The notes under the pieces are model-generated. The model had not been told where the DNA came from. It did no database searches and worked only from the letters and a program-made list of their open reading frames with translations. A stretch of DNA of 64,000 nucleotides, taken from contig JAEMQU010000002.1 of NCBI GenBank assembly GCA_016463705.1, positions 25,834 through 89,833 on the forward strand, read 5' to 3'. Positions 1 through 64,000 of this stretch are shown one piece after another. The translations under genes and the position numbers were made by a program. Every line of letters starts with the position of its first letter. The stretch's first letter is position 1. The stretch is from Opitutales bacterium. Its GTDB lineage: Bacteria; Verrucomicrobiota; Verrucomicrobiia; Opitutales; UBA953.

Positions 1-620
1 TAGACTGCTACCTCCCCATTTTCTCCACGTACAATAATCACCGAAATTTCGCAGTCGTGAGGAATCCAGGCTTCCAAAACCCCGCGCCCGCCGCCCGTGA
101 TCGACCAAGCTTCTTCAAGGTCATGAGTTTCGCTACTTATTTTTGTTTGGCCCTTCCCATCATAACCAAAAATGGCGGTTTTTAATACACAGGGGTAGCC
201 AATTTCTTTAACCGCTCTTTTTAATTCTTCCAACGTATTCACTATTTTAAAAGGTGCACAGGGTATTTGGTTTTCTCTGAAAAACTCTTTTTCTTTTTGG
301 CGATTTTGACAAATTTCCAGTACCCGTGCGGAGGGGTGACAGGGGGTAATTTTATTTACGAACTCGATGGTACTGGCTGGAATATTTTCAAATTCTAAAG
401 TGACCCGGCTGCAGCCGGTTGTGAATTTTTTGAGCGCTTTAAGATCATCCCAGGGTGCCGTAATCGTTTCTTGAGCAACTGCCGTTGCACAAACAAAGGA
501 TGCGGGGTCAAAAATCTTTACTTTATAACCTAATTTTTGGGCGGCCTGCGCTGACATCCGACCTAATTGGCCTCCGCCTAAAATCCCGATGGTTTCTCCT
601 GGTGTAACTGGTTTGCCCAT
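1..620 (-). CDS. purK: 5-(carboxyamino)imidazole ribonucleotide synthase PurK, N-terminal part
   Basis: The frame is open from an ATG at 620 down to the window edge, giving 206 residues of the N-terminal part. PurK uses ATP and bicarbonate to carboxylate aminoimidazole ribonucleotide to N5-CAIR in purine synthesis. The N-terminus has the family nucleotide-fold motif GGGQLGRM (residues 15-22), followed by FDP, and by the start of an ATP-grasp domain with KTAIFGYDGKGQ further on. The start lies one base after the purE stop, so purE and purK are surely co-transcribed and probably translationally coupled. The C-terminal half lies outside the window. Confidence 0.95.
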   Translation of the reverse strand, partial: MGKPVTPGETIGILGGGQLGRMSAQAAQKLGYKVKIFDPASFVCATAVAQETITAPWDDLKALKKFTTGCSRVTLEFENIPASTIEFVNKITPCHPSARVLEICQNRQKEKEFFRENQIPCAPFKIVNTLEELKRAVKEIGYPCVLKTAIFGYDGKGQTKISSETHDLEEAWSITGGGRGVLEAWIPHDCEISVIIVRGENGEVAV

Positions 621-621
621 T

Positions 622-1134
622 TTATTTTTTCTTCTTGGTAAGCGGGCGAGAGTTTTTCAAAACTTTTTGCGTTTGGTTTTTTCGGAAATTCTTAAGTTTT
701 TTATCAATTCTTTTGTCGCTCAAAGCTAATATTGCAGCCGCGGCTAAGGCGGCATTGATCGCACCTGCCCTGCCAATAGCAAAAGTGTGTACCGGAATAC
801 CCGCGGGCATTTGGACAATCGAAAGGAGTGAATCTAAACCATCTAAAGTTTTGGAGGGAACCGGGACACCTAACACCGGTAAGGTGGTCATGGCCGCGGC
901 CATTCCGGGAAGGTGGGCAGCACCACCAGCACCGGCGATGATGACTTTGTATCCAGCTGCCTCGGCCCGAAGAGCATAGTCCTTCAATTTAAGTGGCGTG
1001 CGATGGGCGCTAACAATTTCTGCCTTAAAAGGTATTTTAAATTCTTTTAAAAGGTGGGCGGTGTGCTCCATTACTTCCCAGTCGCTTTGTGAGCCCATAA
1101 TTAAACCCACTAAGTTTTTTGGTGAGTTGCTCAT
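622..1134 (-). CDS. purE: N5-carboxyaminoimidazole ribonucleotide mutase PurE
   Basis: PurE moves the carboxylate of N5-CAIR, made by PurK, to give CAIR. The 170-residue protein has the class I signatures: GSQSDW at 14-19 (phosphate binding), SAHR at 42-45 (catalytic His region) and [10 protein letters not shown] at 68-77. The last 30 residues form a lysine-rich tail beyond the usual fold. The start overlaps the stop of the upstream sugar dehydratase gene as TAATG, and purK begins one base after its own stop, so the three genes form one tight unit although the first has no purine role. Confidence 0.97.
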
Positions 1135-3077
1135 TACAAATAAGGATTATACTCAGGAACGAGTTGTTGAACACCTTTTTTACATATCTCATTTTCTTTT
1201 AAAATCAGTGCATTAACTTCTTTTAAAATTCGTTCTAAATCGGGGTAATTCAAGGTCGGACCCGTAAATCGGAAAATTCGTTCATTATTGGTCGGGCTAT
1301 ACTCTTCTCGGGTATGTTGGATTTCTTCGAACATTTTTTCGCCGGGGCGCAGCCCAATGATTTTTATTTCAATATCGATATCGGGCTTAAGTCCGCTGAG
1401 CTCAATAAGTTGACGGGCCACATCTATCACTTTCAGGGGCTTACCCATTTCTAATACTAGTATATCACCACCATTACCCTGGCACGCACTTTGGAGCACT
1501 AACCCAACAGCCTCGGGTATAGTCATAAAATAGCGGGTTACCTCGGGGTGGGTTACCGTAATAGGGCCGCCCGCTTTAATTTGTTTTTGGAAAAGAGGGA
1601 TAACCGATCCCGATGACCCTAAAACATTACCAAATCTTACCGCAATAAAGCGGGTCGTGTTTCCTGGTTTTTGCTGCATGGACTGCACGGCAATTTCCGC
1701 CAGGCGTTTGGAGGCCCCCATAATATTTGTGGGGTTAACCGCTTTATCAGTCGAAATTAATATAAATCTTTTAGCCTTATAGTGTGAAGCTAAGGTCGCG
1801 ACCAACGTGGTGCCTAAAGTATTATTTTTCAGCGCTTCTCCTGGTTGCGATTCCATCATGGGGACGTGCTTATGCGCGGCCGCATGTAAAACTAGTTCGG
1901 GATTAAAACGTTTAAAAATATCTTCCATTCTCCCGGAGTCGGTGACATCCGCCACGATAGGTAAAATAATATCGCCGTGTCCGCGGGCGATTAATTCTTG
2001 TTCAATCGTGTAGAGTAAAACTTCGCATTGATCTAAAATGATTAACTGCTTGGGGTTACGATGGGCGACCTGACGGGCAATTTCACTGCCAATGCTGCCG
2101 CCCGCACCCGTCACCAAAACCGATTGCCCGTAAATAAGTTCGTTAATCGCTATCGTATCTAAATCCGCTGGGGCCCGACCGAGTAAATCTTCAACGGACA
2201 CGGGACGTAAATCGGTAATCGTCACGCGGCCCGAGCTTAAATCACCCACCGTAGGAATAATGAGTGTATTGATTCCGGCTTTTTGGGCGAGGGCGTTGAT
2301 TTCTTTAATTCTTTTACCCGCGGCGGGTGGTAGCGTTATAATGATTTCACTGATTCGTGCGCGCTCCTTAATTTCTACTAAACTTTCGGGAAAACCTAAT
2401 ACGGGAATACCATGAATGTCTAAGCCGTGTTTCTGTCGATTATCATCCAGAAAACAAACTGGTTCAATTCCCTCGTCTTTGCGTTTTAATAAATCAATGA
2501 GGATTTGTTCACCGATGGCGCCCGCCCCCATAATAACTACTCGTTTTATTTTTTTATTTTGGGTGGGATCTATTTTTCGACGTTCATTAATGGCGCGAAT
2601 CAACACCCTCACCCCTAAAAACATCAGGATCGAAAGATTATAATCCACTAAGACAACACTGTGGGGAATGGCATAAATACTGGCACCTGGCTCGCCGCTT
2701 CTATTTAGGAGATTTTGAAAACTGGGAATAAAATAAATAATGATTGAAGCGATGGTTAAAGAGTAAATGACGCGCATCGCGTCATGGAGGCGAAAATACC
2801 GAAGCACACCGCGGTAGTGTGCACCAAGCCCCAAAATAATAAACTTAAGTGGGAGTATCCACATCAGCGCATAAAAACGCTGGTAATTCAGGTAAAAGTT
2901 TCGGGTGGTTTCCTTATTGGACGCGACGCTCTCGTTTAAAATTTTTGCGTCGCTTAAAAATCTAATTTCATAACTTAGCCAAAAAACGAAGACAATAATC
3001 GGAGCGTAAACTAAAAAATAAAGTACCAGTCGTTTGGGGTAGTTTGTTTTATTATAAAAATTGGTGATGGTTTTCAT
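1134..3077 (-). CDS. membrane NDP-sugar 4,6-dehydratase/epimerase (CapD/WbpM type)
   Basis: This 647-residue protein is of the large CapD/WbpM type, which acts on UDP-N-acetylglucosamine-like substrates to start surface polysaccharide or O-antigen synthesis. Four hydrophobic segments (about 17-38, 70-87, 102-119 and 141-160) anchor it in the inner membrane. A first Rossmann domain carries GAGAIG at 184-189. The catalytic short-chain dehydrogenase domain begins with [10 protein letters not shown] at 323-332 and has STDKAVNPT at 442-450 and NIMGASKR at 451-458, the Met/Lys active-site region of Tyr-lacking dehydratases. It follows the SUMF1-domain gene by 6 bases and overlaps purE by one base. 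The exact sugar product cannot be told from the sequence. Confidence 0.92.
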
Positions 3078-3083
3078 AAGTGG

Positions 3084-4859
3084 TTATTCTTGGACGACAC
3101 GAAAGCCGAGCGTCCGACTTCTTTCGCGTTTCAGTGCCTTCCGTTGAGGAAATTCTTTCTTGGTGGGGGTATTAACACTTCCGCCTAAAATCATCGCTTC
3201 CTCTTTCTCGGGTGCGGCGGCCGTCCATTCTTCCACGTTCCCAATGAGATCGTAAAACCCATAACGATTCACTTGGGTGGTAGCGACATTCCGCGTGGTC
3301 AGACCATCCGTATTATCAAACGTCCAAGCTTGGTCGGATTTATTTTTCTCACCGTTCTCGCCTGCAGCCTGGATAAATTCTTCTGCGGTGGGGAGTCGTA
3401 TTTTTCGCCCGGTCAACCAACCCAACTGTTTACAAAATTTCTGGGTGTCTTCGAAGTTTACTGATTCTACTGGTAAATTCCCGCGGACCACGGCGCTCGG
3501 ATTGAGGCCCATGACCGCTTCGTAGAACGATTGGGGAACTTCATGGCGCATGAGTTTTATTTCCTTTTTAACCGGGTGTTTAATAAAGAAACCTTCAATC
3601 GCATTATTGATTATTTTTATCATGCCTTGGCGACTAGTGATAAATGTAAGTTCTTGAATGAGTGGCGACTCGGGCGGTAATACCCCAGGACTTTGGGCGT
3701 CTAGTTTTTGGGCTGCGTCTAATAGTTTTTTGGCTGCTTCGATGGCTTGATCATAATTCTTTTCTCGGATTTTGGCCTGGGTATCGGCGAGGGCGGCTTT
3801 TAATTCTCTCACCTCTAAAGTTGTCCGCGCCACATTTCTTCTTCTCTCTAACTCGGCATTGTTTTTCTGGTTTGCATATTCACTCAGCGGATTTTTATTT
3901 ATGATGAGTTTTTGTTTTGCGATAGCCTGATCCCAGAATGTCTCGGCTTCGTTCCATTGTTCGGCTTTTTCTTTTTGTTCCGCTTCGTTCACTAAAACCA
4001 TCAGTTCTTTATAAACAGGGTAAGAAATGAATGTTTCTTTTCGAATACCAAGATGACTAATTCTTCCGAACTCGGTATTTAAGACATCCCGATAATTTTC
4101 TAAAAAGTTGGTTTCTATTTTTATGGCCTCGGTAATACTGTCCAGTGCGAGCTCAATATTCTCGGCTTTAAAATATTCTTCAGCTTGTTTTTCGCATTGT
4201 CGGGTCTTCTCCCAAAGTGGCGCGGCTTCAATGCGTCTAAGCCGGGTTTCCAAACGAGCAATTTTTCCGACGTCAGCCATTCCCGAGTAGATCCACTGGC
4301 GTTGAATGGTACGCTCGGCGTCCAGTGCCTGCTTGATTAAACTTTTAGCTTCTAAGGGATTCGTTCCTTCACTTCTTTGGGCTTTTTCTTCAGCTTGTCT
4401 TGAAATTCCGCGCAAAATCTCGGCATTAATGATATGTTGTTTTTTTCTTAATCCCTCGAGACGGTTATTATCCGCACTCAGCGCGCCACGTTCGGATACA
4501 AAGTCTTCTTGGGCTTTTACCGCTTCTGCTAATAAGTTTAGATCATCTTCGGTTAGGATGTCTTTTTTTAGTTTTATTTCCTCAAACGCAGCCTCTTTTT
4601 TTTCGGAAATCTCTTTTAATTCCTCGATTTTATCCATTTGGCTCTTCGAGACCGCCTTGCCACTACCTCGATTACTTCGGGACGCCGAGGTGTACAGCCA
4701 AGCTCCCAATAAAATACAAAACACCATGACTCCTGCGATAATGATATTCTTTAGTTTACCCCAAATCTGTCCTGATTCTCTCTTTTCAGTTATTTTCTGG
4801 AGATTACGCCCTCTGACAAAATTCGGGCGGGGGGGTGGCGGCGCGGGGGATGTGGTCAT
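3084..4859 (-). CDS. membrane-anchored coiled-coil protein with C-terminal SUMF1/FGE-type domain
   Basis: The protein has 591 residues: a proline-rich cytoplasmic N-terminus, one transmembrane segment (about 38-57), a long charged, probably coiled-coil region (about 75-400), and a C-terminal formylglycine-generating-enzyme-like domain (about 430-591). The domain is recognised by VESVNFEDTQKFC, GRKIRLPTAEEF, GNVEEW and a terminal TLGFRVV. I see no Cys pair near the C-terminus of the kind used by true FGE enzymes, so it is more likely a binding or structural version of the fold than a sulfatase activator. It is first in the unit leading to the sugar dehydratase and purEK and is divergent from tyrA. 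Its role is unknown. Confidence 0.75.
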   Translation of the reverse strand: MTTSPAPPPPRPNFVRGRNLQKITEKRESGQIWGKLKNIIIAGVMVFCILLGAWLYTSASRSNRGSGKAVSKSQMDKIEELKEISEKKEAAFEEIKLKKDILTEDDLNLLAEAVKAQEDFVSERGALSADNNRLEGLRKKQHIINAEILRGISRQAEEKAQRSEGTNPLEAKSLIKQALDAERTIQRQWIYSGMADVGKIARLETRLRRIEAAPLWEKTRQCEKQAEEYFKAENIELALDSITEAIKIETNFLENYRDVLNTEFGRISHLGIRKETFISYPVYKELMVLVNEAEQKEKAEQWNEAETFWDQAIAKQKLIINKNPLSEYANQKNNAELERRRNVARTTLEVRELKAALADTQAKIREKNYDQAIEAAKKLLDAAQKLDAQSPGVLPPESPLIQELTFITSRQGMIKIINNAIEGFFIKHPVKKEIKLMRHEVPQSFYEAVMGLNPSAVVRGNLPVESVNFEDTQKFCKQLGWLTGRKIRLPTAEEFIQAAGENGEKNKSDQAWTFDNTDGLTTRNVATTQVNRYGFYDLIGNVEEWTAAAPEKEEAMILGGSVNTPTKKEFPQRKALKRERSRTLGFRVVQE

Positions 4860-4944
4860 TTTATCTATTTTGTCGCTACCTCGTTAAAAAAATTCGTAGT
4901 TTTAACTTATCTCTTTAACAACCTTAGACCACACAAAATTAAAA

Positions 4945-5802
4945 ATGTTACTCTTCAAGCGCATTTCGGTAGTGGGGGCAGGTTTAATCGGCGGGTCCAT
5001 CTTATTAGCAGCGAAAAAACGAAATATTTCGGCGCAGTTCTCGTGTTGGTCTCATTCTCCTGCTTCACTCGCTTTTTGGTCAAATCTCGGCTGGGTAAAT
5101 GGACACACCTCCTTAAAAGATTCAGTCAAAGATGCCGACCTTGTGATCATTGCAACGCCTGTGGATAAAATAGGTGAAACTTTTGTGTCCCTCGCTCCAT
5201 TTTTAAAACCCGGTTGTTTAATCACCGATGTTGGCAGCATTAAAGGTGCGGTTTTAAAGGCGGCTTCAGTTTTACCTCCCTCGGTTAATTTTATTGGCTC
5301 GCATCCGATGGCGGGGTCGGAAAAAGCCGGCGCACGAAATGCCCACGCCGATCTCTTCGAAAATAGATTTTGTTTTATTACTCCAGGCCCCCACGACCCG
5401 GCCGACTCCGTCCAGAAAATAGAACAGTTTTGGCAAAGTCTTGGTTCTAAAACTTTTCTTTGCAGTGCGGAAAAGCATGATGAAATTGTGGCGGCGATTA
5501 GTCACACCCCCCACGCCAGTGCCGCTGCTTTAATATTAGCAGTGAAAAATCTCCCTGGTTTTAAACCAGCGGCGGTCGGCGCCGGCTTAAAGGACTCCAC
5601 GCGGATTGCGGCGGGCGAAGAAAATCTTTGGGTTGGAATTTTACTAGCTAACGCAACCCACGTTGCCCAAGGCTTAAAAGAAGTTGAAAAACAAACGGCC
5701 GAACTGCGCACGATCATTGAGCGTGGCGACGCAGCGGCCTTAAGTAAAATCTTGGCGGCGGCCAGAATCGCTCGTCAATCGTTGGATCAAACTCATGAGT
5801 GA
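4945..5802 (+). CDS. tyrA: prephenate/arogenate dehydrogenase
   Basis: TyrA oxidatively decarboxylates prephenate (or arogenate) on the way to tyrosine. The 285-residue protein begins with the NAD(P)-binding motif GAGLIGGS at 11-18, then DVGSIK at 95-100 and SHPMAGSE at 119-126, and an all-helical C-terminal dimer domain. There is no chorismate mutase or ACT domain. Its last 8 bases overlap the start of the aroA-cmk gene. The order tyrA-aroA-cmk matches the aromatic supraoperon known from Pseudomonas, where the fusion point is different. Confidence 0.93.
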   Translation: MLLFKRISVVGAGLIGGSILLAAKKRNISAQFSCWSHSPASLAFWSNLGWVNGHTSLKDSVKDADLVIIATPVDKIGETFVSLAPFLKPGCLITDVGSIKGAVLKAASVLPPSVNFIGSHPMAGSEKAGARNAHADLFENRFCFITPGPHDPADSVQKIEQFWQSLGSKTFLCSAEKHDEIVAAISHTPHASAAALILAVKNLPGFKPAAVGAGLKDSTRIAAGEENLWVGILLANATHVAQGLKEVEKQTAELRTIIERGDAAALSKILAAARIARQSLDQTHE

Positions 5803-7816
5803 ATCCTACCTGGTTAAGCCTTTTTGCTCACCCGCCCAAGGAGTCGCCCAAGTTCCAGGTTCTAAAAGTATAACCAACCGCGCCCTTATTTTAGCAGCGT
5901 TGGCTGATGGAGAAACGCTTTTACGAGGGGCTCTTTTTAGTCGGGATACCGAAATTTTAATTACTTCATTAAAACAACTAGGATTTTCTGTAGAAATAAA
6001 TAAATCGTTGCACACGATTAAAATTGTTGGACTGGGTGGTAAAATTCCTGCTCAAGAAGCAAAATTACATGTCGGTAATGCGGGGACGGCGGCGCGCTTT
6101 TTAACCGCCTTTCTTACCCTCTCAGAAAAAGGTAAATATTTTTTAGACGGGGACGAGGCGATGCGCCAACGCCCCATGGCCGGGCTGATCAACGCACTGC
6201 GCTCCTCGGATAATTTCGCCCATGATGTTTACGGTAAAGAAACGCTTTCGTTTCCTTTTACTTTATTCACTTCGGGGTATTTAAAAAATTGTGAAGTTGA
6301 TGCTTCGGCTAGCTCACAATTACTGTCCGCGTTGTTGATGATTTTACCGTTAAGTTCAGGGGCTAAAGTTTTGATGAACGGTTCCACCGTGTCCGAACCG
6401 TTTGTGCAAATGACTGAAAAAATGTGTGCTCAGTTTGGTCGCCCTATCACCCAAGTTAATCCTGGAGAGTGGCGTTGTGTAAATCCTGGTTCTTTTATTT
6501 CACCCGGGATTTATGATATTGAGCCCGACGCGACAGCAGCGAGTTACTTTATCGCCCTACCCGCTTTAAGTGGAAAAAATTCGTGCGTCAGGGTCAGCGG
6601 GTATAATCCCAAAGGGCTTCAAGGAGACACCGCATTTGCAGGAGTGGCCCAGGCCTGTGGGGCTGTTCTCAACAACGAAAATAATGCTTTAGTCATTAAT
6701 CACTGGCCTGAGATCCAAGGCGGGACGTTCGATTTTAATAATTTTTCTGATACTTTTTTGACGCTTGCGACCCTTGCCAGTCTAGCGAATCAACCGACCA
6801 CGATTAAGAATATTGGTCATACCCGAAAACAAGAAACCGATCGGATGTTAGCCATGGCGACCGAACTGGAACGGCTGGGAATAAAAACTCAACCGACCGC
6901 TCAAGAATTACGCGACAACGACACTCTTTCTTCATTAACTATTTTTCCTAATCGCGAAGCACTTAAAGCCGCGTCCGCGCAGAAACCGGTTTCCATTCAC
7001 ACCTACGAAGACCATCGTATGGCGATGAGCTTTGGGATTTTAGGTTCATTTGATTTATGGGGTGATGGTCGGCCGTGGATTGAAATTTTAGATCCCCGGT
7101 GCACGAGTAAAACCTTCCCCCTCTTTTTCTCTGCTTTAGAATCTCTCCGCACGCAGTTTGTGAGCGTTGCCGTTGATGGTGGCGCCGCCTGTGGTAAATC
7201 CAGTACCTCGCGTACCCTTTCCGAAAAATTAGGTTTTTTACATATCGATACAGGTGCCCATTATCGTAGTTTAACCCAAGTTTTACTTCAGAGTTTTGTT
7301 AATCCCGAGGACACTCGTGCCATCAATAACTCTTTAAGTAAAATTAAGCTTTCTACTTTTATTTCGGGTAACTCCGCCCTCTTGGCTTTAAATAATAAAG
7401 TTTTAAGTGAAGCCGAGTTAAGAAGTGCCGTGGTGAATGCATCAGTCTCCCAATTTGCGGCGATTCCTGAAGTCCGAGCCTTCATTCTCGCTTATCAAAG
7501 AAATCAAGTCCACGTGGCTCAACAAAATGGTTTTGCGGGACTCATTATGGAGGGGCGGGATATTGGGTCGGTCGTCTTACCTCAAGCCACCGTCCGAATT
7601 TATTTGGAAGCGGAGGCCTCGGCGAGAAATCAAAGAAGAAAAGATGAAGGGATTATGGATTCAATTGTCCAACGAGACAAAATTGATTCTTCGCGAACCG
7701 CCGCACCACTGATCTGTGCGGAGGGCGCCATTCGAATCGATAACACTAATCTTTCTTTATCGGATGTCGTAGCAAAGATTGAGAAAATCATTTTAGCGGC
7801 GGGCCGAATCCCATGA
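5795..7816 (+). CDS. aroA-cmk: bifunctional EPSP synthase / cytidylate kinase (AroA-Cmk fusion)
   Basis: This single 673-residue reading frame joins two enzymes. Residues 1 to about 445 are 3-phosphoshikimate 1-carboxyvinyltransferase: PGSKSITNRA at 21-30, NAGTAAR at 95-101, RQRPM at 124-128 and DHRMAM from 406. From about 457 there is a CMP kinase with P-loop GGAACGKS at 462-469 and EGRDIGS from 586, a Cmk hallmark. It thus serves both the shikimate pathway and pyrimidine nucleotide supply. The codon frame runs through the junction without a stop, and the second half has no obvious start of its own. It overlaps tyrA by 8 bases and plsC by 4 (ATGA). Confidence 0.95.
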   Translation: MSESYLVKPFCSPAQGVAQVPGSKSITNRALILAALADGETLLRGALFSRDTEILITSLKQLGFSVEINKSLHTIKIVGLGGKIPAQEAKLHVGNAGTAARFLTAFLTLSEKGKYFLDGDEAMRQRPMAGLINALRSSDNFAHDVYGKETLSFPFTLFTSGYLKNCEVDASASSQLLSALLMILPLSSGAKVLMNGSTVSEPFVQMTEKMCAQFGRPITQVNPGEWRCVNPGSFISPGIYDIEPDATAASYFIALPALSGKNSCVRVSGYNPKGLQGDTAFAGVAQACGAVLNNENNALVINHWPEIQGGTFDFNNFSDTFLTLATLASLANQPTTIKNIGHTRKQETDRMLAMATELERLGIKTQPTAQELRDNDTLSSLTIFPNREALKAASAQKPVSIHTYEDHRMAMSFGILGSFDLWGDGRPWIEILDPRCTSKTFPLFFSALESLRTQFVSVAVDGGAACGKSSTSRTLSEKLGFLHIDTGAHYRSLTQVLLQSFVNPEDTRAINNSLSKIKLSTFISGNSALLALNNKVLSEAELRSAVVNASVSQFAAIPEVRAFILAYQRNQVHVAQQNGFAGLIMEGRDIGSVVLPQATVRIYLEAEASARNQRRKDEGIMDSIVQRDKIDSSRTAAPLICAEGAIRIDNTNLSLSDVVAKIEKIILAAGRIP

Positions 7817-8457
7817 TTTTAGATTCTAAGAATCTTATTTATAAAGCGGTTTATCACGGTGCCCGGGCCTTCGCAGAAGTTTTTGCATCACTCGAAGTAG
7901 AAGGCTGGGAGAAGGTTCCCCAGGGTGCCTGCATTTTTGCGTGCAACCATCAAAGTATGTTGGATCCTCCCTTGATTGGGTCGTGTTTGCCCCGCGAAAT
8001 TTCTTTTATCGCCCGGCGTTCGCTTTTTGATAATCCTATGTTTGGAGCGGTCATCCGGGCTTGTAATTCTATTCCCGTGGATCGCGGAGAAGCCGATATC
8101 GGAGCTATTCGAATCGCCCTGCAGGCCTTAAAGTCAGGACAGGGTTTGCTCATTTTTCCGGAAGGTACCCGCAGCCACGATGGGGTGATTAAAGAGGCTA
8201 AAGCGGGCGCTGGGCTACTGGCGTGTAAATCGGGCGTGCCTGTGGTGCCCATCCATATTCGCGGAGCGAACGATGTCTTACCACGTAATGCTTATTTTCC
8301 TACGGGGAATGCCCGAGTGCGGGTGCGCTTTGGTGACGCCCTGGGACCCGCTGATTATGATCCAGGACACGGTTATCCCGATCGAAGCGGTGAAGCCTCT
8401 CGGAGGATTCTAGAAGCGATTAAGCGCCTACCCGACTGCGAGGTCCCGGGACTTTAA
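7813..8457 (+). CDS. plsC: 1-acyl-sn-glycerol-3-phosphate acyltransferase
   Basis: PlsC adds the second acyl chain to lysophosphatidic acid at the inner membrane. The 214-residue protein has the acyltransferase box NHQSMLD at 45-51 (catalytic His46 and Asp51) and FPEGTR at 115-120, which binds the glycerol phosphate. Its ATG overlaps the aroA-cmk stop as ATGA, so it is translated with that gene. A cmk-plsC neighbourhood is seen in several phyla. It ends one base before the convergent dnaN stop, and I see no terminator between them. Confidence 0.93.
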   Translation: MILDSKNLIYKAVYHGARAFAEVFASLEVEGWEKVPQGACIFACNHQSMLDPPLIGSCLPREISFIARRSLFDNPMFGAVIRACNSIPVDRGEADIGAIRIALQALKSGQGLLIFPEGTRSHDGVIKEAKAGAGLLACKSGVPVVPIHIRGANDVLPRNAYFPTGNARVRVRFGDALGPADYDPGHGYPDRSGEASRRILEAIKRLPDCEVPGL

Positions 8458-8458
8458 A

Positions 8459-9586
8459 TTAAGAAATTCTTTGCGGCATGACGACGCAGAGAAAATCTTC
8501 TTTTAATGCACGCACCACGCCAGGAGACATGTCGTCCTTAAACTCGAAATCAATTTCATCTTCGGTTAACGCCTTCAGTGGGTCGATGACGTAACCAGGG
8601 TTGAACGCAATATTTACATCAGGGCCGTCGTATTTAACGGCGATGAGTTCTTGGGATTCACCGGTTTCAGATTTGGAAGAAATTTCGAGATTTTGTGTTT
8701 TCTTGGAAACGGAAAGACGAACGGTGTTATTACGATCGTCGCACATCAGCGAAGCCCGGCCAACGGTATCCAAAAACTTTTCTCTTTCGAGACGAACTTT
8801 ACTACCGGCATCTTTCGGAATCACTTGGCGGTAGTTAGGATAATTGCCTTCAACTACTTTTGAAACGAGTTGAATGCGATCCACTAAACCTTCGTCGTTT
8901 TTCGGGATATCGATAATAAAATTAACCTGTCTTTCGTTGTTTAAAATATGGGCCTTGCTGCCTGACTTGAATAAACGCTGTAGCTCGGCAATGGTGCGGG
9001 CGGGTAAAATAAATGAGAGGGGCTTGTCGGGGCCGGCTAATTCTCTTTCACACTTGGCTAAGCGACGACCATCGGTGGCAACCACGGTGAGCTTTCCGTT
9101 AGCGAATTCAAAAAATACTCCGTTTAAAATATAACGATTTTCGTCGGTAGATTGGGCGTAGCTGACTTTTCTTAACATGGAACCCAAGTCATCTTGTTCG
9201 ATAGAAATTTTCGACTGACCAGAAAATGTTGCGAGCGGCGGAAATTGTTCGGCGGATAAACCAACGACGTGAAAAACTGAACTGCCTGAGGTAATTTTTA
9301 CGCGATCTTTACCAGTTAATTCCAAAGTGGCGTCGCCATTCGGCAGAGAGCGAATAATTGGAACGAGGCGCTTAATCGGTAAAGTTATTTTTCCAGGTGA
9401 TGAAACAGAAGCTTTGACGCGGGCACAAATTCCGAGATCTAAATTCGTGGTCGTGAGGGTGACCGTATCGCCTTCGGCTTCAATTAATACATTTTGTAAA
9501 ATTGGCATGGTGGCGCGACTGCCAACGACATTGGTTACGCTCGTGAGACCCGTGAATAAATGATTTCGGTTAACCTTGAACTTCAT
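8459..9586 (-). CDS. dnaN: DNA polymerase III sliding clamp, beta subunit
   Basis: DnaN is the ring-shaped processivity clamp. I place the start at the ATG at 9586, giving MKFKVNRNHLFTGL and 375 residues, close to the usual ~366; an upstream ATG at 9625 would add a 13-residue leader not typical of the family. Features include the AVSVSSPGKITLP-like domain 1 core (SVSSPGKITLPIKR), NRYILNGVFFE and VATDGRRLAK in domain 2, and the C-terminal VMPQRIS, which matches the usual MPMRL-like end. dnaA is not next to it here. The 255 bases upstream look like a possible replication origin. Confidence 0.96.
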   Translation of the reverse strand: MKFKVNRNHLFTGLTSVTNVVGSRATMPILQNVLIEAEGDTVTLTTTNLDLGICARVKASVSSPGKITLPIKRLVPIIRSLPNGDATLELTGKDRVKITSGSSVFHVVGLSAEQFPPLATFSGQSKISIEQDDLGSMLRKVSYAQSTDENRYILNGVFFEFANGKLTVVATDGRRLAKCERELAGPDKPLSFILPARTIAELQRLFKSGSKAHILNNERQVNFIIDIPKNDEGLVDRIQLVSKVVEGNYPNYRQVIPKDAGSKVRLEREKFLDTVGRASLMCDDRNNTVRLSVSKKTQNLEISSKSETGESQELIAVKYDGPDVNIAFNPGYVIDPLKALTEDEIDFEFKDDMSPGVVRALKEDFLCVVMPQRIS

Positions 9587-9654
9587 GATGAGGCAAGCAT
9601 GGGAGACGTCAGGGGGGAGTGGCAATCCTTCAATAAATACAAATACACACTGAG

Positions 9655-9840
9655 GTTATTATATATATCTTAATTAATTAAATACATTAGTATCAGTAGA
9701 TGTCGGAAATCCGTGTATAAGAGTGCAAGCCGTTGAGTTAGGGGGATATGGGATTTATCCAGCGCTGTGCCCAACAGGTGAATAACCCAAGGTTTATTAA
9801 CACCGCCTTCCAACCACAGTTTTTTCACCACCTATTAACA
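9655..9840. other. candidate replication origin (oriC) or DnaA-binding region upstream of dnaN
   Basis: The gap 9587-9841 contains no gene. It has an almost pure A/T tract at 9655-9690 and near-consensus DnaA boxes (TTATNCACA, counting N as free): 8 of 9 at 9712-9720 (minus), 9777-9785 (minus) and 9794-9802 (plus), and 7 of 9 at 9755-9763 and 9832-9840. Read on the minus strand from 9720, the order is DnaA box, a GC-richer spacer, CTACTGATACTA (9699-9688, resembling DnaA-trio repeats) and then the A/T tract, as in the basal unwinding element of Bacillus subtilis. No box is perfect, so it might instead be a DnaA-regulated dnaN promoter. Confidence 0.45.
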
Positions 9841-9841
9841 G

Positions 9842-10729
9842 TTAAGAAACAAACTCATCATCTTCCGGCGCGGGGTCGGTTTCCTCCTTTTTGAGATAAA
9901 AAACATGTCTGATTATCCCCCAGGTGATGTAACCTAAAAATACCACCAGCATAGAAAACTCGCGAAATAAAAATAAGCCCAACCCGACTAAAATAATTAA
10001 CACAAACCCCTTACTTTTCGTGCGTGTATTCCAATTAATCATTTTCAGACTAGGAAAACGGACGTTACTAATCATTAAATAAGAAACGATAAGCATCAGG
10101 GGTAATAAAACCCAAGACCAAGATTTTAAAACCAAGTCCAGCCGATCATTCTGATTAGAAATATATAAAACCTTAGACAGGGCTAAAACGATGGAGGCGA
10201 TTAAACCTGCCGCTGCTGGGCTGGGTAGTCCAACAAAGTCTCCTCCGGCCGAACGCTTTTCATTTCCTGGAATCAAAGGATTGGTCAGCACATTATATCG
10301 GGCCAAACGAACCCCCACACATAACAGATAAATAAAAGCCAATAACCAGGTGGAGAGCTTGATGTATTCTTCGTTTTGATTGGGATTAATAATCAAAAAA
10401 CAAACCATCAACGCTGGTGCTACGCCAAAAGAAACCGTGTCCGCCATGGAATCGAACTGTGCGCCAAACAGGGACTCGCGGTGGGTGGCCCGAGCAATAC
10501 GGCCGTCAAACATATCACAAACACACGCGAAAATAATAAACCAAACTGCCATAATATAATGGTCGGAACGGGCATTGATATCCAGCCCGGTAAAATGAGC
10601 TTCAATACAATTTTTGATTGCCAGAAAACCGCATAACATATTCCCCGCGGTAAATAAGTTGGGGAGTAAATAAATATGGGCGGCCTCTTCAGCTGACTGA
10701 TAACGACGTGGTTCGGGCGGAGTGGACAT
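9842..10729 (-). CDS. pssA: CDP-diacylglycerol-serine O-phosphatidyltransferase
   Basis: PssA makes phosphatidylserine from CDP-diacylglycerol and serine, the precursor of phosphatidylethanolamine. I start it at the ATG at 10729 (MSTPPEPRRYQ), giving 295 residues; the frame extends upstream to 10780, but that would overlap the preceding gene. It carries the CDP-alcohol phosphotransferase signature D-x2-DG-x2-AR-x8-G-x3-D-x3-D at about residues 72-97 and about eight hydrophobic segments. The end is charged and acidic. It lies 4 bases after the stop of the RelE-like gene, so the two are co-transcribed. Confidence 0.92.
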   Translation of the reverse strand: MSTPPEPRRYQSAEEAAHIYLLPNLFTAGNMLCGFLAIKNCIEAHFTGLDINARSDHYIMAVWFIIFACVCDMFDGRIARATHRESLFGAQFDSMADTVSFGVAPALMVCFLIINPNQNEEYIKLSTWLLAFIYLLCVGVRLARYNVLTNPLIPGNEKRSAGGDFVGLPSPAAAGLIASIVLALSKVLYISNQNDRLDLVLKSWSWVLLPLMLIVSYLMISNVRFPSLKMINWNTRTKSKGFVLIILVGLGLFLFREFSMLVVFLGYITWGIIRHVFYLKKEETDPAPEDDEFVS

Positions 10730-10733
10730 AAAA

Positions 10734-11084
10734 TTATTTTGGTTCGTCGAGGTATTTCCAAAAACCACTATGTTTTTCAATCACCGTTTCGTCTTCGGAT
10801 ACTGGTAGGCGACTCCGAAAAGCAAAGTCGGCCATGGTGTGACGATGTAAAATATAGTGGGCAACTAAGGATGTTTCGTTGGACTCAAAATAAATTCTAA
10901 ATTCTCCAACTCGGAGACGATGATAGATGAGGCCTCCGCGGGTCACCGTTCCTAAATCCGAACGTCCGGTATTTAATAATTCTGGGGTTAGCGCCGTAAA
11001 AGCTTCGACAACATTCATTTGCTCCAGAGTAGGAATTTTCGCCAACTCGCGCATGGCTTGATCGCTAAAATTTACTTGGTACAT
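10734..11084 (-). CDS. RelE/ParE-fold small protein without visible antitoxin
   Basis: The 116-residue protein has the shape of a RelE/ParE-superfamily protein: an N-terminal VNFSDQAMRELAKIP helix, then LIYHRLRVGEFRIYFE with the basic strand typical of the fold, then an extra C-terminal tail (about 90-116) absent from most toxins. No antitoxin-like gene lies beside it; its neighbours are a phosphatase gene upstream and pssA 4 bases downstream. Whether it is an mRNA nuclease, a silent relative or a housekeeping factor cannot be decided from the sequence. Confidence 0.65.
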   Translation of the reverse strand: MYQVNFSDQAMRELAKIPTLEQMNVVEAFTALTPELLNTGRSDLGTVTRGGLIYHRLRVGEFRIYFESNETSLVAHYILHRHTMADFAFRSRLPVSEDETVIEKHSGFWKYLDEPK

Positions 11085-11128
11085 CGGCTGGGTTTAAACA
11101 ATGGGGTGGCCTCGCCTGGAGCAACCCT

Positions 11129-11575
11129 TCAGTTCATCCAATCGGTTGATTTTATTAAGATTTCCACGCGTTGCTCGATTAAATTAAGCACATTCTCAAA
11201 TTCTTGGGCCTCACCATAGTAAGGATCAGGCAACGGCTTATTACCCAAAAAAAGGCTGATTTTAGAGTAATGAATCATGGGACAAAGGGCTTTTAGCTGA
11301 CTGATGTTTTCGTGATCGGCCGCCCAAATTAAATCAAATTTTTCAAAGTCTTGTTCCTTAATTTGACGTGCCCGATTTTTACTTAAGTCGTAACCACGTT
11401 TTGCAGCGTGGCGTATAGAGCGTTTATCGGGAGGGTCGCCGACGTGATAATTTTCTACGCCCGCTGAATCGACTTCAATATTTAAGCCAATCGCCCGCGC
11501 TTTCGTTTCTAAAACAATTGCTGCTGTCGGCGATCGACAAATATTACCCTTACAGACAAGCAGAATGCGCTTCAC
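11129..11575 (-). CDS. low-molecular-weight protein tyrosine phosphatase
   Basis: The 148-residue protein carries the phosphatase P-loop CKGNICRS at residues 8-15 (nucleophile Cys8, Arg14) and the general-acid loop LPDPYYG near residue 115, both diagnostic of the family. Such enzymes dephosphorylate tyrosine kinases that control exopolysaccharide export, or arginine phosphate in some bacteria; the partner here is unknown. It lies between the DUF5069 gene and the RelE-like gene on the same strand, with gaps of about 40 bases on each side. Confidence 0.9.
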   Translation of the reverse strand: MKRILLVCKGNICRSPTAAIVLETKARAIGLNIEVDSAGVENYHVGDPPDKRSIRHAAKRGYDLSKNRARQIKEQDFEKFDLIWAADHENISQLKALCPMIHYSKISLFLGNKPLPDPYYGEAQEFENVLNLIEQRVEILIKSTDWMN

Positions 11576-11609
11576 AAAAAAAGTTAAAAAACCCTTATTC
11601 TATTGGTTA

Positions 11610-11644
11610 AAAAGTACTATACTTTTCCACCAAAACTTTGGTGG
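11610..11644 (-). repeat. tandem abutting inverted repeats at the 3' end of the DUF5069 gene
   Basis: In transcript order, CCACCAAA-GT-TTTGGTGG (11644-11627, 8-bp arms) is followed directly by AAAAGTA-TAG-TACTTTT (11626-11610, 7-bp arms). The middle TAG of the second repeat is the stop codon of the DUF5069 gene. T-runs follow at 11574-11597 on that strand. They may act as a terminator or RNA 3'-end stabiliser before the phosphatase gene; the first arm set codes for part of the protein's C-terminus. Confidence 0.6.
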
Positions 11645-12072
11645 TCGTCTAAATCTAAAACATCAAACCAGGAAAAAATATCTTCACGCTTTGCGCCCGC
11701 TGGCGTTGACGACTGGTATTGCGACATGCGTTCCCGTTTTTCGGGCGAGCCGCCGGTGCGTTGGTCGTGGTAAGCACTAAATGAGGCAATCTCTTGTCCT
11801 GAACGCTTGTGTTTACCATTTGCCACAACCCACGCAAAAATGTCTCCGTCGCCGAGGCCTTTGGCGACTTCTGCAAGCAGGCTTTTTTCATCGATTCCAA
11901 AAAAAGTTAAAACGTATTGATCGAGGGAACAGCCGTAGGTATATTCGCCCTGCGTGTTGTTGATGGTGGCACGCGCCTTATCGAGCAGTCGGGGAAGAAT
12001 GACCATCCCGCCCAGTCGACAGCGAGGGCTGCGGGGTGGGTGTTGGGTAAGATCGTAAGGATTATAGGCCAT
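11617..12072 (-). CDS. DUF5069 family protein
   Basis: The 151-residue protein begins MAYNPYDLTQHPPRSPRCRL and continues GGMVILPRLLDKARA and YGCSLDQYVLTFFGID, the recognised start of DUF5069, a family with no assigned function that I know mainly from Verrucomicrobiota and relatives. No membrane segment, signal peptide or catalytic motif is evident; it is likely cytoplasmic. It is divergent from the cytochrome-assembly-type gene. Its last codons lie in two tandem hairpins. Confidence 0.8.
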   Translation of the reverse strand: MAYNPYDLTQHPPRSPRCRLGGMVILPRLLDKARATINNTQGEYTYGCSLDQYVLTFFGIDEKSLLAEVAKGLGDGDIFAWVVANGKHKRSGQEIASFSAYHDQRTGGSPEKRERMSQYQSSTPAGAKREDIFSWFDVLDLDDHQSFGGKV

Positions 12073-12146
12073 AATTGACTAATAATTCTCATAAAATGCC
12101 CGAAAAGCAAGAAAACACCCCCGGAAACACTCCAGAGGTTGCCAAA

Positions 12147-12998
12147 ATGTCACACCTCCCTAATTTTTACCCCATGATATTAAGTGGGGTCATCGATGCG
12201 CCTTCATCCACCAACTTTGCTTGGTTTGGATGTGCCTGGGCATTTGTTTTAGCATACACGCTAGATTTGGGCTTTAGGGGATCGAGCGAAAGGTTTCCGC
12301 AAGCCGCGGTATGGTTGTTTCGCATAACCTGGCTCACCCTTTCGGGATTTTTGGCTTATCGAGGCCTAATCTTAAATGACATTCCTAGAAACGGACCAGG
12401 TGAAATTCTTCTCTCCATCGCCTGGGGTTTTGCCGGACTCTCCATATTTCTCGACTTGGTTTTTAATCACCGCCTCCCCGTTTGGTTGGTTAGTATTCTC
12501 ACTGCGGCATGTATTTTTTTAGCAGAATGGATGAGTATCACACCAGCGCCCATCCAACACACAGGGCGGCCGCTCATTATTATACATGTGGGTACCGCGA
12601 TTTTAGCTTACGGAATTTTAGTGGCCCAAGCGCTCAATGCGATCGCGTACCTCTTACAAAATCACGCGTTGGCGAACAGAAAATTTGGAGGAATTTATTC
12701 CATCCTTCCTTCGCTCGTTCCGATGGATAAAATTGGAACTCAGTTAATGGGCGCCGTCGTTTGGATTTTGGGCCTTTCGTTAATTATCGGCGGGGCTGAT
12801 TGGATTCAAAGTTCCTTAAACTTAATTCAACTCCCTAAATTAATTTTTGCCCTCATTACCTGGGTGGGGTGTGTCATGTTAATTATCCAACGCCGCCGCT
12901 ACCAAATGAGCGCTGCGCGCTTTGCCCGCACCTCCCTCTTCATTTTAATTCCTGCATTGGTTGCGCTGTGGCTCTCGCTTCCAGGGTCCCCTAAATAA
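12147..12998 (+). CDS. CcsA/HemX-type cytochrome c assembly membrane protein
   Basis: About eight hydrophobic segments and the central PLIIIHVGTAILAYGILVAQ segment, with a conserved-looking His, mark a CcsA/CcmC/HemX-type protein that handles haem for cytochrome c maturation or tunes glutamyl-tRNA reductase. It lies directly before hemA (next codon after its stop), the hemX-hemA arrangement known from other bacteria. I prefer the ATG at 12147 (MSHLPNFYP), which follows AGAGG by about 9 bases; an in-frame ATG at 12075 would add 24 polar residues and leave only 2 bases to the divergent gene. Confidence 0.8.
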   Translation: MSHLPNFYPMILSGVIDAPSSTNFAWFGCAWAFVLAYTLDLGFRGSSERFPQAAVWLFRITWLTLSGFLAYRGLILNDIPRNGPGEILLSIAWGFAGLSIFLDLVFNHRLPVWLVSILTAACIFLAEWMSITPAPIQHTGRPLIIIHVGTAILAYGILVAQALNAIAYLLQNHALANRKFGGIYSILPSLVPMDKIGTQLMGAVVWILGLSLIIGGADWIQSSLNLIQLPKLIFALITWVGCVMLIIQRRRYQMSAARFARTSLFILIPALVALWLSLPGSPK

Positions 12999-14042
12999 AT
13001 GAGTCAAACAACTCCCACCTTGGTGGCATTAAGCGCCACGCACCACACCGCCGGATTAGATGTGCGGGCGGCGTTTGCCCTTTCGGAAGAAGGCAAAAAA
13101 ATATTTTATAATGCGGTGCGTGAGTTGGGCTTAGGTGAGGCCGTATTATTAACGACGTGCAACCGACTCGAGGTTTATGTGGTTGGAGATGAAGCAGCAG
13201 CGCTGCATGCCAGAAAAGCTTTATTAATAGCGACCGGAGTAGAGGCAGATACTTTAGATAATCATTTAAAAGCCATCCCCGGACAAAAAGCCGTAGAACA
13301 TTTATTCTCGGTCGCGGCGGGCATTGATTCTCAAATGGTCGGCGAAGCAGAAATCGCCGGCCAAGTAAAACAAGCGTATGCCGATGCGCTGGCCCGTGGA
13401 ATGACAGGTCCAGTGCTCAACCGAGTTTTTCAAAAAGCTTTTCAGGCAAGTGCCTGGGCACGCACCCACACGGGAATCGCTCAAGGTCAGGTGAGTTTAG
13501 GTAACATTGTCGTAGATCTCGCCAGCCGCGTATTTGGATCTTTAGAGCGCACCAGAATTTTAGTTTTAGGAACGGGCGAAGTGGGCCGTCAAGTGGTGCA
13601 GGCCTTAGTATCGCGCGGCGCCACGCAAATTTCCGTAGCTTCGCGAACCTTTGAGCATGCCCGCGTTTTAGCAGAAGAGTTTGCTGGTTCATCACTCATT
13701 TTAAGCGACGCTCTTCGCCAAATACATAATCACGATGTAATCATTGGTTGTGCTCAAGTGGATCGCCCTCTGCTGGTCCATGAAAGTATTTTAGAGGTAG
13801 TGGCCCGACGCCAAGACCAGCCGTTGTTAATGGTAGACTTGGGTGTGCCGCGAAATTTTTCATCTGAATGCCGAGAACTCGAAGGAGTTTATTTAAGCGA
13901 CCTTGATGATTTATCTGCGGTAGCTAACACCCGCCTCCAGGCACGACTCGCGGAAGTGGGTCGAGCCCGAGAAGCCTTAGATAAAAAAGCTGCCCGCACA
14001 TGGCTGGCTACACACCCTCACCCCTCAAACGAAACTCCATGA
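12999..14042 (+). CDS. hemA: glutamyl-tRNA reductase, short form
   Basis: HemA reduces glutamyl-tRNA to glutamate-1-semialdehyde, the first step of C5 tetrapyrrole synthesis. The catalytic motif TTCNR at 52-56 (Cys54), then VEHLF and QMVGEAEI, and the NADPH-binding VLGTGEVG, are all present. At 347 residues it is well short of the usual ~420; the part missing is the C-terminal helical dimerisation domain, since the sequence ends soon after LDKKAARTWL. Its stop overlaps the next start as ATGA. Confidence 0.93.
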   Translation: MSQTTPTLVALSATHHTAGLDVRAAFALSEEGKKIFYNAVRELGLGEAVLLTTCNRLEVYVVGDEAAALHARKALLIATGVEADTLDNHLKAIPGQKAVEHLFSVAAGIDSQMVGEAEIAGQVKQAYADALARGMTGPVLNRVFQKAFQASAWARTHTGIAQGQVSLGNIVVDLASRVFGSLERTRILVLGTGEVGRQVVQALVSRGATQISVASRTFEHARVLAEEFAGSSLILSDALRQIHNHDVIIGCAQVDRPLLVHESILEVVARRQDQPLLMVDLGVPRNFSSECRELEGVYLSDLDDLSAVANTRLQARLAEVGRAREALDKKAARTWLATHPHPSNETP

Positions 14043-15421
14043 AGTCTACAGTTTTAATCGTTGATGACGAAAAATCCACGCGCGACGGCCTAAGACTCGC
14101 CCTCGAAGATAAATACGAAACGTTTATTGCAAAAGATGCCACTGAGGCAGCGCGACTGATGCAGGATGTTAAGCCCGATGCTGTGCTGACCGACTTACGC
14201 ATGGCCGGGGAAGATGGCATGGCCGTCATTGATCGCGCCCTAAAATTATCTCCGCAACCGGTCTGTATTATGATGACGGCGTATGGAGACGTCGAAACTG
14301 CAGTCAAAGCAATGAACAAAGGAGCTTATTGGTTTTTACAAAAACCGGTAGACTTGCGACAGTTAGAAATTATTTTAGAACGTGGTCTGAAGGCGAGAAA
14401 CACCGAGAAGGAAGTGGTCGCCTTAAAAACCAGACTCGATAAAAAATTTGCCTTAGGTGAAGTCATTGGTTCGTCCGCTGCTCTGCAAAAAGCGATTGAA
14501 CAAGTTCGCACCGTGGCGTCTTCCAATGCGACCGTATTACTGCAGGGGGAAACGGGTACGGGTAAGGAATTATTTGCCCAAATGGTTCACCAGGCGAGCC
14601 CGCGCGTTAAAGGACCCTTCATTGCGGTTCATTGTGCGGCTATTCCGGCAAATCTTTTAGAGAGCGAACTCTTTGGTCATGAAAAAGGTGCCTATACGGG
14701 AGCAAATGAAAGACGCGTGGGCCGATTTGAATCCGCCGACGGAGGAACCTTATTCCTCGACGAAATCGGTGAAATTGATGCGACCACTCAAATAAAACTT
14801 TTAAGATTTTTAGAAACACGAAGCGTGGAACGTCTAGGCTCACACAAACCCATCGCCCTGGATCTTCGTTTAGTCTGTGCAACGAATAAAGATTTACGAC
14901 AAATGGTGGCCGACGGAAAATTTAGAGAAGATCTATTTTATCGATTATCGGTGGTGCCGCTCAGGCTACCCCCGTTGCGCGAAAGAAAAGACGACATTCC
15001 TTTGTTGATTACTCACTACTTCAAAAAATTTTCACAGGAGAATAATTCACCAGAGACTAAAATATCCAGTACCGCCCTCCCCTTTTTGGTTGGCTACAGT
15101 TGGCCAGGAAACATCCGCGAATTAAGAAACACCTGCGAAAACCTTTCCGTTTTAAAATCTGGTAAAACCATTGAAGTAGCCGATTTAGACTCAAGGCTTA
15201 CTCAGCCTGCGGTCGTAAACCCGCTCGTCCACCCACTAACCCTCCAGCCGGGGGTTTTTGATAAAGAAAAGAACGAAAAAAACCTCTTAAAGCAGGCACT
15301 GGCGAATGCCGCGGGCAATCGAACAAAAGCCGCCGAATCATTAGGCATTTCTCGTCGCACCCTCCACCGAAAACTTTTGCAATGGCCGGAGCTTGAGGTG
15401 GAAATAAAGCCCCACTCTTAA
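14039..15421 (+). CDS. sigma-54-dependent response regulator (NtrC family)
   Basis: The 460-residue protein has a receiver domain with Asp52 (TDLRMAGEDG), a sigma-54-interacting AAA+ domain with Walker A GETGTGKE at 170-177, the RpoN-contact loop GAYTGA at 217-222 and Walker B GGTLFLDEIGE at 235-245, and a C-terminal Fis-type helix-turn-helix (GNRTKAAESLGISRRTLHRK). I start it at 14039 (MKSTVLIVDDEK), overlapping the hemA stop as ATGA. No histidine kinase is fused or directly adjacent. The next gene encodes a PstS-like binding protein, so it may sense a ligand through another kinase. Confidence 0.93.
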   Translation: MKSTVLIVDDEKSTRDGLRLALEDKYETFIAKDATEAARLMQDVKPDAVLTDLRMAGEDGMAVIDRALKLSPQPVCIMMTAYGDVETAVKAMNKGAYWFLQKPVDLRQLEIILERGLKARNTEKEVVALKTRLDKKFALGEVIGSSAALQKAIEQVRTVASSNATVLLQGETGTGKELFAQMVHQASPRVKGPFIAVHCAAIPANLLESELFGHEKGAYTGANERRVGRFESADGGTLFLDEIGEIDATTQIKLLRFLETRSVERLGSHKPIALDLRLVCATNKDLRQMVADGKFREDLFYRLSVVPLRLPPLRERKDDIPLLITHYFKKFSQENNSPETKISSTALPFLVGYSWPGNIRELRNTCENLSVLKSGKTIEVADLDSRLTQPAVVNPLVHPLTLQPGVFDKEKNEKNLLKQALANAAGNRTKAAESLGISRRTLHRKLLQWPELEVEIKPHS

Positions 15422-15422
15422 A

Positions 15423-16268
15423 ATGTTCAGAATCTTACTATTTTTATGTTTAGCGTCCCGACTCTCTGCGATTGAAATTGCCGGGTCAGATATTCTTAAG
15501 GAGACGCTCAAAGATATCGAAAAACTTCCCGGTGCGCCTAAAGCCAGTTTCAATGGCACCATGCCCGCGCGCCGCGCTCTCTTGGAAGATCGCGCGAGTA
15601 TTGGAATATTCTTTTTAAGAGAAAATGAAGAAGATCCCAAGCCCGAGAAGGGAAGTTTATTTAACCGCTATTTATTGGCGAATGCGGCCGCTGCTTTAAT
15701 TGTTCACAAAGAAAATCAATTAACTCAAGTAAACCTCGAGGGACTCAGAGGAATATTTTCTAAATCAGCCCGCTACCCCGCAACGAATTGGAACGACCTA
15801 CCGGGATCCAACCAATCCGAAATTGTTTCACCAATCATTTATTCTCCGCGTGGTTCGTTTGTCCAAGAATTTTTTACGGGCTTTATTATGAATGGGGACG
15901 AATTTAGAACTAACGTAAAACAAAGATTAGAATATATCACCATTCAGGAAAACATTGAATCGAGATTCGGAATCGCGGTCATTATGCCAGTAGAGATAAT
16001 CACCTCAGGACGAGTGATGGCTATTGCCGACGGAAGACCCGGCCGACCTTCGGTCGCCTATTTGCCCAATGAGATGAATATTTATAACGGCGATTACCCA
16101 TTACGCCTTCCGCTTTATATTTATGTGAGGAGCGACAAAGAGAAAGAACTGGGTAAAATTATAACCTGGTTAATGTCGGATGAGGTTGCCGAAAGAATAA
16201 AAAAACAGGGCTTATACCCCGCCCCTAAAGCAATTAGGGCAAGACTATCCCAAAGGCTTGACAGGTAA
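15423..16268 (+). CDS. PstS-like periplasmic substrate-binding protein
   Basis: A short signal peptide (about 1-17, ending in a small-residue region SRLSA) is followed by a 281-residue phosphate-ABC-transporter-type binding fold: RALLEDRASIGIFFL, NAAAALIVHKEN, GIFSKSARYPATNW and YIYVRSDKEKELGKIITWL. It is exported to the periplasm. It starts one base after the sigma-54 regulator stop. The nearby PhoB/PhoR-type genes suggest a link to phosphate, but no pstCAB genes are present here, and another small anion is possible. Confidence 0.8.
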   Translation: MFRILLFLCLASRLSAIEIAGSDILKETLKDIEKLPGAPKASFNGTMPARRALLEDRASIGIFFLRENEEDPKPEKGSLFNRYLLANAAAALIVHKENQLTQVNLEGLRGIFSKSARYPATNWNDLPGSNQSEIVSPIIYSPRGSFVQEFFTGFIMNGDEFRTNVKQRLEYITIQENIESRFGIAVIMPVEIITSGRVMAIADGRPGRPSVAYLPNEMNIYNGDYPLRLPLYIYVRSDKEKELGKIITWLMSDEVAERIKKQGLYPAPKAIRARLSQRLDR

Positions 16269-16300
16269 GCCCTCGAGCGGTTCTCCTTGTTTCTTCGAAA

Positions 16301-16375
16301 GCGCGTGTAGCTCAATGGTAGAGTACCACCTTGCCAAGGTGGCTGTTGCTGGTTCAAGTCCAGTCGCGCGCTCCA
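16301..16375 (+). tRNA. tRNA-Gly (anticodon GCC)
   Basis: A cloverleaf can be drawn by eye: acceptor arms GCGCGTG (16301-16307) and CGCGCGC (16365-16371), D-arm AGCTCAATGGTAGAGT, anticodon stem CCACC with loop TTGCCAA giving GCC, T-arm GCTGG with GGTTCAAGTCC, discriminator T and an encoded CCA end (16373-16375). It lies between the PstS-like gene and the convergent histidine kinase gene. Confidence 0.97.
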
Positions 16376-16391
16376 ATTTTCTAACGGTTAA

Positions 16392-17636
16392 CTAATTCGA
16401 CGAAGGAATAGTTACCGTTATTTTAAGACCCCGGGGGTTGGCGTTAGTTGCCCCCACGGTACCGCCGTGTAGTTCGGCTACCTGACGAACAATACTCAGT
16501 CCGAGTCCACTACCCCCCGCCCGGCGAGATTTATCGGTTCTATAAAAGCGATCAAAGATTCGCGAGATGTCAGAGGGCGAAACGCCCGAGCCATCATCTT
16601 CCACTTCCAGGGTAAATCCATCCTCTGTTTCAAAAGTTCTTAAAACAATTTGGGTGGCCCCCGCGGCGTGTGAAAGTGCGTTGTCGATGAGGTTTTGAAT
16701 AAGGCGTCGAGCCTGTACAGGGTCCGCCACGCCGCCGTTGTTATCACCTAAATCAAGTTTCAGTTCCACGTGGGCAGCGCGACAACGCGCGGCAAATTCC
16801 TCGGCGACTTCGTGGCAGGCTCGGTGAATGGCACCAGGCGTATAATTCATCGCGTCGGTTGAACTCTCCAAACTGGCCAAGGCGAGTAGCCCTTCGACTA
16901 AACTTTGTAATCGGCCGACCGAACTAACAATTTTCTTAATGAAACGCGTCCGATCTTCGGGCGAGAGTATTTCAAAATCATCCGCGAGCGTTTCGGCATA
17001 ACCCCGGAGAATAGTTACTGGTGTTCGCAAATCATGAGAAACATTGGTCACAAATTCTCGTTCCATCGATTGGAGGCGCTTTAAGGCCGTCACTTCAGTT
17101 AAAACGAATATGACTGCGCCCTCACCAAAGGCCTCTGGGTCGGTTTGAGCTCCCGAAGCTTGTACCCATGCATCGGCTAGGGGTGAGCGATGTAACAAAA
17201 TAGTAGAACTCGCCCCACCCTCTTTGCGCACGCGCCGCACTAGATCAATAAACTCAGCGCTCTTCACTAAGGGAATAAAAGATGAGCCTAATTCATCATC
17301 TCGAATATTAAATAATTCCTTAGCTGCGGGGTTTGCCAGCCGAAGTAAATCTTTAGCGTCCACCACCAACACGGCATCAGTCAGCGGTGAAAGCAAGATT
17401 TCAATGCGTTTAGCGGCCGCTAAACTAATTTCACCTTCGGTCAGCGACTTACCTTCGATGGCGTGGTAGAGATCATCAAAACCAAACCAAGAAACCAACC
17501 ACCCTGCTGGACGGTCGTTAAAATTATTCTGCAATAGAGCCCGGCGAGCCCACCGCACTAAGTCATCCAAGGCTAAAAAAATATAGATAAGAAAAACAAA
17601 ACTTAGTCCCAAACAAATCCAAGGGAGTGTGCTCAT
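16392..17636 (-). CDS. PhoR-type sensor histidine kinase
   Basis: The 414-residue kinase has an N-terminal hydrophobic segment (about 3-25), a PAS domain (about 80-185), a HisKA domain with phospho-acceptor His201 in NVSHDLRTP, and a HATPase domain with N- and G-box motifs LIQNLIDNALSH and GSGLGLSIV. It has only one membrane segment and no large periplasmic sensor, as in PhoR of phosphate systems. It follows the response regulator gene by 5 bases, so they form a two-component pair. The ligand is not shown by sequence. Confidence 0.92.
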   Translation of the reverse strand: MSTLPWICLGLSFVFLIYIFLALDDLVRWARRALLQNNFNDRPAGWLVSWFGFDDLYHAIEGKSLTEGEISLAAAKRIEILLSPLTDAVLVVDAKDLLRLANPAAKELFNIRDDELGSSFIPLVKSAEFIDLVRRVRKEGGASSTILLHRSPLADAWVQASGAQTDPEAFGEGAVIFVLTEVTALKRLQSMEREFVTNVSHDLRTPVTILRGYAETLADDFEILSPEDRTRFIKKIVSSVGRLQSLVEGLLALASLESSTDAMNYTPGAIHRACHEVAEEFAARCRAAHVELKLDLGDNNGGVADPVQARRLIQNLIDNALSHAAGATQIVLRTFETEDGFTLEVEDDGSGVSPSDISRIFDRFYRTDKSRRAGGSGLGLSIVRQVAELHGGTVGATNANPRGLKITVTIPSSN

Positions 17637-17641
17637 TACAC

Positions 17642-18346
17642 TTAATTTGAAATACGATAGCCTACTCCACGAATGGTTTCAATCGTATCTCCCGCCGCGC
17701 CCAATTTTTCGCGCAAGCGACGCACGTGAGTGTCCACGGTGCGCGTTTCTAAGTCGGGCGAATAATTCCATACATCCGCTAGCAATTCTTCCCGCGATTG
17801 TACCCTGCCCTTGCGATCTAATAAAATGCGCAGAAGTTTAAACTCGGTGGCGGTGAGATCTACTACGCTACCGTCTGCAGTCACTTCATGTTTTTCGATA
17901 TCCATTAATAAACCTCCGGCACTTAAGCGCGTTGAAGGTTTTGCGGCAGCAGACTTTGCCCGACGGAGTAGAGACTTAACCCGCAAAAGAAGTTCCCGTG
18001 CATCAAAAGGCTTCGTCATGAAATCATCTGCGCCTGACTCTAAGCCTTTAACCTTGTCCGTGATATCACCTTTAGCTGTGAGAAAAATAATCGGGATATC
18101 CTGCAGCACTCCATCTCCACGAATCATTCGCAAAAGCTGAACGCCCGAAAGATCAGGCATCATCATATCTAAAATAATTAAATCAGGACGAAGGTCTCGG
18201 GCTAAGCCAATCGTCCGCAAGGGATCGTTGATGGTACGCACCGCATAGCCGGCCTGCTTCAATTTATATTCTAAGAGTTCGGTGACATCGACCTCATCAT
18301 CGACCACAAAAATTCTTTTCAAGTGCTCGGTGTCTTGGTTGGACAT
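17642..18346 (-). CDS. PhoB/OmpR-family response regulator
   Basis: The 234-residue regulator has a receiver domain with Asp60 (LIILDMMMPD), Thr/Ser in FLTAKGD and Lys in FMTKPFD, followed by a winged-helix DNA-binding domain (VVDLTATEFKLLRILL and TVDTHVRRLREKLG). It pairs with the kinase gene 5 bases downstream. In the 144 bases upstream of its start lie a perfect 14-bp palindrome and a parS-like site. Confidence 0.95.
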   Translation of the reverse strand: MSNQDTEHLKRIFVVDDEVDVTELLEYKLKQAGYAVRTINDPLRTIGLARDLRPDLIILDMMMPDLSGVQLLRMIRGDGVLQDIPIIFLTAKGDITDKVKGLESGADDFMTKPFDARELLLRVKSLLRRAKSAAAKPSTRLSAGGLLMDIEKHEVTADGSVVDLTATEFKLLRILLDRKGRVQSREELLADVWNYSPDLETRTVDTHVRRLREKLGAAGDTIETIRGVGYRISN

Positions 18347-18404
18347 AACTCGAATAAAACAAAGCCCAAGAATTTATCCAGAAAATAAAGACAATTATGT
18401 CAAA

Positions 18405-18448
18405 CTTGTTACAAGGCGAAAAACAACACTTATCTTGTTTATAAACAA
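18405..18448. promoter_or_regulatory. two dyads in the gap upstream of the PhoB-type gene
   Basis: CTTGT-T-ACAAG (18405-18415) and the perfect 14-bp palindrome TTGTTTATAAACAA (18435-18448) lie 58-102 bases before the regulator's start. Either may bind a dimeric regulator, possibly the PhoB-type protein itself. Neither fits the direct-repeat pho box of Escherichia coli, so the binding protein is unknown. Confidence 0.4.
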
Positions 18449-18463
18449 CGACTTAAATAAAAA

Positions 18464-18477
18464 GTTCCACGTGGAAC
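18464..18477. other. parS-like centromere site, downstream of mnmG
   Basis: GTTCCACGTGGAAC is a perfect 14-bp palindrome equal to the core of parS, the ParB-binding site (consensus TGTTNCACGTGNAACA). It lies in the gap between mnmG and the PhoB-type gene. A second site lies at 19626. No parA or parB is in this window. Confidence 0.8.
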
Positions 18478-18490
18478 ACCCCTACTTATA

Positions 18491-20377
18491 TTAAGAAACG
18501 TGGGCCCTAAACAAAATCATGAGCAGCGATATGTCAGCCGGGTTAACCCCACTGATTCTACTCGCCTGCCCTAGATTAATGGGCTTCACCGCCACGAGTT
18601 TTTGTCGGGCCTCATTGCTTAATCCATAGGCCTTTAGAAAATCAAATCCCTGTGGAACCTTGAAATTATCAAGATCATGAAGTTTACGGGCAGATCTTAG
18701 TTCCCTGCTTAAATAGCCCTTATATTTAACCCGATAAAGGACCTCTGCCCTTACTTCGGGTGTTTCGGAGTTAAACGAAGGCGGCAGATCCGCGGGCGTA
18801 CTATCGATGTTTCTTCTTAGAACATCACCCGCTATACCCCCTGTTATATTAATCTTCTCCATGTATTCGACCCAATGGTTTACCCTTTCAACTTTGTGTT
18901 GAATCCGGCCCAAGCGCTCAGGGCTCACTAACCCGTAATTAGAGATTTTAGAGTTAAGTCTCAGCTCGGCGCTTCCGTGATTAAATAAAAGTCTGTATTC
19001 GGCCCGGCTGGTAAACATCCGGTAAGGCTCTTGGGTTCCCTTGGTTACCAGGTCGTCAATTAAGACACCAATATAGGCCTCATCTCGTCCTATAACCATG
19101 GGAGTCAAGCCCTTACAAACCGCTGCCGCGTTTACCCCGGCCACTAAACCTTGGGCGCCAGCTTCTTCGTATCCCGAAGTACCATTGATCTGACCGGCAA
19201 AGAATAAACCCTGAACCTTCTTGGATTCAAGGGTTGGATAAAGCTGGGTGGGCGGTGCAAAATCGTATTCAACGGCATAGGCCGGTCTTAACATCACAGC
19301 TTTTTCTAAGCCCGCGATAGAATGAAGCATTTCAAGTTGAACCTCAAACGGTAAGGACGTTGAAAGCCCGTTGATATACCATTCGTTGGTATTTCTGCCT
19401 TCAGGTTCTAAAAAGAGCTTATGGCTTTCTTTTTCGGAGAACTTAACAAACTTATCTTCAATCGAAGGGCAATAGCGCGGACCGACGCCTTTGATCTCGC
19501 CGCTGTAAAGGGGAGAGCGGTGGAGGTTTTCTTGGACAATCTTTCCTGTTAGACTCGTAGCCTGGGTCATCCAGCACGAGACTTGGTTGGATCCGGGCGT
19601 CCAGCCGGGGAGGGTTTGACCCGAGTGTTCCACGTGGAACAAGTCGCCGTCTTGGCGCGTGTCATGGAATGCAAAAAGAGTAGGGGATTGATCACCCGCT
19701 TGCTCTTCACATTGTGAGAAATCAATCGAGCTTCCAAGGATTCTTGGAGGGGTACCGGTCTTGAGTCTTTGCAACTCAATACCAGCGTCTAAGAAACTGC
19801 TGGACAACGACTTAGCACTAAAGTCGCCCAATCTTCCGCCCTCGGTTTTATTGGAACCTATATGCATTAGACCTCTTAAGAAAGTACCCGTCGTGACGAC
19901 CACGGTTTTAGAGTAGAAGGATAAATCTAGGTTGGTGTTTACGCCAACAACTTTGCCGTGATCAAAGATGAGGCCGGTGACCATGGCCTGGAAAATAGTA
20001 AGTCCGGGCTGAAGTTCGCAGCGGTGCTTAAGGCGGAACTGATAGGCCTTTTTATCACACTGGGCGCGGGGGGCTTGAACCGCGGGGCCTTTAGATGAAT
20101 TGAGAAGGCGCCATTGGATTCCGGTAACGTCAGCGGTGATTCCCATTTCGCCGCCCAGGGCATCGATTTCTCGAACAATGTGACCTTTGGCTTGGCCCCC
20201 AATGGCCGGGTTACAGCTCATTTGAGCAATGGTATCAATGTTTCCGCTCAGTAATAAAACATCCACACCCATGCGCGAAGCGGCTAAGGCGGCCTCAACT
20301 CCAGCATGCCCAGCCCCGCAGACGATTACGTCATAGGGCTTTTGTGGGCCGAGTCTTATTTCTTTGGCGGGTTGCAT
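18491..20377 (-). CDS. mnmG: tRNA uridine-34 5-carboxymethylaminomethyl modification enzyme MnmG (GidA)
   Basis: MnmG binds FAD and NADH and, with MnmE, modifies the wobble uridine of certain tRNAs. The 628-residue protein has the dinucleotide motif [15 protein letters not shown] (about 20-34), [20 protein letters not shown], and [13 protein letters not shown]. Between PTLFAF and the QVSCW segment it appears to carry about 18 more residues than Escherichia coli MnmG (compared from memory), including FHVEH, which is coded by a perfect parS-like DNA site. The start is preceded by AGGAGGA inside an inverted repeat. mnmE lies 27 bases upstream on the same strand. Confidence 0.97.
19626..19641. 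other. parS-like centromere site inside mnmG
   Basis: TGTTCCACGTGGAACA is a perfect 16-bp palindrome matching the parS consensus bound by ParB. It lies within the mnmG coding frame, where the minus strand reads out as part of FHVEH. It is about 1.16 kb from the second site at 18464. Such sites are usually close to the replication origin. Confidence 0.85.
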
Positions 20378-20393
20378 AGGAGGAGTTCCTCCT
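20378..20393 (-). promoter_or_regulatory. Shine-Dalgarno sequence of mnmG inside an inverted repeat
   Basis: The message reads AGGAGGA-AC-TCCTCCT immediately before the mnmG ATG (20375-20377). The strong ribosome-binding sequence can pair with the following TCCTCCT, so translation of mnmG may be limited by a hairpin that melts with ribosome movement from mnmE. Confidence 0.55.
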
Positions 20394-20404
20394 CGCAGAG
20401 GAAA

Positions 20405-21763
20405 TCACTTACCTATGCAGAAGGAAGCGAACAACTTGTCCAGCATTCGCTCATTATCAATTCTTCCCACGACTTCGCCAAGGGAGTCAAGGGCCTCCCG
20501 ACAGCGGGCGGCGGCTAATTCCGTATGAACCGGGGCCGATAAATGGCTAATCGCTTCGGTGAGGGCCACCGCCGCCTGTTTTAAGGCTTCGGCATGACGT
20601 ACACTCACAATGAGATCTTCAGCCCCCGGGGCCAACTGTCGCTCAACGAAGATATCACCCAAGTGCGCTCTCAGTTTTTCCGCGTCTCGGCCATCCAGCA
20701 GACAGGTTTTAATATTAATATAATCTGGTAGGAAATTTTTGAAATCAGGATGCTCAGGCAAGTCCGACTTATTTTTTATTACTAAGGTTTTGGCTGGGTT
20801 TAATAAAACCAAAAGAGAGTCGGGTAGGGCAGGGGGAGGCAACGAAGTGTCGACCACTAAAATGACAAAGTGAGCAGACTCCGCTTGTTCCAGTGAGCGC
20901 ACCATGCCGGCTTTTTCTAAAACCGATCCACCCTCACGCAAACCCGCCGTATCAATCGCCGTCACGGCTAAAGGTAATCCAGCAATCGGCGCTTCAAGGA
21001 AGTCGCGCGTGGTGCCTGGTTCATCACTGACGAGGGCGCGTTGAGTTCCCGAAAGAACATTAACCAAACTAGATTTTCCGGCATTGGGGGATCCGACCAC
21101 TACCAGCTTCAAGCCGTTTCTCATTACTGCATCGTGTTTGGAAGATGCTGCGTATCCATAAAGTTCTGACGCAATATTACCCAATAAAATCAATGGTCCT
21201 TGTGGGTTTTCGGCTCCAATGTCTTCTTCCGGAAAATCAATATGCGCTTCGAGTATGGCGAGGGCTTGGAGGAGGCGATCGGTCCAACCCGCCACTAATT
21301 TTCCCATCTCGCCAGCTAACATCCGTCGAGCCGACGAGAGGGCGCGCTCCGAACTCGCATGAATTAAATCCGCGACAGCTTCCGCCTGAGTTAAATCAAT
21401 TTTGCCAGCCAAGAAAGCGCGACGCGTAAACTCACCTGGTTCGGCCATGCGACAACCCCGAGCCATACAATCTTCGATGAGTCGACGAATGATGAGTGGA
21501 TTTCCGTGGCAGGTGACTTCCAATGAATCGCTACCCGTAAAAGATTTTCCGTTGGCCCAGAGTAGTGCGACGACTTGATCCACGGGTTCATTTTTTAAAT
21601 CCCGCCAAATCCCCGTGGTGGCCTGTTTGATGATTAAAGAATTTTTTCGCCCAAACGCAGATTGAATAATACTAGGCGCTAAGGGTCCATCCACCCGTAC
21701 CACCGCCAGGGCTGATTTTCCGGAGGGGGTCGATGTTGCAACGATAGTATCAAGGTCGGACAT
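20405..21763 (-). CDS. mnmE: tRNA modification GTPase MnmE (TrmE)
   Basis: MnmE is the GTPase partner of MnmG in wobble-uridine modification. The 452-residue protein has the N-terminal formyl-THF-binding domain (DTIVATSTPSGKSALAVVRVDG), a helical domain interrupted by a Ras-like G domain (GSPNAGKSSLVNVLSG, DEPGTTRD, DTAGLREG, NKSDL) and the hallmark C-terminal CIGK. It lies directly upstream of mnmG. The usual further neighbours rsmG, parA and parB do not follow here. Confidence 0.97.
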   Translation of the reverse strand: MSDLDTIVATSTPSGKSALAVVRVDGPLAPSIIQSAFGRKNSLIIKQATTGIWRDLKNEPVDQVVALLWANGKSFTGSDSLEVTCHGNPLIIRRLIEDCMARGCRMAEPGEFTRRAFLAGKIDLTQAEAVADLIHASSERALSSARRMLAGEMGKLVAGWTDRLLQALAILEAHIDFPEEDIGAENPQGPLILLGNIASELYGYAASSKHDAVMRNGLKLVVVGSPNAGKSSLVNVLSGTQRALVSDEPGTTRDFLEAPIAGLPLAVTAIDTAGLREGGSVLEKAGMVRSLEQAESAHFVILVVDTSLPPPALPDSLLVLLNPAKTLVIKNKSDLPEHPDFKNFLPDYINIKTCLLDGRDAEKLRAHLGDIFVERQLAPGAEDLIVSVRHAEALKQAAVALTEAISHLSAPVHTELAAARCREALDSLGEVVGRIDNERMLDKLFASFCIGK

Positions 21764-21874
21764 ATTAGAGACTCAACCATCCCAACCAGGTCGGGGCTAG
21801 GTGGCAAGCGGTGTCATAAAATTGAAAAGGCTGGTAGGATTGCCAGAGAACGCCAAAGTCTTTAGCATACTACT

Positions 21875-23128
21875 GTGGAACATCACCCATTTATAAATAC
21901 AACCCTAGCCGATCAGATTGCTTCCGCTCATGGCACTCCCTGTTTTGTCTATGACGAGGCGACCCTGACCGCCCAAGCCAAGGCGATGCTGGACTTTCCT
22001 CATTCTTTTGGCCTGACGGTACGGTTCGCAATGAAGGCGTCGCCCAACTTATCCATTCTCCGAATATTTGATGGATTGGGATTAAACTTTGATGCGAGTT
22101 CAGGATGGGAAGTTCGCCGAGCTATCCACGCCGGGGTTTCTCCAGAAAAAATTTCCTTATCCTCACAAGAATTACCCGAAGACTTCGCCGAGCTTTTAAA
22201 ATTAGGGGTCCAGGTAAATGCCTGCTCACTGAATCAGCTCGAGCGTATTGGCCGGGCCTTACCCGGACACAGTATCGGGGTTCGCTTTAATCCCGGTCGC
22301 GGTTCGGGCGGCACAGGCAAAACCAATGTAGGCGGACCTGACTCTTCGTTCGGAATTTGGCACGAGTGGGCCGACCAAGTAAAAAAGATTACCGAAACTC
22401 ATAAATTAAAAGTCATCCGCATCCACACGCACATTGGATCGGGTAGCGATCCACAAGTTTGGCAAGAGGTCTCCGCCTCCAGCCTAGCGCTCGTTAAATT
22501 ATTTAATGATGTTACCACCCTTAATTTAGGTGGTGGGTATAAAATAGCGCGAGTCGCGGGAGAGAAGGGCACCGATCCTCAAAAAATCGGCGTCCCAGTT
22601 AAACAAGCCTTCGAAGATTTTGCGAAAGCCGAAGGAAGAAAACTTAAATTAGAAATCGAACCAGGAACCTTCTTGGTCGCCAATGCTGGAGCGGTGCTTT
22701 GCAAAGTTCAGGATATGGTTTCTACAAATTCACGGAAATTTATAAAAATAGATTCCGGGATGACCGAAATTTTAAGACCGTCACTCTATGGCGCCCAGCA
22801 CCCGATTTATTTATATCCCAAAACAAAATCCGCAAAGACCGAAGATTATGTCATCGTGGGTCATTGTTGTGAGTCGGGAGATTTAATCACGTGCGCGCCG
22901 GGCGAGCCCGAAACGCTTGCCGTAAAAAATCTTCCCGAAGTACAAACTGGAGATCTTTGTGTGATTGGTGGAGCCGGTGCCTATTGTGCTGGAATGAGCA
23001 CCAAAAATTACAATTCTTTTCCCGAGGCCCCCGAGGTTTTAATCAAAGCAAACGGATTGGTTAAACTGATTCGTCGTCGTCAGACCTTAAGCCAAATTAT
23101 TGAAAACGAAATCGGCGGAGATATTTAA
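21875..23128 (+). CDS. lysA: diaminopimelate decarboxylase-type PLP enzyme
   Basis: The 417-residue protein is a fold-III PLP decarboxylase: Lys54 in FAMKAS binds PLP, HTHIGSG, GGGYK and [11 protein letters not shown] bind the cofactor phosphate, and HCCESGD supplies the catalytic Cys from the partner subunit. This is the lysA type, decarboxylating meso-diaminopimelate to lysine; carboxynorspermidine decarboxylase is a less likely relative. It starts with GTG. The next gene, another PLP enzyme, begins 2 bases after its stop, so the pair is co-transcribed. Confidence 0.85.
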
Positions 23129-23130
23129 AA

Positions 23131-24582
23131 GTGTTACATTGTCCTCCTCTGGGTTCGGTAATCCCTGCGTCTCCTCATGCCACGGTGGTCTCTTTGCCCA
23201 CGCTGGCTGACATTGAAGGCTATGAAAGAAAAGAAGCTCACGTCTGGGGAAAAATTTCCGCAGGGTACCCTCGATTTGTCCGTAATCGCTTAGTACAAGA
23301 AGCCGCCAAACAAGCCGCCCAAAAACATCAGAGAGCGGGCGAACTCTTTCCGGTGGTTTCTTTAAAGTCCGCCCAAGCTTTATTAAAGTGGGCAGGAATT
23401 ATTAATGCGCAGGTAGATCCAGAGGCGGATTGGGTTTTGATTACTGTACCCTCAGGGCCGCCCGCCGAAAAGTTAGCTAAACTTATTCAACACACGGGCG
23501 TACTGATTTCATCCCGCCAAGCCGAAGCCTATTTAAAAAATTCATTAAGCCAAAAAAACGCGAGCGCCACGGGAAAGATAAAATCTTTTTGTGCACCTTA
23601 TTTAGCTCAAGCGAAGATTGAAAACATTTTAATTTCACTTTCTGGAATGAATGCTGCCTATGCGGCGGTGACCGCCGTTAGTCAGATCCAAAAACCGAAA
23701 GGTAAAAATGTTTGGATACAATTAGGCTGGCTTTATGTCGACTCGGCTAAGATTTTAGAAAAAAATAGTTCGACGGAGCATATTTTTATAAAAAATAATC
23801 AGGAGCTCGATAAGGTTGAGCAGATTTTAAAAGAGGGAAGGGTGGCGGGTATTTTTACGGAAGCCCCCAATAACCCACAGCTAGAGACTCCGGACATTCC
23901 CAAACTTCGTCAGCTCTGTGATCAGTATGGTGCCCTGTTGGTTTTGGATCCCAGTGCGGTGAGTATCGTCACGCTCGATCTTTTACCTTATGCCGACATC
24001 GTATGCTCGAGCCTAACCAAGTATGCGGCCAGCGAGGGCAATGTGATGGCGGGAGTTTTGGCGGTTAATGAAACAAGGCCCGAAGCCGCTCAGTTAATTA
24101 TAGAGGTTAAAAAGATTATCGAGCCCCTCCATGCTCTCGATGCCGAGGTCTTAGCCCATCAAATCATAAGGTTAGAAGAAGTACTCCCCAAAATAAATGT
24201 GAGTGCTGCCACGATTGCTCAGCGTTTAGCTAACCACCCCGCTGTTTCTTTTGTTAGAACTGCTGAAAACGTTGTCACGAAAGCCAATTACCAAAAATTA
24301 AAAAGATCGGGTGCGGGTATTGGCTCGCTGATTACCATTGAACTCAAAAAAGAAATGAGAGGCGTTTACGATAAGTTGCAGTGTGTTAAGGGGCCTAGTT
24401 TTGGTTTAGAATTCACACTGATATCGCCCTATTTGTGGTTGGCGCATTTTGACGAGGTCACCACGGAGGTAGGAAGAAAAGAGATTTGGTCTGCCGGATT
24501 GGATCCTGATCTTTTAAGAATTTCGATTGGCTTAGAGCCGGTGGAGGAAATTTGGAGCATGTTAGAAAACGCCCTTAAATAA
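23131..24582 (+). CDS. Cys/Met metabolism PLP-dependent enzyme (cystathionine gamma-synthase-like)
   Basis: The 483-residue protein has the fold-I Cys/Met-metabolism core: LLVLDPSAVSIVTLDLLPYADIV (partly) around the cofactor Asp and SSLTKYAASEG with the PLP-binding Lys. About 120 residues precede the core and include GYPRF and RNRLV motifs, longer than in ordinary cystathionine gamma-synthases. The start is GTG. Its place after lysA hints at a role in amino acid synthesis (methionine or cysteine), but the reaction is not fixed by sequence. A strong hairpin follows its stop. Confidence 0.7.
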   Translation: MLHCPPLGSVIPASPHATVVSLPTLADIEGYERKEAHVWGKISAGYPRFVRNRLVQEAAKQAAQKHQRAGELFPVVSLKSAQALLKWAGIINAQVDPEADWVLITVPSGPPAEKLAKLIQHTGVLISSRQAEAYLKNSLSQKNASATGKIKSFCAPYLAQAKIENILISLSGMNAAYAAVTAVSQIQKPKGKNVWIQLGWLYVDSAKILEKNSSTEHIFIKNNQELDKVEQILKEGRVAGIFTEAPNNPQLETPDIPKLRQLCDQYGALLVLDPSAVSIVTLDLLPYADIVCSSLTKYAASEGNVMAGVLAVNETRPEAAQLIIEVKKIIEPLHALDAEVLAHQIIRLEEVLPKINVSAATIAQRLANHPAVSFVRTAENVVTKANYQKLKRSGAGIGSLITIELKKEMRGVYDKLQCVKGPSFGLEFTLISPYLWLAHFDEVTTEVGRKEIWSAGLDPDLLRISIGLEPVEEIWSMLENALK

Positions 24583-24606
24583 AAAACCCACCAGCCGGTG
24601 GGTTTT
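24583..24606. terminator. bidirectional intrinsic terminator
   Basis: AAAACCCACC-AGCC-GGTGGGTTTT forms a perfect 10-bp stem with T-runs on both strands. It sits between the stop of the PLP enzyme gene and the convergent gene at 24612, and so can end both transcripts. Confidence 0.9.
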
Positions 24607-24611
24607 ACTGT

Positions 24612-25070
24612 TTAACTTTCTTCTTCGGATCGATCGTCGTCTTCGTCCGAATCTAGCGCCCCCACTTTTTTGCCATCAGCTTTTTTGGCCTCACGCGCTT
24701 TCACCATTTTATCTCGAAAGGCCTGTCGTTCTTTGGCGGAAATTTTAGCCGCTTCAGGGTCGAGTCTATTTAACTGCTCATCAAAGATTTTACGATAGGC
24801 CTCATCGGAGGTGGTGGATTTCGTGCGCGCTTGTTTATAGTCCGCATAAACTTTAACCAGTTGCGCGCGGTCGGCCTTCGCTAGTTGTTGGGCGGATAGC
24901 ACTTCGGGGATTTCGTTTACCCGTTTTTTAGCTTCAACCAAACGAACGTGATCCGCGTCAACAGCCTTATCGGTGTTGCTTTTAGGGGTGTCCATGGGCT
25001 TGGCATTAAGTCCGGTTGTGAGAATTCCAATCAGGAGTAGATTGGAGAGGAGGGGGAGTGATTTGTGCAT
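24612..25070 (-). CDS. small secreted charged protein of unknown function
   Basis: I do not recognise this 152-residue protein. It starts with a signal peptide (about 1-23, LLLIGILTTGLNA) and then is almost entirely charged and predicted helical, rich in Lys, Asp and Ala, with an acidic serine-rich tail (DSDEDDDRSEEES). There is no cysteine for a lipoprotein anchor. It probably works in the periplasm, perhaps as a chaperone-like or cation-binding protein. It is transcribed alone, ends at a bidirectional terminator, and is divergent from the aquaporin-type gene. Confidence 0.7.
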   Translation of the reverse strand: MHKSLPLLSNLLLIGILTTGLNAKPMDTPKSNTDKAVDADHVRLVEAKKRVNEIPEVLSAQQLAKADRAQLVKVYADYKQARTKSTTSDEAYRKIFDEQLNRLDPEAAKISAKERQAFRDKMVKAREAKKADGKKVGALDSDEDDDRSEEES

Positions 25071-25131
25071 AGGATTTAGTAATCGCCGTTGAGCAAAGTC
25101 CCCCTGCTTTAAATTTCAATAATCTCTCTGT

Positions 25132-25167
25132 GGTGTTTATCCCATGAAGAGAACACCGTGGTTCATG
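25132..25167. promoter_or_regulatory. overlapping dyads upstream of the aquaporin-type gene
   Basis: GGTGTT (25132-25137) pairs with AACACC (25152-25157), and CATGAA (25143-25148) pairs with TTCATG (25162-25167). The two dyads interlock; they could be adjacent operators, whose centres are about 10.5 bp apart, or an H-type pseudoknot in RNA. This divergent gap (25071-25222) holds no gene. Confidence 0.35.
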
Positions 25168-25222
25168 ATAGGTGATTGCAGTCTAAACTTGTGATTTGGA
25201 TTAAAACCAAGAGTGTCAATCT

Positions 25223-25921
25223 ATGCGCAATAAACTGATCATCGAATTTATCGGTACCTTCTTTCTATGCTTAATTGCCATCTTGGCATCTAACCCGCTT
25301 CCCGTGGCTGCTGTTTTATGTGCGATGATTTATATGGGAGGAAATATTTCTGGGGCTCATTATAATCCGGCGGTATCACTAGCGATTTTTCTCCGTAAAA
25401 AACTCACCGCCAAGAGATTATTGGGTTATATTGCGGTACAACTCCTGGCTGCACTGTTGGCTGCGACCGTGGTAGGAATTTTAAACGGACATTCGGTAGA
25501 ACGCTCGAAGGACGTGGTTGAAGCCCTGGGCCAAAGTGCGATGTCAGGTGCCTGTGTAGGATGGTCGGCTGAAGCGCTGGGCACGTTTATTTTAGCATTT
25601 GTGATTCTCATGGTAGCGACATCGAGACGCACGGCAGGGAACAGTTATTTTGGGATAGCGATTGCCTTGACCGTTTTTGGCATCGGTAGCACATTTTCGT
25701 CACTAAGTTTAGCCCTTAATCCCGCCGTGCAGGTCGCCAACGAGTTTGTGGGCCTAGTGGGTGCGCTCAACGCCGACGATTCAGTATTAAAAGCCCTTTC
25801 ACAGGAATTTACGTTTCTCGCCCACGGACTTCCCCGAACTATACTAGATCTATTCTTCATGTTCCTAGGGGGATCAGCCGCCGCGGTGTTGTTTGTTAAA
25901 ATGTTTCCTGAGGATAACTAA
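25223..25921 (+). CDS. MIP (aquaporin/glycerol channel) family protein
   Basis: A 232-residue inner-membrane channel of the major intrinsic protein family with six membrane spans and two NPA boxes: HYNPAVSLA (NPA at 48-50) and ALNPAVQVA (NPA at 166-168). The arginine that usually follows the second NPA, part of the selectivity filter, is replaced by Val. The substrate may therefore not be plain water or glycerol. It stands ahead of a small membrane protein and an export operon; a promoter was not obvious. Confidence 0.88.
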   Translation: MRNKLIIEFIGTFFLCLIAILASNPLPVAAVLCAMIYMGGNISGAHYNPAVSLAIFLRKKLTAKRLLGYIAVQLLAALLAATVVGILNGHSVERSKDVVEALGQSAMSGACVGWSAEALGTFILAFVILMVATSRRTAGNSYFGIAIALTVFGIGSTFSSLSLALNPAVQVANEFVGLVGALNADDSVLKALSQEFTFLAHGLPRTILDLFFMFLGGSAAAVLFVKMFPEDN

Positions 25922-25974
25922 AACGAAACACGATGAAGGCTTGCTGGGCCCGATAATTTAACCAGTTTGGGGTT

Positions 25975-26382
25975 ATGGAAATTATCCTCTTAAAATCACA
26001 TAAACACTACGGCACTTTATTACTCGCTCTAGTATTAGCAGTCATCGTGGTGACCCTCCTCAAGGGCCCGAAGCCCGTATTCCAACGCATTGTGGCCGTG
26101 TTGGTGGATATTAATTTACTCGTTGGTCTCGCGGTGGCTTGGAATTCAGCTAAATCATTTTCCTTACTTCACCCACTATTAGCTTTGGGTGCGGTTGGTT
26201 TATTACATGCGAGTGCCAAGAGTGATAATGCGAAAAAGGTGATTACATGTTTTTCCATCGCACTTATTTTACTTATCGCAGCGTGGGCTGTTCACGCGTC
26301 ATGGGGTCCAGATTTCCTGAAGAATGTTTGGCTGGTTAATTTCCACAGTCAAAGCGCCCCGGCTGCTCCTGTAGCACAATAA
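25975..26382 (+). CDS. small four-span membrane protein of unknown function
   Basis: I do not recognise this 135-residue protein. It has about four hydrophobic segments (about 13-30, 38-57, 63-82 and 89-110), several histidines near the membrane (KSHKHYG and a later HASW), and an alanine-proline tail. Histidines in such places sometimes bind haem, but there is no proof of that here. It follows the aquaporin-type gene by 53 bases. Confidence 0.65.
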   Translation: MEIILLKSHKHYGTLLLALVLAVIVVTLLKGPKPVFQRIVAVLVDINLLVGLAVAWNSAKSFSLLHPLLALGAVGLLHASAKSDNAKKVITCFSIALILLIAAWAVHASWGPDFLKNVWLVNFHSQSAPAAPVAQ

Positions 26383-26404
26383 TTGTCACAGGTTTGACTC
26401 ATCT

Positions 26405-26448
26405 AGGTTATGGCTCTCGTTGACCCAGCTGCGAGAGGCTATTAACCT
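26405..26448 (+). promoter_or_regulatory. long imperfect hairpin before the ABC export operon
   Basis: AGGTTA (26405-26410) pairs with TAACCT (26443-26448), and CTCTCG (26414-26419) with CGAGAG (26432-26437). With TGG and GCTA pairing between them apart from small bulges, the whole forms a stem of about 15 pairs ending 14 bases before the permease ATG. There is no T-run, so it looks less like a terminator and more like a leader structure or mRNA end. Confidence 0.45.
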
Positions 26449-26462
26449 TAAGCCTAATAAAA

Positions 26463-27653
26463 ATGCTACGGCTTGCCCTTAATATGCTTTTTGGAGACAC
26501 CGCTAAATTGGCGATGCTTCTTTGTGGTTTAGCCTTTTCGGCGCTTTTAATGGCCCAACAATCGTCAGTGTTTTTCGGAATCATGAGTTGGACCTATACG
26601 CCCGTGGTCAACATCCGCGCCCATATTTGGGTGAGTGACCCGATGGTGGAACAAGCGAATGATGCTAAGCCGATGCGTGATACGGAATTGGGTCGAGTCC
26701 GCTCGGTGGATGGTGTGGCGTGGGCAGCTCCTCTACACACTTCATTTCTTCAGGCGCGCATGGTGGATGGTAATTTCAAATTAATTTCGATGGTCGGAAT
26801 TGATGCGGATACTTTTGCGGGGGCGCCCGCTCAACTGAGTCAGGGTCAGATCAACGACCTACGCTTACCTAATACGGTGATTGTGGATGAATGGGGTGCC
26901 CAACTGATGGGTCGTCAGGTCAAGGGTCCCGATGGAAAAATAACCAATGTGCCACTCAAGCCTGGCGACGTTTTTGAGATTAATGATATCGAGGCGCGGA
27001 TTGTGGGAATCTGTAAAGTGCGTCGCGCTTTTACGGGCGGACCGTTTGTTTACACAACTTATGATCGCGCCAAGTCATACACCTTGGGTGCGCGTAGAAC
27101 TCTAAGCTTTATGTTGGTTGAGCCGGTGGCTGGCGTAACCCCCACCGAACTTTGTCAGCGCATTGAAAATGAAACCGGACTTAAAGCCTGGACGACAGAT
27201 TCCGTGATTTGGGATTGGACGGATCGTAGTTTAGCCCGCGCCACCTTTTGGTGGTTCTGGAAAAATACCGGTATTCCGTTTTCCTTCGGTACTGCGGTTG
27301 CGCTCGGACTTTTTGTGGGCATCGCAATATCGGGCCAAACATTTTATTCCTTCGTTTTAGAAAACTTAAAATATTTTGCCGCCATTAAGGCGATGGGTGC
27401 AAGCATGCGTGTTTTATCAGCCATGTTATTTGTTCAGGCCATTACGGCTGGTTTAATTGGCTTTGGTTTGGGCGCGGGAATGGCTCAGGCGATTGGTCGC
27501 GTGATGATTGAAAAAGGCATGCCCCCGTTCGTCATGTTCCCTCAGATTTTAATTGCGACACTGGTGCTCACGATGGGCATTAGTTTCGTCTCCGCCATTA
27601 TTGGAATTATTAAGGTGTCGCGAGTCGATGCCGCCACAGTTTTCCGCGGATGA
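26463..27653 (+). CDS. ABC transporter permease, FtsX/MacB type
   Basis: This 396-residue permease has an N-terminal membrane segment (about 12-33), a large periplasmic domain (about 40-265), and three C-terminal spans (about 275-295, 315-345 and 360-390) of the FtsX family. Such proteins do not pump through a channel but couple ATP hydrolysis to periplasmic motion in MacB or LolCDE systems. It overlaps the ATPase gene by 4 bases (ATGA), and a membrane fusion protein and outer-membrane factor follow, so this is a tripartite export system of the MacAB-TolC kind with permease and ATPase on separate chains. Confidence 0.88.
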   Translation: MLRLALNMLFGDTAKLAMLLCGLAFSALLMAQQSSVFFGIMSWTYTPVVNIRAHIWVSDPMVEQANDAKPMRDTELGRVRSVDGVAWAAPLHTSFLQARMVDGNFKLISMVGIDADTFAGAPAQLSQGQINDLRLPNTVIVDEWGAQLMGRQVKGPDGKITNVPLKPGDVFEINDIEARIVGICKVRRAFTGGPFVYTTYDRAKSYTLGARRTLSFMLVEPVAGVTPTELCQRIENETGLKAWTTDSVIWDWTDRSLARATFWWFWKNTGIPFSFGTAVALGLFVGIAISGQTFYSFVLENLKYFAAIKAMGASMRVLSAMLFVQAITAGLIGFGLGAGMAQAIGRVMIEKGMPPFVMFPQILIATLVLTMGISFVSAIIGIIKVSRVDAATVFRG

Positions 27654-28375
27654 ACACTCACCCCTCTATTGCCGTCGCCGCTCGCCAGGTGGATATTTCT
27701 TTTGGATCAGAAGAAGCTAAAGTGATTGCCCTCAATCATACCGATTTTTCCGCACGGACGGGTGAGTTGATTATGTTGGTGGGTCCATCGGGATGTGGTA
27801 AAACAACATTACTTTCGGTGATTGCGGGAACCCTTACACCTCAAGCGGGTGAAATTGAAGTATTTGGTCAGCGACTTGATGGCTTAAGCCAAGAAGAACT
27901 CACCACCTTTCGCCGAAAAAATCTCGGATTCGTTTTTCAGTCCTTTAATTTAATTCCGACACTTTCGGTGGTCGAGAATGTGATGATACCCTTATTAATC
28001 CAAGGAGCTAGTCACTCAGCCGCTAAAAAGAAAGCCATAGAAATTTTAGAAAAAGTCGGATTAAAAGGAAGAGAAGAAGGAAAGCCTAATGCACTCTCGG
28101 GAGGCCAACAACAACGGGTAGCCATTGCGCGTGCCTTAGTCCACGAACCCCCCTTATTAATTTGCGATGAACCTACCTCGGCGCTCGATAAAGATACCGG
28201 TGCCCAAATTATGGAAATGATTAGAGAACTTTCCCGTGCGCCCAACCGATGTGTCGTGGTGGTAACTCACGATTTTCGAATATTTAAATACGCCGATCGT
28301 ATTGCCGAAATGGAAGATGGAAAAATAAAACGCGTGGTTGATGATCCGCGAACGCTCGACGCTAATTACCTTTAA
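27650..28375 (+). CDS. ABC transporter ATPase, LolD/MacB type
   Basis: The 241-residue ATPase contains Walker A GPSGCGKTT, the signature LSGGQQQRVAIARAL, Walker B LLICDEPTSALD and the H-loop His in VVTHDFRIF. The VFQSFNLIPTLSVVENV segment is typical of MacB/LolD-type ATPases. It overlaps the permease gene by 4 bases, and the membrane fusion protein gene follows by 7 bases. Confidence 0.95.
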   Translation: MNTHPSIAVAARQVDISFGSEEAKVIALNHTDFSARTGELIMLVGPSGCGKTTLLSVIAGTLTPQAGEIEVFGQRLDGLSQEELTTFRRKNLGFVFQSFNLIPTLSVVENVMIPLLIQGASHSAAKKKAIEILEKVGLKGREEGKPNALSGGQQQRVAIARALVHEPPLLICDEPTSALDKDTGAQIMEMIRELSRAPNRCVVVVTHDFRIFKYADRIAEMEDGKIKRVVDDPRTLDANYL

Positions 28376-28382
28376 CAAAACC

Positions 28383-29318
28383 ATGTTCAAAAAACGAATC
28401 ATTCTTATTATTATAGCGATCGCCGGCGCGATTGCTGCCTTTCAATTAACCCGTGGAACGGCCACGGAACCCGCCATCAAACCCCCGCCCTACGAGCCCG
28501 CAGTGAGAGATAAGAATGGTTTAATTTCTGCTGCTGGTTTGGTCGAATCCCTATCTGAAAACACTTCGGTGGGTTCACCTAATTCGGGCACCGTTGTAGT
28601 TGTTCATGTTAAAGTTTGGGACAAAATTAAGGCGGGTCAGTCTTTGCTCACTTTAGATGGACGTGAATTAAACGCGCAGCTCGAAGTACAAAATGCCGCG
28701 GTTACCGCAGCGGAATCTGCCGCGGAACGGGCTATCGATCAGGCGAAGCGCTGGACCAGTATTAAAGACAGTGGAGCCGTCAGTGCTTCCGATTTAATTA
28801 ATTATCAATTAGCAGCCAAAGAGGCCCAAGCAAAATTAAATCTAGCCCGAGCTCAGGCCGATCAACTTAAAGTGATGATTGATCGCTTGGTTATCCGCTC
28901 GCCCATCGATGCCACCGTTTTACAAGTGAATGTCAGGGTAGGGGAGTTTGTGGCTGCAGGTATGAAAGCTCCGGTGATTTTAGGTAATATAGAGCAATTA
29001 CAAATTCGTTGTGATGTAGACGAACAGTTAGCAACCCGAGTGCGGGAAGGTTTACCTGCGAAAGGATATCTTAAGGGAGAAAGTACCCGGGTGGGTGCGG
29101 GCGATCGAGCGATTCCGTTAAAGTTCCTAAGAATCGAGCCTTTTGTTATTCCAAAAGTTTCTTTAACGGGTGCCAGTATTGAGCGCGTAGACACACGGGT
29201 GCTTCAAGTCATTTACCAATTTGATAGACCTGCCGACCACAATATTTTCGTCGGACAGCAAATGGATGTTTATATCGACACTTCAAAATCTTCACCTGCG
29301 AATGAAGCGGCTAAATAA
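28383..29318 (+). CDS. HlyD-family periplasmic membrane fusion protein
   Basis: The 311-residue adaptor starts at the ATG at 28383 (MFKKRIILIII), which gives a membrane anchor in residues 3-22; the longer frame upstream lies inside the ATPase gene. It has two biotinyl-lipoyl-like halves (about 60-95 and 190-215), joined by a coiled-coil hairpin (about 100-175), and a beta-barrel region after. It bridges the inner-membrane ABC pair to the outer-membrane factor encoded next, with a 17-base overlap. Confidence 0.9.
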   Translation: MFKKRIILIIIAIAGAIAAFQLTRGTATEPAIKPPPYEPAVRDKNGLISAAGLVESLSENTSVGSPNSGTVVVVHVKVWDKIKAGQSLLTLDGRELNAQLEVQNAAVTAAESAAERAIDQAKRWTSIKDSGAVSASDLINYQLAAKEAQAKLNLARAQADQLKVMIDRLVIRSPIDATVLQVNVRVGEFVAAGMKAPVILGNIEQLQIRCDVDEQLATRVREGLPAKGYLKGESTRVGAGDRAIPLKFLRIEPFVIPKVSLTGASIERVDTRVLQVIYQFDRPADHNIFVGQQMDVYIDTSKSSPANEAAK

Positions 29319-30702
29319 AAAGTTTTTAATTATATCTGCCTTACTCTTAGTGGGGTGTGCCCATGAGGCAGCCGTACGACCCGACGGTTTGACGCCGGTG
29401 AGTGAGTTCTCCAATAAGATATCTGAAGGTAAGGTTGCCGACGCCCAATGGTGGAAATCTTTTAAGGACACTAACCTCGATGCTTTAATAGAGAGAGCTC
29501 TTAAGGCTAATCCGGACTTGGCTATTGCTCAGGCACACTGGCGCGAAGCTCGTGCGAGAGTGGCGGCAGTAAATGCTCAACTCCTTCCCCGTGTTGACGC
29601 GCAGGGTTCCTATCAATCCAATCGAACCTCTGCAGAATCAGGTAAAAACTTTCCAGGGATGCCTCGTCGGTTTGATACTTTAACGGTGGGTGGTCAGGTA
29701 AATTGGGAAATAGATTTTTGGGATAAAAATAAACTCAGTTCGGAGTCGGCCATCGCTGAAGCGGTCGCCGCCGGCTACAGTGTCGAAAACGCCAAGGTGT
29801 CTCTCGTCGCTGAAGTGTCCCGACTTTGGTTTGCGATTCAATCAGCCCGCATTGATGCCGAATGTTTATCGGATGAGTTTAAAGCTCGTTACCGTGAAAT
29901 GGAAATAATTGAGAAAGCAGTGAATGCTGGATTACTTTCTACCGATCCGCTTTCCACCGTTCAATTGGCCGCGGCCCAGGCAAAATTAGATATGTCGAAT
30001 GCGGCCCGACGACTGGCCGCGTATGAGTCAGCCCTTCGCGCTTTGATAGGTGCGTCGCAAACGGAGAAACTTCCTGCCACGATTTCAACGGAAGTAAAAA
30101 TTAAAAAAGAGCGACCCAACTTTAGTGCCGGGATTCCATCGCAACTTTTATTAAGCCGACCTGATTTAGCAGCGGCCTCAATGAAATTAGATTCTGCCAT
30201 GGCTCGCGAGGGTGTCGCCCGTTCGGATTTTTATCCATCGGTGACTCTCAATGGCCAGTTAGGTTGGCAGGCCGATCCCGCCTCCAAAATTGGTAAAGGG
30301 TCTTCGGGTTTTTGGTCTTTAATGCCCGCGGTTGATATCCCTTTGTTTGATGGCGATCGCAGGGAGTCGCAGCTTGAAGTAGCGCGCGCACGGATTGATT
30401 TAGCAGGTGCTGAATGGCGCAAGGCCATACTCAATGCGTTTCGTGAAGTTGAAGTCACGCTCGTTGATATAAAAGAATTAGAAGAAGAAGTTAAATTAGC
30501 CGAAAGAGTTTTGGAAGCAGTGACTCAACGATTAGAAAACGCCAAAACACGATACACTGCTGGTGTTGCTGATGAACGCGAAGTAGTGATTGCGATGCGC
30601 GATCTCGCTTTAGCCCGTCGCACCCACGCCACCTTGGAATTTGAAATTTGTCAGGCCACCGTAAGTCTCGCCGCCGCCACCGGTGGCGGATGGAAGAAAT
30701 AA
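29302..30702 (+). CDS. outer-membrane efflux lipoprotein, NodT/OprM type
   Basis: The 466-residue protein begins at the ATG at 29302 with a lipoprotein signal (LLLVGC, lipid-carrying Cys at 19) and has the two outer-membrane-efflux repeats, with PDLAIAQAHWREARARV in the first and RREVEVTL-like helices (AFREVEVTL) in the second. It forms the TolC-like exit duct for the ABC system encoded just before. The start overlaps the fusion-protein gene. A bidirectional terminator follows. Confidence 0.9.
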   Translation: MKRLNKKFLIISALLLVGCAHEAAVRPDGLTPVSEFSNKISEGKVADAQWWKSFKDTNLDALIERALKANPDLAIAQAHWREARARVAAVNAQLLPRVDAQGSYQSNRTSAESGKNFPGMPRRFDTLTVGGQVNWEIDFWDKNKLSSESAIAEAVAAGYSVENAKVSLVAEVSRLWFAIQSARIDAECLSDEFKARYREMEIIEKAVNAGLLSTDPLSTVQLAAAQAKLDMSNAARRLAAYESALRALIGASQTEKLPATISTEVKIKKERPNFSAGIPSQLLLSRPDLAAASMKLDSAMAREGVARSDFYPSVTLNGQLGWQADPASKIGKGSSGFWSLMPAVDIPLFDGDRRESQLEVARARIDLAGAEWRKAILNAFREVEVTLVDIKELEEEVKLAERVLEAVTQRLENAKTRYTAGVADEREVVIAMRDLALARRTHATLEFEICQATVSLAAATGGGWKK

Positions 30703-30729
30703 AAAAACCCCAGTTCTCTGGGGCTTTTG
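30703..30729. terminator. bidirectional intrinsic terminator between the export operon and gnd
   Basis: CCCCAG-TTCT-CTGGGG (30708-30723) is flanked by seven As on the left and a CTTTTGTTT tract on the right. It can end the export operon on the plus strand, and gnd on the minus strand with a run of seven T. Confidence 0.9.
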
Positions 30730-30739
30730 TTTAAAGCGG

Positions 30740-32236
30740 TTAAGCTTTAATTTGTGGACGCTTAGGATCTGGCCAATCGATGTGGAAGAACTCACCACGT
30801 GGCTTATCAGTACGCTCGTAAGTGTGAGCGCCAAAGAAGTCGCGTTGTCCTTGTAATAGATTTTGAGGTAAGCGCTCGGTGCGGTAAGAATCAAAATAAG
30901 ATAATGAAGAGCCTAAAGTAGGAACAGGAATTCCATGCTTCACGGCTAACGCAATGACTTTGCGCCAATTCTTTTGAGCCTTCTTCACGGTCTTCTTGAA
31001 GTAAGGATCGAGGAGGAGGTTAGCTAATTTAGATTTCTTACCAAAGGCTTCAGTGATTTTTTGCAGGAAGCTTGCCCGGATGATACAACCACCGCGCCAG
31101 ATTTGGGCGATTTCACCGAAGTTAAGTTTCCAATTATATTCCTTTTGCGCTTCGCGCATTAATTGGAAGCCTTGAGAGTAAGAACAAATCTTGGAGCAAT
31201 AAAGCGCGTCACGAATTTGTTCGATGACTTTCGCTTTATCAGGATTGGTCATCGCGCGCTTGGGTCCACGAAGGGCTTTAGCGGCCGCCACGCGTTCTTC
31301 TTTCACCGCGGATAAGCAGCGAGCGAAAACCGCTTCAGCAATGGTTGGAGCGGCCACACCCATATCGAGTGCGTTGGCGCTGGTCCATTTACCAGTTCCT
31401 TTTTGTCCGGCGGTATCAAGGATAACGTCTACTAAGGGTACGCCCGTTTCAGGATCTTTTTGTTTTAAAACCTTCGCGGTGATTTCGATTAAGAAAGAAT
31501 TTAAATCACCCTTATTCCACTCTTCAAATACTGTACCAATTTCGTTTGGGGTCATGCCGAGGAGGCCACGCATTAAATCGTAAGCTTCGCAGATCATTTG
31601 CATGTCGCCGTACTCGATGCCGTTGTGAACCATCTTCACGTAGTGGCCGGCACCATCAGTACCGATGTGGGCAACGCAAGGAACGCCCCCTTTGATTGGC
31701 TTGCCTGGTTTTCCACCAGTGAGTTCAACGCCCGTTTGAGCGTCTACTTTAGAAGCTACTGCTTCCCAAATAGGTTTTAATTCTTCCCAAGCTTTAATAT
31801 CGCCACCGGGCATTAATGATGGACCGAAGCGGGCACCTTCTTCGCCGCCCGATACGCCAGATCCGATGAAGCGAAGACCTTTCGCCTTGAGTTCGCGTTC
31901 ACGACGAATCGTGTCGGTCCAAAGAGCATTACCGCCGTCAATGATGATATCGTCTTTTTCAAAAACTGAAGCGAGCTCGTTGATCACCGCGTCGGTTGGA
32001 GCGCCGGCCTTAACAAGGATGACGGCTTTGCGTGGCTTCTTTAATGAAGCGGCAAAGTCTTTCATCGTCGCACAGCCCAAAAGTTTACCGGGAGTGCTGG
32101 GATTTTCTTTTACAAACTCGTCCGTTTTAGCGGTCGTACGATTGTAGACAGAAATCGCGAAACCGTGGTCCGCGATGTTAAGGGCGAGATTCTGACCCAT
32201 GACGGCCAGACCAATGAGACCAATGTCGGATTGCAT
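30740..32236 (-). CDS. gnd: 6-phosphogluconate dehydrogenase, decarboxylating
   Basis: Gnd makes ribulose 5-phosphate and NADPH in the oxidative pentose phosphate pathway. The 498-residue protein has the NADP-binding [18 protein letters not shown], the substrate-binding [21 protein letters not shown] (partly) and catalytic [13 protein letters not shown], and its length fits the homodimeric long form. The start is the ATG at 32236. It converges on the export operon across a terminator. Confidence 0.97.
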
Positions 32237-32243
32237 AAGTGAC

Positions 32244-32271
32244 CCATCGCAATCTTCGGGACCCCCGATGG
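32244..32271 (-). promoter_or_regulatory. inverted repeat in the gnd leader
   Basis: CCATCG (32244-32249) and CGATGG (32266-32271) can pair around TCGGG/CCCGA. It lies 8 to 35 bases before the gnd start. It could be a leader hairpin or an operator; nothing further can be said. Confidence 0.25.
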
Positions 32272-32361
32272 CAAACCAGAAAAGACCCTTTTTGAGTGTT
32301 TTTGAGGGAAAATTGCGCCGGCCGACCCCTTTCCCCTCGCTTCAGCCTAAACTGTCTTATT

Positions 32362-32367
32362 TATAAT
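32362..32367 (+). promoter_or_regulatory. -10 box TATAAT for coaC, near-leaderless
   Basis: A perfect TATAAT at 32362-32367 lies 6 bases before the ATG at 32374, so the start of transcription would fall on or next to the start codon. No -35 box at 17 bases is clear. A leaderless mRNA is the simplest reading. Confidence 0.45.
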
Positions 32368-32373
32368 GACGCT

Positions 32374-32922
32374 ATGTCTCATTTAGCAGGCAAACGCATA
32401 GTGCTCGGTGTTACCGGTTCGATTGCGGCCTACAAAGCCGCCGATCTGACATCTCAACTCATTAAATACGGGGCAGATGTGCAGGTGGTTATGACCAGAG
32501 GGGCTACCCAATTTATAACCCCGATGACTTTACAGGTTCTATCTAAGAACCCGGTAGGGGTTGATATTTGGGAAGAAGGAAAAAGTTCAGTCCCCGGCCA
32601 CATCGAAATCGCTGATTCCGCGGATTTGTTTCTCGTCGCTCCACTGTCGGCAAACGTCCTGGCCGAATTTGCTCACGGCCTGGCTCCCGATTTACTGACT
32701 TCCATTTATTTAGCGACCCGTTGTCCGGTGGTCTTAGCTCCCGCAATGAACGGAAAAATGTATGAACACGCAGCTACCCAAGCTAATATTAAAACCTTAA
32801 AAGCACGTGGACATGTGATGATCGACCCCGTGGAAGGGATGTTGGCTTGTGGTTATGAAGGTAATGGAAAACTCGCGCCGGTGGACGAAATTATCAGCCG
32901 CGTTTTATCAATTTTAGGATAG
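32374..32922 (+). CDS. coaC: phosphopantothenoylcysteine decarboxylase (CoaC-type flavoprotein), single-domain
   Basis: This 182-residue HFCD-fold flavoprotein matches the N-terminal (CoaC) half of CoaBC: GVTGSIAAYKA, catalytic His76 (GHIEIA), PAMN at 123-126 and the substrate-clamping Cys159 in LACGYEGNG. It decarboxylates 4'-phosphopantothenoylcysteine in coenzyme A synthesis. The CoaB ligase half is missing here and must be elsewhere, as in bacteria with separate genes. I start at 32374 (MSHLAGKRI); the longer frame upstream has no family-like sequence. queG follows after 3 bases. Confidence 0.88.
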   Translation: MSHLAGKRIVLGVTGSIAAYKAADLTSQLIKYGADVQVVMTRGATQFITPMTLQVLSKNPVGVDIWEEGKSSVPGHIEIADSADLFLVAPLSANVLAEFAHGLAPDLLTSIYLATRCPVVLAPAMNGKMYEHAATQANIKTLKARGHVMIDPVEGMLACGYEGNGKLAPVDEIISRVLSILG

Positions 32923-32925
32923 TTT

Positions 32926-33933
32926 ATGGATGCAAAAGCACTGCGGGAAAACCTGCGGGCCGAGGCCTTAGCATTGGGGTTTGATGTCTTTGGCGTCGCT
33001 CCGATTGAGGCTGATGTGAAGGCAGACTATTTCAAAAAATGGATCGCCGATGGCATGCACGGCGAAATGGAATGGATGGCAAAAGATACCGAACGCCGAA
33101 CAGAAGTAACCCGAGTTTTACCTGAAGCTCAGAGTATTATCGTAGTGGGATTAAATTATTATCAGCCACAACCCAACCCGAATTACCAAATCGCGAAATA
33201 CGCGCTCGGTCAGGATTATCATAATATCATTACGAAAAAATTAAGAAAGCTTTGTACGGTTATGCGAACATTAGGTGGTGCGCAAAAACCTTATGTTGAT
33301 ACCGGACCCGTTTTAGAAAAACCTTTAGCCGTTGCGGCGGGATTAGGTTGGCAGGGAAAAAGCACCATAATTTTACAGCCCGAATTTGGCACCTGGTTGT
33401 TTTTGGGAATTATTATAACCACACTAAAATTAGAATCATCTTCGCCCGCGATTAATCGGTGTGGAAGTTGTACGAGGTGCATTACCGCCTGTCCCACCTC
33501 TGCGATTATTGCCCCGTATAAACTAGATGCGCGTAAATGTTTAGCCTACCTAACCATCGAGCATAAAGGCCCAATTCCTGTGGAGTATCGCAAGCCGCTC
33601 GGTAACAGAATATTTGGTTGTGACGATTGCCTTGATGTCTGTCCGTGGAATAAATGGGCCAAGGAAACAAAAGAAAATAAATTTAAAGCCCGTCCGCAGC
33701 CAATTCTCAAAGAAACGCTCTCCTGGAGTGAAGCAGATTTTTTAAATCAATTTAGGGGTACGCCCGTAAAACGCTTAGGTTTATTAAGGTGGTGGAGAAA
33801 TGCCTTAACTGTCATGGGAAATACAGGAACGCCGGGAGATCTTGAGGCCATCGGACGATTAGTAAATCACGCCGACCCTATGGTGTCCGAACACGCGTGT
33901 TGGGCGCGTGATCAAATTCTTTCTCGGAATTAA
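32926..33933 (+). CDS. queG: epoxyqueuosine reductase
   Basis: QueG reduces epoxyqueuosine to queuosine in tRNA using cobalamin and two [4Fe-4S] clusters. The ligands are seen at CGSCTRCITACP (from Cys179) and CDDCLDVCPWN (from Cys232), with a flavin/cobalamin-type N-terminal domain (VVGLNYYQP). At 335 residues it is a little shorter than the Escherichia coli protein (379), lacking the C-terminal HEAT-like tail. It follows coaC by 3 bases. Confidence 0.94.
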   Translation: MDAKALRENLRAEALALGFDVFGVAPIEADVKADYFKKWIADGMHGEMEWMAKDTERRTEVTRVLPEAQSIIVVGLNYYQPQPNPNYQIAKYALGQDYHNIITKKLRKLCTVMRTLGGAQKPYVDTGPVLEKPLAVAAGLGWQGKSTIILQPEFGTWLFLGIIITTLKLESSSPAINRCGSCTRCITACPTSAIIAPYKLDARKCLAYLTIEHKGPIPVEYRKPLGNRIFGCDDCLDVCPWNKWAKETKENKFKARPQPILKETLSWSEADFLNQFRGTPVKRLGLLRWWRNALTVMGNTGTPGDLEAIGRLVNHADPMVSEHACWARDQILSRN

Positions 33934-33978
33934 CCTCCTTGGTTGCACCCGAGGTCTTGTTTCTGCTAATCTTCCGCC

Positions 33979-34509
33979 GTGTCCCTAGCTCAAGCTTATC
34001 TCGTTTTAGCCGCTATCCTTCTACTATCTGGTGGGTTAGTTTATTTTAATGCGCCTATTTTAAAATCATTTCGTCGTGATAAGTTTGCTACCATTATTCT
34101 TTTAATCGCGGCGGTGGGTTGGTTTGGTTTTCATCTTTTGCATTTACCTGAGCCCGACCTCGCCGGTCTGCCGCGTGAGATTATTGTCTGGGTCTTTGTT
34201 ATCGCCGGTCTTTTAGCTTATTTTACAATGCCCGATTTTTTATCGGTACGCGCGCTCGGGGTCTTAATGCTTTTTACGGCCCGCCAAACGCTCGATGCAG
34301 GGTATCGTCAATTGCCTTACAGTTTATTAGATGCCAGTATCAGTTACGCCTTTTTAGTTATATTAGGATTATGGTGGGCGATGTCGCCCGTCGCATTCAA
34401 TAAACAGTGTGATTGGATTTTAGAAAAACCCGCCCGCTCTAAGACTCTCGGAATCTTTTTCTTTGTCACTGGCTTAGCCTGTCTCTTGCAAATTAAATTT
34501 ATTCCGTGA
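33979..34509 (+). CDS. unknown membrane protein upstream of gmk
   Basis: This 176-residue protein is not recognised. It has about five hydrophobic segments (about 5-22, 35-52, 68-86, 118-136 and 155-172) with charged loops, starting from GTG. It overlaps the gmk start by 4 bases (GTGA), so it is translated with guanylate kinase, but nothing in its sequence shows why. Confidence 0.65.
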   Translation: MSLAQAYLVLAAILLLSGGLVYFNAPILKSFRRDKFATIILLIAAVGWFGFHLLHLPEPDLAGLPREIIVWVFVIAGLLAYFTMPDFLSVRALGVLMLFTARQTLDAGYRQLPYSLLDASISYAFLVILGLWWAMSPVAFNKQCDWILEKPARSKTLGIFFFVTGLACLLQIKFIP

Positions 34510-35099
34510 ATCGCCCCCTTTTAATTGTCGTCTCGGGCCCTGCTGGCAGTGGGAAGACAACGTTATGCATGCGGTTAACCGAATCGTATCCACAATTCAT
34601 TCATCGGGTGATCACCTGTACCACTCGCCCGCCACGCGTCGGAGAAATTGACGGTGAAGATTATCATTTTTTAACCCGCCAGGAGTTTGAAGCGCAATAT
34701 GCAGAGGGTAAATTTTTAGAAAAAGCGGTGGTCCACCATAATTTATATGGATGTCGCAAACAGGACATCGCCAAGCATCTGAGTGCCGGGTACGACGCCT
34801 TGCTCAATGTAGATGTGCAGGGAGCTGCTTCGATTCGCAACCAAGCGGAAAGCGATAAGAGCTTAGCGGAATCACTTGTCACAGTTTTTGTCAGAGTAAC
34901 GGATCCCGTTGAATTACGTCGCCGACTGACGGGTCGTGGCACGGATCCGGTTGACGAAATCGATCGTCGTGTTGCTGCCTCGGAATATGAATTACAACAC
35001 GCGGGTCATTATCAGCATGTAATTGAGAGCGGTCCCAAGGAGGCCGATTTCTTGGAATTAAATAAAATTTACCTCCACGAGAAAAAAAGTAGGGTATGA
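34506..35099 (+). CDS. gmk: guanylate kinase
   Basis: Gmk phosphorylates GMP to GDP. The 197-residue protein begins with GTG and has the P-loop GPAGSGKT at 11-18, TTRPPRVGEIDGEDYHFL for GMP binding, NVDVQGA, and FVRVTDPVELRRRLTGRGTD in the lid. It overlaps the upstream membrane gene and the downstream polX gene by 4 bases each. Confidence 0.96.
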   Translation: MNRPLLIVVSGPAGSGKTTLCMRLTESYPQFIHRVITCTTRPPRVGEIDGEDYHFLTRQEFEAQYAEGKFLEKAVVHHNLYGCRKQDIAKHLSAGYDALLNVDVQGAASIRNQAESDKSLAESLVTVFVRVTDPVELRRRLTGRGTDPVDEIDRRVAASEYELQHAGHYQHVIESGPKEADFLELNKIYLHEKKSRV

Positions 35100-36823
35100 T
35101 GGAGAAATCTGCCATCGCTTCGGTCTTAGACGAAATCGCAACCTTGCTCGAGCTAACGGGAGAAAACCCCTTTAAGATTCGTGCGTATTCTAACGGGGCG
35201 CGCATTCTCGAAACTCTTTCCGAAGACTTAGATGAATTAATTAAAACGGATCAACTCGCGGAGATTCCGGGGATGGGCGAAGCGCTGGTGGATAAAATAA
35301 CTACACTGCGTCGTGATGGTATCTTACCGTTTCACCAAAAACTAAAAGCGAGTATTCCGCCTGGTCTGTTGGAGGTTATCCAAATTCCAGGGTTAGGGCC
35401 TAAAAAAGTGCGCGCGCTGTGGGTTCAGCTCCAAGTTGAAACCATTGAGAAATTAAAAGAAGTTTGCGATAGCGGACAAGTGGCCGAGCTGAAGGGCTTT
35501 GGTGCTAAAACCCAGACCAATATTTTAGAAGGTATAAAAAATAGAATCGCCTACGGGAAAAGACACCGCTGGGCCGACGCTGCCGAAATTGCCGAACCAA
35601 TTTTAGCCGGATTAAAAAATCTCCCCCAAGTAAAACTGGCCGAATCGGCAGGATCACTTCGTCGATCGCGCGAAACGGTGGGCGACTTAGATTTCTTAGT
35701 AGCCTCGTCGGACCCCAAACCAATCATGGACTGGTTTGTGAAATATCCAGGCGTCAAAGAAGTGACCGCACATGGAGAAACTAAATCGAGTGTGCGTTTG
35801 GAAAATGGAATTCAGGCCGACCTTCGCGTGGTTCCCGAAGAGCAATTTTATTTTGCCCTCCATCACTTTACTGGATCCAAAGAACACAATGTAGCGATGC
35901 GTCAAAGAGCTTTATCTCAAGGCTTAAGCATGAGTGAGTGGGGCTTTAAGTCGGTGGATGAAAAACAAAAAGCCCCAGGTGCTAAAAACGAAGAAGAAGT
36001 TTTTAAGGCTTTAGGATTAAAATGGATTCCTCCCGAACTCCGTGAAGGGGCGGGAGAAATCGAAGAGTCCGAAAAGAACAACCTCCCTAAGCTGGTTGCC
36101 TTTGAAGATATTAAAGGAGTTTTTCATAACCACACGACTGCTTCAGACGGTGATCACACGCTTGAACAAATGGCCGCCGCGGCTGAAAAATTTGGTTGGA
36201 GTTATTTAGGAATTTCCGACCACTCTAAATCAAGTTTTCAGGCAAGAGGTTTAGACGAAAGCAGACTCGCTCAACAGATTGAGGAAATTAACAAATTAAA
36301 TCAGTCGGGCAAATTTAAGGTGCGGGTCTTAAGTGGCAGCGAGGTAGATATTTTACGCGATGGCTCACTCGATTTTACTGATGAGGTTTTGGGTAAACTC
36401 GACTTCGTAGTAGCTTCAGTACACAACTTATTTACTTTAGATAAAGAGGAGCAAACGAAGCGGATTATTAAAGCGATTGAGAATGAACATGTGGACATGG
36501 TGGGCCACCTCACGGGGCGCCTGCTTAATAAACGCGAGCCCTATGAAGTAGATATCGCCAAGATTATAGATGCCGCCGCGGCGAATGATACCATCATCGA
36601 ATTAAACGCTAACCCCTGGAGGTTGGATCTCGATTGGCGTTGGTGGCGTCGAGCCTCCGAAAAAGGCGTGCTTACCTCAATTAATCCTGACGCTCATGAT
36701 ATTGAGCAATTAGGCTTTGCGGCCCATGGTGTACGGATTGCTCGCAAGGGTTGGTTAACCAAAGAAAACGTTTTAAATACGCGTTCACTGCCCGAAGTTT
36801 TAAAGTGGCTGGGACGCCAGTAA
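35096..36823 (+). CDS. polX: DNA polymerase/3'-5' exonuclease PolX
   Basis: The 575-residue protein joins a DNA-polymerase X core and a PHP domain. Helix-hairpin-helix motifs (EIPGMGEALVDKI, IQIPGLGPKKVRALW) are followed by the polymerase palm with VGDLDFLVAS, whose two aspartates bind metal. From about residue 340, HNHTTASDGDH and later HSKSS, EVDILRDG and DAHDIEQLGF make the PHP metal cluster that gives exonuclease and AP-site activity. It serves base excision repair. It overlaps gmk by 4 bases and is followed by a hairpin terminator. Confidence 0.95.
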   Translation: MMEKSAIASVLDEIATLLELTGENPFKIRAYSNGARILETLSEDLDELIKTDQLAEIPGMGEALVDKITTLRRDGILPFHQKLKASIPPGLLEVIQIPGLGPKKVRALWVQLQVETIEKLKEVCDSGQVAELKGFGAKTQTNILEGIKNRIAYGKRHRWADAAEIAEPILAGLKNLPQVKLAESAGSLRRSRETVGDLDFLVASSDPKPIMDWFVKYPGVKEVTAHGETKSSVRLENGIQADLRVVPEEQFYFALHHFTGSKEHNVAMRQRALSQGLSMSEWGFKSVDEKQKAPGAKNEEEVFKALGLKWIPPELREGAGEIEESEKNNLPKLVAFEDIKGVFHNHTTASDGDHTLEQMAAAAEKFGWSYLGISDHSKSSFQARGLDESRLAQQIEEINKLNQSGKFKVRVLSGSEVDILRDGSLDFTDEVLGKLDFVVASVHNLFTLDKEEQTKRIIKAIENEHVDMVGHLTGRLLNKREPYEVDIAKIIDAAAANDTIIELNANPWRLDLDWRWWRRASEKGVLTSINPDAHDIEQLGFAAHGVRIARKGWLTKENVLNTRSLPEVLKWLGRQ

Positions 36824-36828
36824 GGATA

Positions 36829-36853
36829 CGGCTCGCCCTTGAGCCGATTTTTT
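36829..36853 (+). terminator. intrinsic terminator of the coaC-polX unit
   Basis: CGGCTC-GCCCTT-GAGCCG (36829-36846) is followed by ATTTTTT. It separates polX from kdsA. Confidence 0.85.
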
Positions 36854-36868
36854 GTCTAATTTCACCTT

Positions 36869-37663
36869 ATGTTATACGATAAGCGGAGACTACTCCTCAT
36901 CGCCGGCCCTTGTTCATTGGAGTCTGAATCTAATTGTCGCACTGTGGCGAAAGAGCTGAAGGCGCTGTCTGTCCGCTTCCCGGAATTAAATATTATTTTC
37001 AAAGGTTCTTATGATAAAGCCAATCGCACCTCTTTAGGGGGCGATCGTGGTCCGGGAATGGAAGCCGGTTTAGAATTACTAAAACTCGTTAAAAAAGATT
37101 ATGGTTTCGCAGTCTTAACGGATATTCACGGACCTGATCACTGCGAACCCGTGGGCAAGGTGGTCGATGTACTCCAAATTCCTGCCTTCATGTGCCGTCA
37201 GACCGACTTACTCGTGGCCGCTGCAAAAACCGGCAAAGTGGTGAATGTTAAAAAAGGACAATTCCTTTCACCGTTTGAAATGAAATTTGTAGTCGATAAA
37301 TTAAAGGGAGCGAATGCCGCTGAAATTTGGCAAACCGATCGTGGAACTACTTTTGGATATCAAAACCTTGTCGTGGATATGAGATCTTTCCCAATTATGG
37401 CGAGTTACGGTTACCCCACGATTATGGACGCCACGCATGCCGTGCAATTACCTGGCGCGGCGGGTGGAGCTTCGGGTGGGCAACGCGAGTATGTTCCGGT
37501 TTTAGCAAAAGCCGCCTTAGCAGCCGGCGCCGATGGATTGTTTATGGAAACCCATCCGGATCCGTCTCAGGCTATTTCCGACGGCCCCAGCCAAGTACCA
37601 CTAGCCGAGTTTCCTGCTTTAGTGGAGTCTTGTCTGCGAATTTGGAAAGCGGCTCGAAACTAA
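36869..37663 (+). CDS. kdsA: 3-deoxy-8-phosphooctulonate synthase
   Basis: KdsA condenses arabinose 5-phosphate with phosphoenolpyruvate to KDO-8-phosphate, the precursor of lipopolysaccharide KDO, and so indicates an outer membrane. The 264-residue protein shows [37 protein letters not shown] and the C-terminal [11 protein letters not shown]. It begins after a terminator and its stop overlaps the convergent menE stop by 4 bases. Confidence 0.96.
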
Positions 37664-38865
37664 ATCCGTAAAAGTTTTTCGGCAGCGAGGCGATCAAATT
37701 TTCCGCGTCCATCGAGCGGAATTTTTTCGACAAAGATATAATTTTTAGGACGGGCGGCGGGTTCTAAAACTTCCACGGCTTTTTTAAGGGCGGCTGAATT
37801 ATATTCACTGGCGACGACACAGGCCACGACGCGTTGACCCCATTGAGCATCAATCACCCCGAAGACGAAAATATCTTTTACGAGTCCAGTGGACTTCAAA
37901 ATTTCTTCAACGCGTGAGGGGTCAATTTTTTCTCCACCTGAGTTGATAATGCGATCACCCCGACCCAAAATTTCTACCGTTCCATCGGCATTAACGTGCC
38001 CCAGATCACCCGAAGTATAAGGGATGGAAAATTTTTCACCGAGCCAATAGCCCAGGCCACAGGCGGGTGAATGGATACAGACGTGGTGATTAATTTCGGT
38101 GAATTTTACCCCGGGCAGGGGATACCCGCGGAGAGGTTCATCGCGCCAGATTTTTTCGGGTGGACAGAAGGCACAGAGCGCAGCCGTTTCGGTCATTCCA
38201 TAAGTGGCATAAACGGGAAGATGCTGATCGCGAATCGCATCGATGACCGGGCGGGGAACGGCGGCTCCACCTAATAAAATTACATCAAACTGCTTTAACC
38301 ATTTTAAGCCCTCGGGGTGCTCAAGTATTCGCGAAATTTGCGTGTGCACTAACGAAGCTATTTTCGTGCCACCGGCAGGTAATTTAATTTCGGGTAGAGA
38401 TTGATTGGGTAAGAAACGTCCGTCGTAGTGGCTATAATTTCCACTGGTAAATTGAGCGCGCAGTACCGGCATTAAACCGCTGACATGATAAGGCGGCGTG
38501 AAACTCGCGCCGTGCAGTATCGAACTCAGTCCGCGTGCCACCAGGGCATCGCGTAATCCTAGGGCGGCGGCTCGCAGAGTTTTGGTGTTATGAATAACGA
38601 ACTTAACTTTTCCGCCCGTTCCGCCTGTTGGAATAAAAAGACAGTCCATCCAGGCCTCGGGCCAATTCGCTGGGGCCGTGCCTTGGGGTATCAGATGGAT
38701 TCCTTCAATGATGGTTTCCCTGGGAATGAGTTGGGCGGCACTTTTTAATTCAGCGGGTCCCCAGTTGGGATTTCCTAGAAACACCGGACGACCAATAGAG
38801 TGCGCCGTGAGAACTTCTTCTAAGTATTTTTTTGGATCTGAGTGAAAAACAGCAATCGATTTCAT
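37660..38865 (-). CDS. menE: O-succinylbenzoate-CoA ligase-type acyl-AMP ligase
   Basis: MenE activates o-succinylbenzoate for menaquinone synthesis. The 401-residue protein is an ANL-family ligase with [15 protein letters not shown] (ATP loop), [33 protein letters not shown] and the C-terminal hinge with the catalytic Lys in DGRGKFDRL. Its start overlaps the menC stop (ATGA), which supports the menaquinone assignment over a general acyl-CoA ligase. It is shorter than most MenE proteins because the N-terminal part is reduced. Confidence 0.85.
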
Positions 38866-39812
38866 TTAAATTTTCTCCATAACGCTAGCCAATCGAAGTT
38901 TGATAATCCATCAACCACTGGACCCGATCGATGGCGGTCTAAGCCATCATCTTTGAATTGGTTTAGGGTGTCAAATCCCACCGCCCCGACCGATGGGTCA
39001 AGATGGGCCAACCAAAGTGCGGCTTGGCGGCCAAAAGCGGTTTCAAAGACCGACGAATAAATGACTTTGTTAGGATGGGTTTTGCGCCATGCTAAAAAAA
39101 CATCCCAATCGCCTACGAGGGACGGTTTGACGACCACTGGTCCAGACCAACTAAATTTATCTGGAGAGATAAATGATTCATCGAGAGCGACCTTTTTGGG
39201 GTCTAGTTGATTGTATCCAGGATGATTCACCGGCAGCGGTTGCTCAATGAATTCTATTTGATCTGATGACAGTGCAAAATTTACCCATTGTTCTGTTTCT
39301 TGTAGGTTAAGGCTTCCATTGGCATCCAGGCGAAAAATAATATCACTAGGCGCTGTCGTGATTAAAGATTTAATATAAGAAAAAGAAGTTAGGGGAGATA
39401 TTTTAAGCTTAAGTGTTTTAAAGCCTTCAGCTATTTTTCTTCCAATGTTTTCCTCGGTCGGTTCGGGAATAAGTCCAGCCCAAGAAGTTTTTTTATTAAA
39501 ACTTGTGATTTCAGGCCAATGACGACACGACGAGAGGGCCGCCCGTAAACAAGGAAAGCCGCCCTCCAATTCTTTTAAATGAGCGTTTAATTTTAATAAA
39601 TCTCCGGCGAATGAATTAAGCAGATCGACACATTCCGAAATACTTTCTGTATCAAAATTTGGCCACGGGGCGACTTCACCAAAGCCAATCTCACCATTCA
39701 TTTCAGTTTTGATTAAGACTCTTTCCACTTCCGTAAAACTCCCTGCTCCGGTGACAAACGGATGACGAAATTCTCGTCGCACCTTCAAAAACTCGTATTT
39801 TCCGTCATTCAT
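38862..39812 (-). CDS. menC: o-succinylbenzoate synthase-type enolase-superfamily enzyme
   Basis: MenC dehydrates SHCHC to o-succinylbenzoate. The 316-residue protein has the enolase-superfamily barrel: GEVAPWP, TLKLKIS (catalytic Lys pair), RLDANGSL and IEQP as metal ligands, and LDESF with a later VVKPSLVG. I place the start at the ATG at 39812, preceded by AAAGGG at a suitable distance; the frame is open further upstream but without family-like sequence. Linked to menE by an ATGA overlap. The other men genes are not in this window. Confidence 0.85.
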   Translation of the reverse strand: MNDGKYEFLKVRREFRHPFVTGAGSFTEVERVLIKTEMNGEIGFGEVAPWPNFDTESISECVDLLNSFAGDLLKLNAHLKELEGGFPCLRAALSSCRHWPEITSFNKKTSWAGLIPEPTEENIGRKIAEGFKTLKLKISPLTSFSYIKSLITTAPSDIIFRLDANGSLNLQETEQWVNFALSSDQIEFIEQPLPVNHPGYNQLDPKKVALDESFISPDKFSWSGPVVVKPSLVGDWDVFLAWRKTHPNKVIYSSVFETAFGRQAALWLAHLDPSVGAVGFDTLNQFKDDGLDRHRSGPVVDGLSNFDWLALWRKFK

Positions 39813-39830
39813 ACCCTTTAGTATCTTTAA

Positions 39831-39866
39831 ATTTTGCCAGGGAGCAAAATCAATTTGCCACCCTGG
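39831..39866 (+). promoter_or_regulatory. hairpin/pseudoknot-capable leader upstream of guaB
   Basis: ATTTTGC (39831-39837) pairs with GCAAAAT (39844-39850), leaving the loop CAGGGA. The loop's CAGGG can pair with CCCTG at 39861-39865, which makes an H-type pseudoknot. A TAGTAT -10-like box at 39820-39825 would start transcription right at the stem. It may be a control element for guaB; the DNA dyad could equally serve the divergent menC. Confidence 0.4.
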
Positions 39867-39904
39867 TGAACGATGTTTAACACCCTTTGGGGAAACCGAC
39901 ACCT

Positions 39905-41482
39905 ATGGCTTCCTCCAAAAACAAAAGTCGCGTTTCTCTCGACGAACGCTTCTTCCTCCCCGCCGATTCATTCTTTGCGGCTAATGCAGGGCTGGGTTTG
40001 ACGTATGATGACGTCTCACTAGCGACAAACTACTCCGAAGTTCTTCCGCGTATGACGCGCTTAGATTCGTCCCTGTCTGATAGCATCAGCTTATCTCTTC
40101 CCATTGTGTCGTCCGACATGGACACCGTCACCGAACATCAAATGGCGATTGCGATGGCACTGAATGGCGGGCTCGGTCTTCTCCATTATAATATGTCATC
40201 GGCCGAACAAATTAAGGAAGTTCGCCGAGTGAAGAATCATATTCACGGAATGATTGGCGATCCAGCCGTTGTTTCCCCGGAGCTGACCATTGCGGAAGTT
40301 CTTCACCGTATTGAAATCGAAGGACTGGCCTTCAGTACCTTCCCCGTAGTTTCCAAAGATAATACTCTATTAGGTCTGTTACCTGGAAGTACGGTTAAAG
40401 AAAGACACGGAAAACGTAAAGTGGCTGAGGTAATGACGCCACGTGACAAGGTCTTTGTAGTCTTTGAAAAAGATCTAGGTAAGGATCCAATTGCGAAGGC
40501 GGATCGACTTTTTTCGGAAAACGTTGGCCAAAATAAACTACTCGTGGTCGATGCCAAGAATCAGCTGAAAGGCCTGTTTACATTGAGCGATATCGAGAGA
40601 ATTTCCGAAGAGTCCCGCGCCCATGTTCGTCCAACTCGCGATAGCGATTTCCGTTTACGCGTGGGTGTCGCGATTAACGTTCCACGTAATGCCGATGGAG
40701 AAGTTGATAAAAATGCTCTGCTTATTCACGCCGCCGCACTGATTGAAGAAGGGGCCGATGCTTTGGCTATTTCTACAGCTCATGGTTTTACTAAGGGAGT
40801 CGGTGATGCGCTAAAATTATTAAGAAAACAATTTAAGTCCACGACGTTGATTGCAGGAAATGTAACCAGCGGCGCGGGGGTAGAATTTTTGGCGGCTGCC
40901 GGAGCCGACGCGATTAAGATTGGTCAGGGCCCTGGATCCATTTGCACCACTCGTATGGTCGCAGGCGTGGGCATTCCCCAGTTGACCGCACTCTATGTTG
41001 CCTCCCGCGCTGCCGTAAAATCCGGTGTGAGAATAATTGCTGATGGTGGTATTTCCAAGAGCGGAGATATTGTTAAAGCGCTTACTCTTGCCGATGTTGT
41101 TATTTTAGGCGGCCTGCTGGCGGGTAGTCGCGAAGCGCCAGGCAAACTCATGGAAATTAATGGTAAGACCTATAAAGAGTATCGTGGCATGGGTTCCCTT
41201 GAGGCTATGCGCAAAGGGTCGGCCACGCGCTACGGTCACAATAATACTTCAGCGAAACTAAACAAAGTAGCACCGGAAGGCATCGAGGCACTTAAAGAAG
41301 TCACCGGCTCCGTCGACCAAGTCCTCGCCCCATTAGCGGGTGGCGTCCAAAGCGGGCTTGGATATTTGGGCGCGGAAAACCTGACGGAACTTCGTGCAAA
41401 TGCCCGCTACATCAGAATCACACCAGCGGGACAAAGAGAGGCTGCCCCGCATGATGTGATTGAAATTAAAGCCGGTTCGTAA
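39905..41482 (+). CDS. guaB: IMP dehydrogenase
   Basis: GuaB converts IMP to XMP, the committed step to GMP. The 525-residue protein has [16 protein letters not shown], two CBS domains (about 120-240), the IMP-binding loop GPGSICTTR with catalytic Cys347, and IADGGIS. The ATG at 39905 (MASSKNKSR) is my choice; an ATG at 39887 would add six residues. A small-membrane-protein gene begins 16 bases after its stop. Confidence 0.97.
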
Positions 41483-41498
41483 GAGCATCACCCTTCAC

Positions 41499-42278
41499 AT
41501 GAAGTATTTTATCATCTTTTTACTAGGTGCTGCGTTGGGCTCGCTCGCGACAGTTATCAGTCAGCCAACCTTCACCTGCGTGCTAACCAATCTTCCCGCA
41601 AACACGCACAACCTGAAATCTGATTCGGTAGTAGAAGTACCCGTCACCGTTCTACCTCCCATAAAAAACGAGGACGAGGCCCCCGTCCCTGTCATCATTA
41701 AAGAAGAAGAAAGTACTCCCGCTAACAATACCGCAACCATTGAGGTCAGGGAAAACTCCGTAGGCAATTTACTGCCGTTAGATTACACCGCGATCAATGA
41801 ACGGCCCCTCTTTTGGCCAAGTGCCGTAAAGGTTTTAGCTGATACCACAGTCCCGCTCCTCGAGAAAAATAAAAAAATTGCCGATCTGCCAGTAAACGCC
41901 GGCGACATCTTACAACTTTCCAAAGTTTACGGAGACGGAAAATTGGAAGTGAGAGCAAAAAATCTAAAATTTGAAATCGAAAGCGAGTTAACAAACTTCG
42001 ACGTTTTGGTGCGCGAAAAAATTAATGAATTAGTCGCTCAAGGAAATAATACGCCAGCACCATTTGTCCGCCCTGGAGAAAACTATATTCCTCCTGCTAA
42101 ACCCAAACTCGTGGTTCCAGTTAAAAATGCACCAACGCCTGTCGCTGAGCCCGAACCGGCTGAAACAGCAACGGAACCTAAGAGCCGATCTTTAGATGAT
42201 AAGATGAATGCGTTATTTTCACCGGGCACCAGTTCTTCGGAAAAAGACAAAACAAAAAATAAGAATAACAAAAAGTGA
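41499..42278 (+). CDS. membrane-anchored protein of unknown function between guaB and the exonuclease gene
   Basis: This 259-residue protein is not recognised. From the ATG at 41499 (MKYFIIFLLG) it has one hydrophobic anchor (about 2-22), then a linker rich in Pro, Val and Glu (about 45-90), a mixed-structure region (about 95-180) with DILQLSKVYGDGKLEVRAKN, and a Pro/Ala/Lys-rich tail (about 190-259). It is probably an inner-membrane protein with a periplasmic domain. It overlaps the exonuclease gene by 4 bases (GTGA). Confidence 0.6.
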   Translation: MKYFIIFLLGAALGSLATVISQPTFTCVLTNLPANTHNLKSDSVVEVPVTVLPPIKNEDEAPVPVIIKEEESTPANNTATIEVRENSVGNLLPLDYTAINERPLFWPSAVKVLADTTVPLLEKNKKIADLPVNAGDILQLSKVYGDGKLEVRAKNLKFEIESELTNFDVLVREKINELVAQGNNTPAPFVRPGENYIPPAKPKLVVPVKNAPTPVAEPEPAETATEPKSRSLDDKMNALFSPGTSSSEKDKTKNKNNKK

Positions 42279-43042
42279 GTTCCGTAAAAATTTATTCCTG
42301 GAATGTTAACGGTGTTAGATCGGCCCATGGTAAAGGACTCACCGACTTTATTCATCAGCACGCTCCCGATGTGTTGTGCTTGCAGGAAACGAAGTGTGAA
42401 GCGGCCATCGCAAAAACCTTAGGGCTCGATTTTCCTTATCAGTTTTGGCACGAGGCGGAAAAGAAGGGTTATTCGGGTACCGCCATTTTAGCGAAAACCA
42501 ATCCTCTTTCGGTGACCAATGATTTTCCCGGCAATCACCCCCTCGAAGGTCGCGTGATTACCGCGGAGTTTAAAAGCTGTTATGTCATCAGTGCCTATGT
42601 TCCGAATTCACAGCGCGATTTAGAGCGTTTAGATTATCGCTTAATGTGGGATGATGATTTTCAGAAATATTTATCTAAACTAAGTAAGAAAAAAGCGGTA
42701 ATCGTTTGTGGTGATTTAAACGTCGCCCACACGGAAATCGATTTAGCTAATCCGACCCAGAATCGACGTAACGCGGGATTCACTGATGAAGAGCGAAATT
42801 CATTTTCAAAACTTCTTTCTGACCAGGGTATGGTCGATACCTTTAGGTCTGCTAATCCCACTCAAGAAAAGGCATTCAGTTGGTGGAGCTATCGCCCAGG
42901 TATTCGGGCGCGAAATATTGGGTGGCGCTTGGATTACTGTCTCACCTCCGCAAACTTGTCTTGGAGTAAGCCCGAAATCCATGCCCAGGTTCTGGGGTCG
43001 GATCATTGTCCAGTCTCGGTTAAATGTGAGGCTGACCTTTAA
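42275..43042 (+). CDS. xth: exodeoxyribonuclease III
   Basis: This AP endonuclease/3'-5' exonuclease of base excision repair has 255 residues with YSWNVNGVRSA, DVLCLQETK (metal-binding Glu), CGDLNVAHTEIDL, GWRLDYCL and the closing SDHCPV. It starts with GTG and overlaps the preceding gene by 4 bases. Confidence 0.95.
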   Translation: MSSVKIYSWNVNGVRSAHGKGLTDFIHQHAPDVLCLQETKCEAAIAKTLGLDFPYQFWHEAEKKGYSGTAILAKTNPLSVTNDFPGNHPLEGRVITAEFKSCYVISAYVPNSQRDLERLDYRLMWDDDFQKYLSKLSKKKAVIVCGDLNVAHTEIDLANPTQNRRNAGFTDEERNSFSKLLSDQGMVDTFRSANPTQEKAFSWWSYRPGIRARNIGWRLDYCLTSANLSWSKPEIHAQVLGSDHCPVSVKCEADL

Positions 43043-43078
43043 AATTTAGGGATTTAAGGGGATAACTTAGGTGGGTGA

Positions 43079-43107
43079 TTGACAAAAAGGGCCCCAAAGT
43101 TTACCTT
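43079..43107 (+). promoter_or_regulatory. promoter of feoAB
   Basis: A perfect -35 box TTGACA at 43079-43084 and a weak -10 TACCTT at 43102-43107 with a 17-base spacer lie before feoA. The start of transcription would fall within the operator that follows. Confidence 0.65.
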
Positions 43108-43108
43108 T

Positions 43109-43125
43109 TTGAGACTCAGTCTCAA
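43109..43125. promoter_or_regulatory. Fur/DtxR-type operator on the feoA promoter
   Basis: TTGAGACTCAGTCTCAA is an inverted repeat with 8-bp arms around a single C, next to the -10 box and 5 bases before the feoA GTG. It resembles Fur boxes such as TTGAGAATCATTTTCAA in layout and end bases, so repression by iron-loaded Fur or a DtxR-type protein is likely. Confidence 0.7.
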
Positions 43126-43130
43126 TTAGC

Positions 43131-43394
43131 GTGACTCCACTTTCTCAATTATTACCCGGCCAATTCGGCAAGCTGGTATCGCTCAACCCTGACCAAGCGG
43201 TGGATCAGCGGTTGATGGCCTTGGGATTGCTTCCCGGCATGGCCTTGAAGTTGGTGCGTCGTGCCCCCTTGGGCGATCCTGTCGCTATCGAATTTGGGGG
43301 CCAGGTTGTCAGTCTGCGGTTAGCCGAAGCCGAAAGTTTAATCGTTGATGTTGCTGCGGATTGTCCCGTGCAACGACCGAAGAACACGCCATGA
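43131..43394 (+). CDS. feoA: ferrous iron transport protein A
   Basis: FeoA is a small SH3-like cytoplasmic protein needed for FeoB function. The 87-residue protein has LPGQFGKLVSLNP, MALGLLPGMALKLVRRAPLGDP and ALIEFGG-like VAIEFGGQVVSLRLAEAE. It starts with GTG directly downstream of the operator and overlaps feoB by 4 bases. Confidence 0.93.
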   Translation: MTPLSQLLPGQFGKLVSLNPDQAVDQRLMALGLLPGMALKLVRRAPLGDPVAIEFGGQVVSLRLAEAESLIVDVAADCPVQRPKNTP

Positions 43395-45538
43395 GTTCCA
43401 AGCAAATTACCGTCGCCTTGGTGGGCAATCCAAACACCGGCAAATCTACTTTGTTTAACGCACTGACGGGACTTCGTCAGAAAGTTGGAAATTATCCCGG
43501 TGTGACTGTCGCCCGAAAGTCTGGTCGATGTGACTGTGGTGATGGACTGAAAGTAGAGCTCGTCGATTTACCCGGATTGTACTCGCTGGCCGCCGCTTCG
43601 CCCGACGAACAAGTGGTGACCGATGTTTTACTCGGATCACTGGAAGGAAGCCAACAACCCGATGCGATTGTGGTAGTTTTAGATGTCACGAATCTTCTCA
43701 GAAATTTATTTTTAGCATCACAGTTGGCCGAACTCAATCTGCCGTTGGCTTTAGTTTTAAATCAGGCCGACATTGCCCATGAACAGGGATTAAAAATAGA
43801 CACCCAACTTTTATCGCAGCGTCTCGGAGGTGTGCCCGTAGTTCTTACTTCGGCGTGGAAGGGTGAAGGGATCGCTTCGGTGCGCCGGGCTATCGCCGAG
43901 GTCTTAAATAAAAAAACGAAGATGACAAAACTGATTTGGCCCAGCCAAGTCGAATCTGCCCTCGGCACGATTGTGCAAGCTATCCAGGCGGACACGGGCC
44001 AAGCACCTTCCTCGGCTGATGCCCAAAGAATTTTATTTAGTTCGAATGCACATACGAGCGACCGTTTAGGATGGTCGCAGCCCCAACGCGAATTAATCGT
44101 CCGCCAGGCACGCGATCAAGTGCGCTCGGCAGGATATAATCCAATGGCTGCTGAACCATTAATTCATTATGCGCACCTCAGAAAAATTCTCGAGGGGGTA
44201 ATCGCTGGAGGCACTGGCAAACAGGGCAATGCAGCCGCACTAGATCGGGTGTTATTACACCGCGTGATCGGCCCCATTTTATTTACTGGGATTATGCTCG
44301 GTCTATTCGCCTCAGTCTTTTGGCTGGCAAAATTTCCGATGCAGTGGATTCAGTCCGGCGTTGATTTTTTAAAGGCCATCATTGCCCCGGCCTTAGTCAG
44401 CACCCCGATGCTTCAGAGTTTGGTCACCGATGGTATTATTGCGGGGGTGGGTGCGTTCTTAGTATTTCTTCCCCAGATATTAATATTATTTTTATTCATA
44501 GGGATTTTAGAAGATAGCGGATACATGGCCCGTGCCGCCTTCATTATGGATCGGTTATTTAGTTGGTGTGGGCTTAATGGAAAAAGTTTCGTCCCGTTAC
44601 TCTCAGGGTTTGCTTGTGCTATTCCTGGATTGCTTTCAACCCGAACCATCGAAGATCCGAAAGCTCGTTTAGCGACCGCCTTTGCGGTGCCGTTCATGAG
44701 TTGTTCCGCACGTTTCCCCGTTTATGCATTAATGTGCGCCGCGTTTATTGGTCCACTCTATGGTCCCGGTTGGGAATCGGTTGTCATGGTCGGCATGCAT
44801 TGTGTTGGATTACTATTTGCGGTACCGACCGCGTTTGTGCTGACGCGCTTCGTCTTAAAGGTAAAACCCCAGCCGTTTGTTTTAGAACTACCACGCTATC
44901 AGATGCCCAAGCCAAGTGATGTGCTTTGGCGGATGTGGCAAAACGCTGCCGAGTTTGTCTCCAAGGCAGGAACCGTGATCTTCGCTATGACCATTGTTAT
45001 TTGGGCGCTCTGTTATTTCCCGCGCGATGCCCAGATGGCTGATCGTATTAAAGCGGCCGAGCCAACTTTGTCGGAACATGAAATCCAGTCCCGCACCCAA
45101 GCGGCGATGATTGAACAATCTTGGATGGGACGATTTGGAAAAGCGGTGCAGCCGGTCTTCGATCCCTGTGGCTTTGACTGGAAAATCACGGTGGGGGTCT
45201 TAGCTAGTTTTCCCGCACGTGAAGTAATCGTCTCCACACTGGGGGTTACTTATTCCATCGGCAAAGGGGCAGAGGCGGATTCACAAAATTTACGCACGGC
45301 CATGCAGGAAGCGAAGTGGATGGATGGTCCAAGAAAATCGACCCCGATATTTTCTCTGGCTGCGGTTTTAGCCCTGATGGTCTTCTTTGCTCTATGCTCT
45401 CAGTGTGGTCCGACGATTGCGACTCTCGCTCAAGAAACCGGTGGCTGGAAGTGGGCCGCTATTTCCTTTTTCTATATGACAATCTTGGCCTGGGTTATGG
45501 CCGTGGTTGTTTACCAAAGCGTTATCCGACTCATATGA
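43391..45538 (+). CDS. feoB: ferrous iron transporter B
   Basis: FeoB imports Fe(II). The 715-residue protein has an N-terminal G domain with GNPNTGKST at 12-20, NYPGVTVARKSG, DLPGLYSL and LNQAD, then a multi-span membrane part with two Gate domains (EDSGYMARAAFIMDRLF and CSARFPVYAL). I start it at 43391 (MSSKQITVAL), overlapping the feoA stop as ATGA; a start at 43361 would overlap feoA more deeply. A Cys-rich small gene overlaps its stop. Confidence 0.97.
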   Translation: MSSKQITVALVGNPNTGKSTLFNALTGLRQKVGNYPGVTVARKSGRCDCGDGLKVELVDLPGLYSLAAASPDEQVVTDVLLGSLEGSQQPDAIVVVLDVTNLLRNLFLASQLAELNLPLALVLNQADIAHEQGLKIDTQLLSQRLGGVPVVLTSAWKGEGIASVRRAIAEVLNKKTKMTKLIWPSQVESALGTIVQAIQADTGQAPSSADAQRILFSSNAHTSDRLGWSQPQRELIVRQARDQVRSAGYNPMAAEPLIHYAHLRKILEGVIAGGTGKQGNAAALDRVLLHRVIGPILFTGIMLGLFASVFWLAKFPMQWIQSGVDFLKAIIAPALVSTPMLQSLVTDGIIAGVGAFLVFLPQILILFLFIGILEDSGYMARAAFIMDRLFSWCGLNGKSFVPLLSGFACAIPGLLSTRTIEDPKARLATAFAVPFMSCSARFPVYALMCAAFIGPLYGPGWESVVMVGMHCVGLLFAVPTAFVLTRFVLKVKPQPFVLELPRYQMPKPSDVLWRMWQNAAEFVSKAGTVIFAMTIVIWALCYFPRDAQMADRIKAAEPTLSEHEIQSRTQAAMIEQSWMGRFGKAVQPVFDPCGFDWKITVGVLASFPAREVIVSTLGVTYSIGKGAEADSQNLRTAMQEAKWMDGPRKSTPIFSLAAVLALMVFFALCSQCGPTIATLAQETGGWKWAAISFFYMTILAWVMAVVVYQSVIRLI

Positions 45539-45684
45539 ATTTAGAGTTAATCATCACCGCTTTTTTGGTCGGCTCAGCTCTGGGCTGGTTAATCAATCGA
45601 GCCATTAAAAAATTTAAACAACAACGCGCAGGAAAATGTGCCGGCGGTTGTGGGTGTGGTGATAAACTGAAGCCTAAGAATTAA
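45535..45684 (+). CDS. FeoB-associated Cys-rich membrane protein
   Basis: This 49-residue protein starts at 45535, overlapping the feoB stop as ATGA. It has one hydrophobic segment (about 3-20), a basic stretch (KKFKQQRAGK) and the Cys motif CAGGCGCG. It matches the FeoB-associated small membrane proteins that follow feoB in many bacteria, a possible FeoC counterpart, perhaps binding iron or sulfide on the cytoplasmic face. Confidence 0.8.
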   Translation: MNLELIITAFLVGSALGWLINRAIKKFKQQRAGKCAGGCGCGDKLKPKN

Positions 45685-46712
45685 GCAGGCTGCTGTTGGC
45701 TTAAGCAGTGTAGCGCACCACCTTCAATCAAGAGTACTCGGCAATCTATTCCGACAACTTTATGCTTAGGGAAACAGTCCTGTAGAATACCCATCGCCAA
45801 GTCATCTGATTTTTGTCCGTAAAGCGGTACCAATACTCCATCATTAACGATTAAGAAATTAGCGTAGCTTGGTGGAAGACTGCGACCCGCTAAACGGATG
45901 GGTTCCGGAAGCGGAAGGGGAATGACATTAAATTTAGACCCCGCCCCAGTGTTCATTTGTCGTAAACGCTCCAGGTTTTTTTCGAGGCGTTGGAAATTAG
46001 GCGAAAGGGAATTTTGTTCTGTTACCGCAATGATTGATTGAGGACTGATGAAACGCGCCAGGTTGTCGATGTGTCCGTCGGTATCATCGTTATCTAAACC
46101 TTCCCCAATCCAAAGAATTTCATCGATGGCTAATCCTTCTTTAATCGCCTGATGAAATGCATCATCGTTTCTACCCTCGGCGCGATTGGGATTATTTTGC
46201 ACCGCCTCGGTGGTGAGTAAGCGTCCATCACCCGTGACCTCGATACCTCCGCCCTCTAACTCAAAAGCAAAGCTAAAGCATTTTAAGCCCAAGTGCTTCG
46301 CAATTTTTTTTGGTACTTGATTATCGAGTGAGGCTTCAAATTTTCCACCCCAACCGTGAAACTCCCAATCGGTAATGGCGAGTTCGCCGGTTTGATCATT
46401 CTTAATAAAAATAGGACCGTGGTCACGGCACCAGACGTCATCGGTGGGGATGTCTACCAATTCAATCACCGATAAATCTGCCCGTGCTTCGTGGAGTAAT
46501 TTTTCTGCTTCAATTTTTAGTTTTCCAGAAGCATTGATTTTCACCGGTTGGAATTTAGAAATCGCGGCAGCAAATTCTGCGAACTTCGGGGGCACGAGAT
46601 CATAATGGCCGGGCCAGAGTTTTTGATTGGAAGGCCAAGAGAGCCACGTGGCACTTTGTTTTTCCCATTCCGCTGGCATACGGAAGCCTTGTTTGCGCGG
46701 TGAAAGCGACAT
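45681..46712 (-). CDS. aguA: agmatine deiminase
   Basis: AguA hydrolyses agmatine to N-carbamoylputrescine. The 343-residue guanidino-modifying enzyme carries WSSN-type W-rich N-terminus, CRDHGP, DGHIDNLARF and catalytic Cys336 in EGGALHC. It follows the amidohydrolase gene by 3 bases; the pair converts agmatine to putrescine. Its stop overlaps the stop of the FeoB-associated gene by 4 bases (convergent). Confidence 0.94.
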   Translation of the reverse strand: MSLSPRKQGFRMPAEWEKQSATWLSWPSNQKLWPGHYDLVPPKFAEFAAAISKFQPVKINASGKLKIEAEKLLHEARADLSVIELVDIPTDDVWCRDHGPIFIKNDQTGELAITDWEFHGWGGKFEASLDNQVPKKIAKHLGLKCFSFAFELEGGGIEVTGDGRLLTTEAVQNNPNRAEGRNDDAFHQAIKEGLAIDEILWIGEGLDNDDTDGHIDNLARFISPQSIIAVTEQNSLSPNFQRLEKNLERLRQMNTGAGSKFNVIPLPLPEPIRLAGRSLPPSYANFLIVNDGVLVPLYGQKSDDLAMGILQDCFPKHKVVGIDCRVLLIEGGALHCLSQQQPA

Positions 46713-46715
46713 GCG

Positions 46716-47585
46716 TTAATCGCGGAGCCGACGAGTTAAATCAGTGTAGGCGTCAATGCGACGATCACGGAGGAAGGGCCAGATTCTCCTAAATTCCTTT
46801 TGTTTTTTCATATCACAATCGGCCAACAAAATCTCTTCTTGATCGACCGAGGCACGGGCAATGATTTCTCCGTAAGGATTAGAAACAAAACTTTGTCCCC
46901 AGAATTGAGTATTTCCTTCTTGGCCTACTCGATTGGTCGCGGCGATATAACAACCATTGGCCACACCGTGTCCGCGTTGCACCGTTTCCCAGGCAGTGTG
47001 TTGGGCTGCACCCAAGCTAGCTTTTTCTTCGGGTAACCAACCGATGGCGGTTGGATAAAATAAAATATCGGCGCCACTCAGTGCGGTGAGACGAGCCGCT
47101 TCGGGGTACCACTGGTCCCAGCAAATTAAGACACCGATATTTCCGTGAGCGGTTTTCCAAGAACGGAATCCGAGGTCTCCGGGCGTGAAATAAAATTTTT
47201 CTTCAAAGCCGGGGTCTTGCGGAATATGCATCTTGCGATATTTTCCTAAGACCGATCCATCGGCGTCAATGACGGCGGCGGTGTTGTGATAAACTTCGCT
47301 ACCGCGGGCTTCAAATAATGGCGCGATGATCACGACGCCCAGTTTTTTTGCTACTGCGGCTAGGGCGGTGACGGATGGGCCCGTCTCGATTGGTTCAGCG
47401 AGATTAAAATTTTTCGGATCCTGTTTTACGCAAAAATACTGGGTCGTGAACATTTCCTGCAGACCAATAATTTTGGCACCCTTCGCCGCCGCTTCCTCAA
47501 TGCGCGGAATCGTCTTACGCACATTGTCCGCTGGAGTTTCTTCAGCGGTTAATTGGATAAGTCCAATGCGGACAGCGTCGGCCAT
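46716..47585 (-). CDS. aguB: N-carbamoylputrescine amidohydrolase
   Basis: AguB is a nitrilase-superfamily enzyme that releases putrescine, CO2 and ammonia from N-carbamoylputrescine. The catalytic triad appears as Glu44 (GLQEMF), Lys118 (KYRKMHIP) and Cys155 (LICWDQWYPEAAR). The 289-residue length matches the family. It lies 7 bases after hisG and 3 bases before aguA. Confidence 0.95.
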   Translation of the reverse strand: MADAVRIGLIQLTAEETPADNVRKTIPRIEEAAAKGAKIIGLQEMFTTQYFCVKQDPKNFNLAEPIETGPSVTALAAVAKKLGVVIIAPLFEARGSEVYHNTAAVIDADGSVLGKYRKMHIPQDPGFEEKFYFTPGDLGFRSWKTAHGNIGVLICWDQWYPEAARLTALSGADILFYPTAIGWLPEEKASLGAAQHTAWETVQRGHGVANGCYIAATNRVGQEGNTQFWGQSFVSNPYGEIIARASVDQEEILLADCDMKKQKEFRRIWPFLRDRRIDAYTDLTRRLRD

Positions 47586-47592
47586 GGATAGA

Positions 47593-48471
47593 TTAATAAA
47601 CTAATTTATTAATAGGATATTCGACAATACCTTCCGCGCCTTGTGCTTTAAGCGTCGGGATAAAATCGCGGGCCTGTTTAGAATCAATAATCGTTTCCAC
47701 CGCGACCCAGTCAGGATTAGTGAGGTTGGAGATCGTCGGATTTCTTAAAGCAGGTAATGCAGCCGAAACCGCATCGAGGGCTTTGCGTGGTAAATTAAAT
47801 TTTAAGCCCACCATATGTTGCGCGGCGAGGGCACCTTTAAGCATGAGAGCAATCGTCTCAATTTTGGCGCGTTTAGCGGGATCCGCCCAAGCTTGCTTAT
47901 TAGCAATCAGCACGGTGGTAGTGGAGAGCAGTGTCTCGACGATTCTTAATTTATTAGCGATGAGTGAAGAGCCCGTTTCGGTGATGTCGACAATCGCATC
48001 AGCGAGCTCAGGAACTTTTACTTCGGTGGCCCCCCAGGAAAATTCCACCGTACAATTAACGCCTTGTTTTTTAAACCAGCGACGAGTCGTTTCGACTAGT
48101 TCGGTGGCGACGGTCTTGCCTTCTAAATCTTGAACTTTTTTAATGGGGGAGGATTCAGGAACACAAAGCACCCAGCGAGATTTCTGAGCGGAGGCCCGGC
48201 TGTAGATCAGTTCGCAAACCTCTACCACGTCCGCCGTGTTTTCTTGGACCCAGTCTTGTCCGGTTAAACCGCAATCAAAGAAACCATGTTCAACATAGCG
48301 GGCCACTTCTTGGGCGCGGATGAAACGTCCGTCTAAAGTGTTGTCGTCGAACGATGGGCGATAGGAACGACTACTTTTGGACACCGGAAAGCCGGCCCGA
48401 CCAAAAAGCAGTAGGGTGGCCTCCTCGAGGCTACCCTTGGGCAGTCCGATCATTAATTTTAAGGAATCCAT
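47593..48471 (-). CDS. hisG: ATP phosphoribosyltransferase (long HisG)
   Basis: HisG starts histidine synthesis from ATP and PRPP. From the ATG at 48471 ([19 protein letters not shown]) it has 293 residues, including [21 protein letters not shown] for PRPP and a C-terminal ACT-like regulatory region as in the long, histidine-inhibited form. An ATG at 48477 would add two residues. No other his genes are adjacent; instead aguB follows at 7 bases. Confidence 0.93.
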
Positions 48472-48572
48472 ACTCATTAGGGCATTTAGGAAGTCGATGG
48501 ACCGCACGGTCGCAAGCATTAAGGGGTTGACTCGGCAAAAGTATAAATGAGTTTAAATCTTACATTTCCCCT

Positions 48573-49004
48573 ATGAAACGCACGATTATTGCTTTAATTT
48601 CTACCCTCCTTTTGGCGGCCTGTGAAGCCCCGATGGATCATGAAGAGGTCGCTGCATCGTCCATTGTCACGTTAGACACAAAATTCTCATGGGAAAAATC
48701 AACCAGTGATCAGGTGTCGGCAGACTCTGCCTCTCATTTAGAAGCTCCTGCGGATGTTACCAAGGCACGTATTTTAGAGATTCGCGAAGGTAGTGGCTTG
48801 ATCGCTTTAGCAATGGCTGAAAAGCCTGCGGTTCATGCGCATTTACAAATCATAAAAGATAATAAAATTTTATTAGTAGACGTTGCTTCAACCAATGAAA
48901 CTCAAGTGGTCGTGAATGTTATTCCTAACCAACTTAAGCGCCCTGAGTTGATTGTGGGTGATGAAGTGCTTTGCACTCCGGCCGCAGCTCCCGTCGCCCA
49001 ATAG
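48573..49004 (+). CDS. lipoprotein of unknown function
   Basis: This 143-residue protein has a clear lipoprotein signal (LLLAAC, Cys17) and no family I recognise. After a charged linker, residues about 65-135 form a beta-rich domain (ARILEIREGSGLIALAM, VVNVIPNQLKRPELIVGDEVLC), similar in feel to an OB- or SH3-like fold. It is divergent from hisG and followed by a terminator, so it is a single-gene unit. Confidence 0.7.
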   Translation: MKRTIIALISTLLLAACEAPMDHEEVAASSIVTLDTKFSWEKSTSDQVSADSASHLEAPADVTKARILEIREGSGLIALAMAEKPAVHAHLQIIKDNKILLVDVASTNETQVVVNVIPNQLKRPELIVGDEVLCTPAAAPVAQ

Positions 49005-49030
49005 TCCGTAGGGACAAAAGGTGACAGAAG

Positions 49031-49063
49031 GACCCGCCTGTGCCCAGTGGTGGGTCTTTTTTT
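49031..49063 (+). terminator. intrinsic terminator after the lipoprotein gene
   Basis: GACCCGCC (49031-49038) pairs with GGTGGGTC (49049-49056) with one G-T pair, and is followed by seven T. It ends the lipoprotein transcript. Confidence 0.85.
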
Positions 49064-49100
49064 GCCCTTAAACCACGAAAACAGCCAATAAATCGCACGA

Positions 49101-49128
49101 TTGACCCCTAAAATCTGGCACATCTAAT
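49101..49128 (+). promoter_or_regulatory. promoter of the AsmA-like/grpE/dnaJ operon
   Basis: TTGACC (49101-49106) and TCTAAT (49123-49128) with a 16-base spacer match five of six bases in each box. It would start transcription about 12 bases before the ATG at 49147. No CIRCE-type repeat is seen. Confidence 0.65.
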
Positions 49129-49146
49129 GCTCTGAATAAAAAGAAA

Positions 49147-49929
49147 ATGACTCGCCCGCATCTCCATTCTAGAAAAGGAATCATTTCCCGCCGCGTCTTG
49201 GCCCTCATTTTTGGTGTTACGACCTTCATTTTTCTTACCTGTTTAATCGGACTTTATGTCTTAGGTCGCACCGCTCCACAGATTTTAGACTCCGCGCTTA
49301 AGACCCGAGCGGACTCGGGTCTGGTCTGTGAAATCAATCAATCCAACTTAATTTTAGGAAGTCTAGACCTTCAGGGAATTAAAATCTCTAGTCCAGGCCG
49401 TTGGAACGAGAAACAATTTTTATCCATCAAAACAATTAAGTGTGAACTGAATCCACTGACGTTTATTTTAGGAGGGAGCCGCCATTTTAAAAACGTGGAA
49501 TTAGATATCGATAAAATAGTTTTAGTCGGAAAGCGCGACTACATGAAGGACAATAACGCCCAAGATATTCTCAAGGGTTTAAAATCCGCTCAGGCCGAAA
49601 ACCTCAATGAATCACCCGCGTCGAGTGAGCCCAGCGTTGATCAACCCAAAAAGCCATTTAAAATAGACAATCTTCGTCTGCGCGTTGGACAAATTATTGT
49701 CGTGGTCGAAGACGGCAATAAGCCCGCGGAAACGGTAGTTAATAATAATTTCAACTTTATTTTCGAAGCCAAGGACATCACCGAGAAAAATTACCAAAAA
49801 ATGGTGAGCTTACCCTTGGGGGCAAAAGTTTTAACCAAGGCCGCTACTTTAGCACCGCGCCTGATGATGGATATCACCAACCGAAATATTCGTCAGAGTA
49901 TCACCGAAAAAATCTTAGAAATAAAATAA
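49147..49929 (+). CDS. AsmA-like membrane-anchored protein upstream of grpE
   Basis: The 260-residue protein has one membrane segment (about 17-42) and a periplasmic beta-rich part with SLDLQGIKISSP and FKNVELDIDKIVLVG, of the AsmA/DUF748 type whose large relatives move lipids across the envelope. The short size (about one repeat) makes this tentative. A Ser/Glu/Asn linker (about 140-165) splits it. It precedes grpE by one base. Confidence 0.65.
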   Translation: MTRPHLHSRKGIISRRVLALIFGVTTFIFLTCLIGLYVLGRTAPQILDSALKTRADSGLVCEINQSNLILGSLDLQGIKISSPGRWNEKQFLSIKTIKCELNPLTFILGGSRHFKNVELDIDKIVLVGKRDYMKDNNAQDILKGLKSAQAENLNESPASSEPSVDQPKKPFKIDNLRLRVGQIIVVVEDGNKPAETVVNNNFNFIFEAKDITEKNYQKMVSLPLGAKVLTKAATLAPRLMMDITNRNIRQSITEKILEIK

Positions 49930-49930
49930 A

Positions 49931-50458
49931 ATGAACGAATCCGAAACGCCTACGCCTGAAGAAATTAAATCCGAGCCTCAATCCTCTACCGAGGTGTCTC
50001 GGATTGCTGAATTAGAAGGAGAAATTTTAAAATTAAAGGACTCCATTCTGCGCAGCCAGGCCGAACAACAAAATCAGCAACGTCGACACCGTCAGGAACG
50101 GGAAGACACGAGAAAATACGCGACCGCTAATTTGATTGAAGAGCTATTACCCGCTCTTGATTCATTGGAATTAGGTATGGCCTCATCGCCCGCTCAAGGT
50201 GAGGGCCGCGCGGTAGCCGAAGGCTTTAGAATGGCGATGCAGCAGTTGCATTCAATTCTTTCAAGCCAGGGCCTGTCAGAAATCAATCCAGCTGGAAAAC
50301 CCTTTGATCATGCTAAACACGAAGCGGTTGCTCAAGAGACCAGTGATACCATCGCTGAAGGCGTTATTATAAAAGTCGCGCGGAAGGGCTGGACTTTAAA
50401 CGACCGGGTTTTACGCCACGCTTCGGTGATTGTTTCTAGCGGAAGTACTGCTAAATAA
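49931..50458 (+). CDS. grpE: nucleotide exchange factor GrpE
   Basis: GrpE is the exchange factor of DnaK. The 175-residue protein has a long N-terminal coiled coil ([19 protein letters not shown]) and a C-terminal beta domain with [18 protein letters not shown] and [17 protein letters not shown], which are family signatures. dnaJ follows by 8 bases; dnaK is not here. Confidence 0.93.
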
Positions 50459-50466
50459 AAACGACT

Positions 50467-51603
50467 ATGGCTGAAGACTATTACACACTTTTAGGTGTAG
50501 CTAAAGGGGCGAGTGCCGACGAAATCAAAAAAGCTTATCGTAAAAAAGCGATGGAGTTTCACCCGGATCGTAATCCTGGAAATAAAACCGCTGAAGAAAA
50601 TTTCAAAAAGATTTCTCGAGCCTACGAAGTTTTATCTGATGAACAGAAGCGGAAACTTTACGACGCCCATGGCGAGTCGGCCTTTGAACAAGGTGGCCCA
50701 AGCGGCCCTGGCGGCCAGCGTGGGGGCTTTAGGGGTGCTGATCCGATGGACATCTTTAATCAAATGTTCGGCGGCGGTAATCCGTTTGGAGATATGTTCG
50801 GCGGTGGCGGCGGCAATCAGGGCCAAGAGACGGGCGGCGAAGATTTACGTTTTGATGTTAAACTAACACTCGAAGAAGCCGCGACGGGAGTTAATAAAAA
50901 AATTAATTATCGAAAGCACCTTAGTTGTGAAAAGTGCTCGGGATCAGGCGCGGAAGCTGGTTCCAAAAAAAGCAGATGTAGTACCTGTGGTGGACAGGGT
51001 CACGTCGTTCGTTCAAACGGACTCTTTGCGATGCGCCAAGTGTGTCCGAATTGTGGTGGCGAAGGGGAAAAAATCGACAAACCCTGTCGTGCTTGCGCAG
51101 GCGAAGGCCGCGTCGTGGGCGATGCTTCGGTCGATATTAAAATTCCTCCAGGGGTTGATACGGGTACACGTTTACGTTCATCGGCCAATGGTTCGGCGGG
51201 TCGCCGGGGTAATGACGCCGGAGATCTCTATATTGTAATCACCGTTCTTGATCATGAATTATTCGAACGCGACGGCGACGATTTAGCCTGCGCCGTTCCG
51301 GTTAAATTTTCGATCGCAGCTTTAGGCGGCTCCATCGATGTCCCTAAGTTAAAAGGTAAAACCATCTTAAAAATCCCCGCAGGCACTCAGGGTGGAACAA
51401 CCTTCCGCTTAAAGGGAGAGGGCATGCCTAATCTGCGTGGGAGTGGGGCGGGTGATTTATTGGTCCGGGTGGATATTGATGTTCCGAAGAAAATGACCGA
51501 CGCTCAACGTGCGGCATTAAAAGCGTATTCCGATGCTTGTGGGGACGTCGAAGCACCCGTTTCAGATTCTTGGAAACAGAAGTTTAAAAAGTTTTTTGGC
51601 TAA
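50467..51603 (+). CDS. dnaJ: chaperone protein DnaJ
   Basis: DnaJ passes unfolded clients to DnaK. The 378-residue protein has a J domain with HPD at 32-34, a Gly/Phe-rich region (about 75-120), and four CxxCxGxG zinc motifs ([32 protein letters not shown]), then the substrate-binding beta domains. It is a complete type I DnaJ. Confidence 0.98.
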
Positions 51604-51641
51604 CCCCTTGCGGCTCACTACTCCTTCACTAATCTTTTGTA

Positions 51642-52568
51642 ATGCCACGTCACTCAGGCCAAACCCAGCGACTTATTCGTCGTCTAGCTTGGGCTGAAAT
51701 TGATAAACTTTGGCTCAAAAAAATTGCGCAAGAAGCCCGCGAAGAAGATATTAATGGCTTAGGCTTAGTTGAAAAAGTTTCTCGCCCGGGCGATCCAACC
51801 GCAGCTTTATTTTCAAGCACAGACCGCGCCACCGCGTCCCTGGTTGCTCGCCAAGAAATGACCCTCGCGGGTCTTGGTCTTATCCCCATCGTCCTCGATG
51901 AATATGGTTCGGGCTGGCGCGTGAATTTAAATTATCAGGACGGCGATACGGTATCCGCTGGTGCCGTCATTGCTAAAATCGAAGGATCTATTCAAAACTT
52001 ATTGATGGCTGAGAGAATTATTCTGAACTTTCTCCAAAAACTTACGGGAGTTGCAACTTTAACCAAAGTTTATTGCACGGCGGCGGGTTCTTCTTCGACG
52101 AAGATTTTAGACACACGTAAAACAACTCCCGGTTTTAGGGTTTTAGAAAAATACGCAGTCGGTCAGGGTGGGGGTTATAATCATCGCTTAGGTTTATATG
52201 ACCGAGTGATGATAAAAGATAATCACTTAGCGGCAGGTGGTGCGACTCAGGCTGAGCGTTTAACGGAATGGGTTAAGCGTGCACGCGAAGCGCGTCCCGA
52301 TTTATTGGTCGAAGTTGAAGTAGATGCGATTGAACAAATCGAGCCGGTTTTAGAAGCGGGAGCTGATATTATTTTACTCGATAATTTTTCACTACCCCAG
52401 CTGGCCACGGCTTTACCACAGGTGCGTGGTCGAGCGTGGACGGAAGTCAGTGGTGGTGTTACGTTGAATACACTGCCGAGAATAGCTGCACTGGCTCCCG
52501 ATTTTATTTCTGTTGGCGCGCTAACCCATTCCGCAATCTGGGCTGATATCGGCCTAGATTGGCTCTAA
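51642..52568 (+). CDS. nadC: nicotinate-nucleotide pyrophosphorylase (quinolinate phosphoribosyltransferase)
   Basis: NadC makes nicotinate mononucleotide from quinolinate and PRPP in de novo NAD synthesis. The 308-residue protein has KTTPGFR, GGGYNHRLGLYD, IKDNHL and a barrel with VEVEVDAIEQ and DNFSLP. An extra arginine-rich N-terminus (about 1-20) precedes the fold. birA follows after one base, and coaX lies further on, so this is a cofactor-synthesis unit. Confidence 0.95.
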   Translation: MPRHSGQTQRLIRRLAWAEIDKLWLKKIAQEAREEDINGLGLVEKVSRPGDPTAALFSSTDRATASLVARQEMTLAGLGLIPIVLDEYGSGWRVNLNYQDGDTVSAGAVIAKIEGSIQNLLMAERIILNFLQKLTGVATLTKVYCTAAGSSSTKILDTRKTTPGFRVLEKYAVGQGGGYNHRLGLYDRVMIKDNHLAAGGATQAERLTEWVKRAREARPDLLVEVEVDAIEQIEPVLEAGADIILLDNFSLPQLATALPQVRGRAWTEVSGGVTLNTLPRIAALAPDFISVGALTHSAIWADIGLDWL

Positions 52569-52569
52569 T

Positions 52570-53553
52570 ATGTCAGCCTTAGACAGTAGTATTATTTGTG
52601 CGTTTCTTGAGGCTGATGGTCAGCCCGTCAGTGGAGATCGTTTAGCAAAAGATTTAGGTGTTTCGCGCGTCGCGATTTGGGGTCGCTTAGAAAAACTTCG
52701 CGCCGCCGGATTTATTTTCACGGCATCACCCCGCAAGGGATATATGCTAAAGGAAGTTCCCCAGATTTTACACCCAACGCTTCTCGACGCGCATTGCCGC
52801 CGGGCGAAATTTTCTTTGCCCATTGAGTATCTTGAGTCAGTCGACAGCACAAACTCCGAAGCCGAACGTCAGTTAGCCAACGGCAAAGAAGCCCCGTTTA
52901 TCGTCCTCGCCCAATCGCAAACAGCGGGACGCGGACGTCTGGGCAGAAAATGGCACAGCAGTGATAAGGGTAATATTTATTTATCATTAGCCCTCCGCCC
53001 ATTCATTTTACCTGAACGACTCAAGCCCTTTACGCTTTGGATGGGTTTGGCGATTTGTCGTTATGTAGAAGACAGTCTAGGAATAAAATTAGGTTTAAAA
53101 TGGCCTAATGATATTTTATCGCCCGATGGGAAAAAAATCGCCGGCATTTTAACCGAAGCCCGTTTAGATGCCGATACCGTCCGTGATCTTATTTTTGGTT
53201 TAGGTTTAAATATTTCTCCGCAACAGGATTTTCCAACCGAACTGAAGGCGATTGCGAGTTCCCTCACGCATATCACGGGGGCCCCCTTAGATGTTAATTC
53301 CCTAACGGCAGGTATAATTAAAAATATTTATACCAGTTGGGAAGAGTTTAAAGAAGACCGCTGGGCGCACTTGTTCAAAGAATACTGGGCAAGATACGAT
53401 ATTTTGACGGGCAAAGTCGTCACGATACAATTGCGCGGTGAACCGGTCACTGGAGTGGTTGAAGGTATTGATGAGGTTGGCTCACTGAGAATTAAAACCG
53501 CCGATGGTAAATCGGTCTTAATCTCATCAGGCGAGGTGACTTTACGCTCCTAA
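52570..53553 (+). CDS. birA: biotin-[acetyl-CoA-carboxylase] ligase BirA with DNA-binding domain
   Basis: BirA attaches biotin to acetyl-CoA carboxylase. The 327-residue protein has an N-terminal winged helix (LAKDLGVSRVAIWGRLEKL, about 20-50), so it may also repress biotin genes, then the ligase with STNSEAE, GRGRLGRKWHS and KWPNDIL, and a C-terminal SH3-like domain. No biotin operator is visible in this window. Confidence 0.95.
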   Translation: MSALDSSIICAFLEADGQPVSGDRLAKDLGVSRVAIWGRLEKLRAAGFIFTASPRKGYMLKEVPQILHPTLLDAHCRRAKFSLPIEYLESVDSTNSEAERQLANGKEAPFIVLAQSQTAGRGRLGRKWHSSDKGNIYLSLALRPFILPERLKPFTLWMGLAICRYVEDSLGIKLGLKWPNDILSPDGKKIAGILTEARLDADTVRDLIFGLGLNISPQQDFPTELKAIASSLTHITGAPLDVNSLTAGIIKNIYTSWEEFKEDRWAHLFKEYWARYDILTGKVVTIQLRGEPVTGVVEGIDEVGSLRIKTADGKSVLISSGEVTLRS

Positions 53554-53600
53554 CGCGAACCACACTTGCGCTCAAAAAACAATTCACCCAAACTTTATTT

Positions 53601-54353
53601 GTGGCTACACTTTGTCTCGATATCGGAAATACCCACACCCATTGGGGCATCGTCGACCACCGGACGGTTTCGAAGCACGGTGAGTTTTCGACTCCTTTGT
53701 TAAGCCCAAGCGCTATTGAAAAACTCATTTCTGAACATCAGCCTCAGGCCATCGCCCTGGCGAGCGTGGTGCCACTGGTTTCAAATCAGTTAAAAGATTT
53801 CCTGAAAAATACAGGTCGTCCCTTTGTGCAACTGCAGTTCGATAACCTCATTGGTTTGGGTTTCGATTATCCAAACCCGGCCGAGGTTGGTCAGGATCGC
53901 TTGGCTGATTGTATCGGTGCACAAGTCGTGGGTGGTGCCCCTGCAGTGATTATCGGAATGGGTACGGCGACCACCGTTGATATTTTAAATACTAAAGGAT
54001 ATGCCGGCGGAATTATTGCTCCTGGTCTGGGCGTGATGACTCAGTATCTTCATGAGCGCACGGCACTTTTGCCGCAGCTCGACGCCCAAAATCTTTTAGG
54101 TGGCCCGACCATCGGCAAATCGACCATCGAAGCAATGAAGTCGGGCTGCGCCCTTGGTTTTGCTGGGATGATTGGTGCCTTGTTAGACGGCGTCGTTTTA
54201 GAAATGACAAAGTCGGGTTCGCCTGAGCCGAAGGTTATCGTCACAGGCGGTGCTGCCATTTATTTACCTAAAAGCTGGCAGAGTCGCGTCCAACACGAGC
54301 CTCATCTCACGCTCATCGGACTCGCAGAATTTTATCGTCGTACAACTTTATGA
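53601..54353 (+). CDS. coaX: type III pantothenate kinase
   Basis: CoaX phosphorylates pantothenate without the feedback control of CoaA. The 250-residue protein starts with GTG and shows the ASKHA-fold motifs LDIGNTHTHWG, GQDRLADCIGA and GMGTATTVDIL. The birA-coaX pairing is common. A small membrane gene overlaps it by 4 bases. Confidence 0.95.
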   Translation: MATLCLDIGNTHTHWGIVDHRTVSKHGEFSTPLLSPSAIEKLISEHQPQAIALASVVPLVSNQLKDFLKNTGRPFVQLQFDNLIGLGFDYPNPAEVGQDRLADCIGAQVVGGAPAVIIGMGTATTVDILNTKGYAGGIIAPGLGVMTQYLHERTALLPQLDAQNLLGGPTIGKSTIEAMKSGCALGFAGMIGALLDGVVLEMTKSGSPEPKVIVTGGAAIYLPKSWQSRVQHEPHLTLIGLAEFYRRTTL

Positions 54354-54547
54354 ACGAAGAGGAATCAAAAGCGAAATTAAGAAAACTCGTCCCTTGGATT
54401 GTTGGAGCCATTTTCGTGCTACTGGGGTCCTGTGTTTTTTTAATAAAATCGGCGCAACCACGACTTTGGCCTTTGGTCGTCGGAGATCTAGTATTTACCT
54501 CGGCTCTACTTTTCTTTCTTTGGCGCGCCCTGGGGCGTCGACGTTAA
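54350..54547 (+). CDS. small two-span membrane protein
   Basis: This 65-residue protein begins at an ATG overlapping the coaX stop (ATGA). It has two hydrophobic segments (about 14-31 and 39-58), a charged N-terminus and a terminal Arg-Arg-Arg. No family is recognised. Its stop overlaps the stop of the convergent kinase gene by 4 bases. Confidence 0.6.
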   Translation: MNEEESKAKLRKLVPWIVGAIFVLLGSCVFLIKSAQPRLWPLVVGDLVFTSALLFFLWRALGRRR

Positions 54548-55491
54548 GACTTCGTCATCTTAAGAATTTCTTTACGACGGGCTTTAATCTCGGCGCAGCC
54601 GGCTTTGGCTAATCGGTCGGTGGAGAAATCTTCAACCGTGAGGCTGGCCACAGCGGTGGCGTAAATCATTCCTTGTTTAAGGGTGTTGAAGTCGGATAGG
54701 CCGGTGGCGGCAATATACCCTAGGAGTGCCCCCGCAAAGCTATCTCCAGCGCCTGTGGGGTCCCTTAATTCAGTAACAGGGTAGGCAGGGATGGTAAAGA
54801 GGCCGTCCTCGTGGAAGAGCACCGCACCATGTTCACCTTTTTTGATAATCACTGTCCGGCAACTATGGGTCCGCAGGTGGCGCCCCGCTAAAATAACATT
54901 GGTCTCGCCGGTCAGTTTGGCGGACTCCGTATCGTTAATGACCACTAAGTCTGCCCGACGCATCACTTGGGATAAAAGCTCACGTTTAGTTTCAATCCAA
55001 ATATCAATCGTATCTGCTAAAACAAATTTGGGAGACGTCAGTTGATCCAGTACGGCTAATTGTAAATCAGGACGAATATTTCCGAGCATGACGTAAGGAG
55101 TTAATTTTTGTTCTTCGGTTAATTGAGGATTAAAACGTTCAAAAACATTTAACTGTAAGTCTTCCGTGTCCCGACGATTAAAATTTTCGTGATAGCGACC
55201 TTTCCAAAAAAAGGTGCGCCCCGTTTCATCGGTACGTAGTCCGGATAAATCAATCCCGCGCTTCGAGAGTTTTTTTCGATCGCGCTCACGGAAGTCGTGT
55301 CCGACGACACCCACAATATGTGGAGTGGTGAAGTAGCTGGCGGCAAGGCATGCGTAAGAGGCACTTCCCCCCAAGATTTTTTCTCCAAAGGAGTGAGGCG
55401 TGGTGATGCTATCGTAAGCGACCGATCCGACAACGAGTACGTTGTCAGGGGCAGGTCTATTTTTGATTTTAATTCTGCGAGGAGTGGTCAT
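54544..55491 (-). CDS. PfkB-family carbohydrate kinase
   Basis: The 315-residue ribokinase-like sugar kinase has GGSASYACLAASYF near the N-terminus for sugar binding and DPTGAGDSFAGALLG, with the catalytic Asp and anion hole, near residue 245. The substrate is not determined. It overlaps the Nudix gene by 4 bases on the same strand. Confidence 0.9.
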   Translation of the reverse strand: MTTPRRIKIKNRPAPDNVLVVGSVAYDSITTPHSFGEKILGGSASYACLAASYFTTPHIVGVVGHDFRERDRKKLSKRGIDLSGLRTDETGRTFFWKGRYHENFNRRDTEDLQLNVFERFNPQLTEEQKLTPYVMLGNIRPDLQLAVLDQLTSPKFVLADTIDIWIETKRELLSQVMRRADLVVINDTESAKLTGETNVILAGRHLRTHSCRTVIIKKGEHGAVLFHEDGLFTIPAYPVTELRDPTGAGDSFAGALLGYIAATGLSDFNTLKQGMIYATAVASLTVEDFSTDRLAKAGCAEIKARRKEILKMTKS

Positions 55492-56045
55492 AAAAATAAA
55501 TGGGGGCGGGCGTCGCGTAGGCGGTAGAGTGCGAGAAGGGCGAGTGAGTGTACACGAGGATTATTTTTTGCTAAATCAAGCGCCTCCTTGGGGGCTACTA
55601 AGAGGACTTCAATCTCTTCATGTTCATCGAGATCTTGCGATGACTCGATTTTTCCACCTTCGATTAAAACAAAGTGACACTGGTTTTTCTGGATGGCGGG
55701 ATTGGGCGAGCATGAGCCGAGCAAGGAGGCTTTTCCGCCTTTAAAACCAGTCTCTTCCTCGACTTCTCGAGTTGCTGCCCTGATGGGGTCTTCGCCGGGT
55801 TCGAGGAGTCCGCCTGGAGGTTCAACGGAAAGATCACGGAGGCCGAAGCGGTATTGTTTCACCAGCACGATTTTTCCGTCGTTGGTAATTGGTAAACCCA
55901 AAACCCAATCGTGAGAATGGATAACAAAGAAATCACCCTCCCGTTTATCGAGAGGGTGATGACAGTATTCTTTAAAAACCCTGAAGACTTTGCAGTCAAC
56001 GTGTAGTGCTTCGTGCCGGACGAGCCAGCGGGTGGGCACTGACAT
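55488..56045 (-). CDS. Nudix hydrolase (ADP-ribose pyrophosphatase-like)
   Basis: The 185-residue protein has the Nudix box GLLEPGEDPIRAATREVEEE plus TGF, the pattern G-x5-E-x7-REUxEExGU. The KQYRFGLRDLSVEPPGG lead-in is typical of ADP-ribose/nucleotide-sugar hydrolases. It is co-transcribed with the PfkB kinase (4-base overlap) and follows the LysM gene by 6 bases. Confidence 0.9.
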   Translation of the reverse strand: MSVPTRWLVRHEALHVDCKVFRVFKEYCHHPLDKREGDFFVIHSHDWVLGLPITNDGKIVLVKQYRFGLRDLSVEPPGGLLEPGEDPIRAATREVEEETGFKGGKASLLGSCSPNPAIQKNQCHFVLIEGGKIESSQDLDEHEEIEVLLVAPKEALDLAKNNPRVHSLALLALYRLRDARPHLFL

Positions 56046-56051
56046 CGTTAA

Positions 56052-56546
56052 TTACTTAGTCTTGATTTTTGAACCGAGCTTCAAGTTGTTAGGATTAATT
56101 CCAGGATTCAAATCGAGAAGTGATTTAACAGTGGTGCCGTAAGTCTTAGCGATTGTGCCAAGTAAATCACCTTTAGCGATGATGTGCTCACCATTGCCAG
56201 CAACAGCGGCTTTGCTACCGGTGGTAGAAGCTTTAGATTTTGCGTTACCCACTTTTTCAATTGAAGCTTGGAGGGTTTCGAAACTGGTTTTGCTGTCGGC
56301 CTTGAATTGGGCGAGATCGCCGCTTAAAGCTGCCACGTCAGAGGTGTTTGCTTTGGCGGTGATTTGACCGCTTAGCTCGGCAACCGTGCCGGAGATGTTT
56401 GCGACATCAGCACTTGCTTTGTCGGCACCGCTTTTTGCCTTGAGGGCAAGAACGAGACCGGCAGCGCCAAGGGCGAAGCCTACGATTCCCACAATAAGGG
56501 GAAGCTTTGATTCAGATGAGGAGGAGGAGATGCTGTCGTTTTCCAT
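56052..56546 (-). CDS. membrane-anchored coiled-coil LysM protein
   Basis: The 164-residue protein has a transmembrane anchor (about 15-33, PLIVGIVGFALGAAGLVLAL), a helical coiled coil (about 35-100) and a C-terminal LysM domain (about 118-164, GDLLGTIAKTYGTTVKSLL, NPNNLKLGSKI) that binds peptidoglycan. It probably ties the inner membrane to the wall. It is first in the LysM-Nudix-PfkB unit. Confidence 0.85.
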   Translation of the reverse strand: MENDSISSSSSESKLPLIVGIVGFALGAAGLVLALKAKSGADKASADVANISGTVAELSGQITAKANTSDVAALSGDLAQFKADSKTSFETLQASIEKVGNAKSKASTTGSKAAVAGNGEHIIAKGDLLGTIAKTYGTTVKSLLDLNPGINPNNLKLGSKIKTK

Positions 56547-56637
56547 GTTGGTTGATAGATTAGTGCGGGTTAGAACGATTTGAGATTAGCGGATTGACAG
56601 GAACGGCAACACAAAATGTCTTTCAAGGTTCAGGTTT

Positions 56638-56715
56638 CGGGCGGTAGCGCAGTCTGGCTAGCGCATCTGCTTTGGGAGCAGAGGGTCGTGGGTTCGAATC
56701 CCACCCGCCCGACCA
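56638..56715 (+). tRNA. tRNA-Pro (anticodon TGG)
   Basis: Acceptor arms CGGGCGG (56638-56644) and CCGCCCG (56705-56711), D-arm with GCGCAGTCTGGCTAGCGC, anticodon stem TCTGC/GCAGA with loop TTTGGGA giving TGG, T-arm with GGGTTCGAATCCC, and an encoded CCA end (56713-56715) make a normal cloverleaf. A TTGACA box at 56594-56599 may be its -35 element. Confidence 0.97.
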
Positions 56716-56746
56716 CCTGGCACTTTAACCCTCCTAGAAAGAGATT

Positions 56747-57952
56747 CTAGGTGTATTGTAGGTGTTCCCCGTTTTTAAAGATACTTACGTGATTGGCCTT
56801 ATTTAATTGGGTTGAAACCTCGGTCCGCCCAATAATTTTCGCCTCTAAATTAAGTCCTTGGGCGATGGCTAAAACTGCGGCCACCCGATCGGGCTTAACA
56901 TAAATTTCCAGTCGCTGACCCATATTATAGACCTGGTGAAGCTCGCGCTGGGGAGTCCGGCTGACCCTCGCAATCTCACTAAAAATGGGGGGCGGTGTGA
57001 ATAAGTTATCTTTAATATAATGCACGGATTGGCCGAACCGCAGGCATTTAGCCAGCGCCCCGCCTGAACAATGGATCAGTCCCTTAATTTCGCGGGGCCC
57101 TAATTCTTTAAGGAGTTGAATGACGAGTGGCGTGTAGGTGCGCGTCGGCGAAAGCAGTGCTTCGCCTACCGTCATAGAAGAATCGGGAAGCGGAGAATTT
57201 AATTTATGCGGTCCGCAGTACACTAAAGATTGAGCAATCGCGTGATCAAAAGTTTCCGGATATTTTTCTGCATAATCATGGGAAAGTAATTCGTGTCGGG
57301 CGCTCGTTAATCCATTGGAGCCGATTCCGCTGTTCGAATTTTTTTCGTACGAAGCCTTTCCACTTGAGGCGATGCCGATAATCGCAAGTCCAGGCGTGAT
57401 ATTATGGGCATCGATAACTTCATCTCTTTTGAAGAGTGAGGTCGCGGTGGAGTCGACGGTGATGGTGGGAGTGGAGTCGCCCATGTCGGCGGTTTCTCCG
57501 CCGCCTGAATAAATTTCTAATCCGTGATCGCGCAGCTGAGCTAAAATTTCTTCCGTTCCATGAATGAGTTCCGCAATAATTTCTCCGGGAATTCTTTTGG
57601 CATTCCGATTCAACGTCGAAGAAAGAATGATTTTTTTCGTCGCACCCACGCAAAGGAGGTCATCGATATTCATGATGATACTGTCTTGGGCGATACCTCG
57701 AAAAACTTTAGCGTCGCCGGTTTCTTTCCACCAGAGGTAGGCGAGGATGACCTTGGTGCCTGATCCATCGGAGTGAGTAACCACACAGCGCGATGGGTCG
57801 CCGGTTAAATAATCGGGGGTGATTTTGCAGAAGGCCCCGGGAAAAAGACCTCGATCGAGCTTATCCACCGCTGCATGCACGTCTGCCTTGGAGGCCGACA
57901 CCCCGCGAGAGGCGTATCTGCTCTGGTCGGATTTATCGGTGTTTTCGGGCAT
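56747..57952 (-). CDS. purM: phosphoribosylformylglycinamidine cyclo-ligase-type protein
   Basis: PurM closes the imidazole ring to give AIR, which PurK and PurE then carboxylate. The 401-residue protein has VVTHSDGSGTKVILAYL, DSIIMNIDDLLCVGA and EIYSGGGETADMGD, the ATP and metal sites of the family. It is longer than standard PurM (about 345) by an N-terminal and C-terminal extension, as in several non-proteobacterial phyla. It is transcribed alone toward tRNA-Pro. Confidence 0.9.
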   Translation of the reverse strand: MPENTDKSDQSRYASRGVSASKADVHAAVDKLDRGLFPGAFCKITPDYLTGDPSRCVVTHSDGSGTKVILAYLWWKETGDAKVFRGIAQDSIIMNIDDLLCVGATKKIILSSTLNRNAKRIPGEIIAELIHGTEEILAQLRDHGLEIYSGGGETADMGDSTPTITVDSTATSLFKRDEVIDAHNITPGLAIIGIASSGKASYEKNSNSGIGSNGLTSARHELLSHDYAEKYPETFDHAIAQSLVYCGPHKLNSPLPDSSMTVGEALLSPTRTYTPLVIQLLKELGPREIKGLIHCSGGALAKCLRFGQSVHYIKDNLFTPPPIFSEIARVSRTPQRELHQVYNMGQRLEIYVKPDRVAAVLAIAQGLNLEAKIIGRTEVSTQLNKANHVSIFKNGEHLQYT

Positions 57953-58047
57953 CGGAGAGAATGATTATAAATACCTTTATTAACGTAAAAGGGTCAACGC
58001 ACATTCTAGGAATTTAATCTTTAGGAGCGATAATTAACCACGGAATC

Positions 58048-58053
58048 TTGACA
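58048..58053 (+). promoter_or_regulatory. possible -35 box of the ferredoxin gene
   Basis: TTGACA at 58048-58053 lies 32 bases before the ferredoxin ATG. The -10 at the expected distance is weak, and transcription would begin very near the start codon. Confidence 0.3.
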
Positions 58054-58085
58054 GACTCACCCCACTGTTCACTTTTCCAAGAATC

Positions 58086-58322
58086 ATGGCTGATAAAAAA
58101 GACAAACATCCCGAGAGTGTTAATGGGAAATTCTATGTAGACACACAATGTATCGATTGTGATCTCTGCCGCGAAACAGCGCCCGACTTCTTTACCCGTC
58201 AAGACGACGGTGGTTACTCCTACGTTTTTAAACAGCCCGAAAATCAAGAAAGCATTGATAAGTGCATGGAGGCCTTAGAGGGCTGTCCGGTGGATGCGAT
58301 TGGTAAAGACGGCGACGCATAA
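58086..58322 (+). CDS. single-cluster [4Fe-4S] ferredoxin
   Basis: The 78-residue protein binds one cluster by Cys22, Cys25 and Cys28 (CIDCDLC) and Cys67 (GCPVDAIG), the pattern of monocluster ferredoxins; an extra Cys60 lies nearby and could form a disulfide. The acidic C-terminus and short size fit an electron carrier, though the partner is unknown. It stands between purM and the OsmC-like gene. Confidence 0.9.
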   Translation: MADKKDKHPESVNGKFYVDTQCIDCDLCRETAPDFFTRQDDGGYSYVFKQPENQESIDKCMEALEGCPVDAIGKDGDA

Positions 58323-58393
58323 TCGTAGAGCCTGGTCTTTGGTTTCGGTGGGTTGTCCTCGACCTCCCTATGTTAAATTCATAGATTTATTTT

Positions 58394-58804
58394 ATGAGTA
58401 TTAAGATTTCGTGCGAGTATTTGGGAGATTTAAGAGTACGCGCCGTCCACGCGCCATCGGGTGCAGAAATTATCACCGATGCTCCCGTGGATAATCAGGG
58501 ACAGGGCCGCTCGTTTTCGCCGACCGATTTGGCAGCCGCGTCGGTCGCTACTTGTATGATTACCATTGTTGGAATTCAGGCTAAATCCATCCCACTCGAC
58601 CTCACGGGCTTCAAAGTAGAAATAGAAAAACACATGTCGACGACTCCACCGCGTCGCATTGCACAATTGGATGTGAAGATGTTTATGCCCGCAGGGATTC
58701 CCGAAGAATTACGCCCTCGCTTAATCCGCGCCGCCGAAGCTTGTCCTGTTAAACAATCCTTCCGCGACGATACGGTAATTAACTTACAGTGGCTTTGGGC
58801 TTAG
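58394..58804 (+). CDS. OsmC/Ohr-family peroxiredoxin-like protein
   Basis: The 136-residue protein has the two redox-active cysteines of OsmC/Ohr proteins at Cys54 (VATCMIT) and Cys117 (EACPVKQ) with SPTDLAAAS before the first. Such enzymes reduce organic hydroperoxides. It converges with the SlyD-type gene, the stops overlapping by 4 bases. Confidence 0.88.
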   Translation: MSIKISCEYLGDLRVRAVHAPSGAEIITDAPVDNQGQGRSFSPTDLAAASVATCMITIVGIQAKSIPLDLTGFKVEIEKHMSTTPPRRIAQLDVKMFMPAGIPEELRPRLIRAAEACPVKQSFRDDTVINLQWLWA

Positions 58805-59397
58805 TTACCGCAGCCGCAACCACCTTGACCGCATCCGCCTTTTTCGTCGGATGATTTCTCGGAGGTGTCGCAGGATCCTTCGGATTCACTGGAGCAACAT
58901 CCGCCGCCACTGCTACTGCCGCCACAGCAACCGCCGGATTGATGGGGATGTCCGTGGGCGAGCTCGCTGAGTTCAGCCGCGCGGACGCTGACGACTTTTA
59001 CATCAAAATGAAGGGTCTTGCCGGCGAGCTCGTGATTTCCGTCGAGCACGGCTTCTTTGTCGTCGACATGACGAATGACCAAGACGCGCATTCCTAAATT
59101 GGTTTCTGCATGAAAGCGCATGCCGATTTCGACTTTATTTTCGCCAAAGCGATCGAGCGGCACGCGCTGAATTAATTTTTCGCTGTATTCACCGTAGCCC
59201 AATACGGGAGGGACGGATACGGCCTTGAAATCACCCGCGACTAAACCTTCCACCGCTTGTTCGAGTCCGGGGATAATGTTACTCGCTCCGTGCAGGTACT
59301 CCATCGGCGCTTGGCCGACCGACGTATCGAGGATATTTCCGCGATCATCTTTTAAAGTGTATTCAATGCTAACAACAGTTTCTTTGGTGGCGCGCAT
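58801..59397 (-). CDS. slyD: SlyD-type FKBP peptidyl-prolyl isomerase with metal-binding tail
   Basis: The 198-residue FKBP-fold isomerase and chaperone begins with VSIEYTLKDDRGNILDTS, then MEYLHGASNIIPGLEQAVEG, an IF-type insert domain, and ends in a 45-residue Cys/Gly/Ser-rich tail with eight cysteines and three nearby histidines, as in SlyD, which supplies nickel. The tail here is even more cysteine-rich than in Escherichia coli. Confidence 0.9.
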   Translation of the reverse strand: MRATKETVVSIEYTLKDDRGNILDTSVGQAPMEYLHGASNIIPGLEQAVEGLVAGDFKAVSVPPVLGYGEYSEKLIQRVPLDRFGENKVEIGMRFHAETNLGMRVLVIRHVDDKEAVLDGNHELAGKTLHFDVKVVSVRAAELSELAHGHPHQSGGCCGGSSSGGGCCSSESEGSCDTSEKSSDEKGGCGQGGCGCGN

Positions 59398-59463
59398 GGG
59401 AGGGGTCTAAAGAAACATATCCCTTATCTAGTGCAACAATGCTTTTGATTTTTTTACTGATGA

Positions 59464-60789
59464 TTAATCTGCAGAGCCTTCGATTCGTCGAATGTCGGTA
59501 CTTGCATCAGGTATAGACTCCAAGTTGTCGCTGTCCCCAGCAATTCCTAGTGCGCGTAGTTTTTCGCCCTGCGGACGAACGCGCGTCTCATAACTACCGA
59601 TTGCTTTATTAAAGTTTTCAGAAGCTGACACCAGGCCGCTCCTTACCCTACCAATATGTTCCATAAATTTTTCAACCCGCTCGTAAAGTTCTTGGGCCTC
59701 CGTAGCTATTTTAGCGGCATTTTCAGATTGTTGATGCTGTTGCCAAGTTAAACTAATAGCACTTAAAAATGATAAAAGCGTGGCTGGCGTTGCGACGAGA
59801 ATATTTAATTTGTTAGCCTTGATGATTAAATCGTTATCACCTTCAAGAGCCGTACTTAAAAGTGATTCCGCGGGTAAAAACAAGATGACCTTGTTGAATG
59901 GTTGTAGGCCTTTATATTTCTTGGACGCATAATTTTTTGCTTCTAAGTCTTTAATGGTCTTTAAAAGTTTTTTGGCGTGCTCATCGACTAATTCTCGACG
60001 ATTGGGTGCGGCCTGATCAGCTAGGGCCACATCAAATTCTGGCACCTTCGAATCTATAATAACACAGCGATCAACAGGAATGCGGACAACTAAATCAGGG
60101 CGTGAGTCATCTATCGATACTTGTTCACTATAGTCACAGTACTTAGTCATCCCTACTGAATCGACAACGTTTCTTAGTGTCTGTTCTCCCCACCTACCGC
60201 GATGCTGCGAAGATTTTAATACGGCGGTGAAATCGTTAGTGCTCGACGAAAGTAATTTCGTGGCTTCGGCCATTTGTGTCATCTGCGCATTCACCGCGGC
60301 GATGGCTTGGTCCTGACCTAAAATACTTTGCTGCATGGTTTGACGATAATTTTCGAGTGCTGTGGTTACTTGAGAAATTAAGGGTTCCACCTTGGTGGCG
60401 ACTTCTTTGGTCACATCAGGTGCCATACCCTTGAGCACGTCGGTGCTCATTTTTGAAAACGCTACCTTGAGTTCCGCGATATTTTTTTCTGAGTCAGCCC
60501 GCACCTGGGCAAGGTTGGTCGCGAAATTAGTCTGGGCATCGGTGAGTTGAGACTTGGAACTTTCGGCAATCGCTTCGGCGGCGGAGGCTCTTTGCAGGGC
60601 TTTAGTTTTTAAATCTAATTCACTTTGTAGGCTGATTTGTAGGGCCTTAATTTGCGATCTCAAATCCTGCACGAGCAGGTCTTGATTGTTCGAACCGCTG
60701 GCCGAGTTTTTCTGTGTTGAGTATAAGTAAATTAAAGCGCCGACTCCTAAAATAAGAAGTCCGAGTAATATTGGTATGAGTGCATCCAT
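59464..60789 (-). CDS. rmuC: DNA recombination protein RmuC
   Basis: The protein has an N-terminal membrane anchor (MDALIPILLGLLILGVGAL), a coiled coil (about 30-180) and the RmuC nuclease-like domain (about 190-430, including QHRGRWGEQTLRNVV, RPDLVVRIP and DSKVPEFDVAL). I start it at 60789, giving 441 residues; the frame extends upstream to 60843 without family-like sequence. It limits inversions at short repeats in Escherichia coli. Confidence 0.92.
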   Translation of the reverse strand: MDALIPILLGLLILGVGALIYLYSTQKNSASGSNNQDLLVQDLRSQIKALQISLQSELDLKTKALQRASAAEAIAESSKSQLTDAQTNFATNLAQVRADSEKNIAELKVAFSKMSTDVLKGMAPDVTKEVATKVEPLISQVTTALENYRQTMQQSILGQDQAIAAVNAQMTQMAEATKLLSSSTNDFTAVLKSSQHRGRWGEQTLRNVVDSVGMTKYCDYSEQVSIDDSRPDLVVRIPVDRCVIIDSKVPEFDVALADQAAPNRRELVDEHAKKLLKTIKDLEAKNYASKKYKGLQPFNKVILFLPAESLLSTALEGDNDLIIKANKLNILVATPATLLSFLSAISLTWQQHQQSENAAKIATEAQELYERVEKFMEHIGRVRSGLVSASENFNKAIGSYETRVRPQGEKLRALGIAGDSDNLESIPDASTDIRRIEGSAD

Positions 60790-60846
60790 AAATAGTAGAA
60801 AACTAGTAGAAAATAGAATAACGGGAGGGCGCGTAAAACGCAACCC

Positions 60847-61377
60847 TCAGCGTGGGTCAGTTTCGATGGCGATACAATTTCCCATCTCCCAGGCAGCTTC
60901 ATAGGCGGCCACGTAATCGGGCGTCGACCAAGAAGGCGCGGTAGCTTCGGCACCGAGTCCGGCTAAAAATCCATAACGAATGCCGTGGGCAATACGTTGC
61001 CGTCTCGCATTGATTCGTTTGGCGACCCACTGCTCTAATGAAGTCGTATCGATATCTAAATCTTGAGTCCGAGTCGATCGGCCCACTTGCCATGAAACAA
61101 ACGCCGCGTGATTAAGATCGGTTACCGATTTGGGTGAAACCTCGGGTGGGTGTCGTCCCTCGCGGCCGGCTTCGATATTCTCTTTGATGGTTAATCGTAA
61201 ATTCACACGCCAGCGCTCTTCGGTTGAGAGCAGGCCGTAATCAAACTCGGGATTATCGGCGGCATCATCCTTCAGTTCATGGCGTGCATATTTTCTCCAC
61301 TGCATGAGCCAAATCTCCCAGGCTTCGCTACCACGATGGGGTGGTTTGCCTAGCCATTCTGGAATATCGTCGCGCAT
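60847..61377 (-). CDS. conserved-looking cytoplasmic protein of unknown function
   Basis: I do not recognise this 176-residue protein. The ATG at 61377 (MRDDIPEWLGKPP) gives a hydrophilic protein rich in Trp and Arg, with no signal peptide or membrane segment; an open frame reaches 61479. It is upstream of rmuC on the same strand and divergent from gspD. Confidence 0.6.
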   Translation of the reverse strand: MRDDIPEWLGKPPHRGSEAWEIWLMQWRKYARHELKDDAADNPEFDYGLLSTEERWRVNLRLTIKENIEAGREGRHPPEVSPKSVTDLNHAAFVSWQVGRSTRTQDLDIDTTSLEQWVAKRINARRQRIAHGIRYGFLAGLGAEATAPSWSTPDYVAAYEAAWEMGNCIAIETDPR

Positions 61378-61487
61378 CAATTTGACCGCAATATGGGTCA
61401 AATAAGGTGAAAAGCAAGCAAAAGGTGAAAAAATGTTCACTATGCAGAATTTGGGTGATTTTTTAGATAATAAATTCAATCGAACTA

Positions 61488-63587
61488 TTGGGTGGTCGTG
61501 TTGTTATAAAGGTAACCCCCATTCTCGTGTTGCTCCCTAAGCTTATTTCCACCCCCAGATTTCATTCCAATAAGTTTTTGAATGTTTTGATCATCGGGGC
61601 TCTCGCTTCTGTTACCTGTCCAAGTTTTGCAGCGGAAACCACCGTTGTCGCTGGCGTCGCAGTGGCCACACCCGTTTCAACATTATCGCCTAACGACAAA
61701 GTGGGTCCAGTTTCACTGCGCGATGATACCGTGGCGCAAGTTTTAGATATTCTCCAAAAGTGGACCGGTAAAACGGTATTACGTCCGCAAGCGCTGCCCC
61801 CTAATTTGTATACGCTGAATTTGCCAGTGGGGGCGACGCGTGCTGAAGCTCTTTTAGCGATCGAGACATTATTAAATCTTAATGGCGTGGCCGTGATTCA
61901 ACAAGGCGACCGATTTTTAAAAGTCGTCCCTAACAATGTTGCGAAGAGTGAATCGCCTTCGCTGATTATGGAAAGTACTTTGAATTTACCTTCGAGTGGG
62001 CGCGTCGCTTCCAAAATTTTTGTGCTCAAGCACGCTAATGGTCAGGAAGTGGTGGCCCAGATCGCGAGTATGCTGAATGCAACTCTCGCCACGCCTCCGG
62101 TTTATTTCGGACGGAACAACGCCATCTTGGTGACAGATTCGATTATGAATCTGCAAAAAATCGAAACGCTACTCAATCAACTCGATCGCCCACAGTTAGA
62201 TGTAGTGGCCACTAAAATGTATAGCCTCAAACACGCTATCGCTACCGACATTGTTAATAAACTCACCACGTTGCTCCGTTCACCCGCGCAAACCGCCGGC
62301 GCTCCTTTTCGTCTCAGCACAGGCACAAGTTTTACCGCCGATGAACGGACTAACCGAATTATTTTAATTGGTTCAGCCGATCAACATTCCTTTTTCGATA
62401 ATTTAATCGAAACCCTCGATGCTACGGCCGATCCGAACACGATGACGGACGTGATTTTTTTACGTCACGCCAACGCCACTGAAGTAGCCACACTTTTAAC
62501 TCAACTTATTACCGGACAGACTAAAGCCACCACCACCGCCACCGGTGGACGCGCGGCAGCTACGGGTACAAATCGAAATTCAACCCCCGCCACTAATAAT
62601 GCTGCTCCGGCAGCGGCTGCCGCGAATGCATCCGCCACCCAAAACGGGGCTGATGAATTTAGCAGTATGACAACCGTTTTAGCCGATATCCGCAGTAACT
62701 CAATTGTCGTTTCAGGAACAAAGGATGACTTAAGATTACTCCGCCAACTCATTGATAAAGTAGATGTAGTTCTTCCTCAGGTGCGCGTGGAAGTGGTCAT
62801 CGCTGAAGTTACATTAAAAGATGAAGACACCAGCGGAATTAAAGCCCTCGGGCTGGATGTCAGTAGCGGAAAATTAATTGGAGTGAGTAGCACCTTTGGT
62901 GGTGGAACGTTGGCCGGCAATGGATCCGCCTTTGCCACCTTGGCTGCAGGAAATGATCTCACTGGAATTATTGCACTGTCTACTACTCCCACTAAAACTG
63001 ACACACGAATTCTCTCCGTTCCTACTATCACAACTACTCATAATAAAGAAGCGACGATTTTTGTGGGTGAATCTCGTCCCGTGATCACCGGGACCCAATC
63101 CACCGCGGGCACTTCGGGTCTGGTGAGTAGTTCAACCGTTTCCCAGCGCGATATTGGTATACAATTAAAAGTCCTGCCACTCATTGGAAAAGATGGCTCG
63201 GTACAAATGCAGGTGACCCAACAAGTGGAAGATATTTTAGGCCAAGTAACTTTAGATGGAAATCTTCAACCCATTATTGGTCGACGCTCCACCGATTCAT
63301 TTGTCAGCGCCAAGAGCGGTGAAATTATTGTACTGGGTGGATTGCAGCGCACGCAAAGTCTTAACGATGCTAACCGTCTCGGCCCCATCCCATTCCTTGG
63401 GGACTTATTAGGATCATCGACCAAATCAACCACGCGCACCGAGCTCGTTATTTTTATGAGGCCTTACGTGCTCAATAATTCAGCAGTGGATAATATTAAC
63501 GCAATCAATCGAATCAATGCCACGCCGATTGGAGAAGAGGTTAAAAAGGTTATCAATCCATCACCCGCTGAGCCCGTTAATAAATAA
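61488..63587 (+). CDS. gspD: type II secretion system secretin GspD
   Basis: GspD forms the outer-membrane channel of type II secretion. From a TTG at 61488 it has 699 residues; a GTG at 61527 is an equally good start, and neither has a clear ribosome-binding site. It has a signal peptide (about 27-48), N0 and three N1-type repeats (KIFVLKHAN, KMYSLKHA, DVIFLRHAN at about 180, 245 and 325), an Ala/Thr/Asn-rich insert (about 345-395) and the secretin core (about 430-680). gspE follows by 4 bases. Confidence 0.92.
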   Translation: MGGRVVIKVTPILVLLPKLISTPRFHSNKFLNVLIIGALASVTCPSFAAETTVVAGVAVATPVSTLSPNDKVGPVSLRDDTVAQVLDILQKWTGKTVLRPQALPPNLYTLNLPVGATRAEALLAIETLLNLNGVAVIQQGDRFLKVVPNNVAKSESPSLIMESTLNLPSSGRVASKIFVLKHANGQEVVAQIASMLNATLATPPVYFGRNNAILVTDSIMNLQKIETLLNQLDRPQLDVVATKMYSLKHAIATDIVNKLTTLLRSPAQTAGAPFRLSTGTSFTADERTNRIILIGSADQHSFFDNLIETLDATADPNTMTDVIFLRHANATEVATLLTQLITGQTKATTTATGGRAAATGTNRNSTPATNNAAPAAAAANASATQNGADEFSSMTTVLADIRSNSIVVSGTKDDLRLLRQLIDKVDVVLPQVRVEVVIAEVTLKDEDTSGIKALGLDVSSGKLIGVSSTFGGGTLAGNGSAFATLAAGNDLTGIIALSTTPTKTDTRILSVPTITTTHNKEATIFVGESRPVITGTQSTAGTSGLVSSSTVSQRDIGIQLKVLPLIGKDGSVQMQVTQQVEDILGQVTLDGNLQPIIGRRSTDSFVSAKSGEIIVLGGLQRTQSLNDANRLGPIPFLGDLLGSSTKSTTRTELVIFMRPYVLNNSAVDNINAINRINATPIGEEVKKVINPSPAEPVNK

Positions 63588-63591
63588 GTTT

Positions 63592-64000
63592 ATGACGTTG
63601 GCCACTCGCCATGGATTGCCCTTGAGCCTTACTGGACAACTCAGTGATACTGCACTCAGTTTAGTCAACGAGACGTCGCGTGAAAATCGCTTCAAGGTTC
63701 TCGCCCAACAATTAAATATTACCGAAGCCGCCTTATTAAACCAGTTAGCGCAAGCTACTGGATTAACCGTTTTAGAAGAACCCGCTATCGACCCGAATGG
63801 GATAAAAATTTTACCCGCGCGATTAGCGAGCGAAACTCAAGTGGTCCCAGTTTTAATTGCGGGCGCCGAAGAGGGTCGAATTAACTTAATTTCTCCACTC
63901 CCACCCGACAGCGATACGCTCGATTGGATAAGCACTTTTTCTGCCCGCCGTCCGAAGTGGTTTCTAGCTCTGCCCGAACGGGTGGCTCAACTGATCAATG
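63592..64000 (+). CDS. gspE: type II secretion ATPase GspE, N-terminal part
   Basis: The frame is open from an ATG at 63592 to the window edge (136 residues). The sequence resembles the N-terminal T2SSE/MshE N-domain of type II secretion or type IV pilus ATPases (FKVLAQQLNITEAALLNQLA and ATGLTVLEEPAIDPN). The Walker motifs lie outside the window. Placement 4 bases after gspD supports GspE, but a PilB-type ATPase is possible. Confidence 0.8.
   Translation, partial: MTLATRHGLPLSLTGQLSDTALSLVNETSRENRFKVLAQQLNITEAALLNQLAQATGLTVLEEPAIDPNGIKILPARLASETQVVPVLIAGAEEGRINLISPLPPDSDTLDWISTFSARRPKWFLALPERVAQLIN

Follow-up and report, generated by a model that had tools for sequence, protein, structure and literature searches.

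Where does replication of the chromosome start in this Opitutales bacterium? The question is raised by a gap beside dnaN in the window, i.e. the whole 64,000-nucleotide stretch analysed here, which covers bases 25834-89833 of contig C46 in a genome of 1.47 Mb in 63 contigs (MAG). The dnaA of this genome sits on another contig and encodes a protein with N-terminal, AAA+ and helix-turn-helix domains. The nearest named relatives of this genome are MAGs of uncultured Opitutae/Opitutales. Judging from sequence comparisons, the 255-base gap between dnaN and a pssA-like gene is very probably the chromosomal oriC (Table 1). The original prediction, a candidate origin with a DnaA-trio-like order of elements, is supported by the conservation of these elements, by the skew switch in relatives and by the rare parS nearby. 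The identification draws on the conserved sequence, on parS and on the other relatives, and not on the GC skew of two congeners (G034 and G019) described below. About 60% of the coding sequence on the right was thought to run away from the gap and we measured 57-62%; on the left, 59-70% is directed away from it. Elsewhere in the window (5795-7816), one ORF is an apparent fusion of EPSP synthase (aroA) and cytidylate kinase (cmk), as judged from its translation alone.

Table 1. Features of the putative origin and its surroundings, in positions of the window.
Feature	Position	Strand	Remarks
dnaN, DNA polymerase III beta clamp	8459..9586	-	Pfam PF00712, PF02767, PF02768; conserved ATG at 9586
Putative oriC: intergenic gap separating dnaN from the pssA-like gene	9587..9841 (255 bases)		Densest DnaA-box stretch of the window
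A/T-rich unwinding element (putative)	9655..9694		Overlaps the trio run; least stable 40-nt duplex in the window
DnaA-trio-like run CTA CTG ATA CTA ATG (complement 3'-GAT GAC TAT GAT TAC-5')	9685..9699	-	
12-nt spacer GATTTCCGACAT	9700..9711	-	TTCCG conserved; from alignment
Unwinding-proximal DnaA box TTATACACG (genus majority CTATCCACG)	9712..9720	-	8-of-9 vs TTATNCACA; conserved
Weak half-site TTGGGCACA	9766..9774	-	Conservation limited to CACA core
DnaA box TTATTCACC	9777..9785	-	8-of-9 vs TTATNCACA; conserved
DnaA box TTATTAACA	9794..9802	+	8-of-9 vs TTATNCACA; conserved
DnaA box CTATTAACA	9832..9840	+	Adjoins pssA stop; conserved
pssA-like CDP-alcohol phosphatidyltransferase	9842..10717	-	Flanks the gap; Pfam PF01066
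parS palindrome TGTTCCACGTGGAACA, inside mnmG	19626..19641		9.8 kb from the gap; sole match in the genome

The non-coding gap holds more DnaA boxes than expected by chance. The three 8-of-9 boxes that had been claimed are indeed there as matches to TTATNCACA (at 9712, 9777 and 9794), where dinucleotide shuffles of the gap give 0.42 (p = 0.01); the chance expectation of about 0.2 boxes offered with the claim was about twofold too low. The pattern TTWTNCACA matches four times against 0.73 expected (p = 0.006), a number reached by no other 255-nt stretch in the 64 kb. The box count stands under the degenerate consensus TTATNCACA, but the strict TTATCCACA has no match in the gap at one mismatch or fewer, the best box agreeing with it at 7 of 9 positions. 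Hence, the significance of the cluster, when taken from this single sequence, is moderate.

Conservation tells the real boxes from the chance ones. We aligned 55 dnaN-upstream regions, from the window and 54 relatives, which left 43 sequences after dereplication. Among these 43, mean column conservation is 0.70 for the whole gap, 0.94 for the box at 9832, 0.97 for that at 9794, 0.86 for that at 9777, 0.79 for that at 9712 and 0.78 for the trio run. Two further boxes of the original prediction, TTATCCAGC at 9755 (column conservation 0.37) and TTTTTCACC at 9821, show no conservation in the alignment and were rejected as chance matches. The four boxes, the spacer, the trio-like run and the A/T tract are common to about 50 related gaps. 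Since the scores of the box at 9712 and of the trio run are modestly above the background, the order in which the proximal elements are kept, i.e. box, TTCCG, CTAC..CTA and GTATTTAT, carries more weight than the column scores. Most members of the genus retain this box, the TTCCG and the CTAC..CTA run, and the genus-type trio run is absent from a few distant members of the alignment (L209-L211, L213 and L218). At the level of the order, 19 relatives have 35 boxes ahead of dnaN against 6.8 expected, and in most of them a box stands some 92-133 nt upstream of the gene, with a run of the ATAATAAGAATA type after it. Two members of the order from two families, G042 (L126) and G052 (L135), have no DnaA box before dnaN, and their origins may have moved. 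Relatives carry TTGTTCACA and CTATTCACA where the boxes of the window read TTATTAACA and CTATTAACA, respectively. The TTATTAACA site is also found in the dnaA promoter, which suggests from sequence comparison that the DnaA of this lineage accepts it.

The elements closest to dnaN follow a standard layout. Read in the sense of dnaN, on the minus strand, the box TTATACACG is followed by the 12-nt spacer, by CTACTGATACTAATG and by the A/T tract. The predicted CTACTGATACTA run between box and tract is present on this strand at 9688-9699, and the predicted tract (9655-9690) is equally borne out, since among all 63,961 positions the 40-nt window with the weakest duplex starts at 9655. The combined pattern of box, spacer and trios occurs only once in the genome, although it was derived from the site itself. 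A published program for the basal unwinding system (BUS) allows up to two mismatches to TTATCCACA in the box and up to 16 bp of spacer, and asks for three or more 3'-NAN-5' trios (PMC8287927). Here, the box TTATACACG has two mismatches, the spacer has 12 nt and there are five trios, so that the gap would count by its sequence as a BUS. These trios are degenerate: two of the five are exact 3'-GAT-5' and the stricter [G/A]A[T/A] also fits two of five. A second tandem box is the most common arrangement in BUS but lies outside the published requirements (PMC8287927), and the alignment shows no conserved partner in tandem with the box at 9712.

Relatives place the orthologous gap on the chromosome. 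We sampled G040 (2,633,965 bases) as 20 stretches of 20 kb. Its GC skew takes negative values between 1.04 and 2.23 Mb, and positive ones from 2.40 Mb across position 0 up to 0.93 Mb. The cumulative minimum falls at 2,293,674, within the 20-kb stretch holding dnaN and 121 bases beyond the edge of the dnaN-pssA gap (2,293,277-2,293,553, between the end of dnaN at 2,293,276 and the start of pssA at 2,293,554). The skew switches back between 0.93 and 1.04 Mb, at some 1.3 Mb from dnaN in either direction. In contig C4 of G057, a closer relative whose dnaN is 80% identical, the skew at fourfold sites goes from about -0.1 to +0.1-0.27 across dnaN and the 20-kb skew minimum is at most 2 kb from the gap. 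G055 and G046 likewise show a change of sign close to dnaN, their local minima being 5-9 kb off. The orthologous gap lies at or near a GC-skew minimum in four relatives, and the pattern is reversed in G034 and G019. In these two congeners (G034:C1, L037-L044; G019:C7, L142-L148), whose contigs span some 60-75 kb on each side, GC skew goes from positive to negative across dnaN, both raw and at fourfold sites, opposite to G057 and G040. Their AT skew at fourfold sites also goes from positive to negative, with the same polarity as in other relatives. The 98-kb contig C46 itself shows a flat to weakly positive GC skew with no V at the gap, and its weak local minimum is about 12 kb to the right. 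Coding direction confounds the skew in the window and on congener contigs, and at fourfold sites it is still weak or reversed in some of them, so we did not use it as support for the genome under study.

The parS motif gives a second landmark. Parts of the original prediction hold here: an exact palindrome lies at the expected distance, but it is one site and not several. A parS is expected to be a rare 16-bp palindrome, TGTTNCACGTGNAACA, close to the origin. It occurs, as TGTTCCACGTGGAACA, once per genome in G000, G019, G040 and G046 and twice, 48-1184 bases apart, in G034, G016, G055 and G057. In all eight genomes searched (seven relatives and that of the window) it lies 10-22 kb from dnaN, and a reversed-pattern control gave zero matches in the eight. 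The parAB genes are near oriC in many bacteria. Here, ParB genes (G040:C1:984888-985163, G055:C1:2527121-2527393 and G000:C13:41052-41327) are far from the origin-proximal parS. The parB of the closed G040, at 0.985 Mb, coincides with the GC-skew terminus, 0.3 Mb from dnaA.

One might argue that the boxes serve a promoter under DnaA control, that of dnaN or of pssA, with no origin involved. DnaA boxes do regulate genes, and the dnaA promoter of this genus has conserved boxes without trios. Besides, a conserved promoter-like TTGCC block is found between the A/T tract and dnaN (9596-9625 in the window, minus strand), at a distance of 18 nt from a hexamer, CATGCT, whose end is some 9 nt ahead of the dnaN ATG. 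By their sequence, these two elements look like a promoter that would yield a nearly leaderless dnaN transcript. Yet, regulation of this sort leaves unexplained the order of box, spacer, trios and A/T tract, the skew switch in relatives and the proximity of parS, and we regard it as very improbable when put forward without an origin. Origin and promoter roles may coexist in the gap.

Even fainter is the prospect that the source species initiates at dnaA or elsewhere with the dnaN gap left behind as a relic. In favour of this one could invoke the conserved boxes upstream of dnaA (TGTTAATAACCTG; CTGTGAACAACC), the uninformative skew of the contig itself and the two congeners with reversed GC skew, but it is at odds with boxes and a trio run kept over about 50 species, unexpected of a relic, and with the distance of dnaA from the skew minimum in G040 (1.0 Mb) and from dnaN in G055 (250 kb). 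A better origin near dnaA had been named beforehand as the finding that would count against the gap, and the region upstream of dnaA offers none. The 420 nt upstream of dnaA in sequences of the genus (L052-L081) contain conserved boxes, TGTTAATAACCTG/TTAATAACCTGTG and, immediately before the start, CTGTGAACAACC, plus a CAACGACTT block; the trio run and A/T block are absent from them. These boxes are likely to serve autoregulation. In the closed G040, dnaA lies at 0.68 Mb, inside a replication arm. We thus rejected an origin at dnaA.

How would an origin in the dnaN-pssA gap work? In B. subtilis, the proximal box directs DnaA to the trios, and the strand is stretched by the DnaA oligomer (PMC6669920, PMC8287927). 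From this species, H. pylori and others (PMC6669920, PMC8287927), we infer DnaA binding, filament growth and unwinding at the gap. DnaA, encoded elsewhere, would use its helix-turn-helix domain to bind the four conserved boxes. A filament starting at the box at 9712 would grow past the spacer and cover the trio-like run (9699-9685) as this becomes single-stranded, melting the adjacent A/T tract. Helicase could then be loaded, with two forks leaving in opposite directions. The distal boxes (9777-9840) might help to load or to regulate DnaA.

Our search of a literature library for a paper on oriC in Verrucomicrobiota found none. The results provide a comparative, order-level assignment of the origin in a mostly uncultured group, in which searching beside dnaA would mislead. 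This enables estimates of replication rate from metagenome coverage and makes it possible to test the box-trio layout at the bench in Verrucomicrobiota. It leaves the known picture of bacterial origins unchanged. One might speculate further that in most families of the order dnaN and parS keep the origin close to them, with dnaA and parB far away, and that GC-skew polarity around this same origin is reversed in some congeners; we hold this tentatively, and rather doubt it. If true, the distant dnaA and parB would mean that initiator and partition genes are replicated late.

A dnaN-adjacent oriC with dnaA elsewhere is an arrangement already known from cyanobacteria, where oriC usually adjoins dnaN and dnaA is encoded separately (PMC6323995, PMC7198777). 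As in Synechococcus elongatus, the putative origin lies beside dnaN, away from dnaA and at the shift point of GC skew, the latter being seen here in relatives (PMC7198777, PMC6323995). Cyanobacterial boxes are of type TTTTCCACA, whereas those of the gap are of the TTATNCACA and CTATNCACG types, and neighbouring genes and phylum differ; the likeness is one of arrangement and we do not claim common descent. In Helicobacter pylori, oriC2 likewise has boxes, a spacer that contains GC, a DnaA-trio and an A/T-rich region in this order, but the oriC of this species is bipartite whereas our reading of the gap involves a single part (PMC8235120). BUS are predicted in origins of many phyla, and the 12-nt spacer falls within the published peak of 10-13 (PMC8287927, PMC6669920). 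The gap shares with the BUS of Bacillus subtilis the succession of a box, a spacer and at least three 3'-NAN-5' trios, followed by A/T-rich DNA (PMC8287927, PMC6669920). It differs from it in having one clear proximal box instead of a tandem pair, more degenerate trios and a location that is not beside dnaA.
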